Assembly: GCA_016927935.1 (NCBI GenBank)
Contig: JAFGLS010000131.1
Span: forward strand, 1-46,403
DNA: 46,403 nt
Direction: 5' to 3'
Source of the DNA: Syntrophaceae bacterium
GTDB taxonomy: Bacteria > Desulfobacterota > Syntrophia > Syntrophales > Smithellaceae
Made by a program: the position numbers and the translations under genes. This document shows positions 1 through 46,403 of this stretch, in pieces. Position 1 is the first letter of the stretch; each line of letters begins with the position of its first letter. The notes beneath the pieces were generated by a model. That model was not told the DNA's origin. It worked only from the letters and a program-made list of their open reading frames with translations, and ran no database searches.

Positions 1-43
1 CTTTTATATATTACAGCCAAATAAAAATCAGGAGGAAATTTTT

Positions 44-865
44 ATGTTTAGTTTTATGAAGAGAACAGTATTTGTGATTGTAGCTTTTGCTTTGATGATC
101 GGTGTGACTTTTGCCGGTTCATCCATTGTTATCAAAGGATCAACCACGGTTTTGCCCATAGCTCAGGGTACACTGGAAGCCTTTATGAAAAAGCATCCTG
201 ACGTACAAATTTCGCTTTCCGGCGGTGGCTCGGGTGAAGGCATTAAGGCTCTGATTGACAAGACTACGGATATTGGCAATTCTTCCCGTGAAATCAAGAG
301 TAAGGAAATCGAACTGGCTAAATCCAAGAACATCAATCCGGTTGCTCATGTTGTTGCTTATGATGCGATTATTCCTGTCGTTCATCCGCAAAATAAAGTA
401 AAAAATTTGTCGATTGATCAACTCAGCCAGATCTATCAGGGCAAAATTACCAACTGGAAGGAAGTCGGCGGCGATGATTTACAGATTGTTGTCATTTCCC
501 GCGATTCTTCTTCTGGAACATTTGAATCATGGGATCATTTCGTCATGAAAAAAGCGAAAGTAATGCCAAGAGCTCAAATGCTGGCTTCCAGCGGCGCCGT
601 GGTAACCGCCGTTGCGAAAAACAAATATGCCATTGCCTATGTCGGTATTGGATACGTCGATAATAATGTCAAGCCGTTACAGGTAAACGGAATTACAGCG
701 ACCTTGGATACAGCGATGTCCAAGGAATATCCCCTGTCGCGGGAACTTTACATGTACACAGCAGGTGATGCAACCGGCGATGTGGCCAAATATTTAGCAT
801 TTGTTAAATCCACAGAAGGGCAGAAAATTGTTGCCAAAGAAGGTTTTGTTCCTTTGACAAAATAA
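44..865 (+). CDS. pstS: Phosphate ABC transporter, periplasmic phosphate-binding protein PstS
   Basis: This protein binds inorganic phosphate in the periplasm and hands it to the PstCAB importer. It has a typical signal peptide (hydrophobic stretch from about residue 9, ending near TFAGSS). The mature protein begins with the family's phosphate-binding motif IVIKGSTTVLPIAQ, followed by SLSGGGSGEGIKAL and the second-lobe motif SRDSSSGTFESW. Its 273 residues are the usual length. The ATG at 44 is preceded by AGGAGG at 31-36 with good spacing; an internal ATG at 56 would also give a signal peptide but has no such site. It is first in a pstSCAB-phoU-kinase run. In most bacteria this operon is induced by phosphate starvation through PhoB, but too little upstream sequence is visible to see a Pho box. 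Confidence 0.96.
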   Translation: MFSFMKRTVFVIVAFALMIGVTFAGSSIVIKGSTTVLPIAQGTLEAFMKKHPDVQISLSGGGSGEGIKALIDKTTDIGNSSREIKSKEIELAKSKNINPVAHVVAYDAIIPVVHPQNKVKNLSIDQLSQIYQGKITNWKEVGGDDLQIVVISRDSSSGTFESWDHFVMKKAKVMPRAQMLASSGAVVTAVAKNKYAIAYVGIGYVDNNVKPLQVNGITATLDTAMSKEYPLSRELYMYTAGDATGDVAKYLAFVKSTEGQKIVAKEGFVPLTK

Positions 866-908
866 GATTTTCAAATTATGCGCTACACAAGAATTTTAAA
901 GAGATGTT

Positions 909-1796
909 ATGACCAGACAAGTTAAAGAAATTATCATCAAGTACATTTTTTTTGTTTTTTCGCTGGTGTCGGTCCTTGTTTTGAGTCTGATCGTTTTTTC
1001 TCTTTTCCGTGAAGGAATTCCTTTATTCGGAAAAATATCAATAAAAGATTTTCTGTTTGGCATGGATTGGTACCCAACTTATGATCCGCCGTCTTTCGGC
1101 ATTTTCCCTCTAATCGTCGGATCTTTTATTGTAACGCTACTGGCTACTTTCATCGCGGTTCCACTCGGAGTGCTGGCCGCTATTTATATTTCTGAAATCG
1201 CACCGCAGAAAATCAAGACTATTCTCAAGTCGGTTATCGAACTGCTGGCGGGTCTGCCGTCCGTGGTTCTGGGTTTCTTCGGCATGGTCATCGTTGCCCC
1301 TTGGATGCAGGAGACTTTTGATCTGCCTACCGGTTTAAATATTGTTAATGCTTCGACGATTTTGGCATTGATGGCCATTCCCACCATATCCAGTATTTCT
1401 GAAGATGCCCTTTACGCTGTGCCGCGCGAGTTCAAGGAAGCATCTTACGCTTTGGGCGCTACAAAATTTGAAACAATAGCCAGAGTGATTTTTCCCGCTG
1501 CGCTGTCGGGGATTTCCACAGCGGTCATGCTGGGTATGGCCAGGGCCATCGGCGAAACAATGGTTGTTTTAATGGTCGCCGGAGGCGCGGCGGCTATTCC
1601 GGAAAGTCTTTTTGATTCTGTCCGTCCCATGCCTGCCAGTATTGTTGCTGAGATGGGTGAAACGCCCTTCCGTAGTCTTCACTATCAGGCGCTTTTTGCC
1701 ATCGGAATAGTTCTTTTTTTTCTGACTCTCGCTTTTAATTTGATAGCCGATTACTTTTCTCACAGATTTAAACAGGTAGGATCGGGAACACTTTAA
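909..1796 (+). CDS. pstC: Phosphate ABC transporter permease PstC
   Basis: One of the two inner-membrane subunits of the phosphate importer. The sequence shows about six membrane segments, the first near residues 12-33. The permease coupling (EAA) loop is visible around EASYALGATKFETIARVIFP, followed by the glycine that normally ends it. The 295-residue length fits the family. Order and spacing (43 bases after pstS, 10 bases before pstA) support co-transcription. PstC and PstA are paralogues; this one is called PstC by gene order and by its N-terminal FREGIPLF segment, typical of PstC. Confidence 0.95.
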   Translation: MTRQVKEIIIKYIFFVFSLVSVLVLSLIVFSLFREGIPLFGKISIKDFLFGMDWYPTYDPPSFGIFPLIVGSFIVTLLATFIAVPLGVLAAIYISEIAPQKIKTILKSVIELLAGLPSVVLGFFGMVIVAPWMQETFDLPTGLNIVNASTILALMAIPTISSISEDALYAVPREFKEASYALGATKFETIARVIFPAALSGISTAVMLGMARAIGETMVVLMVAGGAAAIPESLFDSVRPMPASIVAEMGETPFRSLHYQALFAIGIVLFFLTLAFNLIADYFSHRFKQVGSGTL

Positions 1797-1806
1797 AGGC
1801 TGGCTT

Positions 1807-2685
1807 ATGAATTCACTGAAAAAAAATTTCATGCAATGGCGATATTTCCAACAAAAAATTTTCTTTTTGCTGGTTCGTGTATCAGCTTTAATCATTACAT
1901 TAGCCCTGGGTGGCATTATTCTTTTCATTTTCTTCAATGGTTTTTCTGTTATTAATTGGGATTTCATTACCAAATCGCCGACGGATTCCATGACCAAAGG
2001 TGGCATCATGCCGGCTATTCTTGGCACGATTTACTTGACTCTTGGTGCTATTGCCATTGGTTTGCCGTTGGGCATTGCTTCAGCAATTTATCTGACGGAA
2101 TACGCGAAAGAGGGACGAGTTATACGATTCATCAAAGTTGGTATCAATTGTTTGGCGGGCGTCCCATCCGTTGTCTTCGGCCTCTTTGGATTAGGTTTTT
2201 TTGTCATATTTTTAAAATTCGGATCAAGTATCCTATCCGGTTCTTTGACACTGGGATTTTTAATTCTGCCGACGATTATTGGTGCGTCGGAAGAAGCTCT
2301 TAAATCTGTTCCACAGACTTTCCGAGAAGCTTCTTTTTCTCTCGGTGTTTCCAAGTGGCAGACGATTTACAGGATTGTTTTGCCTAACGCGCTCCCGGGA
2401 ATTCTGACCGGTTCTATTCTGGGGATTGGCCGCGCCGCGGGAGAAACGGCGCCCATCATGTTTACAGCTGCAGCCTTTTTCACGGCGAAACTTCCTTCTT
2501 CGATATTTGACGAGGTAATGGCATTGCCTTATCATATCTACGTGCTGGCTACGGCGGGCACAAATATCGAAGCAACGCGTCCCATCCAGTATGGAACTGT
2601 TCTTGTTCTGGTGGCCGTTGTGTTGGGCATTGATTTAATCGCGATTATTATCCGCGGTTATATGAGGAAAAATAAAAGGTGGTAA
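1807..2685 (+). CDS. pstA: Phosphate ABC transporter permease PstA
   Basis: Second membrane subunit of the phosphate importer, pairing with PstC to form the channel driven by PstB. It has several hydrophobic spans, beginning with a segment near residues 18-44. The ABC-coupling loop [20 protein letters not shown] lies in the second half, and the following [15 protein letters not shown] segment is typical of PstA. The length of 292 residues is normal. It starts 10 bases after pstC and ends one base before the pstB start codon, so translation of pstA and pstB is probably coupled. Confidence 0.95.
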
Positions 2686-2686
2686 A

Positions 2687-3442
2687 ATGGATTCCAGTAT
2701 TATCAGATTGAACAAGGTAAATTTTTATTATGGTGAATGCCGCGCCTTGACCGATATTTCAATGCAGTTTGTCAAAAATAAAGTTACCGCGCTCATCGGC
2801 CCCTCGGGATGTGGCAAGTCCACACTGTTGCGACTTTTAAATCGCATGAATGATTTGATTGACGGAACATGTGTTGAAGGGGAAATTCTTTTCGAGAATA
2901 AAAATATTTACAGTTCTGATGTTGATCCGGTGGAAATTCGCCGCAAGATAGGCATGGTTTTTCAAAAACCCAACCCCTTTCCGAAAACCATTTATAACAA
3001 TATTTCTTATGGTCCAAAACTTACCGGTATCGCAGTGGATGATATGAACGTGCTGGTGGAACAAAGTCTGAGACAGGCAGTCCTCTGGGATGAAGTCAAA
3101 GATATTTTAAACAAGTCCGCCATGAATCTCTCCGGAGGTCAGCAGCAGCGGCTTTGCATCGCGCGCGCGCTGGCCATGAAGCCGGATGTCTTACTTATGG
3201 ATGAACCGACATCGGCACTGGACCCCATTTCCACAGCCAAAATTGAGGAGTTGATTGAAGAGCTGAAAAAAGATTATACTATAATCATTGTTACCCATAA
3301 CATGCAGCAGGCGGCCAGAATTTCCGATGAAACTGCATTCTTTTATCTGGGTAACCTTATTGAATATAACAGGACAGAGAAAATATTTACCAATCCCGAT
3401 GTAAAACAGACGGAAGACTATATTACTGGAAGATTTGGCTGA
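2687..3442 (+). CDS. pstB: Phosphate ABC transporter ATPase PstB
   Basis: ATP-hydrolysing subunit of the phosphate importer. Walker A is GPSGCGKST (residues 38-46), the Q-loop is [11 protein letters not shown], the ABC signature is LSGGQQQR, and Walker B plus D-loop read [12 protein letters not shown], with the switch histidine in [11 protein letters not shown]. PstB-specific features include the [16 protein letters not shown] stretch. At 251 residues it is full length. The Shine-Dalgarno sequence (AAGGTGG) lies inside the end of pstA. In the Pst-Pho system this ATPase, with PhoU, also reports phosphate sufficiency to the sensor kinase. Confidence 0.97.
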
Positions 3443-3462
3443 TATTTAAGGGGAGAAAATTT

Positions 3463-4146
3463 ATGAAGGAAAAAAAGCATACAAGCTTACATTATGAAAG
3501 GGAACTGCAGGAAATAAAGAATAATCTGATTTACCTTGGTGCTCTTACTGAAAAAGCCATTCATCTGGCTATGAAATCTCTAACCGATAGAAATACGAAA
3601 CTGGCAAATAATGTTATAAAAAATGATTATGAAATTGATAAAATGGATAAAGAGATTGAAGAAAAATGTATCAAAATTCTGGCTCTGCGTCAGCCGACAG
3701 CAATAGATTTAAGATTTATAACCACGGCCATAAAAATTACCGGCCATCTGGAAAGAATCGGCGACATGGCTGTAAATATTGCAGAGAAGGTCGTTCAACT
3801 CAATGAAGAACCCAAACTCAAACCTTATATCGATTTGCCCCATATGTCTTATATTGTGGAAGATATGGTTGCAAAATCAATGGATTCTCTGATTAAAAGG
3901 GATCTAAAAATTGCCGACGAAGTCAAAAAGATAGAACAGGAAGTTGATGAACTGAATGAGCAAATATTCAGAGAACTTTTAACTTTCATGATGGAGGATA
4001 CCAAATCCATTCACAGGGCTTTGTTGATTATGCACGTATCAAAAAATCTGGAGCGCATGGCTGATCACGCCCAAGGCATTGCTGATATGGTAATTTATAT
4101 GATAACCGGTGAAAGTGTGCGTCATCTCTCAAAAGATATAAACTAG
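3463..4146 (+). CDS. phoU: Phosphate signalling regulator PhoU
   Basis: Cytoplasmic regulator that links the PstSCAB importer to the PhoR-type kinase and represses the Pho response when phosphate is plentiful. The protein is all-helical with the two characteristic repeats: ITGHLERIGDMAVNIAE in the first half and VSKNLERMADHAQGIADM in the second. These carry the conserved E/D metal-binding positions of PhoU (ExxxD-type). The length of 227 residues is standard. A GGGGAGAA ribosome site precedes the ATG. It lies 20 bases after pstB and 11 bases before the kinase gene. Confidence 0.96.
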   Translation: MKEKKHTSLHYERELQEIKNNLIYLGALTEKAIHLAMKSLTDRNTKLANNVIKNDYEIDKMDKEIEEKCIKILALRQPTAIDLRFITTAIKITGHLERIGDMAVNIAEKVVQLNEEPKLKPYIDLPHMSYIVEDMVAKSMDSLIKRDLKIADEVKKIEQEVDELNEQIFRELLTFMMEDTKSIHRALLIMHVSKNLERMADHAQGIADMVIYMITGESVRHLSKDIN

Positions 4147-4157
4147 AGGTAAACAGC

Positions 4158-5903
4158 ATGAAAAGGAACTTATTTTACAAAATATTTTTCAGCTATCTGG
4201 TCATAATATGCATATCTTTTTTTCTTTTAGACCTGTTCATGCGTAGTGAAATCAAAGAGGTTCTTACTTCGCAAATTGAAACGGAACTATTATCCTATGC
4301 GAAGCTTATAGACATGACTTCTCCGGGAAAAGCTTCAGAGCAAGTCAAGCAAATTGCAAAGATATCCGATTCCAGAATCACTCTGATTGATGCCCGTGGC
4401 AAGGTATTTGCTGATTCGGAGAAAGATTTCAGGCTTTTGGAAAATCATCTGAATCGTCCGGAGGTGCAGGAAGCACGGCTCAAAGGATCGGGTAAATCCG
4501 TCCGGTTCAGCAATTCTCTGGGTATAGATATGCTTTATGTAGCGGTTGTCGCCAGGGATGGCAAAAATATTACAGATTATATCAGATTGGCGCGCCCGCT
4601 GCACGATGTACAGAACATTATCGACAAAGTCTATCAATATATCCTCATGACAATATTTATTGTGGCAATTATCGCACTCGTAATTGCGTTATTTTTTTCA
4701 TATCGTTTATATGAGCCAATAAATACGATGAAACAATTTACCGAAAAATTAAGACGAGGAGAACCAGTTGGTTCAATCATTCTTGGTACTTCTGATGAAA
4801 CAAGAACGCTTGCAGATAACATCAACTACCTTGTCGAGGAATTAAGGGATAAAATCAGAGTTGTCAATGAAGAAAAAAGCAAGCTGATGACGGCTTTCAC
4901 GAACATGAACGAAGGAATTTTGATTATTAACGGACAGGACCTGATAGAATTTATCAGTCCTGTTTTAAGCAATATGCTGGCAGTTCATTACGACGATGTT
5001 ACCGGCAAAACGCTTATGGAGGCTTTCCGCAATATCGATTTGCAAAAAGCTTTTCAAGAGTTCAAAGAAAAACGCGTTAATATATCGCGGGAAATTACTC
5101 TAGGTGATATAGAACCGGTGATCCTGAGTATCAGCATCTCTTTCGTTCACGGTCCTCCTGATGAACAAAAGACGATGATAGTCTTTCATGATGTGACGAG
5201 ACTTAAAAAACTAGAGCAAATCAGGATGGATTTTGTGGCTAACGTCACGCACGAAATAAAAACTCCCTTGACAGCAATTATCGGCTATCTGGAAACAATT
5301 AAATCCGGTGTGATAAATAATGTCGAGGAAACGAAAAAATTCATAGATATAATTCTGAAACAGGCCGAAAGACTCAATCGTCTTGTCGAAGATTTGTTGA
5401 CAATTTCTAATATTGAAATGAAGGAAATGATTCTTAATTTTGAAAACGTTTCTTTAAGTGCGGCGGTTAAAAATGTAATTTCTCTGGTTGAAGCGAAAGC
5501 TGACTCTAAAAAAATCTCTATTATCTGTGACTTACCGGATAATGTCTTTCAAATCCGAGCAGATCGGGATAAGTTCACGCAGATATTTGTCAACATTTTA
5601 GACAATGCTATTAAATTCACACATGAGGGAGGCCAGATTTCTATTAATGCTGAACCAACAAGTGATTTTGTGGTTGTTTCAGTAACTGACAATGGCATTG
5701 GTGTCAGTAAAGATGATGTCGGACGTCTAGGAGAACGTTTTTACAGAGCAGATAAATCCCGCTCGCGTGATTTGGGCGGCACGGGTCTTGGATTATCCAT
5801 CGTCAAACATCTTATGATTGCCCACGGCGGCAGGATGGAAATTAAAAGCCAGCTTGGCAAAGGCACAAAAGTTTCTTTATTTTTCCCCGTTCAAAAAGTA
5901 TAA
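4158..5903 (+). CDS. phoR: PhoR-like sensor histidine kinase
   Basis: Membrane sensor kinase, probably controlling the phosphate regulon. Layout: membrane segment at about residues 8-27; a periplasmic or extracytoplasmic region of about 130 residues; a second membrane segment near 160-185; a HAMP-like linker; a PAS-like domain (about 245-350); the HisKA dimerisation helix with phospho-acceptor His365 in FVANVTHEIKTPL; and an ATPase domain with N-box DNAIKFTHEGG and G-boxes DNGIGVS and GGTGLGLSIVKH. The large sensor region and the PAS domain match the PhoR/PnpS group. No phoB response regulator follows; the partner may lie upstream of the window. The phoR assignment rests mainly on position after phoU. 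Confidence 0.85.
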   Translation: MKRNLFYKIFFSYLVIICISFFLLDLFMRSEIKEVLTSQIETELLSYAKLIDMTSPGKASEQVKQIAKISDSRITLIDARGKVFADSEKDFRLLENHLNRPEVQEARLKGSGKSVRFSNSLGIDMLYVAVVARDGKNITDYIRLARPLHDVQNIIDKVYQYILMTIFIVAIIALVIALFFSYRLYEPINTMKQFTEKLRRGEPVGSIILGTSDETRTLADNINYLVEELRDKIRVVNEEKSKLMTAFTNMNEGILIINGQDLIEFISPVLSNMLAVHYDDVTGKTLMEAFRNIDLQKAFQEFKEKRVNISREITLGDIEPVILSISISFVHGPPDEQKTMIVFHDVTRLKKLEQIRMDFVANVTHEIKTPLTAIIGYLETIKSGVINNVEETKKFIDIILKQAERLNRLVEDLLTISNIEMKEMILNFENVSLSAAVKNVISLVEAKADSKKISIICDLPDNVFQIRADRDKFTQIFVNILDNAIKFTHEGGQISINAEPTSDFVVVSVTDNGIGVSKDDVGRLGERFYRADKSRSRDLGGTGLGLSIVKHLMIAHGGRMEIKSQLGKGTKVSLFFPVQKV

Positions 5904-5933
5904 TCTGAAAAATTTTAAAAGGGGTCGTGAATC

Positions 5934-6749
5934 ATGGATAGTCAAATAGCCAAGGCTGTGCAGCTTAAATATCAGCCGGTGGCGCTGATGTGGTCAGATG
6001 AAAAACCATCAGATTCCATGCAGTTTGCCGAAGGCAAGTGGGGCTGTGTGATGTGGCTGATTGTGCATGCGGCAAAGGGCAAAGCCGCGGTTGCCGATAG
6101 GAAAACATTTGGCTGTTTCGGCGGTGGTGTTGGATTGGGCTTTGGCAACCAGTATAAAAATTTTCCGGGTGGTGAAGAAGGTTTTTGTCATTTTCTTTCC
6201 AGTGGAAATGCTGAAAGAAAAGGCGGAATAGAGGTTGCCGAAAAGATAAAACCTTTCATGACCAAGGAAAGCTATGATAATTTTCTGCACGGCGAGCGCT
6301 ACATCAAAAGCCCGGAGCTTGTAAAAAAATTCATTAAGGCAATGCCTCTTGTTGAGATACCTTCGAATTATGTTGTTTTTCGTCCGCTCTCTGATATTGA
6401 TTCATCCAAAGAAAAACCGCAAACTATAATATTTTTTGTTAATCCAGATCAGCTCTCTGCGTTGGTGGTTCTGGCCAATTACGGACACGGCGATAATGAA
6501 AATGTAATTATTCCCTTTGCCGCCGGTTGTCAGACAATCGGTATCTTCCCCTATCGGGAAGCAAAATCGAAAAATCCCCGGGCAATTGTCGGGCTTACCG
6601 ATCTTTCTGCCCGTGTTTACGTTCGTAAGCAATTGGGAGAGTCTAATTTCATGACATTTTCTGTGCCTTTTTCTCTATATGAAGAAATGGAGAAAAATGT
6701 CGCCGGTTCTTTTCTGGAACGTCATACCTGGCAGAGTCTATTGTCTTAA
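5934..6749 (+). CDS. DUF169 family protein
   Basis: Member of the uncharacterised DUF169 family, common in anaerobic bacteria and archaea. The sequence opens with the family pattern: a start resembling KYQPVALMWSDEKP, then a cysteine-containing stretch (WGCVMWL), FGCFGGGVGLGFG, and a later AAGCQTIGIFPYREA block. These conserved cysteines and glycines suggest a cofactor or metal site, but no reaction is known. No signal peptide or membrane segment is seen, so it is probably cytoplasmic. It follows the kinase gene by 30 bases and has a GGGG ribosome site, so it may be read through from the pst operon, although nothing links it to phosphate. Confidence 0.8.
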   Translation: MDSQIAKAVQLKYQPVALMWSDEKPSDSMQFAEGKWGCVMWLIVHAAKGKAAVADRKTFGCFGGGVGLGFGNQYKNFPGGEEGFCHFLSSGNAERKGGIEVAEKIKPFMTKESYDNFLHGERYIKSPELVKKFIKAMPLVEIPSNYVVFRPLSDIDSSKEKPQTIIFFVNPDQLSALVVLANYGHGDNENVIIPFAAGCQTIGIFPYREAKSKNPRAIVGLTDLSARVYVRKQLGESNFMTFSVPFSLYEEMEKNVAGSFLERHTWQSLLS

Positions 6750-6866
6750 AAAATAGAGTCGTTCCCTTGTATAATTTATAAATTATTGCCTGTCCGAATA
6801 AGGTGTGCTAATTTACATCCCATCAGGAGTATTTTATAAATATATCGAAATATCAACAACATAGAA

Positions 6867-8132
6867 ATGAGATTAAATAAATTAAATCCTTCCGCATATC
6901 TGGAAAGTTTGAATGTTGATAAGATGCGTTTTGGTCTTAAATCAATTACCGAGCTTTTATCGCGACAGGGAAATCCGCAGAGGTCATTTAAGACGATAAT
7001 AATTGCCGGAACCAACGGCAAGGGATCGACAGCAGCGATGATCGCTTCCATATTGCATAGTGCCGGATACAAGGTTGGGCTCTACACATCTCCTCATCTG
7101 GTTGATGTTAGGGAGAGAATCGCCATCAATGGGAAAAAAATTTCCCGGCGAGAATTTAACAGGACTATCGCTTACGTGAAAAATGAAATTCGGGAGCAGG
7201 TTACTTATTTTGAATTTCTAACAGCAGTTGCTTTTTTATATTTTAAGAATCAAAAAATTGATATTGCCGTTTTGGAAGTTGGTTTAGGCGGCAGACTAGA
7301 CGCAACTAATGTATGCCGTCCGCTGGTTTCGGTCATTACAAATATTTCTTTTGATCATACGGCTTGCCTTGGCGATACATTGGAATCAATTGCCTACGAG
7401 AAAGCGGGAATCGTCAAACGAAATGGAATCTGCATAACTGCCGCAGGACAAAAAAATGTTCTGGAGGTTTTGGAAAAAATCTGTCGGTGCCGCAAAGCGA
7501 AACTTTACTGTCTGAATCGCGATATAAAAATCAAAAAACAAAAAGACGGCTTGTCCTCCTATCAAGGACTTCACCGTGATATAAAAAATCTGATAATTCC
7601 TTTAACAGGCAAACATCAGTTGTTCAATGCCGCTCTGGCTGTTGCGGCAGTTGAACTTTGCGCGAAAAAAGGTTTTCCTGTCAATGATGCCGCAATCTAT
7701 AAAGGACTCTACAACACGAGATGGGAAGCGCGGCTGGAAATTCTGCAAGACAGACCGTCCTTTCTTCTTGACGGAGCTCATAATCAGGCCAGTATTGATG
7801 CTTTGTGCCGATCTTTAAAAAATGATTTTTCTTTTAATCGTTTGATTCTTGTATTTGGAGTTCTTGCCGACAAGGATTATAGGAGGATGCTGAAGAAAAT
7901 AATTCCTTTGGCCTCAAAAATAATATTAACGCAAGTAAGATCAAAGCGGGCTATGCCGGCGAAGGATTTGCTGGAATATGTAAAAAAAATGGGACGTTCG
8001 GCAATTGTTACTGAAAATGTCAATCAAGCCATTGAGCGGGTTATTATCATGGCAGGGAAGCAGGACTTAATATGTGCAACAGGATCTTTTTATCTGGCCG
8101 GTGAGGTGAAACAGGCATTTCGAAACTGTTGA
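6867..8132 (+). CDS. folC: Bifunctional folylpolyglutamate synthase / dihydrofolate synthase FolC
   Basis: Adds glutamate to dihydropteroate and to reduced folates in the cytoplasm, using ATP. The Mur-ligase-like ATP site is visible as AGTNGKGST (residues 47-55), followed by the family motifs TSPHLVDVRERI, LEVGLGGRLDATN and SFDHTACLGDTLESIAYEKAGI. The C-terminal domain starts near LLDGAHNQ. The 421-residue length is normal. No clear Shine-Dalgarno sequence lies next to the ATG at 6867; an AGGAG at 6825-6829 is too far upstream, and no ATG, GTG or TTG lies between it and this ATG in frame, so the start is somewhat uncertain. The stop codon falls within the left arm of the downstream inverted repeat at 8125-8243. 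Confidence 0.94.
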   Translation: MRLNKLNPSAYLESLNVDKMRFGLKSITELLSRQGNPQRSFKTIIIAGTNGKGSTAAMIASILHSAGYKVGLYTSPHLVDVRERIAINGKKISRREFNRTIAYVKNEIREQVTYFEFLTAVAFLYFKNQKIDIAVLEVGLGGRLDATNVCRPLVSVITNISFDHTACLGDTLESIAYEKAGIVKRNGICITAAGQKNVLEVLEKICRCRKAKLYCLNRDIKIKKQKDGLSSYQGLHRDIKNLIIPLTGKHQLFNAALAVAAVELCAKKGFPVNDAAIYKGLYNTRWEARLEILQDRPSFLLDGAHNQASIDALCRSLKNDFSFNRLILVFGVLADKDYRRMLKKIIPLASKIILTQVRSKRAMPAKDLLEYVKKMGRSAIVTENVNQAIERVIIMAGKQDLICATGSFYLAGEVKQAFRNC

Positions 8133-8243
8133 AAAACGCTCATCTGCTGTGTTGCGCTGCAAAGCGCACCGCTCAACGTATATTTATATACGCCTCGCGC
8201 TTCGGTTTTTTGCGCGCCTTGCATCTGAGCATTTTTGAACAGT
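8125..8243. repeat. 119-bp imperfect inverted repeat after folC (MITE/REP-like)
   Basis: The ends 8125-8147 and 8221-8243 are imperfect inverted repeats: 19 of 23 positions pair, starting with ACTGTT on each strand. Between them lies a second perfect palindrome, CGTATA (8177-8182) with TATACG (8187-8192), and a GC-rich stretch. The folC stop codon (TGA, 8130-8132) is within the left arm. No coding capacity is visible. It looks like a small dispersed element. It could also act as an RNA hairpin at the end of the folC message, but no T-run follows. Confidence 0.6.
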
Positions 8244-8379
8244 CCATAACAATGGAATTTTAAAACAATCCCATTTCCTAAACTTGCCTTATATGCTAGT
8301 AATAAAACAAAAAAAGTGAGACAGAATAATTGTTGAGGATATAGACATAAAAATAAAAAAATCAAAGAACAATAAAATT

Positions 8380-10680
8380 ATGGATTTGTTTAGAGAAAGA
8401 AATCTTGCTTTTAATATATATTTTCTGATTTCTGTAATGATCTTATCTTTCGCTTCCGCGGTCTTTGCCGTGGAGACTGAAGAAATCGATAAAAACAGTG
8501 ACAAAGCTATCTCAAAAAAATTCGATGCTGGTAATAACAATCCTGTAATTATTGAAGCCGATAGCCTGGAGTACGACAGTGTTCAGAATGTTTATTACGC
8601 TAAAGGTAAGGTAAAAATATTTTATACCAGAGCGGCTCTTTTTGCTGATGAAGCGGAATTAGATAAAAAGAACAATGTAGCGAAGGCCCAGGGCAATGCC
8701 TTTTTAAAAATGGGTGAAGATAACCTGCGCGGCGAAAAAATTTTATACAATATAGAAAATGAAACCGGCACAGCTTATAAAGCGAACGCTTTTTACGCAA
8801 GAAATAATTTTCACGTAAGAGGCAATAAAATTGAAAAGACAGGGGTAAACACTTATTTCATCGAGCAACCTGCTGCCACAACATGCGACGGTGATAATCC
8901 TGACTGGCAACTAACCGGGAGAGATATGAAGGTGACAATTGAGGGATATGGTTCAATGAGAAATGCCTGTTTTCGCATAAAAGGAGTTCCTTTTCTCTAT
9001 TCTCCATATATTATTTTTCCGGCGAAGACGAAACGTCAGACAGGTCTTTTGTTTCCCCATATGGCTTACTCCAAACATAAAGATGGCTTTGATATAGAGC
9101 TTCCTTTATTCTGGACTATTTCAAATCAGATGGACGCGACTTTTTATCAGCGTTACCTAGAGAAAAGAGGATTTAAAGAAGGCGCAGAATTCAGATATTA
9201 CATTGGTAATAAGTCAGTAGGAACTTTTTATGGCGATTTTATAGAGGATACAAAGCATGTTACAGAAAAAACTGATAAGGCAACAAGCCGCAACTGGCAG
9301 GAAATACACAAGCGCTGGTCATATTATCTTAATCATCAGACAAATTTTGATTCGCAATTTTATTTAAGAACAGATATCATAAAAGTATCCGATAAGTGGT
9401 ATTTCAGAGACTTTTCATCTCATAATTATTATCTTGATAATTACTCCAAGACTGAGGAGAATGATTTTAAGAATATTTCCTTCAAAGGCGATAAGTCTCT
9501 TCATTATCTTGAGTCAACCGCTCGTCTTTACAAAGGCTGGTCAAATTATAATGTAACGGGCTTGGTAAACTACACGGAAGATTTTACGGCAGTCAATAAT
9601 GATCAAATTTTGCAAAGATATCCCAAAATATTTTTGACGGGAATTAAACAGCCGTTTTTGAATACACCTTTATATTACGAACTTACGGGAGAATACGATT
9701 ATTTATACCGGGAGGAAGGGGATAAGGGACATTTTGTTGATTTATCACCGTCTATTTCCATGCCTTTGAATATTTACAATTATATTAAAATAACTCCACA
9801 ATTTACTTTCAAAGAGACGTTCTGGAACGGTGATGATAATGAAACCGGTTCCAGAAAAAGAAACAAAAATAAAGATAAAGACAAAACAGGTGACAGAACT
9901 CTTTACAATGCATCAGTTTCTCTAGGCAGTCAGCTTTCCCGCATATTCGATTTGAATATGGATAGTTGGGAAAAATTAAGGCATGAGATAAAACCGGAAA
10001 TAATTTATTCCTATGTTCCTCATGTGTCATCGGATAGTGTGCCTGATTATTATTTGCCGGTGTCGTCCCCGTTTATAAAGCCTGTCCCTGCTCTGTCAGG
10101 CGACGCTTTAATGGAACAAAACGCAGTCGCGTGGATGCTTACCAATACCTTTACGGTCAGAGTTAAAGATGATGCCGGCACGTATAGCTATCTGGAATTT
10201 TTCCGGCTTAAATTATTTCAGGCCTATGACATACATGAAGCACATAGAGATGTGGAGAAAAATGATCCGGAGAGAAAGCCATTTTCCGATATAGGAATAG
10301 AATTTGATTTTAATCCTCATAAATATGTTTCTTTGAGAATGCGGGACAAATATAATTTTTATGACGGTTGGAAACAAAACAGTTATGATTTGCATATCAG
10401 GGATTGGCGAGGCGATTCATTGTCAATTGGATACCGTAATGTTGAGGATTATATTGAAGAAATCAATTTGGGACTAAAAGCGGCAATTACTGGAAATATA
10501 TACAGCACATTTGTTTGGAAACGTAATTTACTTAATTCCCGGAAAATAGAAAATTCGGTGGGACTTGTTTATCACAGACAATGCTGGGGGATAGGTTTCG
10601 ATTATACGGAGACCGATGATGACACAAGGTTTTTGTTTAAGGTATCACTGACCGGTTTCAACAAATTAGGAGTTCAGTAA
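8380..10680 (+). CDS. lptD: LPS-assembly protein LptD
   Basis: Outer-membrane beta-barrel that inserts lipopolysaccharide into the outer leaflet, so the organism has a diderm, LPS-bearing envelope. A signal peptide is visible (hydrophobic residues 11-30, ending SAVFA). The OstA/LptA-like periplasmic domain follows (about 45-160, with VIIEADSLEYDS and AKGKVKI). The barrel region then begins near PFLYSPYIIFPAKTKRQTG, a hallmark of LptD, and runs to the C-terminus with alternating aromatic strands. Its 766 residues fit the family. It stands alone, 247 bases after folC. The start codon has little visible ribosome-binding sequence, but no other start lies in frame upstream. Confidence 0.93.
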   Translation: MDLFRERNLAFNIYFLISVMILSFASAVFAVETEEIDKNSDKAISKKFDAGNNNPVIIEADSLEYDSVQNVYYAKGKVKIFYTRAALFADEAELDKKNNVAKAQGNAFLKMGEDNLRGEKILYNIENETGTAYKANAFYARNNFHVRGNKIEKTGVNTYFIEQPAATTCDGDNPDWQLTGRDMKVTIEGYGSMRNACFRIKGVPFLYSPYIIFPAKTKRQTGLLFPHMAYSKHKDGFDIELPLFWTISNQMDATFYQRYLEKRGFKEGAEFRYYIGNKSVGTFYGDFIEDTKHVTEKTDKATSRNWQEIHKRWSYYLNHQTNFDSQFYLRTDIIKVSDKWYFRDFSSHNYYLDNYSKTEENDFKNISFKGDKSLHYLESTARLYKGWSNYNVTGLVNYTEDFTAVNNDQILQRYPKIFLTGIKQPFLNTPLYYELTGEYDYLYREEGDKGHFVDLSPSISMPLNIYNYIKITPQFTFKETFWNGDDNETGSRKRNKNKDKDKTGDRTLYNASVSLGSQLSRIFDLNMDSWEKLRHEIKPEIIYSYVPHVSSDSVPDYYLPVSSPFIKPVPALSGDALMEQNAVAWMLTNTFTVRVKDDAGTYSYLEFFRLKLFQAYDIHEAHRDVEKNDPERKPFSDIGIEFDFNPHKYVSLRMRDKYNFYDGWKQNSYDLHIRDWRGDSLSIGYRNVEDYIEEINLGLKAAITGNIYSTFVWKRNLLNSRKIENSVGLVYHRQCWGIGFDYTETDDDTRFLFKVSLTGFNKLGVQ

Positions 10681-10718
10681 ATAATTGAAATAATAATTAT
10701 ATTTTTGGTGGCATTGCT

Positions 10719-10746
10719 TTGAAAAAAGTAATTTTTTGTGTAAAAT
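10719..10746 (+). promoter_or_regulatory. Predicted sigma-70 promoter for the kinase/NtrC-like pair
   Basis: TTGAAA (10719-10724) and TAAAAT (10741-10746) are separated by 16 bases; each matches the consensus at five of six positions. It lies 31 bases upstream of the histidine kinase start codon. I looked for a sigma-54 site here and did not find the required GG/GC spacing. Confidence 0.45.
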
Positions 10747-10776
10747 TTCTGTAAAAATTATTCTTCAAAGAAAAAT

Positions 10777-12303
10777 ATGGATACATTTATCTTGGCGGCA
10801 ACAAGTTTTATCATTCCCGCTTCACTCGTAATCACCCGCAAGAGAGATAAATTGCAGGAAGCTTTCGCCGGTCTCTGTGCGGCTGTCTTTGCTGTCCAGG
10901 CGGCGATTTTTCTACGCAATATATTTGCCTTCGAATTCTTATTTAAAATTGAATATTTAGGCCTTTTGGCTATCGCGCCGATCGCCCTTTATTTTTTCCG
11001 CTTGTTGACGAGAAAAAAATCCTACCTCTCCGGCGGAGCGGTAGCTGTTTTTATTTTAATAAGTCTGGGCGGATCTTTTTTTCTTTTTACGCCGTTGTCT
11101 AAGATGAAATATTTCAGGCCGATTATACTGCTTTACATGATTTATGCTTTGACTATGTGTTATTTTGCCCTGATGTGGCATGTAAAAAAGATGCTGCCGG
11201 GCATGGAAAAGAGACGCTTGGGTTATCTTCTTTATGCCTGTCCTGTGGCTTTGATTTTGAGCAACATTGACTTATTGAATTACTGGGGATTGAACCTGCC
11301 GGTGATGAACGGCATTGTCCTGTCCATTTTGCTTTATCTTATATTACTGATTATCGCCTATCCGCAGATTAATGAGTTGCATGATTTCCTTGCGCGGGCG
11401 CTGGTTATTTTCATTTGCAGCGTTGCCGGAGCGGTTATTTTTTATTTCGCCGCGTTGTTTTTCAGCAGCAACATACCTTCTTTTGCCGGGGTTCTGATGG
11501 CTTCTTTTTTAATTGTCATCTCACTGACGCCGATGAAAATAGTTCTGAAAAATATTTTCAGCAACTTTTATCCCGAAAGCAAAGATGTTTTTACTTCACT
11601 TTATGAATTTGACGAAAAACTGGAAAGGGAGAAGGCGGTGATGCTGGAAGAAATGGCACCGGTATTTGCCCATGAAATCCGCAATCCGTTGGGGTCGATC
11701 AAGGGAGCTGCGCAGTATCTACAATCGGAGGCGGTGACGGATGAACAAAAGGAACTTCTGAACGTCATTGTGGATGGAACAAACCGGCTCGATGCCGTTG
11801 TCAGCCGGTTTCTTGATTATGCGCACCCGTACGAACTCAATCTAGAATCTCAAAACATCAACACGATTATTCGTAAGACAATTTCCATCATTTCCGCGAA
11901 TATACTCGCGGAAAAAATTACAGTAGTACAAGAACTGGAGGAAAATCTTCCCGAGGCACAGGTGGATGAACAACAGATTATACAAGTGTTGTTAAACATA
12001 GCTCTCAACGCAGTTGAATCAATGCCTCAGGGCGGGACTTTGGCCTTTTGCACAGCAGGCGGGAAAGACAGTGATGATGGATACATTAACGTGATAATCC
12101 GTGATACGGGCAAAGGGATAAGCAGGGAAGAGATAAAAAATATTTTTAAACCTTTTTATACAACCAAGGAAAAGGGAGTCGGTCTGGGATTGGCCATTTG
12201 CCAAAAAATAATCAAGGAGCACGGCGGCAGCATCAGCGTGAAATCTGTTCCTGTCCAGGGCACCGTGTTTATCATTAAGATTAGAACAGCCGTTCAGAAT
12301 TGA
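10777..12303 (+). CDS. Multi-pass membrane sensor histidine kinase (NtrB/ZraS-like output)
   Basis: The N-terminal half (residues 1 to about 265) is hydrophobic, with roughly eight membrane segments and no obvious periplasmic sensor, resembling membrane-embedded sensor modules. The cytoplasmic part holds the HisKA helix with phospho-acceptor His299 in FAHEIRNPLGSIKGAA, then an HATPase_c domain with NIALNAVESMPQGG, DTGKGIS and GVGLGLAICQKI. The HEIRNPL form is typical of kinases that pair with NtrC-type activators, and such a regulator starts 48 bases downstream. The signal it senses cannot be deduced. An identifiable promoter lies just upstream. Confidence 0.88.
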   Translation: MDTFILAATSFIIPASLVITRKRDKLQEAFAGLCAAVFAVQAAIFLRNIFAFEFLFKIEYLGLLAIAPIALYFFRLLTRKKSYLSGGAVAVFILISLGGSFFLFTPLSKMKYFRPIILLYMIYALTMCYFALMWHVKKMLPGMEKRRLGYLLYACPVALILSNIDLLNYWGLNLPVMNGIVLSILLYLILLIIAYPQINELHDFLARALVIFICSVAGAVIFYFAALFFSSNIPSFAGVLMASFLIVISLTPMKIVLKNIFSNFYPESKDVFTSLYEFDEKLEREKAVMLEEMAPVFAHEIRNPLGSIKGAAQYLQSEAVTDEQKELLNVIVDGTNRLDAVVSRFLDYAHPYELNLESQNINTIIRKTISIISANILAEKITVVQELEENLPEAQVDEQQIIQVLLNIALNAVESMPQGGTLAFCTAGGKDSDDGYINVIIRDTGKGISREEIKNIFKPFYTTKEKGVGLGLAICQKIIKEHGGSISVKSVPVQGTVFIIKIRTAVQN

Positions 12304-12351
12304 GAGGCATTGAGGCTTGATTAAAATTCAAAAGCATAATAGTTACCAATC

Positions 12352-13716
12352 ATGAACAAAATTTTAATAGTTGATGACGAATCGGATATGCGGCTGGTGT
12401 TGTCCGCCATGCTGAAGAAAGAAGGCTTTGATGTCGCTTCCGCATCCAATGGGCGGGAAGCTTTGCAGATATTAAAATCTAGCAAAGTCTCGGTAGTTGT
12501 CACCGACCTGAAAATGTCGGACATTGACGGTATGGAACTGCTAAACCATGTTTCTGTTCAGTATCCGGAAATACCTGTAATTATGATTACTGCACATGGT
12601 ACTGTCGCCACTGCCGTTGAAGCCATGAAAAAAGGTGCCCTGGACTATATCACCAAACCTTTCGATCAGGATGAATTCAAAAGCGTGATTTTCAAGGCGA
12701 TGAGAACAAGCAACCTGAAGAAAGACGAATTTTTCCTGCCGCCGGAAGAAATAGAGCACGCCGGCATTATCGGTACGAGCAAGAGTACTCTGGATATATT
12801 TGATGCCATTAAAAGAGTGGCTCCCACGACAACAACAGTAATGATTACCGGGGAAACCGGCACCGGCAAGGAACTGGTGGCCGATGCGATTCATAACAAT
12901 TCCCCGCGTAAGAATAATCCGCTTATCAAGCTAAATTGCGCCGCCATTGCCGCAACACTGATGGAAAGCGAGCTTTTTGGTTATGAAAAAGGTGCCTTCA
13001 CGGGAGCAATCGTTACCAAACCGGGAAAATTCGAGCTGGCACACACCGGAACATTATTTCTCGACGAGGTGGCGGAAATTCCTCAAGACATGCAGGTAAA
13101 ACTTCTGCGTGTAATTCAGGAACAGCAATTTGAGCGCGTGGGCGGCTTAAGGACTATCAAGGTAGATGTGCGCATTATTGCAGCCACGAATCAGAATCTT
13201 TTGCAGCAGGTGAAGGTGGGAAATTTTCGCGAAGATTTATACTATCGCCTTAATGTTTTTCCTGTCGATATTCCACCGTTAAGAAAAAGAAAAGAAGACA
13301 TTCTGCCTTTGATTGATTACTTCCTGAACAAGTTTAATAAAAAACTGGGACTTTCCGTTGGTATGGAAAATGAAGTAAAGGAAATGCTTCCGCTTTATGA
13401 ATGGCCGGGCAATATCCGAGAACTGGAAAATCTCATAGAGAGGATGATGCTTTTATCGAAAAATAATCTGATTACTTCGTGTGAAATTCCTGCAGAATTC
13501 AAAGAAGCTTTAAATAAAGTTACCGACACTTTAGCGGACAGTGATAAAAAACCGTTCAAAGAGTATGTCCGTGGTCAAGTAGAGAATGTTGAGAAGCAGA
13601 TGATTGTCAAATGTCTTGAAGAGTCCGGTGGTAATATTACTCGGGCAGCTAAAAAAATGGGTCTCAGTCGCAAGGGTTTACAGTTAAAAATGATCAAATA
13701 TAATCTGCGCAAATAA
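12352..13716 (+). CDS. Sigma-54-dependent response regulator, NtrC family
   Basis: Transcriptional activator of sigma-54 promoters, presumably phosphorylated by the kinase encoded just upstream. The receiver domain (about 1-120) has the phospho-acceptor Asp52 in VVVTDLKMSDIDG and the acidic pair near the start (VDDESD). The AAA+ domain (about 140-380) has Walker A GETGTGKE, the sigma-54 contact loop GAFTGA, Walker B LFLDEVAEI and the arginine-finger region. A Fis-type DNA-binding helix-turn-helix closes the protein (GGNITRAAKKMGLSRKGLQ). It is full length at 454 residues. Its targets are unknown. Confidence 0.94.
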   Translation: MNKILIVDDESDMRLVLSAMLKKEGFDVASASNGREALQILKSSKVSVVVTDLKMSDIDGMELLNHVSVQYPEIPVIMITAHGTVATAVEAMKKGALDYITKPFDQDEFKSVIFKAMRTSNLKKDEFFLPPEEIEHAGIIGTSKSTLDIFDAIKRVAPTTTTVMITGETGTGKELVADAIHNNSPRKNNPLIKLNCAAIAATLMESELFGYEKGAFTGAIVTKPGKFELAHTGTLFLDEVAEIPQDMQVKLLRVIQEQQFERVGGLRTIKVDVRIIAATNQNLLQQVKVGNFREDLYYRLNVFPVDIPPLRKRKEDILPLIDYFLNKFNKKLGLSVGMENEVKEMLPLYEWPGNIRELENLIERMMLLSKNNLITSCEIPAEFKEALNKVTDTLADSDKKPFKEYVRGQVENVEKQMIVKCLEESGGNITRAAKKMGLSRKGLQLKMIKYNLRK

Positions 13717-13765
13717 TCAAAATAAAAAAATAGTTCTTTCAAAAATATTATAGGAGGACAAAAGG

Positions 13766-13993
13766 ATGAATTTCAAGATGGGGATAATTGCGATTCTCAT
13801 TTTTTTTGCTCTGATTTTTGTAGCTCAGAATATTGATGTGGTTACCGTAAAATTTTTGTTGTGGGAACTTTCGATGTCGCGAGCGATACTTCTTTTTTTC
13901 TCTTTGCTGATAGGATTTATTATAGGCTGGCTTCTGCACAGCTATCTGGCTTATCGAAAAGACAGGAATGAATTCCAAAATCCAAATTATTAG
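13766..13993 (+). CDS. LapA-domain (DUF1049) small membrane protein
   Basis: A 75-residue protein with two membrane segments (about 5-20 and 37-60) joined by the short VVTVKFLLWELSMSRAIL link. This is the pattern of the lipopolysaccharide-assembly protein A (LapA/DUF1049) family: a first helix ending AQN, a short beta-like segment, then a helix ending in WLLHSYLAYRK. It has a strong ribosome site (AGGAGG, about 8 bases before the ATG). It sits 49 bases after the response regulator. In enterobacteria LapA takes part in LPS regulation; that role here is only an extrapolation. Confidence 0.78.
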   Translation: MNFKMGIIAILIFFALIFVAQNIDVVTVKFLLWELSMSRAILLFFSLLIGFIIGWLLHSYLAYRKDRNEFQNPNY

Positions 13994-14060
13994 GCAGGCA
14001 TTTAAACTTTAAAATAAATAAAATAATTATTTTTTTTCAAACATTCTTTTGTTGTTTGAA

Positions 14061-14900
14061 TCAGTTTCTCAATCCTTTATAAATATAAAGAACAGCTTTA
14101 ACATAGGCGTCACTGTGATTGTAAGCATATACAGCGCTGTATCTGGCTCCCTGATTACCGATATTACTTTTTGATAATCCATTCTTATGAAGATAATTTT
14201 CTATGCTGAAAATTGTATCTTCGATGGAAAAGGGATCGATATCATCATTGATTCCGTTCTCGTCAACAAAGAAAGAAAGCAAAGAAGATGGAATAAATTG
14301 TCCCCAGCCAATTGCGCCGGCGTATGAACCCTTGAGCCATGGTGATTGATCAGTCTTTCGTGAAAATTTGTAAAGAGAAGTTAATTCGCGAACAGAAAAA
14401 CTTTTCCGATTGGTGAAAATGAATTGTGATACTAAAGAATTAAAAACGTAAAATTTCCCGCGATAGCGGCGGTCAGCATAATTTGTTTCTATGCCGATGA
14501 TGGCGGCAATTAATTCTTTGTGAATTCCATGCTTTGCCTCGGCACGTTTTAAAACGTCCGTGTAATCTTCGACAAATGCCTTGCCTTTTTTGATTTTAGC
14601 ATCAACACCCACTAAGGCAAAGTACCATGCAAGATTATGTTTTTTATCAAGATCTGTCTGCTTTTCCGCTGATTTCTGAAAATATTGACCTATGTTGAAA
14701 TGAAGGCGAAAAGAAAAATCATTAATCTGATCATCAAACCATTTATCGGGGACTCCATTACTTGCCAAACGCTGTTTTAATTCCTTCATTCTAACATTAA
14801 TAACTGAATCCGGAATTTTCTTGACCTTTATCATCTCAGGCGCACAGCCCAGAAAAATAAAGACAATCAAAAATGTAATTAGCGAATATTTGAATTTCAT
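14061..14900 (-). CDS. MltB-like lytic murein transglycosylase (lipoprotein)
   Basis: Cleaves peptidoglycan glycan strands from the periplasmic face of a membrane. The signal peptide ends in a lipobox (FLGC, Cys19), so it is probably a lipoprotein. The SLT_2/MltB domain shows the catalytic glutamate (Glu138 in IIGIETNYADRRYRG), the YAGAIGWGQFIPSS motif and a C-terminal VYAYNHSDAYVKAVL segment typical of this family. At 279 residues it is shorter than E. coli MltB and lacks an extra C-terminal peptidoglycan-binding domain. It is a single reverse-strand gene, convergent with the LapA-like gene. Confidence 0.9.
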   Translation of the reverse strand: MKFKYSLITFLIVFIFLGCAPEMIKVKKIPDSVINVRMKELKQRLASNGVPDKWFDDQINDFSFRLHFNIGQYFQKSAEKQTDLDKKHNLAWYFALVGVDAKIKKGKAFVEDYTDVLKRAEAKHGIHKELIAAIIGIETNYADRRYRGKFYVFNSLVSQFIFTNRKSFSVRELTSLYKFSRKTDQSPWLKGSYAGAIGWGQFIPSSLLSFFVDENGINDDIDPFSIEDTIFSIENYLHKNGLSKSNIGNQGARYSAVYAYNHSDAYVKAVLYIYKGLRN

Positions 14901-15023
14901 ATTGTATTATTCATAGATAAGAATGATTTTAAAGTTTCTTGTAAAAGACTTCACTTTAATTTATTTACTAAACAATAACTGCTGTTGTCAATTATTTTTG
15001 AAATTGATTTTTCACAACCTTTT

Positions 15024-15068
15024 GCAGATATGTATCTGCTTGTAATCAGGATAATGTTAATATAAAAT
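15024..15068 (+). promoter_or_regulatory. Predicted promoter with overlapping palindrome, upstream of the QueG-like gene
   Basis: TTGTAA (15040-15045) and TAAAAT (15063-15068) are 17 bases apart. Directly before the -35 box is a near-continuous palindrome, GCAGATA-TG-TATCTGC (15024-15039), in a position suited to an operator. The gene starts 113 bases downstream. The promoter call rests on consensus matches only. Confidence 0.3.
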
Positions 15069-15180
15069 TCCTCAGTCAAGATTATTATATTGGGATAAGG
15101 TGATTTATTTAAAAGTCAACAAAACATGGCAGGTATAAAAAATATCTGAAACTAAAAAGTGAAAAAAAGAAAAGGAAGTT

Positions 15181-16080
15181 ATGCTAACAAAAAAAGAAAT
15201 TATCACGGAAGCAAAACGTCTCAAATTTGCTGATATTGGTTTTACCGGAGCTGAGCCTTTCGCTTCTCAAAAAGAATACCTAATGGGGCGTCAGGAAGAA
15301 TATGGCTGGGCAGAGGCAATAGGACTTGGCCTGCTGTCAGGAACTGAGCCACAAAATATTTTAACCGGTGCCAAATCAATAATCGTTGTTCTGGAATCTT
15401 ATTTTGAAGAATCTTTTCCTCTGCAGATGGAGCGCCACTTCGGCCGTTGCTATCTTGATGATGACCGAGTGACCAAAGACAAACTGGCACTTAAAATTAA
15501 GGCTCTGCGGAAGTTTTTGCGGGAAAATGGTGTTGATTCCAAAGTTCCGTTTAATTTACCGCACCGTTTATCTGCCGCCCGTGCCGGATTGGGAACTTTC
15601 GGCAAGAATTGCCTGTTTTACGCGCGGCGTGTCGCCGCAGAAAGTTCGTTTGTTTTTCCCATTGCCCTTGTTGTTAATCATGAATTTGCGGCAGATGAAC
15701 CATCTGTTTCTTATGGCTGTCCTGACTGGTGCCGCAATGCCTGCGTGGCCGCATGTCCCACCCGTGCCCTCAAAGGAGACGGGAAAATAGATCCGCGCCG
15801 CTGTATTTCTTTTTTAACGTATTATGGCGGAGGACTCACCCCGCTGGAACTTCGCGAGCCGATGGGCATGTATGTTTATGGATGCGACCGTTGTCAGAAT
15901 GTCTGTCCCCGCAATACACCATGGATGACCATGGTAAAGCCGCTAAATCCCCGTGTTGCCGCGAAAGCTGCCGATTTCGAGATCTCCAGCATGCTGCACA
16001 TGGATAAACAATACTTTCTGGAAAAATCTGGCCGCACATGTTTTACATGTCCGCTGATGACCTTTGGCGCTGGAAAATGA
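15181..16080 (+). CDS. QueG-like (epoxyqueuosine reductase family) 4Fe-4S protein, frameshifted near its 3' end
   Basis: Iron-sulfur protein of the QueG family, whose best-known member reduces epoxyqueuosine in tRNA using cobalamin and two 4Fe-4S clusters. Visible features: LPHRLSAARAGLGTFGKNCL (the AxxAGLGxxGKN motif of QueG), then two cluster motifs, CRNACVAACP with CISFLTYYG and CDRCQNVCPRN. The N-terminus is divergent from classical QueG, so the substrate may differ. A strong AAGGAAG site precedes the ATG. After LHMDKQYFLEK the reading frame turns to an unrelated tail (SGRTCFTCPL...). The expected family continuation, IWPHMFYMSADDLWRWKMNA, is in another frame, so the last 18 or so residues are probably not native. 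Confidence 0.75.
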   Translation: MLTKKEIITEAKRLKFADIGFTGAEPFASQKEYLMGRQEEYGWAEAIGLGLLSGTEPQNILTGAKSIIVVLESYFEESFPLQMERHFGRCYLDDDRVTKDKLALKIKALRKFLRENGVDSKVPFNLPHRLSAARAGLGTFGKNCLFYARRVAAESSFVFPIALVVNHEFAADEPSVSYGCPDWCRNACVAACPTRALKGDGKIDPRRCISFLTYYGGGLTPLELREPMGMYVYGCDRCQNVCPRNTPWMTMVKPLNPRVAAKAADFEISSMLHMDKQYFLEKSGRTCFTCPLMTFGAGK

Positions 16081-16292
16081 ATGCCACCCGCGCGATGGGC
16101 AATAGCCTTAATCCTATTTATGTCGCTGAACTTATCCGGGCGTTTAATGAGAATTATGATGAACGCGTCAGATGCATGATTGCTTGGGCTCTGGGACGCA
16201 TCGGTGGTGAAGAGGCGATAGTCGAACTAAAAGAATTTTCCAAAGACAGCAGAGGGTTGGTGAAGGAAGAAATTATCAACGCCCTCAAATAA
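16023..16292 (+). pseudogene. Out-of-frame C-terminal HEAT segment of the QueG-like protein
   Basis: This segment reads KIWPHMFYMSADDLWRWKMN, then a HEAT-like repeat pair (RCMIAWALGRIGGEEAIVELKEF). It is the normal C-terminal part of this QueG-like subgroup, but it is offset by one base from the upstream frame. The junction is a run of five A's at 16022-16026; six A's would join the two parts into one protein of about 370 residues. The cause could be a true deletion, an assembly or sequencing error in the homopolymer, or a -1 slippage event, which I consider less likely. An internal ATG at 16038 exists but has no ribosome site. Confidence 0.7.
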
Positions 16293-16559
16293 TTTTTACC
16301 CAACCCCCTTAATTTTAAAATACTGTCATCCGTTAGGGAGTAATAAGGGACCGGAATGCCTCAAGGTGTCCCTATTAAAGAATGTGTTTTTAATTAACAC
16401 ACAAAGGTCAAGAATATACCTACTTATCCACGGTTTTTTAAAGTCGTTAGATTTGAGGATTATTACTGGAAAGGTTCAATGTGCGGAATAGTGGCGGTTG
16501 AAAACTTCCACTATATTTGCGGCTTATGCTTTCTAATTTGTCGATACTAATGATATCCT
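16293..16559. other. Intergenic gap with small hairpins, no gene seen
   Basis: A 267-base gap between the QueG-like gene and the convergent HEAT-repeat gene. It contains a hairpin with arms AGGGAC and GTCCCT near 16353-16375, another with TGTGTT/AACACA arms just after it, and ATAGTGG (16488-16494) with CCACTAT (16508-16514). None has the T-run expected of an intrinsic terminator on either strand. I see no coding potential. Confidence 0.4.
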
Positions 16560-17831
16560 TTAAGACGTGATCAGAGAAAAGTATACTTTTATACTTGGAT
16601 CTTTTATTTTTCTTAATACAGTTTCAGCCATTTCTCGTACTTCCGAATTAGTGTCCTTCAATGCGTCGTTTAAGGGTTTAACTATACGGGGATCGTTAAT
16701 ATAATATCCTAATGCAGCCGCAGCATTTCTTCGCACTCTTGCGGCATTATCTTTCAATGCGTTTATGAGAGGTTGTACAACACGAGGATCTTTTGCAGAC
16801 GCCAGTGCTGCTACTGCGAATTGTCGAACCATAGGGTTGGTGTCTTTCAGCGCAGAAATGAGGGGCGCAACAGCACGAGGATCTTTTATTCCCACTAAAA
16901 CGTGAGCAGCATTTTGTCTCACTTTCGAGTCATTATCTTTCAGCGCGGTAATTAAGGCTTCATTAACACGAGGGTCTTCCGCTTTCTTCAATACACATTC
17001 GGCAGACATTCTCACGTCTGAATCATCATCCTTCAGAGCAGCGTTAAATAGTGGTTGAACAATACGGCGATCTTTTGTTTGCAAAAATATTTGTGCCAGC
17101 GCAGATGCAGCTTTTGCTCGCACATACCGATCGTTATCTTTCAGCGCAACAATGAACGGCTCAATAGTAGGACGATCATTTATCTTTGCCAACGCCTCAA
17201 CATACCATTGTCGTCCCCCTAAATTTTTGTCTTTCAGAGCGGTAATGAGAGGCTCAACAGCGCGAGGATCTTTTATTTCTCCCAGAACAATTACGGCAGT
17301 AACCCGTACACCTGGGTCTTTACTGTTTAATAAGGAAATAAGGGGTTCGACAGCACGAGGATCTTTTATCTTTCCTAATGCAAATATGGCCTGTGCTTGA
17401 ATTACCATACCATTATTATCATCTTGGGCAATAAGTAATAAAGGTTCAACGGCAGAAGCGTCTCCTGCTTTTCCTAATGATGTTATAGCATTAAATCGGA
17501 CGTTAAAGTCCTTATCTTTCAGAGCGTCAATCAAGAGCTTAACTACGCGAGGATCATTTTTTTTCACCAAAGCGGATGCAGCGCTTTCCCGAACCTTTGG
17601 GTCCTTATCCTTCATTGCGGCAATGAGCAAATCACAAACACGAGGATCCTTCATATATCCCATGACATCTGCAGCATTTCTTCGCAACTCCGGATCAGAA
17701 CTTTTTAAGTCAAGGATCAATTCGTCTACAATATTTTTTTCTTTCGAGTAACCACCATAAGGAGAAAAAACTGCTGCAAACAGCACGATGATTAATATGC
17801 CAATAACATTTTTGGGTACGATTAATTTCAT
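16560..17831 (-). CDS. Exported protein of twelve HEAT (PBS-lyase type) repeats
   Basis: After a signal peptide (hydrophobic residues about 8-25), almost the whole 423-residue protein consists of tandem HEAT repeats of about 31 residues. The consensus is KDPRVVxPLIxALKDxDxxVRxxAAxAL; I count twelve, plus a partial last one. Such solenoids usually bind other proteins; no catalytic residues are seen. The DNA shows the same roughly 93-base periodicity, which favours gain and loss of units by recombination. An AGGAG site lies a few bases before the ATG. It precedes nothing on its strand and follows the unknown exported gene by 82 bases. Its function is not known. Confidence 0.88.
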   Translation of the reverse strand: MKLIVPKNVIGILIIVLFAAVFSPYGGYSKEKNIVDELILDLKSSDPELRRNAADVMGYMKDPRVCDLLIAAMKDKDPKVRESAASALVKKNDPRVVKLLIDALKDKDFNVRFNAITSLGKAGDASAVEPLLLIAQDDNNGMVIQAQAIFALGKIKDPRAVEPLISLLNSKDPGVRVTAVIVLGEIKDPRAVEPLITALKDKNLGGRQWYVEALAKINDRPTIEPFIVALKDNDRYVRAKAASALAQIFLQTKDRRIVQPLFNAALKDDDSDVRMSAECVLKKAEDPRVNEALITALKDNDSKVRQNAAHVLVGIKDPRAVAPLISALKDTNPMVRQFAVAALASAKDPRVVQPLINALKDNAARVRRNAAAALGYYINDPRIVKPLNDALKDTNSEVREMAETVLRKIKDPSIKVYFSLITS

Positions 17832-17913
17832 CGCTAATATCTCCTATTTGTCGTAGATTAATCAAGACTTGTGCTTAACTCTCCAACCAATAAAGTATAT
17901 CAGTCTCATTATT

Positions 17914-18579
17914 TCAATCCGAACATTCAGTAAATTTTATTATATTTTCTTTATCCAATGCAATATCTGACATTTTATCAATCTTTTTTCTTAGTTTCTT
18001 AAGCCTTTCTCGGGTATAATCTGAATTGTAACTTAAGTATGTAGTGATACACGAGCAAAGACCACAATCTTCTTTCATTTTGCCTGCTTCCAGCAAAGCA
18101 GCTTCATCATATATGTACTCTGCTACTAAGCTATGGTTGGACATGTATTTTGTCATATAGTCAGAAATAATTTGAATTCCCATCATCGTTGTATATCCAT
18201 CCCAGTCTTTGCAAACACCTTCGATGCTCCTAATATCTTTTACTTTTATTTTTTTAACAGATGACTTTGCAGCATAAGGACTAAATCTCTTGTTTATTTT
18301 GATGGGTATTAATTTGTTTATGAATCTGACGGAGTGGTCATCTGTTCCTTCTAGGCGCTGCCCTTCCAAAAAAGACTCCCAAGTCGCCTTATCGCCTTTG
18401 TTTTCATTACAAGCATTAAAGCCACCCCAATCGGTTTCAATATATCCATTCAATTTTTCACCGTTCATTAAATGTATTGTAACCCCATAAACATATGTCG
18501 ACCCAGGTGCGCTAGCCATAGATAATTGAGGGATTAGTATGATTACAAAAATAAAAAAAATTCGTATTTTTAAAGACAT
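17914..18579 (-). CDS. Hypothetical exported protein
   Basis: I do not recognise this family. The 221-residue protein has a clear signal peptide (residues 1 to about 23, ending SMASA). The mature part is mixed alpha/beta in feel, with a TIHLMNGEKLNGYIETDWGG segment that resembles a short beta-hairpin module, and cysteines clustered in EDCGLCSCI near the C-terminal third, which could bind metal or form disulfides. A very strong ribosome site (AGGAGGG) precedes the ATG. It is encoded upstream of, and in the same direction as, the HEAT-repeat protein, so the two may be co-expressed in the envelope. Confidence 0.7.
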   Translation of the reverse strand: MSLKIRIFFIFVIILIPQLSMASAPGSTYVYGVTIHLMNGEKLNGYIETDWGGFNACNENKGDKATWESFLEGQRLEGTDDHSVRFINKLIPIKINKRFSPYAAKSSVKKIKVKDIRSIEGVCKDWDGYTTMMGIQIISDYMTKYMSNHSLVAEYIYDEAALLEAGKMKEDCGLCSCITTYLSYNSDYTRERLKKLRKKIDKMSDIALDKENIIKFTECSD

Positions 18580-18880
18580 GTTCCCTCCTAATTATATTGT
18601 TGCATAACATTGTTTGCATGGATAAGTGTTAGTATTACAAACACCACAAATTTACCTTATAATACGTTTAATGAAGATGGATTTTTAATGATTACTGGTT
18701 ATAATCTAGCATAAAATCGAAAATTTAGGAACTGTGGACTACAGGAAGCACATCGTTAAAGCGTCGAAGTCACCTACAAAGAAATAATTATAGCAAATAA
18801 ATATTTTGAGGATTTGCGTTTGAAATGTTCGATTCTGATCCTGAGTCTTTAATTATTTTCATAGAGAATTATAGCGATAG
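18580..18880. other. AT-rich gap, no gene seen
   Basis: A 301-base AT-rich stretch between the DUF262 gene and the hypothetical exported gene, both on the reverse strand. It must hold the promoter of the exported gene on the reverse strand, but I could not pick one with confidence. A short open stretch of about 30 codons on the forward strand ends near 18852; it has no start codon and no ribosome site, and I do not call it a gene. Confidence 0.4.
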
Positions 18881-20650
18881 TTACTGATCGTTACTCACAT
18901 CATCTTCAACTCTTTCTTCTCCTACAGAGAAACCCCACTTTGAAAGCTTTGATACAACAACATCAAAACGAGCGCTAATGAAATCTTCATAATCAGCTCG
19001 TTCTTTAGCTGGTCTTTCTAATATAGCTACACATTTATCGTCCAAGAATAATTTATCAAGTATTTCTTTTCTTTTGGAATCGTTACGTGTTTTGCTTTTT
19101 ATATCGGCAAGTTGGTTCGCTGGATCCATTTTATCCCACTTTTTATTTGTTTTTGCAGATAACGGCATAAAATTTAATATAAAATCTGTTGAATCTCGAG
19201 ATTCGTCCCAATCTTTAATATGATCTATGCAGAATTTTTTTGGCCATATATGATGATCTTGAGGATACTCATCTACATCATCATAGTAGCCAACTTTTAT
19301 TCCTTCGATAGGATCAATAGGTTTTTCAAGATTAATAAGGCATTTAATTAATCGACCCATTGCTCCGTTAAGTGATGCAATTTTCAAATCTTTTGATATT
19401 TGTGTATTTTTTAACCAAACCGGTTTAAAATCGTCCCCATCATTTGTTATCCATTTTATAATATCCTTGGCATCATTTTCTTGTTTGCTGTGTGCGCCTT
19501 CTGAATAACGTTGGGAAAGAGCTGAACCTATGAACCATATTTTAATTTTTTCTTCAATTTGCCTTAATTTGATTTTATCTTTATAAAAATCTTTCATTTT
19601 AAAAACTTTTGCCATAGGTGCTATTATTGAATCATAGGGGATTAGTTTATTGGTATCTTTAAATCCTACACCTAATTCTAATGTTAAAAACTCACCAACT
19701 TTATCAAGTAAACTTAAGGAATCACCAAAAGAACTTCGAAATAGTTCATGTGTAATAGTCTTAGGTAATAAAGATTTTTTAGGGGATTTATCTGCTAATA
19801 GGGCTATTGTTTGAAGAAATATTTCCCCATTTGAATCCATGTTTTTTACATAATCAGATGCGTTTTGGTATGTTTCAACTTCCTGTTTTAAATTAATGTT
19901 GTGAGCATAAAGAGTTGCGTTAACAATTTCGATAGGTGTAAGTCTTTTTCCTGTAGTGTTTATCGTGGCAAAAATTCTAGTTACTGCAGCAAGAGATTCT
20001 TCCTTTGTTAATGAAATAACAGGACAGCCAAGGCCATTGTCAAGTGTAAAGTTAGGCACAATAAGATATTTGAGAAAATCTTTAAACTCGGGGAATTTAA
20101 TCTCATAATCTTCAAGTGCTTTTTGAACCTCTCTTTCATTTATTAGGAATGTTGAACTAAGCAAATGATTTTCCAATAGTAATGTTTTTAAATCACCTTG
20201 CCTGGTTGTTGCGATCATGTAATCATCACCATCATCAATATCTTGAAGAAAGTTACTAACATTTTCGTCATTGCGATAATCTAACTTTTGACTCTCAGCA
20301 AGTTTCCTTATCGCCTTAAGATCTAGAAAATATCTTGAAGAACCTGAAAGACCGTGTGTAAGTGCAATTCCTGCAGTAATACGTTGTTGACCATCCAAAG
20401 TTAATCTTGAACAGTCTTGGGGCTTGATAGAATTTTCAGCACCTTCAAAGGCTTTTGGCGATAAAGAAAGTTTGGCATCTGCTTCAATAAAAAGGAAGCT
20501 ACCAATCGGGAATTTTTTCCGAAGCGAATCATATAGTGAAATAACTTTACTGCGTTCCCATTTCCAGTTTCTTTGAAAAGCCGGTAGTTGAAGATTTCCT
20601 TCATATGCTTCTTGAACTAACTCCAGAAATGATTCTTGTGAGTGTTTCAT
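18881..20650 (-). CDS. DUF262 / HNH-like (DUF1524) protein, GmrSD-type restriction enzyme candidate
   Basis: The N-terminal DUF262 domain is recognised by LPAFQRNWKWE (residues 22-32) and the nucleotide-binding signature DGQQRIT (86-92). The C-terminal part carries an HNH-like DUF1524 motif, HHIWPKKF (466-473), followed by Asn493 in LNFMPLSAKTNKKW. This domain pair is found in GmrSD-type (type IV) restriction enzymes that cut modified phage DNA and in related defence proteins. At 589 residues it is a single-chain form. No partner, methyltransferase or other defence gene is adjacent. Codon use and base composition look more AT-rich than the housekeeping neighbours, consistent with horizontal gain. 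Target and activity are not known. Confidence 0.82.
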   Translation of the reverse strand: MKHSQESFLELVQEAYEGNLQLPAFQRNWKWERSKVISLYDSLRKKFPIGSFLFIEADAKLSLSPKAFEGAENSIKPQDCSRLTLDGQQRITAGIALTHGLSGSSRYFLDLKAIRKLAESQKLDYRNDENVSNFLQDIDDGDDYMIATTRQGDLKTLLLENHLLSSTFLINEREVQKALEDYEIKFPEFKDFLKYLIVPNFTLDNGLGCPVISLTKEESLAAVTRIFATINTTGKRLTPIEIVNATLYAHNINLKQEVETYQNASDYVKNMDSNGEIFLQTIALLADKSPKKSLLPKTITHELFRSSFGDSLSLLDKVGEFLTLELGVGFKDTNKLIPYDSIIAPMAKVFKMKDFYKDKIKLRQIEEKIKIWFIGSALSQRYSEGAHSKQENDAKDIIKWITNDGDDFKPVWLKNTQISKDLKIASLNGAMGRLIKCLINLEKPIDPIEGIKVGYYDDVDEYPQDHHIWPKKFCIDHIKDWDESRDSTDFILNFMPLSAKTNKKWDKMDPANQLADIKSKTRNDSKRKEILDKLFLDDKCVAILERPAKERADYEDFISARFDVVVSKLSKWGFSVGEERVEDDVSNDQ

Positions 20651-20710
20651 TTTTATAACCTCTGATTATTTAGATTGATTTATAATAATGATACTTTTTG
20701 TAATAATTTT

Positions 20711-20739
20711 ATATTACATAACGTTATTTGTTTTGTAAA
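20711..20739 (-). promoter_or_regulatory. Predicted promoter of the DUF262 gene with overlapping palindromes
   Basis: On the reverse strand TTTACA (20739-20734) and TAATAT (20716-20711) are 17 bases apart. The spacer contains the perfect palindrome ATAACGTTAT (20718-20727), and the -10 box overlaps an inverted repeat GTAATA-N6-TATTAC (20700-20717). The start codon lies about 60 bases further on. The overlap suggests repressor control, which is inference. Confidence 0.4.
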
Positions 20740-20885
20740 GCTGATTTAAATAAATACTTTAGTAATTTATTTTTGTCCCACTTTAATATTTATTGTTAGT
20801 ATTAAATACGTTTATTACTGATGGAAAGAAAGCATATTTTACAAGGACAAAGATTTGTTTCTTTCAGGAAGAAAGAAATAGAAAT

Positions 20886-21365
20886 CTAATCTCCCTCGAT
20901 GGTGATGTCGATTATTTCAAGATTGCGTATACCGCCGGGTGTCTGCACTTTGACTTCGCTGCCGACATTTTTACCGATTAGAGCTTTACCGATGGGAGAT
21001 GTTACAGAAATTTTGTTTTGACTGATGTCGGATTCATAAGGACCGAGCAGTTGATACTTTATTTTTTCGCCAGTGTCTATATCTTCCAGACTTACGTAAC
21101 AGCCAAATACGACTTTGTCGGCGTTCAATCCTTTTAGATTAATTATATCGGACATGGCGAGTTGATGTTCCAGTTCTTGCATCTTTCCGTAAAGAAAAGA
21201 CTGTCTTTCTTTGGCAGCGGAATATTCAGCGTTTTCAGAAATATCGCCATGCCCGCGCGCTACTTCAATATCGCGGACGTTTTCAGGGATGGATACATTT
21301 TTTATCGTTTCCAGATCCTTTTTTAATTTTTCAAAACCTGCTTTTGTAATAGGTACTTTTTCCAT
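20886..21365 (-). CDS. greA: Transcription elongation factor GreA
   Basis: Rescues backtracked RNA polymerase by stimulating cleavage of the transcript's 3' end. The N-terminal coiled coil (residues 1 to about 78) carries the acidic tip in GDISENAEYSAAKERQ, and the C-terminal FKBP-like domain includes VSPIGKA-type residues (SVTSPIGKALIGKNVG). The 159-residue length is typical. It is monocistronic, with a well-formed promoter about 65-90 bases upstream on the same strand. Confidence 0.97.
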   Translation of the reverse strand: MEKVPITKAGFEKLKKDLETIKNVSIPENVRDIEVARGHGDISENAEYSAAKERQSFLYGKMQELEHQLAMSDIINLKGLNADKVVFGCYVSLEDIDTGEKIKYQLLGPYESDISQNKISVTSPIGKALIGKNVGSEVKVQTPGGIRNLEIIDITIEGD

Positions 21366-21428
21366 GAGAACTCCGGATTATTTGTTCCCTGACGTGATTT
21401 CATACAATGGGTAGATAAATATGGATTT

Positions 21429-21457
21429 TGTTTATTAGAGAATAATTGCCCTGTCAA
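21429..21457 (-). promoter_or_regulatory. Predicted greA promoter
   Basis: Read on the reverse strand, a perfect TTGACA (21457-21452) is followed after 17 bases by TAAACA (21434-21429). The greA ATG is at 21365, giving a leader of roughly 55 bases. The forward-strand moaA gene starts about 70 bases to the other side. Confidence 0.5.
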
Positions 21458-21526
21458 GAAACATTTATTGCCCCTATTCACGCAATTGTGCTATTTAAGA
21501 CGCATTAAAGAAGGTTTTTGAAAAAC

Positions 21527-22516
21527 ATGCTTGATACGTACAGCAGGGAAATAAATTATCTGCGTGTTTCCATAACTGACAGATGTAATCTGCATTGCGT
21601 TTATTGCCGTCCTAAAGAGGGAATATCCTTACAAGGTCATGAAGATATTCTACGTTATGAGGAAATAATTCGCGTTGTTTCTATTGCTGTGAAAATGGGG
21701 TTAATCAAGGTGCGGGTAACAGGGGGAGAACCTCTTGTACGCAGGGGATGTATAGAATTTCTCGCTGCGCTAAAAAGGGTGGAAGGTTTGAAAGACATCA
21801 GCCTGACTACAAACGGGATTTTTCTGGAAGAATTCGTCCGGAAAATTTTTGATGCCGGTATCAGCCGCATCAATGTCAGTCTTGATTCGCTCAATAGGGA
21901 TAAATATTTTAAAATTACTAGAGGTGGAAATCTGGATGCTGTCTTGTGCGGAATTGCCCGAGCCGAAGAAGTGGGTTTTTTTCCGATAAAAATAAATACG
22001 GTGGCTATCAAGGGATTTAATGATGATGAAGCTTTGGATTTTGCCCGATTAGCGGCTGAAAAACCTTTTCAGATACGTTTTATTGAATTGATGCCGACTG
22101 GTCAAAAGATGAATTATGGTGAGGAATACATGCCGGCATCGCAATTAATTGAGAAAATCAGCCAAAAGTTCGAGTTGGAGCCGTTAAAAAATAAGAAAAA
22201 CAGATCAGACGGTCCAGCAAGAATTTTTAAAATTAGGGGTGGGCGCGGAGAAGTTGGTTTTATTAATCCGGTGAGTGACCATTTCTGTCATACATGTAAT
22301 CGTTTGCGTCTTACTTCTGATGGAAAACTAAGGGTTTGCCTGCTTAATGAAGCAGAAGTAGATTTGAAGAATGCTTTACGTGGAAATTGCAGTGATGAAG
22401 AACTGGAAAAACTGATCAGAGAAGCTGTACTGTTAAAACCAAAAAAACATGATGAAGTTTGCGTGGAAAATAGTTTAAAAAAATGTTTACGAAATATGTC
22501 TGAAATTGGTGGTTGA
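21527..22516 (+). CDS. moaA: GTP 3',8-cyclase MoaA (molybdenum cofactor biosynthesis)
   Basis: Radical SAM enzyme that turns GTP into the first cyclic intermediate of molybdopterin synthesis. The N-terminal cluster motif is C20-C24-C27 in TDRCNLHCVYC; the C-terminal cluster cysteines are in HFCHTCNRLRLTSDGKLRVCL-like sequence, and the chain ends in the conserved double glycine (SEIGG). Starting at the ATG at 21527 gives 329 residues and the usual MLDTYSREINYLR opening; a TTG at 21518 would add three residues and has a closer AAGAAGG site. No other mo-gene lies beside it; the next gene is beyond a repeat-filled gap. Confidence 0.95.
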   Translation: MLDTYSREINYLRVSITDRCNLHCVYCRPKEGISLQGHEDILRYEEIIRVVSIAVKMGLIKVRVTGGEPLVRRGCIEFLAALKRVEGLKDISLTTNGIFLEEFVRKIFDAGISRINVSLDSLNRDKYFKITRGGNLDAVLCGIARAEEVGFFPIKINTVAIKGFNDDEALDFARLAAEKPFQIRFIELMPTGQKMNYGEEYMPASQLIEKISQKFELEPLKNKKNRSDGPARIFKIRGGRGEVGFINPVSDHFCHTCNRLRLTSDGKLRVCLLNEAEVDLKNALRGNCSDEELEKLIREAVLLKPKKHDEVCVENSLKKCLRNMSEIGG

Positions 22517-22530
22517 AAATTAATCAAAAC

Positions 22531-22559
22531 GATACATTTTTAGGAAAATAATGTATAAT
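22531..22559 (+). promoter_or_regulatory. Possible promoter between moaA and the methyltransferase gene
   Basis: A consensus TATAAT (22554-22559) lies 17 bases after GATACA (22531-22536), a weak -35 box. It would transcribe the following repeat array and the methyltransferase/AmrS pair. The long structured leader (about 330 bases) makes this uncertain. Confidence 0.3.
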
Positions 22560-22629
22560 CGCTCCCATGTGAGAGCTCACTTGTAATAGCGGATTTTAGT
22601 GAGACTGTGAAGTGCCGACAGATTTATTG

Positions 22630-22855
22630 TGAGACTCAAATTTCAAAAACGAATAACCTAAATACCCTAAAGGGCACCATGGGGTCACTATAGGTGCATT
22701 GAAATTTGTAAGTCGTAATGAGGCTTAACCTTCAAAAGCAAAGCGCATTGAAGTTTTTTAGCCGAATTATCCAATAGCGAAAAGCTATTGGGAACAATCC
22801 CGCACAGCGGAGGGTATAATACCCCAAAGCTTGCTTTGGGGTTTATACCCATGAT
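22630..22855 (-). repeat. Modular hairpin array, copy A (moaA to methyltransferase gap)
   Basis: Four hairpins in tandem: CAAATTTCA (22637-22645) with TGAAATTTG (22700-22708), whose 54-base loop carries a repeated insert; AACcTTCA (22727-22734) with TGAAGTT (22749-22755); CCAATAGC (22771-22778) with GCTATTGG (22784-22791); and a long one, GGGTATAA/ACCCCAAAGC with GCTTTGGGGT/TATACCC (22812-22850). Linkers such as GTAATGAG and TTAGCCGAATTAT separate them. The unit lies in reverse orientation relative to copies at 32211, 38925 and 44950. Bases 22653-22690 are identical to 30440-30477. The rest of the 377-base gap (22517-22893) holds no gene. Confidence 0.75.
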
Positions 22856-22893
22856 AACAAATCATATTGAAACTTTAAGCAGGAACAAATCAA

Positions 22894-23676
22894 ATGTTTT
22901 CCGGGAAAAAAATGACTTCATCCAACAGTGAAAAGTCAAAGACACCGCGAAGCGATTATATATTTGCTCGGCAAAAAGAACTTATCCTGGATTTGGTCAC
23001 TCCTTTGGCTGGTGAAAGGCTTTTAGATATAGGTTGCGGTACCGGCAGGAACCTGCAAATTTTTAGTGAGAAAGGGTGTTCTCTCACGGGCATCGATTCT
23101 TTCAGAGAAAAACTGGAAATTGCCAGACAAGAATATGGTGACCATGCCGAATTTGTTCTCGCGGAATCTGGGGATATTCCCTTCTCCGATGACGAATTTG
23201 ATATTGTAACCATCATTAATTTTCTGGAGATTGCTGATGATCCCCTCAAAGTAGTGAAAGAGGCAGTCAGGGTTTGTCGCAGTCGCGTCTTTATCGGATT
23301 TTTAAATAACTATTCATTTTCCGGAACAAGACAAAGTCTAAAAGAAAATTTTGGCTTTAGCCTTTACAGGGAAATGCGTTTTTTCAGTTATCCTAAAATT
23401 AGAAGAATGGTTAAAGATATAGCCGGAGATACGGTAATCAAATGGGGCAGTGTTATTTATTTCCCCGGCGTCGTTTACGATTTTTTTGAGAAGTTGGAAG
23501 AAATGTTTCCCATGAGAAGAAATCCATTTGGCGCTTTCGTTGGCCTTATCTTTCCGGTTAAATATACTTACCGAACGGCACAAAGCCCGATTGTAAATTC
23601 ATTCAAATTCAATGCTAAAGCCCGCAAAACAGCACCAGAGGCTGTGCGGGATATGTTGAGACAGGTGCATAAATGA
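22894..23676 (+). CDS. Class I SAM-dependent methyltransferase
   Basis: Rossmann-fold methyltransferase with the SAM-binding motif LLDIGCGTGRNLQIF (about residues 44-58), motif II around GIDSFREKLEIAR and motif IV near PFSDDEFDIVTIINFLE. The substrate is not evident. AGGAA at 22881-22885 supports the ATG at 22894. Its TGA stop overlaps the next start (ATGA at 23673-23676), so it is translationally coupled to the AmrS-like radical SAM gene, which suggests a shared pathway or substrate. Confidence 0.82.
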   Translation: MFSGKKMTSSNSEKSKTPRSDYIFARQKELILDLVTPLAGERLLDIGCGTGRNLQIFSEKGCSLTGIDSFREKLEIARQEYGDHAEFVLAESGDIPFSDDEFDIVTIINFLEIADDPLKVVKEAVRVCRSRVFIGFLNNYSFSGTRQSLKENFGFSLYREMRFFSYPKIRRMVKDIAGDTVIKWGSVIYFPGVVYDFFEKLEEMFPMRRNPFGAFVGLIFPVKYTYRTAQSPIVNSFKFNAKARKTAPEAVRDMLRQVHK

Positions 23677-24686
23677 TTGAAGAAGCAATGCTTTACGAAA
23701 AACTTGAAGAAAGGCAAGTGCGCTGTAATCTTTGTGCGCACAGGTGCACGATTAAGTCCGGAAAGAGAGGAATATGCGGAGTTAGAGAAAACAAAGAAGG
23801 CTGTTTGTATTCGCTTGTTTATGGAACGCTGATTGCCGGAAATCTCGATCCCATTGAAAAAAAACCTTTTTTTCATGTTTATCCTTCTTCAAAATCCTAT
23901 TCCATCGCTGCGGTGGGATGCAATTTTAGCTGCGCATTCTGCCAGAATCACGACATTTCTCAAATGCCTCGAACAACACGCATGATAGCCGGTGAAGATT
24001 TTCTTCCCGCGGAAATTATAGCCCGGGCGAAAAAAATCGGCGCGGAAACGATCGCTTATACCTACACAGAACCGACCATTTTTTTTGAAATGGCTTACGA
24101 TACAGCCAAAATCGCCGTAGAGAACGGCTTAAAAAATGTCTTTGTAACCAACGGTTTTATGACTATTGAAACAATTGAAACGATATCTTCTTATTTATCT
24201 GCCGCCAATGTGGATTTGAAATCATTTCGCGACGAGTTTTACAAAAAATACTGTGGGGCACGGCTCAATCCGGTTTTGGATAGTCTGAAAAAAATGAAAG
24301 AGGTGGGCATCTGGGTGGAGGTAACCACGCTGCTCATTCCAACGTTGAATGACAGTGATGAGGAATTAAAAGATATCGCCCAATTTATTGCCGGATTGGG
24401 CAAAGAGACCCCCTGGCATATCAGTCGCTTTCATCCGCAATTCAAAATGCAGAATCTGTCTTCAACTCCGATTGCTTCATTGCACAGGGCAGCAAAGATC
24501 GGTAAAGAGGCTGGATTGAAATATGTATATAGTGGTAATGTTCCGGGAGATAAAGGCGAAAGCACATATTGCTTTAAATGCGGTAATCTTTTGATTGAAC
24601 GCTATGGCTTTAGAATCGCGGCTCTTAATTTGAAAGGAAATAAATGTCCCCGATGCGGAACAGAGTTAGAGGGGCTGTTTATTTAA
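23673..24686 (+). CDS. amrS: AmmeMemoRadiSam-system radical SAM enzyme (AmrS-like)
   Basis: Radical SAM protein of the group formerly called PflA-like. The SAM cluster motif is C83-C87-C90 in GCNFSCAFCQNHDIS. Upstream is a cysteine-rich segment (Cys18, Cys21, Cys25, Cys35) and downstream a C-terminal zinc-ribbon-like end (YCFKCGN ... NKCPRCG); together with IEKKPFFHVYP these mark the AmrS family. AmrS usually occurs with AmrA and a MEMO-type protein; neither is in this window. Full length at 337 residues. The gene overlaps the preceding methyltransferase by four bases. Confidence 0.85.
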   Translation: MIEEAMLYEKLEERQVRCNLCAHRCTIKSGKRGICGVRENKEGCLYSLVYGTLIAGNLDPIEKKPFFHVYPSSKSYSIAAVGCNFSCAFCQNHDISQMPRTTRMIAGEDFLPAEIIARAKKIGAETIAYTYTEPTIFFEMAYDTAKIAVENGLKNVFVTNGFMTIETIETISSYLSAANVDLKSFRDEFYKKYCGARLNPVLDSLKKMKEVGIWVEVTTLLIPTLNDSDEELKDIAQFIAGLGKETPWHISRFHPQFKMQNLSSTPIASLHRAAKIGKEAGLKYVYSGNVPGDKGESTYCFKCGNLLIERYGFRIAALNLKGNKCPRCGTELEGLFI

Positions 24687-24986
24687 GAAGAAACTATTGA
24701 CGTTTTTTGATCAGGATTTAACTTGTGTGCTTCTAAAAACCATTTTTATATAGTTATCATATTATTAATTAATATTTCCTGTGCCGCCTTTGGCCGGATT
24801 ACCGGCAATAATTTAGTCTGACAATTCCGTCCCAGCTTGCCGGGCGGAGGATCGTTCACTAAAAAAAAGAACTTGGTTTTCAGGATGTAAGAAAAAGCCT
24901 GTGAATTGGAAAATTATATATTGTTAGATGTTGTCAAAGTTTATTGTAGGTGAACTTGATTATCCTCCTTTATTAAGATCCCTTTT
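24687..24986. other. Intergenic gap with two GC-rich hairpins
   Basis: A 300-base AT-rich gap with a GC-rich core at 24782-24848. The core can form TGCCG (24782-24786) with CGGCA (24803-24807), containing an inner GCCGG/CCGGC pairing, and TCCGTCC (24826-24832) with GGGCGGA (24842-24848, one G-T pair). I recognise no known riboswitch and see no open reading frame worth calling. It may be a structured leader or a repeat remnant. Confidence 0.35.
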
Positions 24987-25823
24987 ATGAATGCAAATGT
25001 TCTGCGCAAACTTATATGTCTTAACTGCGGTTCGCCGCGCTTATCCAACACGGCAATATCAGTGGTGGGAAGACATCATAAGGATGCGGCATCAGAGACA
25101 CTTAAATGTGGCGTGTGTGGCAGCGTTTATCCTTATTGTGACGGCATAATTGATTTTGCGGATACTGTTCCAATTTCCAGCAATCTTTCGCAATGGGCCA
25201 TGGAATTCAGGCCGCTGGTGACATTTTATGAACATATCTGGCGTCCTATGGTAACTAAACCTTTTTCTGATCTCGACTGGGAGATAAAAACTGTGCAGAA
25301 ATTATTAAATATTGCTTATGGACTTGATGTTCTTGACCTGGGATGCGGTCCGGGCAATTTTACCCGGTTGATTGCCGATGGCGTCAAGTCCGGAGTCGTC
25401 ATCGGATTTGATCTTTCTTTGCCGATGCTTAAACAGGGGTTAAGAACTATTGCAAAAACGAACGCATTAAACATCACGCTTATGCGGGGAGATGTAAATC
25501 GCTTACCTTTTGCTGAGTCAAGCTTTGACCGTATTCATTGTTCTGGCGCATTACACCTCTTTCCCAATCTTACTCGGGTCTTTATGGCGATTTATAATAT
25601 TTTAAAACCGGGCGGCTTATTTGTCGCAGCAACCTATTGCCATGGTGGAGGATTTGTGAAAAGACAAATACAAGATTGCATTGCCGCTTCCTCTGGGTTT
25701 CACTGGTTTGAACTTCAGGAACTGCAGGACTTGGCTGATGAGGCGGGTTTTATAGGCTGGCAGCATTTCGTCAGGAAACAAGGTATAGTGTTTTGTGTTG
25801 GCAAACCGGAAATGGCGGTTTAG
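24987..25823 (+). CDS. Methyltransferase with N-terminal zinc-ribbon (Trm112-like) segment
   Basis: The first 60 residues carry two CxxC pairs (CLNC at 11-14 and CGVC further on) followed by YPYCDGIIDFAD, the usual Trm112-like or zinc-ribbon head of bacterial UbiE-type methyltransferases. The catalytic domain has VLDLGCGPGNFTRLI and a post-motif GDVNRLPFAESSFDRIHCSGALH. The substrate cannot be inferred; relatives act on quinones, rRNA or small metabolites. No ribosome site is visible before the ATG. It stands alone between two gaps. Confidence 0.82.
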   Translation: MNANVLRKLICLNCGSPRLSNTAISVVGRHHKDAASETLKCGVCGSVYPYCDGIIDFADTVPISSNLSQWAMEFRPLVTFYEHIWRPMVTKPFSDLDWEIKTVQKLLNIAYGLDVLDLGCGPGNFTRLIADGVKSGVVIGFDLSLPMLKQGLRTIAKTNALNITLMRGDVNRLPFAESSFDRIHCSGALHLFPNLTRVFMAIYNILKPGGLFVAATYCHGGGFVKRQIQDCIAASSGFHWFELQELQDLADEAGFIGWQHFVRKQGIVFCVGKPEMAV

Positions 25824-25847
25824 CTGTTATTTTATCAATAATCTTTT

Positions 25848-25876
25848 GTTACATTTGTTACATAAAGACGTTACAT
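25848..25876 (+). repeat. Three GTTACAT direct repeats upstream of the CBS gene
   Basis: GTTACAT occurs at 25848-25854, 25857-25863 and 25870-25876, the last two followed by AAAG. The copies are 9 and 13 bases apart and lie 70-100 bases upstream of the CBS-protein start. A TATATT follows shortly after, which could be a -10 box. They may be operator sites; this is inferred from spacing only. Confidence 0.35.
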
Positions 25877-25946
25877 AAAGCTTGCTATATTCTTATTTTT
25901 CTTTTAGAAGATAACCACAATAAAGGAAAGAGGAGGTTATTGAATT

Positions 25947-26390
25947 ATGCAGACAGTAGGAGATATTTTAAAGGGCAAATCAAAGCAAATGTGGACAATT
26001 CTTCCTGACGCTACGGTTTATGAAGCCCTTAAGCTTATGGCAGAAAAGAGAATAGGAGCATTAATGGTCGTTGATAAAAAACGTAATATTGCCGGCATAA
26101 TTACTGAACGCGATTATGCGAGAAAAATTGCTCTGAAAGGTAAAACTTCCCTTAAAACCCTAGTGAAAGATATTATGACGCCCTTCAGTAAAATGTTTAC
26201 GGTAAAGCCCGGTATTCCAGTGGAAGATTGCATGGTACTGATGACTGGTAAGCATATAAGACATGTACCGGTTTTTGACGGAGCTAAATTTATCGGTTTG
26301 GTTTCCATAGGGGACACAGTAAAATCAGTGATTTCAGAAAAAGATATACTTATTGACCAATTAAGTGACTATATCGCGGGTAAATATTAA
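25947..26390 (+). CDS. Stand-alone CBS-domain pair protein
   Basis: A 147-residue protein made of two CBS domains (about 8-65 and 78-135), which together usually bind adenosine nucleotides. The motifs TVYEALKLMAEKRIGALMVVD and GIITERDYARKIALKG in the first repeat, and VEDCMVLMTGKHIRHVPVFD in the second, are typical. There is no attached enzyme domain, so it probably senses energy status for an unknown partner. A strong AGGAGG precedes the ATG and a clear terminator follows, so it is probably its own transcription unit. Confidence 0.9.
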   Translation: MQTVGDILKGKSKQMWTILPDATVYEALKLMAEKRIGALMVVDKKRNIAGIITERDYARKIALKGKTSLKTLVKDIMTPFSKMFTVKPGIPVEDCMVLMTGKHIRHVPVFDGAKFIGLVSIGDTVKSVISEKDILIDQLSDYIAGKY

Positions 26391-26424
26391 TATCTCAATA
26401 TAGAAAATCTTACATTATTTCTTC

Positions 26425-26457
26425 AAGGCAGGGTTATGGTTACCCTGCCTTTTTTTA
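26425..26457 (+). terminator. Rho-independent terminator after the CBS gene
   Basis: AAGGCAGGGT (26425-26434) pairs perfectly with ACCCTGCCTT (26442-26451) around a seven-base loop, and a run of T's extends to 26457. This is the clearest intrinsic terminator outside the ilv leader. Confidence 0.9.
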
Positions 26458-26585
26458 TTATTTTTTTGCGATTTTTTTAAAAAATTATAGTGGAATTAAG
26501 GGGGATGGCCAAAAAGCTAAAAAAAATCAAAACACTACATATTGTGGTATAATCACGGCAAAACCACATTTTGTTGTATTTTTTC

Positions 26586-26614
26586 TTTACAAAGCGTTAA
26601 TCTTTTGCTAGCAT
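26586..26614 (+). promoter_or_regulatory. Predicted smc promoter
   Basis: TTTACA (26586-26591) and TAGCAT (26609-26614) with a 17-base spacer, ending 36 bases before the smc ATG. About 20 bases further upstream is an inverted repeat, TGTGGT (26543-26548) with ACCACA (26563-26568), whose loop contains a TATAAT (26548-26553). Confidence 0.4.
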
Positions 26615-26650
26615 TCCTAAAATTTAAACAGTTCAGTTAAGGATATTTTT

Positions 26651-29600
26651 ATGAATTTAAAGAGATTGGAAATATCCGGTTTTAAGTCTTTCCGCGATAG
26701 GGTTATCCTTGATTTTTCCAACGGGATTACGGGAATTGTCGGTCCTAATGGTTGTGGAAAATCTAACATAGTTGACGCTCTCCGATGGGTAATGGGCGAG
26801 CAAAGAATTAAGACTCTCCGTGGAAAAAAGATGGACGACGTCATCTTCAATGGTAGTCAGGATTCCGCTCCGGTAAGCATGGCGGAAATTACGATGACCT
26901 TGGTTGCCAATGGTAACAGTTTTCCCGGTGCGTATTCTGAAATGAATGAAGTATCCATTTCCCGCAAAGTTGTTCTCGACGGCGAGAGCGAGTACTACAT
27001 CAATCAGGTTCCCTGTCGTCTTCTTGATGTTAAGGAATTCTTTATGGGTACCGGTGTCGGTGCCAGAACTTATTCTGTGGTTGAGCAGGGAAATGTATCA
27101 ACTCTAGTCGAAGCCAAGCCCGAAGACAGAAGATTGTTCATAGAAGATGCCGCTGGTGTTTCCAAATACAAAAGCCGCAAGGAAGCGGCCATCCGCAAAA
27201 TGGAAGCAACTAAACAGAATATGCTTCGGCTCAACGACATTATCAAGGAAGTAAAAACACAGCTTAATACAATTTCTCGCCAGGCCAAAAGAGCTGAACA
27301 GTACAAAAATATTAAACAGGAAATCAAGGAAGCGGAATTAACGGTTGCACTGCAAAACTATGTTGAATTTTCTGAAAAGGAATCTTCTCTGCAGGCCGAG
27401 CGAGCAGATTTGCAAAATCAGTATGCTCTTATAAACACAAGTATTCAAGCCAAGGAATCGGCTCTGGATGATATGAAATTGAGACTTCTGGAAAATGAAG
27501 AGTTTACGAACAAAATTCAGCAGGATCTCTACGAAATTAAAAACACCATCGGCATAAAAGAAAAAAGTATTGAATTCGCCCATCATCAGATAACAGACGC
27601 TTCCGAACATAATCAGAAAAATCTGACAGAGATTCAGATATTGCAGACGAAAAAAGCCGATTTAATTTCTGAAATTGAAGACCTGCAAAAAAGCTCTGTT
27701 GAAGCGGAAAACAGAATCGCCGCTCTGAAATCGGAAAATGAAGAAATGCAACAGAAAATTCAGGAGCTCATCATTGCCGATAAAGAATTAGACAGTCAAC
27801 TGGAGGAGAAAAAGAGTTTATTCATTGAAATCGTTACGGAAAAAGCCAAACTCCGCAATATGATTTATAGTCTGAACAAAAACATTGAAGATTTAAAAAA
27901 GCGCGAGGAAAGAGAAACGCACGAGCTTGATGAAAATAAAAAAATGATGGCGGATCTTGCAGGCAAACTGGAATCGGTCAACGAAGAATTAAAGAGAGAT
28001 GAGGCTGAAGTTGCAAAACTGGAAGCAAAAGTGGCGGAAACCTCAGCTGCGCTGGATAATTCTAAATCGGATTTACAGCTGAACGAAGAGAGTATCGCGA
28101 AAATAAAGGAAGAAGTGGATATGAAATCTTCCCGGATAATTTCGCTAAAAGAGTTTCAGGAAGCATCTAAGTGGGGCAACGAGGGCGTCAAAACAATCAT
28201 TGAACATAAAGAATACAGTGATAAATTTTACGGAGTAATTGCCGATCATATCAGTGTCCCGCGCGAATATGAGGCTGCCGTGGAAGCCGTTTTGGGAGAA
28301 AAACTTCAGTATGTCGTGGTAAAAAGCCAGGAAGACGGCGTGAAGGCGATTGATTATTTGAAAAAATGTCAGCTGGGACGGGGGAGTTTTGTTTCGGCGG
28401 ATTTGAGAAACCATAATGTGAAAATTTATTGTAGCCAGCAACTCAACGTAGCGGAACCTCTTCTGGAGAAGGTTAAAGTCAATGATGATTTTAAAGATAT
28501 TGCCGATTGTCTGATGGGAGATGTTTTGCTGGTACCGACTATGGAGGAAGGCATTTCTCTTTGGAAGGAAAATGGTTTTAAGGGAACTTTTGTAACGCCG
28601 GAGGGGGATATTATAAATCAGCAGGGTATATTAACCGGCGGCAGCGGTTCGGCTGTGGAAAAAAGCCTTCTCGCAACAAAGAGAGAAATCGGTGAACTGG
28701 AAACAGAGGTTTTAAGGTTGTCTGCTGACCTGGAAGTTAGAATGAATCAGAAAAATAATCTCATCTCCGATATTTCCCGATGGGAAGAAGAAATAGCTCA
28801 GGTAAGAAAGGATATTCATTCACTGGAGATTGAAATTAACGGCAGGAAAAAAGATTGTGAACGGTTTGAGTACGATACAAACAGATTGAAACAGAGTATT
28901 GCCGTTCTGGAATTCAACAGAAAAAACCTCAACACGGAAAAATCTGAAGCCGAAGAAAGACTCCAGAAATTCAATGCTGATATTTTACAAAAAGAAGAGG
29001 AAGAAAAGAAAATCAATGAAATTATTCATTCACTGAACAGCAGGAAAGAACAGTCTCGGTTGGAAATTGACGGGAAGGAACGTTATTTAACCGACAAAAA
29101 AATAGAGGTGGCTTCTCTGGAAGAAAAAAAGGACGCCGATTTGCGGACAATATCAAGACTGCAGGATAATATAACCGCCGTAGAGACTGAAAATAAAGCG
29201 AAGGAAGAAGAAATTGTCTTTGGCGAAAAACAGATTGCCGAATTGACTCGGACAATCGAAAACGAGCAGGCTTTGCTTAAAGAATTGTACAGCAGTTTTT
29301 CGGTGCAGGAAACGCTTCTAGCGGAGAAGAAAGCCAATCAAAATCGCGAAGATGCACAATTAAAAATAAAGGAAAATGAAATCAAGGAAATTAAAAAGAA
29401 AATTGATGATTTGCGTCAACAGATGAATGAAATAGAAATGCAGTGCAGGGAAGTGGTCTTAAACAAAGAAAATCAGAGAAGAGGGACCGCTGAAAAACAT
29501 GACGTTGATTTGGAAAATATGGCGTCAGGGTTTGAAAAAGTTGCGGAGGAAAAAATTGCCGAGCTTACTGCCTCAATGGAAAAAAACAAACAAATGTTGG

Positions 29601-30199
29601 AAACCTTCGGCGAAGTAAATCTTCTCGCTCTCAATGAATATGAGGAATTGGACAAGCGTTATAACTTCCTTTCAACGCAGATAGCAGATTTGAATTCTTC
29701 CATAAATGTTCTGCAAAGAACAATAATGCGGATTAATAAAATCTTCCGCATAAGGTTTGCCGAAACCTTTGAATCTGTTAATGCGTGTTTTAAGGAAGTA
29801 TTTGCTCAGATTTTTCCGGGAGGCCGAGGAGAACTTCTGCTTACTGATGAAAACGATCTGTTAGAAACAGGAGTGGATATTGATATTCAGGTTCCCGGCA
29901 AGAGAAAGCAGAATGTCAATTTACTTTCCGGCGGCGAAAAATCTCTGGTGGCTGTCGCTCTTATTTTTGCTATTTTAAAATATCGTCCGTCACCGTTTCT
30001 GATTCTGGATGAAGTTGATGCCGCCCTGGATGATGCCAATACCAATTTATTCAGTCGTCTGATTAGAGATGTTGCCATGAAATCCCAGGTTGTTATGATT
30101 ACTCATAATAAGAGTACAATGGAAGTTGCCGATACGCTCTTTGGCGTAACCATGCAAAAACAAGGAATATCGTCTCTGGTATCCGTCAGTCTAAATTAA
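26651..30199 (+). CDS. smc: Chromosome segregation ATPase SMC
   Basis: Condensin core subunit that compacts and segregates the chromosome with ScpA and ScpB (not in this window). The head domain starts at residue 1 with Walker A GPNGCGKS (31-38) and the VVEQGNVS region. A long coiled coil (about 170-510) leads to the hinge (about 520-665, including EYEAAVEAVLGEKLQYVVV). The returning coil reaches the C-terminal head with the ABC signature LSGGEKS (from 1092) and Walker B LILDEVDAALDD. The 1182 residues are full length. Translation is supported by AAGGAT upstream. ftsY follows beyond a repeat-filled gap, a pairing seen in other bacteria. Confidence 0.97.
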   Translation: MNLKRLEISGFKSFRDRVILDFSNGITGIVGPNGCGKSNIVDALRWVMGEQRIKTLRGKKMDDVIFNGSQDSAPVSMAEITMTLVANGNSFPGAYSEMNEVSISRKVVLDGESEYYINQVPCRLLDVKEFFMGTGVGARTYSVVEQGNVSTLVEAKPEDRRLFIEDAAGVSKYKSRKEAAIRKMEATKQNMLRLNDIIKEVKTQLNTISRQAKRAEQYKNIKQEIKEAELTVALQNYVEFSEKESSLQAERADLQNQYALINTSIQAKESALDDMKLRLLENEEFTNKIQQDLYEIKNTIGIKEKSIEFAHHQITDASEHNQKNLTEIQILQTKKADLISEIEDLQKSSVEAENRIAALKSENEEMQQKIQELIIADKELDSQLEEKKSLFIEIVTEKAKLRNMIYSLNKNIEDLKKREERETHELDENKKMMADLAGKLESVNEELKRDEAEVAKLEAKVAETSAALDNSKSDLQLNEESIAKIKEEVDMKSSRIISLKEFQEASKWGNEGVKTIIEHKEYSDKFYGVIADHISVPREYEAAVEAVLGEKLQYVVVKSQEDGVKAIDYLKKCQLGRGSFVSADLRNHNVKIYCSQQLNVAEPLLEKVKVNDDFKDIADCLMGDVLLVPTMEEGISLWKENGFKGTFVTPEGDIINQQGILTGGSGSAVEKSLLATKREIGELETEVLRLSADLEVRMNQKNNLISDISRWEEEIAQVRKDIHSLEIEINGRKKDCERFEYDTNRLKQSIAVLEFNRKNLNTEKSEAEERLQKFNADILQKEEEEKKINEIIHSLNSRKEQSRLEIDGKERYLTDKKIEVASLEEKKDADLRTISRLQDNITAVETENKAKEEEIVFGEKQIAELTRTIENEQALLKELYSSFSVQETLLAEKKANQNREDAQLKIKENEIKEIKKKIDDLRQQMNEIEMQCREVVLNKENQRRGTAEKHDVDLENMASGFEKVAEEKIAELTASMEKNKQMLETFGEVNLLALNEYEELDKRYNFLSTQIADLNSSINVLQRTIMRINKIFRIRFAETFESVNACFKEVFAQIFPGGRGELLLTDENDLLETGVDIDIQVPGKRKQNVNLLSGGEKSLVAVALIFAILKYRPSPFLILDEVDAALDDANTNLFSRLIRDVAMKSQVVMITHNKSTMEVADTLFGVTMQKQGISSLVSVSLN

Positions 30200-30236
30200 T
30201 CAACTTCTTTACTTCTTTTAAAAAAGCAGATATTGT

Positions 30237-30585
30237 GAAACTCCAATTTAGTGAGTCCCAAGTTTCAGAAGCGTATAACCTAAAGGTCACTGTAGGCGCG
30301 CTGAAATTTGATGGACGTAATGAGATTCAAACTTTAAAAGCGAAGCGTATTAAAGTTTGTTAGCCGAATTATCCAATCCCGATTATCGGAATTGGAAACT
30401 ATCCCCGGAGCGAAGCGACGAGGGACTATGACAAAGCGGATAACCTAAATACCCTAAAGGGCACCATGGGGTCACTACAGGCGCATTGGAATTGGTAAGT
30501 TGAATCCCGATTTTATCGGGACGAAGCGGAGGGTAAAATGTTCTGCAAATTGCTAAGGAATACTTTAAGAGCCGTACCCGTGATT
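30237..30585 (-). repeat. Modular hairpin array, copy B (smc to ftsY gap)
   Basis: The 424-base gap (30200-30623) is nearly all repeat. Hairpins: CAAGTTTCA (30259-30267) with TGAAATTTG (30302-30310); a perfect ten-base-pair CAAACTTTAA (30328-30337) with TTAAAGTTTG (30350-30359) around a loop containing AAGCGAAGCG; CCAATcCCGAT with ATCGGaATTGG (30373-30395); TCCCGAT (30505-30511) with ATCGGGA (30515-30521). The loop insert at 30437-30487 matches 22650-22700 at 48 of 51 bases. The array ends near 30575-30584 with the reverse complement of the boundary motif ATCACGGGTA seen in copies C and D. Confidence 0.75.
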
Positions 30586-30623
30586 AATCAGCTATCGTAT
30601 AAGAAAGATGTATCTGTGGGGAA

Positions 30624-31535
30624 ATGAGTTTTTTTGAGAAATTAAAAACAGGTCTGAACAAAACCCGGGCTGTCCTGACAAAAAATCTTGATAATCTTGT
30701 TTTTGGCAAAAGAGTTCTGGATAAAGAGCTTTTTGATGAACTGGAGGAGCTCCTTATCTCGGCGGATATGGGTCCTCAATTTACTTATGATTTAATTGAT
30801 GATGTCAAGCAGCGCATCGGCCGTGATGAATTGCGAAACGCTCAGGAAATAAAAAAGGTTTTACAGGAGCGGATGACCGATATTCTGCAAAAGGTGGAGA
30901 AGCCTTTGGAAATTCCGCGCGGGAAACCATTTATTATTATGACTATCGGTGTTAATGGCAGCGGTAAAACGACCACTATAGGTAAATTGGCCAGTATGCT
31001 CAAAAGCGAAGGTTACGAAGTTATGCTTGTTGCCGCTGACACTTTCCGGGCGGCAGCTATTGAACAATTGGAAGTGTGGGGTTCGCGTGTCGGTGCGCCT
31101 GTTGTCAGGCAAAAGGCAAACTCCGATCCCGCGGCGGTAGTTTTTGATGCTATGGTAAAAATTAAAACTGGATTTTCCGGCGTTGTTATCGTAGATACTG
31201 CTGGTCGGCTGCATACACGGGTAAATCTAATGGAGGAACTGAAAAAAATAAAAAGAATAATCAATAAGGAGTTGCCTGAATTGTCGCCGGAAATATTGCT
31301 GATTCTTGACGCAACGGTTGGCCAAAATGCGGTTTTTCAGGCAAAGACCTTTAAAGAGGAAATCGGAGTGACCGGCATCATTCTAACCAAACTGGATGGG
31401 AGCTCCAAAGGTGGCGTGGTAGTGAGAATTGCCAGCGAACTTGCTCTTCCTGTGCGGTATATAGGAGTCGGAGAAGGGCTGGATGACTTGCGCGTTTTTG
31501 AAAGCGTTGATTTTACCAGGGCGCTTCTGAATTAA
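30624..31535 (+). CDS. ftsY: Signal recognition particle receptor FtsY
   Basis: GTPase that docks SRP-bound ribosomes at the inner membrane. The N-terminal helical (N) domain runs to about residue 90; the G domain has GVNGSGKTT (109-117), [24 protein letters not shown] and [10 protein letters not shown]. At 303 residues it lacks the long acidic A domain of E. coli FtsY, as is common outside enterobacteria. GGGG immediately upstream supports the ATG. Confidence 0.96.
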
Positions 31536-31563
31536 ACTTTTAAGAAATTTTGGCAGAATATTT

Positions 31564-32208
31564 ATGGGTAAAATCTTTGCAATTGGAGATATTCACGGTT
31601 GTTTGGTAAAGCTTAAAGAGCTTATATCAAAAATTGATATTGATTATAAAAAGGATACTCTGGTCTTTATCGGCGATTATATTGATCGCGGTGAATTAGG
31701 AAAGGAAATTGTCGATTATGTTCTTCACTTGAAGCGCAGTCATAAAAATATAGTGTGTCTGCTGGGAAATCATGAGCAAATGCTTTTGCGTTTCCTGGAA
31801 GGCGTGGATGAAGATATTTATCTGAGAAATGGCGGCGAAAACACGCTTCGGTCCTATGATATTTTGCCTTCGGATAATATAGAGAAAAGAAAAAGTAAAA
31901 TTCCCCCTGCTCATCGGCAATTTTATGAATCACTTTTGCCGTATTATGAAACTGAGGATTACATATTTGTTCACGCCGGCCTCAGACCGAGAGTGTCAAT
32001 GGAAAAACAGACATTGGATGACCTGTTATGGATAAGGTATGATTTCATAGAAGCGGAGGATGTCTTTGACAAAACAGTTATTTTTGGCCATACTCCTTTA
32101 ATGAGTCCCCTGATTGATAGGGATAAGATTGGCATAGATACCGGCGCAGTTTATGGTGGAAGCCTTACCTGCATTGAATTGCCGGAAATGAAAATTTATC
32201 AGGTGTGA
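31564..32208 (+). CDS. Calcineurin-like / serine-threonine-type protein phosphatase
   Basis: Metallophosphoesterase with the three classical metal-binding motifs: GDIHG near residue 7-11, GDYIDRG near 38-44 and GNHEQ near 67. This order and spacing, and the 214-residue size, fit the bacterial PPP-type Ser/Thr phosphatase (PrpA/PrpE/ApaH-like) group. The substrate may be phosphoproteins or dinucleotides and cannot be decided from the sequence. It follows ftsY by 28 bases and is probably in the same transcript. Confidence 0.88.
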   Translation: MGKIFAIGDIHGCLVKLKELISKIDIDYKKDTLVFIGDYIDRGELGKEIVDYVLHLKRSHKNIVCLLGNHEQMLLRFLEGVDEDIYLRNGGENTLRSYDILPSDNIEKRKSKIPPAHRQFYESLLPYYETEDYIFVHAGLRPRVSMEKQTLDDLLWIRYDFIEAEDVFDKTVIFGHTPLMSPLIDRDKIGIDTGAVYGGSLTCIELPEMKIYQV

Positions 32209-32210
32209 AA

Positions 32211-32338
32211 ATCACGGGTATGAGTATAAAGTTAATTTTGGAAATATATTCCGCAACAAGCTGCGCAGTATAAAACCCTCCGCTTTGCGGGATTGTTCAA
32301 CTTACCAATTCCGCTGTGCTTCGCTTTCAGAATTGGAG
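32211..32338 (+). repeat. Modular hairpin array, copy C (phosphatase to formiminotransferase gap)
   Basis: Begins with the boundary motif TCACGGGTATGA (32212-32223), identical to copy D. Then comes a CCGC/GCGG mini-hairpin (32280-32290) whose surroundings (CCCTCCGC...GCGGGATTGTT) are a near-identical inverted copy of 22790-22814 in array A. Last is CCAATTC (32305-32311) with GAATTGG (32330-32336) around a loop containing GTGCTTCGCTTT. The 3' arm ends in GGAG (32335-32338), which is positioned as the Shine-Dalgarno site of the next gene. Confidence 0.75.
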
Positions 32339-32346
32339 TTTCAACA

Positions 32347-33255
32347 ATGAAAATTATCGAATGCGTGCCGAATTTCAGCGAGGGACGTGACTTAAGAAAA
32401 ATCAAGGCAATTGCCCGTGTTCTTAAATCATTTCCTGATGTGCGGCTGGCCGATTACAGCGGTGACTCGGATCATAACAGAAGTGTTTTTACTTTTATGG
32501 GTCAACCTCAGGATGTGCTGAAAGCGGCGCTCGCTTCTTGCGATAAAGCTCTTAAATTGATTGATATGCGTCAACAGCAAGGCGTGCATCCGCGTCTGGG
32601 TGCTGTTGATGTCGTACCTTTTATTCCCTTGGGCAAGGCCAAGATGAAGGATGCTGTCGATTTAGCCCATGCTTTCGGAAGACAATTATATGAGCGCTTC
32701 GGTGTGCCTGTGTATTTCTATGGTTTTGCGGCGCAAAATGGCCAATGTATTGAGCTTCCTGATGTTCGTCGCGGAGGATATGAGAGATTGGCGGATAAAA
32801 TGGCGTGTGCGGAAGGATATCCTGATGTGGGAGAAGGAGAATTCAATGAACGGGCCGGAGCGGCAGCTGTTGGCGCCAGAGATTTGCTGGTTGCTTATAA
32901 TATTAATCTGGCGTGTGATGATTTGCTTCTGGTACGTCATATAGCTTCACGAATAAGAGAAAAGGGCGGCGGCTTGAAAAATGTGCGCGCCATTGGTGTA
33001 ATATTGAAAGAACGAAGGGTGGCGCAGGTATCAATTAATCTGACCAATTGTAGAGAAACGCCGTTGAAAATAGTTTTTGACAGGGTGAGAACTCTGGCGT
33101 CTGAAGGCGGCGCGCAGATTCTGGAATCCGAATTGATAGGACTCGCCCCCAAATGCGCCTTTAAAGGAACAACCCCTGAATATCTTAAACTGAAAGATTT
33201 TGACGAAAACCGTATACTGGAAACGCACCTGAAAGCCGTTCAAAGTTCAAAGTGA
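32347..33255 (+). CDS. ftcD: Glutamate formimidoyltransferase (FTCD N-terminal type)
   Basis: Transfers a formimino group between glutamate and tetrahydrofolate, in histidine breakdown or one-carbon metabolism. The chain opens with the family signature MKIIECVPNFSEGRD and contains ADYSGDSDHNRSVFTFMG and HPRLGAVDVVPFIPLG, with the catalytic histidine in the HNRSV/HPRLG region. At 302 residues only the transferase part is present; there is no cyclodeaminase domain. The ATG at 32347 is chosen over an in-frame ATG at 32293 because the latter's 18 extra residues are encoded by the repeat and the GGAG at 32335-32338 is correctly spaced for 32347. Confidence 0.92.
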   Translation: MKIIECVPNFSEGRDLRKIKAIARVLKSFPDVRLADYSGDSDHNRSVFTFMGQPQDVLKAALASCDKALKLIDMRQQQGVHPRLGAVDVVPFIPLGKAKMKDAVDLAHAFGRQLYERFGVPVYFYGFAAQNGQCIELPDVRRGGYERLADKMACAEGYPDVGEGEFNERAGAAAVGARDLLVAYNINLACDDLLLVRHIASRIREKGGGLKNVRAIGVILKERRVAQVSINLTNCRETPLKIVFDRVRTLASEGGAQILESELIGLAPKCAFKGTTPEYLKLKDFDENRILETHLKAVQSSK

Positions 33256-33272
33256 TTTTAAGATTAATTTTT

Positions 33273-33887
33273 TTATCTTAACAGTAACAATTCCTGTGGA
33301 TTATCAAAAAGGTAATCCGGTTTTGCAGCGGCCATTTTTTCTTTGCTGTGCCAGCCCCAGGTAATTCCCACCGTTTTTACTCCGGCCTGCTTTCCTTCTT
33401 TGATGTCACCCGTTGTGTCTCCCACGTAATAAATGTCTTTCAGCGCGATATTATATTTCTTCGCGGCGTGGAGGATTTTTTCCTTTTTACTGAACATGAA
33501 ATCGGAGCCCAGAATGTCGCGGAAATAATCATTGTAATTGAAATAATCCAAGGCTTCTTTAATGGATTGGTAATCGTTGGAAGAGATAACAATTAGAAGA
33601 TGTTCGTCGTGTAGTTTTTTTATAACCGGTTCGACATCCGGAAAGGTCTTCATATCCTTGATTCTTACCTGCGCGAGAATATCCTCGGCGGCTTTCATAA
33701 ACACTTCCAGATTAACGCCCTTCTTTTCCAACGACTCATAAAAGTTGTCGTCGAACAGTTCCAAGAATTCTTCTCGGCTGTGTATTAAAGGCTGTTTGAT
33801 GTCTTTGAGGCAGTCTCTGACAGTCTTTTCGTATACATCCAGGGAATCGGCAAGTACTCCGTCAAAATCAAAAAGAAACAGCTTCAT
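33273..33887 (-). CDS. HAD-family hydrolase, phosphoglycolate phosphatase-like
   Basis: HAD-superfamily phosphatase with the nucleophile motif DFDGVLAD (Asp7 and Asp9), motif II in VISSNDYQSIK, and motif IV in YYVGDTTGDIKEGKQAGV. The small helical cap between motifs I and II and the length of 204 residues fit the Gph/PGP group. The exact substrate is not evident. It is the last gene of the reverse-strand deacetylase-gatCAB run, 27 bases after gatB. Confidence 0.85.
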   Translation of the reverse strand: MKLFLFDFDGVLADSLDVYEKTVRDCLKDIKQPLIHSREEFLELFDDNFYESLEKKGVNLEVFMKAAEDILAQVRIKDMKTFPDVEPVIKKLHDEHLLIVISSNDYQSIKEALDYFNYNDYFRDILGSDFMFSKKEKILHAAKKYNIALKDIYYVGDTTGDIKEGKQAGVKTVGITWGWHSKEKMAAAKPDYLFDNPQELLLLR

Positions 33888-33914
33888 TATTGTTTTTCCA
33901 AAAAATTGACTTAA

Positions 33915-35348
33915 TCATTGTCTGGCAAGCATCTTTTTGAGAAGTTCATTGACCAGTTGCGGATTGGCTTTCCCCTGAGTCGCTTTCATAACCTGACCTA
34001 CAAAAAAACCGAAGAGCTTTTCCTTGCCACCGCGGTAATGGGCAAGCTGATTCGGATTAGCTTCGATAATTGATTTGATTGCTTTGACCAGTTCACCTTC
34101 ATCGGTAATCTGCACCATGCCCTTTTCCTTGATAATATCCTGCGGCGATTTTCCGGACTTATACATGTCCGCAACTACTTCCTTGGCCATTTTGCCGCTG
34201 ATGGCGCTTTCTTCGATGAGTTTGATCATATCGGCCAGAGATTTGGCGGTAATTGGACACCGGCGAATATCCAGCTTGTCTTCATTAAGAAATTTCATCA
34301 CGTCGCCCATAATCCAGTTGCTGGCTATTTTGGGTTTGGCGCAAAGTTTTACGACTTCTTCATAATAGTTGGCCAGTCCTTTGTCAGCCGTCAATACGCC
34401 GGCGTCATAAGCGGGAATCTGATAGTCTTTGATGAATCTTTCGCGCTTGGCCATCGGCAATTCGGGAAGCTCCTCTTTGATTTTTTTTACCCATACCTCA
34501 TCGACCATCACAGGAACCAGATCAGGATCGGGGAAGTATCGGTAATCGTGTGCTTCTTCCTTGCTGCGCATGGAATTGGTGGCGCCCCGAGCATCATCCC
34601 AAAGACGTGTTTCCTGAACGACTGTGCCGCCGTTTTCGACTAGGTATTGCTGGCGTTTGATTTCGTACTCCAGCGCACGCTGCACATTGCGGAAGGAGTT
34701 CATGTTCTTCAGTTCCGTTCTCGTGCCGAATTCCTTCTGACCCTTCGGACGAATGGAAACATTGGCGTCACAACGAAAAGATCCTTCCTCCATGTTGCCG
34801 TCGCAGATTTCCAGATAAACCAGAATTTCATGCAGGCGTTTTAGATAATCGGCCGCCTCTTCAGGGGAGCGCATATCTGGTTCGCTGACGATTTCAATCA
34901 GTGGAACGCCCGTGCGGTTCAAATCAACGTAACTGACGGGGTTGTGCTCATCATGCAGAAGCTTGCCGGCATCTTCTTCCATGTGAATCCGGATGATGCC
35001 GATTTTTTTCTGTTCACCGTTTGTATCCAGAAGGACATAGCCGTGCTCGGCCAGCGGCTGGGCGTATTGGGATATCTGGTAACCCTTGGGCAGATCGGGG
35101 TAAAAATAATTCTTCCGGGCAAACTCGCAGGATTTGTTGATGGTGCAGTTTATTGCCAGTGCCATCTTCATGGCGTATTCGACTACTTTCTTATTCAGCA
35201 CCGGCAGAACTCCCGGCATGCCCAGACAAACGGGACAGGTATGGCTATTGGGTGCTGCGCCGAACTTGGTCGAGCAGTTGCAGAATATTTTTGTGTCCGT
35301 TAACATTTGGGCGTGTACTTCCAGCCCGATAACTGCTTCAAAATCCAT
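33915..35348 (-). CDS. gatB: Asp-tRNA(Asn)/Glu-tRNA(Gln) amidotransferase subunit GatB
   Basis: tRNA-binding kinase subunit of the GatCAB complex, which converts misacylated Glu-tRNA(Gln) or Asp-tRNA(Asn) to the correct form. Family hallmarks are [20 protein letters not shown] at the start, the zinc cysteines in FCNCSTKFG...CPVCLGMPG, the [11 protein letters not shown] motif and the C-terminal YqeY-like tail ending with [13 protein letters not shown]. The length of 477 residues is normal. Its start overlaps the last base of gatA (TAATG), implying translational coupling. Confidence 0.97.
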
Positions 35349-36805
35349 TACAGTGCTGGTCTCCTCTTTTCAATTTTGGCATTTTTCTCATAAGCAGAGG
35401 CTACTTGAATCAGTTTGCCTTCTTCAAAATGGCCAGCTAGAAACTGTACCCCAATCGGCAAGCCTCTTTTCGTAAATCCGCAGGGAACGGAGATTCCCGG
35501 TATTCCCGCCAGATTTGCCGAGATGGTGAAAATATCGGAAAGGTACATTTGCAGCGGGTTGTTTGTTTTCTCGCCGATTTTGAAAGCCGGAGTTGGCGTG
35601 GTTGGCGTCAGGATTACATCACAAATTTTAAAAGCCTCTTCGAAGTCTTTTTTGATTAATGCCCGTACCTGCGAGGCTTTTTTATAGTAGGCGTCGTAAT
35701 AGCCTGCGGACAACGCATAGGTGCCGATCATGATTCTGCGTTTGACCTCCGCGCCGAATCCCTGCTGTCTGGTTGTTTTGTACATTTCCAGAAGATCGCG
35801 GACTTCAGCCGAGCGGAATCCGTATTTGACGCCGTCGTAGCGCGCCAGATTGGAACTGGCTTCCGCCGGAGCGATAATATAATAAACAGCCACGCAGTAT
35901 TGTGTATGCGGAAGATTTATATCCATGCACTGACCGCCGCTTTGTTCGATGACCTTGATGGCCTTTTTGGCGGCGGCATTGACTTCCGCATCAATGCCTT
36001 CAATAAAGTATTCCTTCGGGATGCCTACTTTCCAGCCCTTGATATCCCGTCCGATAAACTGGCGGTAATCGGGAACTTCCGCATTAACGGACGTTGATTC
36101 TTTGGGATCATAACCGGCCAGCACGTTCATCATGATGGCGCAATCTTGAACGTCCTTGGTAAAAGGTCCGATTTGATCCAGCGATGAGGCGAACGCGATC
36201 AGACCAAAGCGTGACACGCGTCCGTAGGTCGGCTTCATACCAACAACACCGCAAAGCGCCGCGGGCTGACGGATGGACCCGCCCGTGTCGGAACCGATGG
36301 AAGCAATGCATTCATCGGCGGCAACGGCTGTAGCAGAGCCTCCGCTGGACCCGCCGGGGATTCTTTTCAAATCCCAGGGATTGCGCGTAGGGCCAAAATA
36401 AGATGTCTCCGTTGATGAGCCCATAGCAAATTCATCCATGTTCGCCTTGCCGACGAAGATTGCTCCGGCCTGCGATAGTTTTTCCACAACGGTGGCGTTG
36501 TAGGGTGGGATAAAGTTATGCAGTATATGGGAGCCGCAGGTTGTGGTAATGCCTTTGGTGCAGACAATATCTTTTAAGGCGATGGGAATTCCCGTCAAAG
36601 ATTTAATATCGCCTTTTTTGATATTTTTGTCAGCTTGGGCGGCGGCAGCAAGGGCTTCTTCTTTCATTAGCAGAATGTAGGAATGCACTTTATCTTCAAC
36701 GGCATCTATTCTGGAAAAAACGGACTGCGTTATCTGTGTTGCGGAAACTTCACCGTTTTTTAGCTTCTCCTGCAATTCATTAATGGTTAACTGATCTAAC
36801 CCCAT
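35348..36805 (-). CDS. gatA: Asp-tRNA(Asn)/Glu-tRNA(Gln) amidotransferase subunit GatA
   Basis: Glutaminase subunit of GatCAB, an amidase-signature enzyme releasing ammonia for the amidation step. The Ser-cisSer-Lys triad is visible as Lys78 (IALKDI), Ser153 in [10 protein letters not shown] and Ser177 in [12 protein letters not shown]. The length of 485 residues is normal. An AGGAG site precedes the ATG. Between it and gatC lies a 261-base gap filled with nested palindromes, unusual for genes of one complex. Confidence 0.97.
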
Positions 36806-36810
36806 AATCT

Positions 36811-37048
36811 CCTTTGCATCATGTCCCCCGTTGGCGGGGGATTAAGGAGGTAGATGCATTAATTTTCAATGTAATATTTTTATACGAAATACCGGTTTGA
36901 ATTCTTACATCCACCTCCGTCCGCTGTCGCGGACACCTCCGCCAGCGGAAGATATGTAAGATATTTTTATTGCACTCAATATCTCATCTAGTGTGCTTTA
37001 TAGTGCATTATAGAGATTGCCACGTCCCGACGCGTCGAGACGTGGCAA
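36811..37048. repeat. Three nested palindromic repeats between gatC and gatA
   Basis: Unit 1: TGCATC (36815-36820) with GATGCA (36853-36858), enclosing CCCCCG/CGGGGG (36825-36840). Unit 2: CTTACAT (36904-36910) with ATGTAAG (36954-36960), enclosing GTCCGC/GCGGAC (36919-36934). Unit 3: a perfect TTGCCACGTC (37017-37026) with GACGTGGCAA (37039-37048), whose loop holds CGACGCGTCG. These resemble widely dispersed intergenic repeats and differ from the modular arrays elsewhere in the window. No gene is seen in the gap. Confidence 0.7.
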
Positions 37049-37066
37049 TGACAAATTAAGGCACCG

Positions 37067-37354
37067 TTAATCTATGACTTTCGGCACGCGGAAGAACTCG
37101 CCACGCGCGTCCGGCGCATTGGTGAGAGTTTGTTTTGTGCCGATGGAATCCATTACTTTATCTTCACGAAAAGCGTTGGTCACAGCAATGGCGTGACTCA
37201 TCGGTTCCACACCTTTTGTTTCTAACTCGTTTAACTTATCAATATAGAGGAGAATATCGTTGAGCTGGGCGGTAAATTTCTCTTTTTCTTTATCGGTTAT
37301 TTCCAGACGCGCCAGATGCGCCACATATTCAACTTCCTGAGGACTTATTTTCAA
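37067..37354 (-). CDS. gatC: Asp-tRNA(Asn)/Glu-tRNA(Gln) amidotransferase subunit GatC
   Basis: Small stabilising subunit of GatCAB that wraps around GatA. Family pattern: VEYVAHLARLEITDKEKEKF at the start, LNDILLYIDKLNELET, then MSHAIAVTNAFREDKV and a C-terminal FFRVPKVI. The length of 95 residues is typical. It starts three bases after the deacetylase stop codon. Confidence 0.96.
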   Translation of the reverse strand: MKISPQEVEYVAHLARLEITDKEKEKFTAQLNDILLYIDKLNELETKGVEPMSHAIAVTNAFREDKVMDSIGTKQTLTNAPDARGEFFRVPKVID

Positions 37355-37357
37355 AAC

Positions 37358-38425
37358 TTATTCTCCTCTTATAACACTTTTCCAGTAAGGACCTACTCTG
37401 GAGATAATTTTATTAATTATTTGATTTACCTCTTCATTATCATCTTTTTCCAGCGAAGAGAACCGCTCTTCAGAAAAATTTGTCTCATCAAGCATTTCTT
37501 CCAGAACAGCCTTTATGGATTTTTTTAATCCGTCAAGATGATAACCGCCTTCCAGCGTAACCACGAAACGTCCCTGGCAGCAGGCATCGGCAATGTTCAA
37601 CAATATGCGCGTCATGGCGGCAAAGCCTTCGGGTGTTACGCGCATTCCACCCAGAGGATCCTGAAAATAAGTATCAAAGCCGGCGGATAATAAAATCAAG
37701 TCCGGTTTGTATTGCATTGCCACAGGCTGAAGGATTTTGCGGAATATTTTGACGAAAGAAGCGTCTCCTGCACCAATGCTTAAAGGAACGTTGACAGTGT
37801 AATATTCACCAACTCCCCGTCCTGTTTCCTGCAAACTTCCTGTTCCGGGATAATAGGGATACTGATGCGTGGAAAAATACAAGACGCGCTGGTCGCCGTA
37901 AAAACTATGCTGGGTACCGTTGCCGTGATGTAAATCCCAATCAGCGATAAGGATTCTTTTTAAATTGTATTTGCAAATTGCGTGCATGGCCCCGATGGCA
38001 ATATTGTTGAAAATACAAAAGCCGGCGGCACTATCTTTTTCGGCGTGATGTCCCGGTGGGCGCACGAAAGCGAAGGCATTATTCACCTTGCCTTCCATAA
38101 CACTGTCTATGGCGTTGCAGAGACCACCGACGGCGAGTTTAGCGGTTGCATAACTTTCGGCACAGGTGGAAGTATCTGGATCCAGATAAACGCTGCGCTT
38201 GCCCGCTGTGCTGGCAATAAATTCCACATAGGATGGCGCATGAATAGTTTCGATTTCCTGATGCGTTGCTTCACGCGGCTCTATCGTCGTGAATTTCCAG
38301 GACATCTGCGGATTATCCAGCATTTGATAAATTGCCGTCAACCTTTCCGGACTTTCCGGGTGAGCAAATCCCATTGAATGCTGTAAGTACCTCGCATCTT
38401 TGACAATGCCTGTTTTTCTGGACAA
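37358..38425 (-). CDS. Histone deacetylase family protein (acetoin-utilisation/acetylpolyamine deacetylase-like)
   Basis: Zinc-dependent amidohydrolase of the arginase/deacetylase fold. The catalytic motifs are RPPGHHAEKDSAAGFCIFNN (paired histidines), DWDLHHGNGTQHSFY (metal-binding Asp and His) and LSAGFDTYFQDPLGG (metal-binding Asp). Bacterial members remove acetyl groups from proteins, polyamines or other amides; the substrate here is unknown. At 355 residues it is a single-domain enzyme. It is the first gene of a run with gatC, gatA, gatB and a HAD hydrolase. Confidence 0.9.
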   Translation of the reverse strand: MSRKTGIVKDARYLQHSMGFAHPESPERLTAIYQMLDNPQMSWKFTTIEPREATHQEIETIHAPSYVEFIASTAGKRSVYLDPDTSTCAESYATAKLAVGGLCNAIDSVMEGKVNNAFAFVRPPGHHAEKDSAAGFCIFNNIAIGAMHAICKYNLKRILIADWDLHHGNGTQHSFYGDQRVLYFSTHQYPYYPGTGSLQETGRGVGEYYTVNVPLSIGAGDASFVKIFRKILQPVAMQYKPDLILLSAGFDTYFQDPLGGMRVTPEGFAAMTRILLNIADACCQGRFVVTLEGGYHLDGLKKSIKAVLEEMLDETNFSEERFSSLEKDDNEEVNQIINKIISRVGPYWKSVIRGE

Positions 38426-38589
38426 GAGAACCCTCTTTGTAAAAAATAAATTTTAAAGCTGAAATTGTGTATCACAAATAGCGTCAAAGAGCAAAATATT
38501 TCCCTGTTTTTTGAAATAAAAAAAATCATGATTAAAGATTTTTCAAAACAAATTCAGTATAATTCTAGAGGCCTTAGTTACAAAAAATG

Positions 38590-38621
38590 TTGACAAAAAC
38601 GGCAATCAATATAAGTATACT
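38590..38621 (+). promoter_or_regulatory. Possible tatA promoter
   Basis: A perfect TTGACA (38590-38595) is followed by TATACT (38616-38621), but the spacer is 20 bases, longer than usual. TATAAG at 38610 is too close. It is the best candidate in the divergent gap between the deacetylase and tatA. Confidence 0.3.
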
Positions 38622-38651
38622 CTAGTTAAGAAAACAGGGGATAAGTTGTCA

Positions 38652-38936
38652 ATGTTCGGTATAGGGATGCAGGAGCTTATAATTATTGCGATAATCGCTT
38701 TGCTGATTGTTGGCCCTAAAAAATTGCCGGATCTGGCTAAAACTTTGGGCAAAGGCTTTAGTGAATTCAAAAAGGCGACTGAGGGAATAACCGATGATCT
38801 CAAAGAAACAATGAAAGAAAACAAGAGACATGACGATGACGAATGGAAAAAATCTCTTCTAATGAAAAAACCGGATAGCGAAGAAATAAAAACTGATGCG
38901 TCCCATAACGCCTCCGACAAACAATCACGGGTATGA
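38652..38936 (+). CDS. tatA: Sec-independent translocase subunit TatA
   Basis: Pore-forming subunit of the twin-arginine export system, which carries folded proteins across the inner membrane. It has the short N-terminal membrane helix ([20 protein letters not shown]), the hinge [10 protein letters not shown], then an amphipathic helix with [12 protein letters not shown] and a charged tail. The ATG at 38652 gives the standard MFGIG opening; a TTG at 38646 would add two residues. The stop codon lies in the boundary motif of hairpin array D, so the last residues (QSRV) are encoded by repeat sequence. It is 94 residues long and followed by tatC. Confidence 0.93.
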
Positions 38937-39065
38937 ATCTCAGGGCAAGCCTAAAATAATTGATATTGTCCCGCTAAGCTTCGCAAGCGGGATAATTCGG
39001 CTTGCCGATTCCGATACGCGCTTCATTTTCGGAATTGGAGCCTCATTAAATTTGAGTCTCATAAT
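38925..39065 (+). repeat. Modular hairpin array, copy D (tatA to tatC gap)
   Basis: Begins with TCACGGGTATGA (38925-38936), identical to the start of copy C and containing the tatA stop codon. Hairpins: TCCCGCT (38969-38975) with AGCGGGA (38986-38992), loop containing GCTTCGC; and CCGATTCCGA (39005-39014) with TCGGAATTGG (39029-39038, one G-T pair), loop containing GCGCTTCATT. The linker TAATTCGGCTTG joins them and AGCCTCATT follows. A trailing TTTGAGTCTCAT looks like the remains of a further unit whose left arm is missing. Confidence 0.75.
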
Positions 39066-39111
39066 AGAATCAATAAATCTGATTTTTAAATTCAAAAATT
39101 AAAAATTAATT

Positions 39112-39882
39112 ATGGAAGATAACAAAAATATAGAGCCCAGCGAAGATCATAAAATGTCTCTTACTGAACATCTCATAGAACTTCGTAAAAGGATTGCCCG
39201 TTCCCTGATAGCCCTGGGTATCGGCTTCAGCGTTTGTTATTATTATAAAGACTTTATTTTCGATATTGTTACCAGACCGCTGATTGGAGTTTTAGCTGAG
39301 AAAAGCTATCTGATTTATACCGGTTTAACGGAAGCTTTTTTCACTTACATGAAGATAGCTTTTTTTGCAGCGCTTATAATTACCAGTCCGTTTGTTCTTT
39401 ATCAGATATGGAAATTCATTTCGCCGGGACTATTGCCCAAAGAAAAAAAATATATGATTCCTTTTGTTGTATCTTCAACCCTGCTTTTTATAGGAGGTGT
39501 TTTATTCGGATATTTTATCGCTCTGCCTCCCGCCTTTGGATTTTTTATCAGTTTTAATAATAAATATTTGCAGGCAATGCTCTCCTTTAAAGATTACCTG
39601 TCTCTTTTTGTCACATTTTTGCTGGGATTTGGCGTGTCTTTTGAATTGCCGATATTTGTTTTTTTTCTGACAAAGTTAAAAATAGTAAACGCGAAAATGT
39701 TGTCCAAACAAAGAAGATACGCCGTTTTGATTATTTTTCTGATTGCCGCTGTTTTAACTCCTTCGCCTGATGCCTTAAGTCAGATATTAATGGCAATTCC
39801 CTTGATGTTCTTGTATGAAATCAGTATATTTGTTGCTAAATTCGCCGAAAAGAAAGAAATGGTTTCAGAAAAAAGTGAGTAA
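39112..39882 (+). CDS. tatC: Sec-independent translocase subunit TatC
   Basis: Receptor subunit of the Tat system that recognises twin-arginine signal peptides. The conserved N-terminal MSLTEHLIELRKRIARS is present, followed by six hydrophobic segments, with FISPGLLPKEKKY and the FELP motif (SFELPIFVFFL) typical of TatC. The length of 256 residues is normal. It follows tatA across a repeat array and precedes the penicillin-binding protein gene by 15 bases. Confidence 0.96.
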   Translation: MEDNKNIEPSEDHKMSLTEHLIELRKRIARSLIALGIGFSVCYYYKDFIFDIVTRPLIGVLAEKSYLIYTGLTEAFFTYMKIAFFAALIITSPFVLYQIWKFISPGLLPKEKKYMIPFVVSSTLLFIGGVLFGYFIALPPAFGFFISFNNKYLQAMLSFKDYLSLFVTFLLGFGVSFELPIFVFFLTKLKIVNAKMLSKQRRYAVLIIFLIAAVLTPSPDALSQILMAIPLMFLYEISIFVAKFAEKKEMVSEKSE

Positions 39883-39897
39883 TAACTGGTAAAAATT

Positions 39898-41922
39898 ATG
39901 CCGTTACGCCGCAGAAAAAGCAGGTATAATGAAGGTGAAGTAAGAAAACTTGCTTCGCTTTTCAATCTTTTTTCAATAGCGATCTTTTCTGTTTTGATAA
40001 TATTGGTTGCAGGAACACTAGGCTACTTTATTTTTACCATGGATTTGCCCGGTATTGATGCACTTAAGGATTATCGTCCCAGTATTTCCTCCCGTGTTTA
40101 TGATGATAAGAACGAACTGGTAGATGAATTTTTTCTGGAAGACAGAAAACTTGTTCGTATTGCCGAAGTTCCCAAGGTGGTAATCCAGGCTTTTGTTGCC
40201 GCGGAAGATTCCCGCTTTTTCGAACACAAAGGCTTTGATTTGCAAAGCATTTTTCGCGCGGTTTTTAAAAATATTGAAGCGGGACATATAATTCAGGGAG
40301 GCAGCACCATTACCCAGCAGGTGGCCAAGATGATGTATCTTTCTCCTGAAAAAAAATATACCCGTAAATTCAAAGAAGCTATTCTTGCTTATAAAATTGA
40401 TAAATATCTGACTAAACAAGAAATCCTCAATTTATATTTAAACCTGATTTACCTCGGGCACGGAACTTACGGGATAGAGTCGGCATCACTGGGTTATTTT
40501 GGGAAAAGTGCCAAGGATTTGAAATTGCATGAAGCTGCTCTTGTGGCCGGTATGCCCAAGGCTCCCAGCAACTATTCGCCGTTTATTCATTATGATAAAG
40601 CCAAACAAAGACAATATTATGTTCTTACGCGCATGATGGAGGACGACTACATTACAAAAGAGGAAATGGAAGAAGCATATGCCGCGCCGCTGAATTTGAG
40701 GCCGATTAGACCCAAAGATAAAATGGCGGCTTATTTTGTAGAAACCGTCCGACGCTATGTGCAGGAAAAATATGGCGCGGATGTCCTATATAAAGAAGGT
40801 CTTTCCATTTACACGACCCTGGACATGAACATACAGAAATACGCCGGCGAGGCTATGGAAAAAGGGTTGAAAGAATTGGAAGGGAGAAATAAATATGAAC
40901 CAGGCCTCGTTCAGGGAGCTCTTTTCTGTATGGATGTGAAGACAGGCGCTATCCGTGCAATGGTTGGTGGCCGTGATTTCAATAAAAGTGAATTCAACCG
41001 CGCAACGCAGTCACGTCGGCAACCTGGTTCAGCTTTTAAGCCGATTATTTACACGGCTGCTTTTGATAAGGGCATGACTCCGGCAACTGTAATTGTTGAT
41101 TCTCCAATTTCCGTGGACGATGTTTCTCAGCCGGACGGTGTCTGGAAACCAAAAAACTTTGATGGCAAGTTCATGGGTCCAATTACGATGAGGACGGCAC
41201 TGGTGCTGTCCCGCAATGTAGCAACGGTTAAAATTTTGCAGGAAATAGGAATCGATTACGCCGTATCATACGCCATGAACATGGGAATTAGCTCGCCTTT
41301 GGTTACTACCTTGTCTTTGGCCTTGGGTGTATCAGGTGTGACACTGCAGGAACTTGTTCAGGTCTATGATGTATTGATTAATGAAGGTAAAAAAGTAACC
41401 CCGTATTTCATTAAAAAAATTGTTGACCGTACCGGTAATGTTTTTGAAGAAACAATTCCTCAAGAGGAGCAGGTTATAGATCCCCGTATCGCTTTTCTGA
41501 CAACATATGTTATGCAGGATGTTGTAAAAAGTGGCACCGGAACGAGGGTCAGAAGCATAGCAAGGCCTGTTGCCGCCAAGACAGGAACGACAAATGACAA
41601 TCGTGACGCCTGGTTTATCGGTGCCACTCCTTCGCTGATTACCGGAGTATGGGTTGGTTTCGATCAGGAAGCATCATTGGGAGATCAGGAGGTTGGTGGA
41701 AGAACGGCGGCTCCTATCTGGCTTTATTTTATGGAGAAAGCTCTTGGCCAGACATCTGTGGAATCATTCCCCGTGCCGGAAGGCATTGTGTTTGAAAAAA
41801 TTGATCCTCAAACGGGAGAATATGTTGACGCTTCAGAAAAAGGAATTTCTGAAGCCTTTCTGCAGGGCACTTCCCCGAACAGCAGCAGTCTGGCTGATGA
41901 AATAAAAAGTTTATTTCGATAA
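39898..41922 (+). CDS. mrcA: Penicillin-binding protein 1A (bifunctional transglycosylase/transpeptidase)
   Basis: Polymerises and cross-links peptidoglycan outside the inner membrane. One membrane helix near residues 22-45 anchors it. The GT51 transglycosylase domain follows, with the catalytic Glu103 in AAEDSRFFEHKG and the motif GGSTITQQVAKM. The transpeptidase domain has the active-site Ser378 in QPGSAFKPIIY, the SRN-type motif (LSRNVATVK) and KTGTTNDNRDAWF. The length of 674 residues is a little short for class A PBP1A, which often has an extra OB-like insert. It is probably transcribed with tatC. Confidence 0.95.
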   Translation: MPLRRRKSRYNEGEVRKLASLFNLFSIAIFSVLIILVAGTLGYFIFTMDLPGIDALKDYRPSISSRVYDDKNELVDEFFLEDRKLVRIAEVPKVVIQAFVAAEDSRFFEHKGFDLQSIFRAVFKNIEAGHIIQGGSTITQQVAKMMYLSPEKKYTRKFKEAILAYKIDKYLTKQEILNLYLNLIYLGHGTYGIESASLGYFGKSAKDLKLHEAALVAGMPKAPSNYSPFIHYDKAKQRQYYVLTRMMEDDYITKEEMEEAYAAPLNLRPIRPKDKMAAYFVETVRRYVQEKYGADVLYKEGLSIYTTLDMNIQKYAGEAMEKGLKELEGRNKYEPGLVQGALFCMDVKTGAIRAMVGGRDFNKSEFNRATQSRRQPGSAFKPIIYTAAFDKGMTPATVIVDSPISVDDVSQPDGVWKPKNFDGKFMGPITMRTALVLSRNVATVKILQEIGIDYAVSYAMNMGISSPLVTTLSLALGVSGVTLQELVQVYDVLINEGKKVTPYFIKKIVDRTGNVFEETIPQEEQVIDPRIAFLTTYVMQDVVKSGTGTRVRSIARPVAAKTGTTNDNRDAWFIGATPSLITGVWVGFDQEASLGDQEVGGRTAAPIWLYFMEKALGQTSVESFPVPEGIVFEKIDPQTGEYVDASEKGISEAFLQGTSPNSSSLADEIKSLFR

Positions 41923-41993
41923 TCAGGAGTAATCTTTCAGTTAATTCTTAGATTGACTTAGAAAATGGCTATTCCGTAGCATAAAAAATGTAG

Positions 41994-42022
41994 TTGACAA
42001 ACTTTTTGTTTTTCGTTATTTA
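41994..42022 (+). promoter_or_regulatory. Predicted promoter of the ilv leader and operon
   Basis: A perfect TTGACA (41994-41999) and TATTTA (42017-42022) are separated by exactly 17 bases. Transcription would start near 42029, about 25 bases before the leader-peptide ATG. The position between the penicillin-binding protein gene and the leader fits an independent ilv transcription unit. Confidence 0.6.
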
Positions 42023-42054
42023 AAACGCAAGTTAATTTAAGGATATAAAATTTA

Positions 42055-42156
42055 ATGTTTCCTAAAGTTTTTAAAAGCGGCATTATCCGGATACCGGACA
42101 AAGTATTGATACTCGTAGTAGTCGTAATTACGGGGTCTGCCGCTCTGTATCTCTAG
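42055..42156 (+). CDS. ilvBHC operon leader peptide (branched-chain attenuator peptide)
   Basis: A 33-residue peptide with the run VLILVVVVI at residues 17-25 and further isoleucines at 10, 11 and 13. Nine consecutive branched-chain residues directly upstream of acetolactate synthase are what a ribosome-mediated attenuator peptide needs: shortage of charged tRNA for Val, Leu or Ile would stall the ribosome here. AAGGAT (42039-42044) is the likely ribosome site. The stop codon (TAG) lies in the loop of the first downstream hairpin. It is not similar in sequence to the enterobacterial IlvL peptide, as expected, since only composition matters. The peptide itself is presumably not functional. Confidence 0.85.
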   Translation: MFPKVFKSGIIRIPDKVLILVVVVITGSAALYL

Positions 42157-42260
42157 GAAATAATAACAAAAGATACAGGCCGCAGGCTCCTATAAAGCCC
42201 GCGGCTTTGTTGTTTTAAGCATGAAGCCGCTTTTTTCAAAAGGAAACTGGCGGCTTTTTT
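42145..42260 (+). promoter_or_regulatory. ilv attenuator: alternative hairpins and two terminators
   Basis: Hairpin 1 pairs CTGTATCT (42145-42152) with AGATACAG (42171-42178) perfectly and spans the leader stop codon. Terminator 1 pairs GCCGCaGGCT (42179-42188) with AGCCcGCGGC (42196-42205), followed by a T-rich tract to 42216. Terminator 2 pairs AAGCCGC (42224-42230) with GCGGCTT (42250-42256), followed by T's to 42260. The middle segments can pair instead: GCGGCTT (42201-42207) with AAGCCGC (42224-42230), an antiterminator that would break both terminators. This is the segment logic of a classical amino-acid attenuator. Which fold follows ribosome stalling is inference. Confidence 0.8.
42224..42260 (+). 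terminator. Attenuator terminator hairpin
   Basis: AAGCCGC (42224-42230) with GCGGCTT (42250-42256), seven base pairs with a 19-base loop, ending in a run of T's (42255-42260). It is the last terminator before the ilv structural genes. Confidence 0.75.
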
Positions 42261-42261
42261 A

Positions 42262-42720
42262 ATTAATGAGACTCGCTGAAAACGAGCACGGTGTGGTTTG
42301 TCCCTGCCACCTGAAGGTAATTCGCTCTAAGATTTTCCGATCACTTAGTTTCGGAAAATCAAGGCTCATTGAAGCGTTAGTCGAATAAGGGTTATTGTAA
42401 ATTATCACTGAAGTGCAACAAGGCGAAGGATTTTTGGATAGACGGCGTATAGTTCTTTACATAGTAATTCCGGCAAAAGCCGGAACCCAGGATTAATTAA
42501 ACTGGAGTCTAGCCTACGAGACTGTGTCACAATTATGGTAGATGCTATTCCGAGCGCATGAAAGGAATCTTAAAAGATCCCTCGTTGCACTCGAGACATG
42601 GATTTTCTCCGGAGTTTACCCTGAGCAAAAGTGAAGGGATCGAAATGACACAAAAAAAAGCATTACGACACAGTCTTTACGCCGGGGTGACGACCATGAA
42701 TATAGGAATACAAAAATAGG
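42262..42720. repeat. Repeat-filled gap between the ilv attenuator and ilvB
   Basis: About 470 bases without a gene. It contains a fragment of the modular hairpin family: the linker TAATGAGACT (42264-42273), a perfect ten-base-pair hairpin GATTTTCCGA (42331-42340) with TCGGAAAATC (42351-42360), then GGCTCATT and TTAGTCGAATAA. A second element is flanked by inverted ends GACTGTGTC (42520-42528) and GACACAGTC (42667-42675), about 156 bases, MITE-like. A short CCGGCAAAAGCCGG hairpin lies near 42470-42483. Confidence 0.65.
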
Positions 42721-42730
42721 GGGAAGCAGA

Positions 42731-44434
42731 ATGAAACTGAAAGGAACAGAAATACTGCTGAAGGCTCTCGAAGAGGAAAAGGTTGAGATTATCTTTGGGT
42801 ATCCGGGGGGAGCCGTTCTGGATATTTATGATCAGCTTTATAAAAGTAATATGAATCATATTCTTGTGCGGCACGAGCAGGGCGCGGTGCACGCTGCTGA
42901 CGGCTACGCCCGCGCTACGGGAAAAATTGGTGTTTGTCTGGTCACCTCCGGTCCCGGTGCCACCAATACGGTAACCGGAATCGCCACGGCGAATATGGAT
43001 TCCATTCCCTTGGTTGTTTTTACCGGACAGGTACCCACAGGGCTTATCGGCAATGATGCTTTTCAGGAGTGCGATATCACGGGCATAACACGTCCGTGTA
43101 CAAAACATAATTTTCTGGTACGCAATATTGATGATCTGGCTTCAACGATCAAGGAAGCTTTTCATATCGCCCGTTCGGGCAGACCGGGGCCAGTTCTTAT
43201 TGATTTGCCTAAAAATGTGATGGCGGCTTCCACGGAATATGATCCGGCCAACGTTAAAATCAGAAATCATGAGGCGGTATACAAACCGGCTTTCAAGAAA
43301 ATGGGTGTTTTACTGGAAATGCTGAACACGGCAAAAAAACCCCTGATTATGACCGGCGGCGGCGTTATTCTGGGAAAGGCTTCTGAACTTTTAACCGTAC
43401 TGGCCAGAAAATATCAGATTCCTGTTACTGGAACTCTGATGGGACTTGGTTCTTTTCCGGGCAGTGATCCTCTCTGGCTGGGCATGCTGGGGATGCACGG
43501 CACTTACTACGCGAACATGGCTGTCAGTCACTGCGATCTTTTGATTGCCGTGGGTGCCAGATTCGATGACAGGGTAACCGGTACTATCGAGACCTTTGCT
43601 GCAAACGCCAAAATTGTCCATATAGATATCGATCCTTCTTCCATTAATAAAAATGTGACTGTTGATTTACCGATCGTTGGGGATACACGGGCGGTGCTTA
43701 AAGATTTGATTAAATATTTTGAAGAGCACAATTTCACGGTTGATGCATCAGAGCGTCAGAAATGGCTGGGACAGATTGCCGAATGGAAGGAAAAAGTGCC
43801 TCTGACATATTGTCAGAACGGTAATGTAATCAAGCCGCAGTTTGTAATTGAAACTCTATATAAATTAACCAAGGGAGACGCAATTATCACAACGGAAGTC
43901 GGTCAGAATCAGATGTGGACAGCTCAGTTCTTTCCTTTCGATAAACCTAATACTTTTGTTTCTTCAGGAGGATTGGGAACGATGGGTTTCGGTTTCCCTG
44001 CGGCAATTGGTGTTAAGTGCGCTTTCCCGGACAAGCACGTTGTAGACGTCGCCGGCGACGGAAGTATCCAAATGAATATTCAGGAACTGGCCACAGCCGC
44101 GCAATACAAAATCAATGTAAAAATAGTTCTGCTGAATAACGGCTACCTGGGAATGGTTCGTCAGTGGCAGGAATTGTTCTATGAAAAGCGCTATTCACAC
44201 ACGGATATGACTTATGCCCCCGATTTTGTGAAACTGGCGGAGGCATACGGTGTCATTGGCCTGCGTGCCACCAAACCGGAAGAGGTGGAATCTGTTTTGA
44301 AAGAGGGTTTGTCTCTGGATAAGCCGGTGCTGATGGATTTCCGGGTGTCGCGGGAAGAATGCGTTTATCCCATGGTTCATCCGGGTGATTCGATTAGCAA
44401 TATGTCGCTGGGCAGCAGGGAGATGATCAATTAA
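42731..44434 (+). CDS. ilvB: Acetolactate synthase large subunit IlvB
   Basis: Thiamine-diphosphate enzyme that makes acetolactate or acetohydroxybutyrate, the first common step to valine, leucine and isoleucine. The catalytic glutamate is Glu49 in VRHEQGAVHAADGYAR; the FAD/middle domain follows; the thiamine-diphosphate motif GDGSIQMNIQELATAAQ with the closing LLNNGYLGMVRQWQ lies near the C-terminus. The length of 567 residues is typical. GGGGAAG just upstream supports the ATG. Expression is probably governed by the leader peptide and attenuator upstream. Confidence 0.97.
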   Translation: MKLKGTEILLKALEEEKVEIIFGYPGGAVLDIYDQLYKSNMNHILVRHEQGAVHAADGYARATGKIGVCLVTSGPGATNTVTGIATANMDSIPLVVFTGQVPTGLIGNDAFQECDITGITRPCTKHNFLVRNIDDLASTIKEAFHIARSGRPGPVLIDLPKNVMAASTEYDPANVKIRNHEAVYKPAFKKMGVLLEMLNTAKKPLIMTGGGVILGKASELLTVLARKYQIPVTGTLMGLGSFPGSDPLWLGMLGMHGTYYANMAVSHCDLLIAVGARFDDRVTGTIETFAANAKIVHIDIDPSSINKNVTVDLPIVGDTRAVLKDLIKYFEEHNFTVDASERQKWLGQIAEWKEKVPLTYCQNGNVIKPQFVIETLYKLTKGDAIITTEVGQNQMWTAQFFPFDKPNTFVSSGGLGTMGFGFPAAIGVKCAFPDKHVVDVAGDGSIQMNIQELATAAQYKINVKIVLLNNGYLGMVRQWQELFYEKRYSHTDMTYAPDFVKLAEAYGVIGLRATKPEEVESVLKEGLSLDKPVLMDFRVSREECVYPMVHPGDSISNMSLGSREMIN

Positions 44435-44458
44435 ACTTTTATGGGAAAGGAAGAGAAA

Positions 44459-44944
44459 ATGGAAAAAAAGGAACATATAATTTCGATACTTGTTTACAAC
44501 AAGCCGGACGTTCTGGCAAGAATTGCCGGAGTACTCGGTGGTAAGGGGTATAACATAGAAAGCCTTTGCGTGAATACGACAATGCAGTATGAAATATCGA
44601 AAATAATTATGACCACCATTGGCACCAAGGAAACGATTAACAGAATTGAAGGTCAGTTACGCAGGCTTGTTGATGTTATTCAGGTTGATGATTTGACCAA
44701 TGTGGAATCAATTCACCGCGAGTTGATTCTTGTTCGCCTGAATTTGACAGCGGATAAAAAAGAACAGATAAAAAAGGCTATTGACACGAATAAATGGAAA
44801 GTTATAGTAAATGCTGATACTTATATAATTCTGGAAATAACCGGTGACCAGTCGCAGATTGGTTTCGCGCTGGCACGTCTGGAACCTCTGGGCATAGCTG
44901 ATATATCAAGAACAGGAATTATAGCTTTAAATTTAGAAAATTAA
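44459..44944 (+). CDS. ilvH: Acetolactate synthase small (regulatory) subunit
   Basis: ACT-domain subunit that confers feedback inhibition by valine on IlvB. The N-terminal ACT domain reads HIISILVYNKPDVLARIAGV with the GYNIESLCVN segment; the second half has LTADKKEQIKKAI and the DYTIILEITG-like TYIILEITGD. The ATG at 44459 is preferred because GGAAAGGAAGAG lies right before it and it gives 161 residues, close to other IlvH/IlvN proteins; an upstream ATG at 44441 would add six residues. It starts 24 bases after ilvB. Confidence 0.94.
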   Translation: MEKKEHIISILVYNKPDVLARIAGVLGGKGYNIESLCVNTTMQYEISKIIMTTIGTKETINRIEGQLRRLVDVIQVDDLTNVESIHRELILVRLNLTADKKEQIKKAIDTNKWKVIVNADTYIILEITGDQSQIGFALARLEPLGIADISRTGIIALNLEN

Positions 44945-44949
44945 AGATC

Positions 44950-45112
44950 GTCCCACGTGGCTTTGCACGTGGTTAATTTCCAATCCCGATGTATCAGGAT
45001 TGGATAATTCGGCTAGCAAATTTCAAAAGCAAAGCTTATTGAAATTTGAGTCTCATTACGACTAACAGATATTATTGTGCTTCGCTTGTAATATCTGAGT
45101 TTCATTATTAAC
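44950..45112 (+). repeat. Modular hairpin array, copy E (ilvH to ilvC gap)
   Basis: The cleanest copy, with four hairpins in a row: CCACGTG/CACGTGG (44953-44972), loop GCTTTG; CCAATCC/GGATTGG (44980-45003); CAAATTTCA/TGAAATTTG (45017-45048), loop containing AGCAAAGC; and CAGATATTA/TAATATCTG (45066-45097), loop containing GTGCTTCGCTTG. Linkers are ATAATTCGGCTAG, AGTCTCATTACGACTAA and AGTTTCATTATTAA. All arms pair perfectly although their sequences differ from one hairpin to the next. Confidence 0.8.
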
Positions 45113-45123
45113 AGGGGGTTATC

Positions 45124-46182
45124 ATGGCAAAAATAAATTTTGGCGGCGTCATGGAAGACGTCATTACAAACAAGGAATTTCCGCTGAAAAAAGCTCAGAA
45201 AGTTCTGAAAAATGAAGTGGTGGCAGTGCTCGGTTACGGTGTTCAGGGGCCGGCGCAGGCGGCCAATATGAGAGACAACGGCATTAAGGTGATTATCGGT
45301 CAGGCAAAAGAAGACAAATTTTATTGGAAGAAGGCCGTTGCCGATGGATGGAAACCGGGTAGAACACTTTTTCCTATAGAAGAAGCGGTCCAGCGTGGTA
45401 CGATTATTCAGTACCTGGTATCCGATGCCGCGCAGAAAATTCTCTGGCCCAAGGTCAAAGCCAATCTGAAAAAAGGAGATGTTCTTTATTTCTCGCACGG
45501 CTTCTCCATCGTGTATAAGGATCAGACCGGCGTTATTCCGCCTGATTTTGTTGATGTAATAATGGTTGCGCCGAAAGGTTCAGGAACCAGCGTTCGTCGG
45601 AATTTTCTGGACGGCAGCGGTATAAACTCCAGTTTTGCCATTCATCAGGATGCTACCGGTCGCGCCATGGAAAGAGCGCTGGCTTTGGGTATTGCCATCG
45701 GGTCAGGATTTTTATTCCCGACAACTTTCCAGATGGAAGTTTACAGTGATTTAACCGGTGAGCGCGGTGTGCTTATGGGAGCGCTGGCGGGAATCATGGA
45801 AGCACAGTACAATGAACTGCGCAAACATGGACATACTCCCAGCGAAGCATTCAATGAAACTGTTGAAGAATTGACACAGAGCCTTATCCGTCTGGTTGCG
45901 GAAAACGGCATGGATTGGATGTATGCCAATTGTTCCACCACGGCACAGCGCGGTGCTCTGGATTGGCGCCACAAATTCCGTCAGGCAGTGGAACCGGTAT
46001 TTGCCGAACTTTATAAATCGGTAGCAAGCGGCAAGGAGACGGCGATTGTTTTGAAGGCCAATAGCGCTCCCGATTACAAAGTCAAGCTGGAAGCCGAGCT
46101 CAAGGAAATGCGCGATTCGGAAATGTGGAAAGCGGGCGCTGCCGTACGTGAACTGAGGCCGGAAAGACGCAAGAAGAAATGA
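45124..46182 (+). CDS. ilvC: Ketol-acid reductoisomerase (NADP-dependent type)
   Basis: Second enzyme of branched-chain amino acid synthesis, isomerising and reducing acetolactate. The Rossmann motif is VLGYGVQGPAQAANMRDNG; the catalytic domain shows VAPKGSGTSVRR, SDLTGERGVLMGALAG and the ETVEELTQSL metal-binding helix. The length of 352 residues and the GPAQA form of the nucleotide-binding loop are closer to the Bacteroidetes/Chlorobi-like branch of class I enzymes than to typical GSQG(H)A-type proteobacterial ones, an impression to be confirmed by phylogeny. GGGGG just upstream supports the ATG. Confidence 0.95.
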   Translation: MAKINFGGVMEDVITNKEFPLKKAQKVLKNEVVAVLGYGVQGPAQAANMRDNGIKVIIGQAKEDKFYWKKAVADGWKPGRTLFPIEEAVQRGTIIQYLVSDAAQKILWPKVKANLKKGDVLYFSHGFSIVYKDQTGVIPPDFVDVIMVAPKGSGTSVRRNFLDGSGINSSFAIHQDATGRAMERALALGIAIGSGFLFPTTFQMEVYSDLTGERGVLMGALAGIMEAQYNELRKHGHTPSEAFNETVEELTQSLIRLVAENGMDWMYANCSTTAQRGALDWRHKFRQAVEPVFAELYKSVASGKETAIVLKANSAPDYKVKLEAELKEMRDSEMWKAGAAVRELRPERRKKK

Positions 46183-46403
46183 TAAGGCTTTGAAAAAAGT
46201 CCCCAGCATACGTCGGCCGTGCATCTACGGAGTTTATCTAGCGCATGCCTGACGCACTATATGAATTGGATGCCTCGCCTCTGGAGCTTTTAAAGAAGTC
46301 GTTTACGATTAAAATTTGTCATTTCGGGTATAAAGGTAGGTAAAGTGTTGCTACTTAATACCCATTTTTTAAATTAATGTACCAAGCAAAATAATTTTGC
46401 CTA
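46183..46403. other. Right edge of window, no gene seen
   Basis: The last 221 bases after ilvC show no coding region that I can support and no clear terminator. Confidence 0.3.

Follow-up and report, generated by a model that had tools for sequence, protein, structure and literature searches.

How is transcription of the ilvB-ilvN-ilvC operon of a Syntrophaceae bacterium adjusted to the supply of branched-chain amino acids, and does the RNA ahead of ilvB take part? We analysed a stretch of 46,403 nucleotides (contig JAFGLS010000131.1, in the following the window) from a draft genome of 3.38 Mb. Here a 674-aa ORF is followed by a promoter, a 33-codon ORF, two U-tailed hairpins, a spacer of some 470 bases and the genes ilvB, ilvN and ilvC. 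An earlier note on this DNA had proposed a ribosome-mediated attenuator ahead of the operon in Syntrophales, and conservation together with folding around a modelled ribosome upholds that proposal. Taken together, the computational evidence makes it very probable that the locus encodes a ribosome-mediated transcription attenuator with tandem terminators before ilvBNC. The promoter, the 33-codon ORF, its nine Leu/Ile/Val codons and the T-tailed hairpins had been read directly from the sequence, and all their coordinates are correct. The features are as follows (+, forward strand).

39898-41922: 674-aa ORF upstream of the promoter, by eye a penicillin-binding protein
41994-41999 and 42017-42022 (+): TTGACA and TATTTA of a sigma-70-type promoter with a 17-nt spacer, read from the sequence
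42055-42156 (+): leader peptide ORF, 33 codons, MFPKVFKSGIIRIPDKVLILVVVVITGSAALYL and stop
42058-42067 and 42076-42082 (+): segment 0, start-codon region, predicted to pair with 42151-42160 and 42138-42144 when untranslated
42103-42129 (+): sensing run VLILVVVVI, codons 17-25 (GTA TTG ATA CTC GTA GTA GTC GTA ATT)
42132-42153 (+): segment A, 5′ arm of the predicted antiterminator, the last ORF codons up to the stop
42145-42152 with 42171-42178 (+): hairpin spanning the stop codon, read from the sequence
42154-42156 (+): stop codon of the leader ORF
42170-42190 (+): segment B, 3′ arm of the predicted antiterminator, of which 42179-42187 doubles as the 5′ arm of terminator 1
42179-42216 (+): predicted terminator 1 (B:C), stem 42179-42187/42197-42205, U-rich tail TTTGTTGTTTT at 42206-42216
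42201-42209 with 42222-42230 (+): possible second antiterminator C:D
42223-42260 (+): predicted terminator 2 (D:E), stem 42223-42230/42250-42257, six T at 42255-42260
42731-44434 (+): ilvB, acetolactate synthase large subunit, 567 aa (Pfam TPP_enzyme N/M/C)
44441-44944 (+): ilvN/ilvH, acetolactate synthase small subunit (Pfam ALS_ss_C and ACT)
45124-46182 (+): ilvC, ketol-acid reductoisomerase (Pfam KARI_N and KARI_C)

Both the RNA and the codon run stand out from chance expectation. The region 42029-42262 folds with a z-score of −4.76 and none of 200 shuffles was equally stable, and a run of nine Ile, Leu or Val codons in an ATG-started ORF of 15-60 codons appeared in one of 3000 Markov-random gaps of equal length. 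GTT is the commonest Val codon in the 30 long ORFs of the window (42%), yet it is avoided by the sensing run, which does use CTC, a minor Leu codon in the same ORFs (7%). A simple promoter scan did not list the TTGACA/TATTTA promoter and reported one other site (shuffle mean 2.3); TATTTA fits TATAAT at three of six positions and the scan demands four, which explains the omission. In 33 of 34 family leaders, the window included, a full TTGACA is located 54-67 nt ahead of the start codon; the exception, L015, has only 35 bases of contig at that place.

Most likely, the position of the ribosome on the Val/Leu-rich peptide decides whether transcription halts at the consecutive terminators. In the model, the RNA segments 0-A-B-C-D-E would pair alternatively. 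With ample branched-chain aminoacyl-tRNA, the ribosome would reach the stop codon and cover A, which would allow B:C (terminator 1) and D:E (terminator 2) to form and end transcription before ilvB. A ribosome waiting on the Val/Leu/Ile run would leave A, located just downstream, free to pair with B once this has been transcribed; A:B would then block terminator 1, and the freed C may pair with D, weakening terminator 2. In an untranslated leader, segment 0 could pair with A, so that the terminators would be allowed to form. We infer for this model that the leader ORF is translated, that both hairpins terminate transcription, that charged tRNA is the signal and that C:D relieves terminator 2. 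The locus would thereby combine the hallmarks of a classical attenuator, namely an ORF with cognate codons, two predicted terminators before ilvB and a predicted ribosome-dependent antiterminator for terminator 1.

In the A:B antiterminator, 42132-42153 and 42170-42190 form some 20 bp and thereby take up the 5′ arm of terminator 1. The stop-spanning hairpin of the earlier note is present and turned out to be the inner end of this long helix. The note had assigned the antiterminator role to 42201-42207 (GCGGCTT) and 42224-42230 (AAGCCGC), which are exactly complementary. Because this pairing is not favoured in equilibrium folding, it was demoted from main switch to a weaker candidate for a second stage (C:D).

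Conservation in close relatives, on which the proposal depended, was found. We sought ilvB in 60 relatives and read the upstream DNA at 55 loci. Among these relatives, 35 of the 36 family genomes have ilvB (G028 gave only a weak match), and the leader lies directly upstream of it in 34 of the 35. The remaining genome, G011, carries the leader at a contig end away from ilvB (L266, G011:C349:12143-12235). Its ilvB (L016) has unrelated upstream DNA, pointing to an assembly break or a rearrangement. In the genus, the sensing run mostly reads VLVLVVVVL and the peptide mostly MFLK...G...VLVLVVVVLTGSAALYL, with MFLKDL...TGSAALYL conserved. All 34 family leaders have branched-chain-rich runs, which are weaker in L019, L026 and L030, and their terminator 1, like that of the window, ends in a U-rich tail. 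The conserved GGGGTCTGCCGC is read in a different frame in L025, L027 and L028 with the RNA unchanged, and other family leaders have 2-nt insertions with the RNA still the same. This suggests that outside the run the constraint acts at the level of the RNA.

Both sets of pairings are preserved in the 34-row alignment of the family leaders. In the arrangement 0:A, B:C and D:E, 94.3% of the cells are paired with 15 two-sided changes (4.8 in shuffles); for A:B and C:D the values are 96.9% and 4 (1.3 in shuffles), and slid controls for both schemes reached 34-56%. Taken helix by helix, 94.4% and 94.5% of the cells are paired in the two helices of 0:A (5 pairs changed on both sides), 97.5% and 96.0% in those of A:B and 98.7% in D:E. 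The five core pairs of terminator 1 are found in 34 of 34 leaders, and 8-9 of the 9 C:D pairs are present in each. Columns 139/155 of terminator 1 hold 16 G-C pairs, 5 A-U pairs and 12 unpaired A-C combinations, the window being among the latter. Since the stem interiors hardly vary, the family shows conservation more than covariation.

The covarying stems that had been expected in relatives appear across families, where A:B, B:C and D:E covary. The distal part of A:B differs between families and still matches (TGTATCT/AGATACA in Smithella, GGTTTC/GAAAC and TTGATCC/GGAATCAA elsewhere). In a permutation of 71 sequences from 15 families (L235 and L237, missed by the pattern, were left out), the 15 family representatives had a mean A:B energy of −8.05 kcal/mol with their own arms and −5.77 kcal/mol with exchanged arms, and 0 of 2000 permutations were as good. 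For B:C and for D:E, 0 of 5000 permutations each were as good. A further inverted repeat (I2), which would pair segment 0 with D, was discarded, as many relatives, judged by eye, do not preserve it.

To model the ribosome, the 12 nt beyond the first base of the A-site codon were hidden and the RNA downstream was folded. For a ribosome placed on the core Val codons, A:B had a mean probability of 0.92 over 34 leaders and terminator 1 one of 0.03; for a ribosome at the stop codon the means were 0.00 for A:B, 0.92 for terminator 1 and 0.94 for terminator 2. In the window, terminator 1 changed from 0.00 with the ribosome on the run to 1.00 with the ribosome at the stop, where terminator 2 had 0.99. 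The switch to terminator 1 occurs as the ribosome moves from codon −11 to codon −9 relative to the stop, which is the end of the run. Exceptions are L023, which retains terminator 1 at 0.80-0.92 when stalled, and L007 and L027, in which terminator 1 reaches only 0.41 and 0.07 at the stop. Without a ribosome, 0:A had a mean of 0.74 (0.96 in the window) and terminator 1 of 0.80; 0:A was below 0.5 in six of the 34 leaders (L008, L009, L017, L024, L027 and L035) and terminator 1 in seven. When transcription was allowed to proceed only to B, this segment was paired upstream with a probability of 0.88 in the stalled state and 0.00 at the stop, a difference seen in 34 of 34 family leaders; with shuffled A the stalled value was 0.50, and 12 of 680 shuffles reached the real one. 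This dependence of A:B and terminator 1 on the position of the ribosome predicts opening of terminator 1 under a shortage of branched-chain aminoacyl-tRNA.

Whether stalling would also relieve terminator 2 is uncertain. Ribosome control might be confined to terminator 1, with terminator 2 acting as an unregulated, leaky stop that sets a ceiling on expression; we put this at a little below an even chance. Such an arrangement would agree with the stalled state at equilibrium, in which terminator 2 has 0.97 and C:D 0.02 in the window, the mean for terminator 2 over 34 leaders is 0.52-0.58, and 17-20 of the 34 leaders exceed 0.5 at codons −18 to −12. It is also favoured by the energies, D:E being on average 6.2 kcal/mol stronger than C:D, with a low barrier from C:D to D:E of 2.8-7.6 kcal/mol (mean 5.5). 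Against it stand the C:D duplexes themselves, which average −15.3 kcal/mol in 93 leaders and −6.2 kcal/mol with shuffled D, own pairs being better than swapped ones. C and D also change together, as in GCGGCTCT/AGAGCCGC in L220 and L230 and CACGGCC/GGCCGTG in L242, and a strong terminator that is always on would presumably be costly before an ilv operon. Permutations of C:D speak for both sides. A first one, with badly cut arms and A/T-rich flanks, showed no effect: the null equalled or surpassed the real pairs in 782 of 1500 permutations for all types and in 1005 of 1500 for ilv only. Arms were then aligned with R2, a covariance model built from 13 trpE leaders with the codon run excluded (94 loci including 11 of the 34 family ilvB leaders; L239 was dropped, its terminator 2 being unaligned), and here, in 5000 permutations each, none for all types and 3 for ilv only were as good. 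The B:E control was likewise low (4 of 5000 and 48 of 5000), which indicates that the two hairpins vary together and are kept alike, rather than that C:D is proven.

Two explanations that dispense with attenuation altogether are both highly improbable. The ORF could encode a functional small hydrophobic, membrane-located protein followed by ordinary terminators, and the hydrophobic VLILVVVVI and the conservation of the peptide in the genus would fit this. However, the frame of the C-terminus differs in relatives that keep the RNA, leaders of other families have little in common beyond the codon run and a GTAA-like end, and Trp, Phe, Tyr or Leu codons replace the run before other operons. A T-box, a metabolite riboswitch or a protein-bound leader would equally place a structured leader with terminators ahead of an amino-acid operon; the runs of cognate codons are not explained by a riboswitch, and the window contains no Rfam family at the gathering score, the leader giving sub-threshold matches only. 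This holds for the Rfam Thr, Phe, Trp, Leu and His leaders and the trpB motif, and for the T-box model, which also had no match in 41900-42760 at E ≤ 5. Among 37 related loci, no leader reached the Rfam gathering threshold and the only match above it was a tRNA in L044; the best sub-threshold scores were Phe_leader 32.4 of 55 and trpB 32.4 of 59 (both L245) and Thr_leader 31.5 of 55 (L048). The ribosome-mediated attenuator is the preferred reading.

How far does this leader extend? A covariance model (R1) built from segments A to E, with the codon run left out, matched 136 of 155 class genomes at E ≤ 1e-3, 129 of them at ≤ 1.5e-8 by table count; the order and class sets are the same 155 genomes. 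At all 34 R1 loci read outside the family and within the class, ilvB is located downstream (48-74% identical to that of the window over the part compared). Among the 80 named loci listed from a pattern scan, 46 match R1 at E ≤ 1.1e-13, all with titles of Smithella, Syntrophaceae, Syntrophales, Syntrophobacterales, Deltaproteobacteria or unspecific Proteobacteria. Smithella sp. SCADC, Smithella sp. SDB_sulfate1 and Smithellaceae are among the records with high-scoring matches to the leader model, which places the window near Smithella (Smithellaceae, Syntrophales, Syntrophia). In a phylum sample of 395 genomes, R1 was found in 26 at E ≤ 1e-5, 12 of them outside the class. Six of these 12 loci were read: one precedes ilvB, two Leu-rich leaders precede leuA and three Phe/Tyr-rich ones (for example FEFYFWYFSYFYFY) precede ADTH synthase.

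A second kind of ilvB leader occurs in the same order. Classed by eye, 20 order-level loci ahead of the best ilvB match or a near one comprised 14 single-terminator leaders, five tandem ones and one of neither type (G053). The single-terminator Val/Ile leaders (L038, L039, L042, L044-L052, L054 and L055) have the stop inside the presumed antiterminator arm (GCTGGGTGATGG/ACCGTTACCAGC/GGTAACGGTTTT). In G054, G050, G052 and G056 the R1 leader stands before a second ilvB paralog (44-47% identical), the first ilvB having a single-terminator leader. There the paralogous ilvB pair with its tandem and single-terminator leaders lies close together (G054:C22, G050:C26, G052:C228 and G056:C149).

Further R1 matches in the class have other codon runs: WWW(W) before trpE, FFxFF before a periplasmic binding protein and FWGYYY before DAHP synthase, the genes having been identified with Pfam for one of each kind and by similarity for the rest. 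The genome of the window itself has a leader of the tandem-terminator kind, whose peptide includes four Trp codons (MKTTIKTLILNNWWWWNLSGRIFRR and stop), before trpE on another contig (G000:C132:3552-3677, L246:1498-1623). The trpE-derived model R2 matched 128 of 154 order genomes, the best match not always being a trpE leader, and it also found ilvB leaders (best 2.1e-7, in G018). Twenty further R2 loci comprised 14 Phe leaders before a binding protein, four before an acyl-CoA ligase (an assignment below the curated NCBIfam cut-offs), one Trp leader before a TrpB-like gene and one trpE leader. The named gene was downstream in 78 of 78 read loci that had a model match and enough DNA. As the codon runs lie outside both models, the match between run and gene is independent evidence.

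The same ribosome dependence was predicted for 43 of 43 leaders of the other kinds (L240 included; L311 was left out, its Phe-run ORF not closing near A), with B paired upstream at 0.83 when stalled and 0.06 at the stop. Shuffled A gave 0.59 in this test, and 78 of 860 shuffles reached the real value. With the ribosome at the first run codon, equilibrium folding of 24 such leaders lowered terminator 1 to less than 0.5 in just five, so that the switch in these leaders would need kinetic trapping by A:B.

Apparently, several amino-acid operons in Syntrophia and in some other bacteria of the phylum employ this build, each kind with its own sensing codons. That one tandem-terminator RNA was copied between operons in Desulfobacterota and retuned by little but its sensing codons has almost an even chance, for the set comprising Val/Leu/Ile leaders of ilvB, Leu leaders of leuA, Trp leaders of trpE and a trpB-like gene, Phe/Tyr(/Trp) leaders of DAHP/ADTH synthase and Phe leaders of the ABC transporter and acyl-CoA ligase genes. 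Convergence on a good design, instead of descent, could explain the layout common to the ilvB, trpE, aromatic, leuA and Phe-linked genes, and we judge it possible, at somewhat less than even. Many R1 matches to other leaders are weak (those listed range from 6.5e-10 in G078 to about 1e-4), and, according to PMC1262725, attenuator cores in other bacteria conserve complementary GGCC-rGCy-GGCC triples at large distances. Against convergence, the two separately built models match reciprocally, and the leaders share the order of A to E, a similar spacing, two U-tailed hairpins and RGCCG/CGGCYTTT cores.

No known Phe biosynthesis gene is located behind the FFxFF leaders, which precede an ABC-type binding protein (L250-L252, L298-L302, L304, L305, L307-L310, L313, L314 and L316) or an acyl-CoA ligase (L297, L303, L306 and L311). 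Salvage of aryl acids for Phe synthesis is one guess for the role of these genes. In L312 (G062:C135), a leader with Trp codons (LFWWWQ) and an imperfect first hairpin precedes the TrpB-like gene.

The ilvGMEDA and ilvBN attenuators of E. coli and Salmonella have a single terminator. Like the present leader, they combine a branched-chain-rich leader peptide before acetolactate synthase genes with a mutually exclusive terminator and antiterminator; they differ in sequence, and the antiterminator described here begins in the last codons and spans the stop. Their existence is noted in PMC1183508. The locus had been likened to the enterobacterial ilv, leu and trp leaders; it has two predicted terminators in tandem, and its logic is closest to the his leader rather than to that of a trp or leu leader with one terminator. 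In the his leader of E. coli and Salmonella, AB, CD and EF pairings alternate with BC and DE (PMC10989985), and the extra hairpin before the terminator was proposed to prevent read-through after ribosome release (PMC1183508). Both leaders have a sensing-codon run, an extra hairpin and six segments, with 1:2, 3:4 and 5:6 for stop or 2:3 and 4:5 for go (predicted in the present case). Of this alternation, 0:A, B:C, D:E and A:B are supported here, and 4:5 (C:D) is complementary and weak at equilibrium. In contrast to the his leader, the middle hairpin is U-tailed, giving two predicted terminators instead of a U tract on the last hairpin only, segments 0 and A flank the sensing run, the operon is ilv and there is no match to the Rfam His leader.

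The view in the earlier note that ilv attenuators outside enterobacteria are little described is partly right, as candidate attenuators or terminators before ilvB in Actinobacteria (PMC1262725) and the ilvBNC attenuator of C. glutamicum (PMC11857589) are described. The latter (see also PMC10272879) was tested by mutation and has one terminator. It resembles the present leader in its uORF with Leu/Val codons before ilvB and in its anti-antiterminator, antiterminator and terminator hairpins, but it has three hairpins with one terminator and belongs to a different phylum. Nearer by, the single-terminator ilvB leaders of the same order share the Val/Ile-rich peptide and the stop inside the presumed antiterminator arm; unlike the leader of the window, they have one terminator (ACCGTTACC.../GGTAACGGTTTT) without the second module. 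The text of a broad terminator survey (PMC2965389) does not contain 'delta', 'syntroph', 'ilv' or 'geobacter', the available portions of two motif surveys (PMC8632094 and PMC11109978) hold no leader of the present kind, and no Syntrophia or Smithella leader was among the best literature matches, most subscription papers being outside the coverage. We conclude that the attenuator is genuine, ordinary in principle and unusual in its layout and breadth: a tandem-terminator variant.

To our knowledge, little gene regulation has been described in syntrophs such as Smithella. As the codon run names the amino acid, regulation becomes predictable from the sequence, for example control by Phe of an acyl-CoA ligase and a transporter. 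Coupling of the two terminators, if real, would make the leader a natural attenuator with a tight off state. If the copies are paralogous, they would show how an RNA switch is re-targeted by codon change, and, should the copying have taken place, a single class would rely on paralogous copies of one switch to manage much of its branched-chain and aromatic amino-acid economy. With its ilvB and trpE models matching most genomes of the sets searched, the leader would constitute a family absent from Rfam.

The spacer between the leader and ilvB has features of its own. Its part 42268-42715 contains repeated elements, which match 16 other places in the genome at 75-95% identity. Within it, at 42519-42676, two 15-nt arms form an imperfect inverted repeat around 128 nt and may mark a small MITE. 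DNA starting with GAGACT follows directly after the T tract of terminator 2 in L002, L006, L011, L022 and L023.
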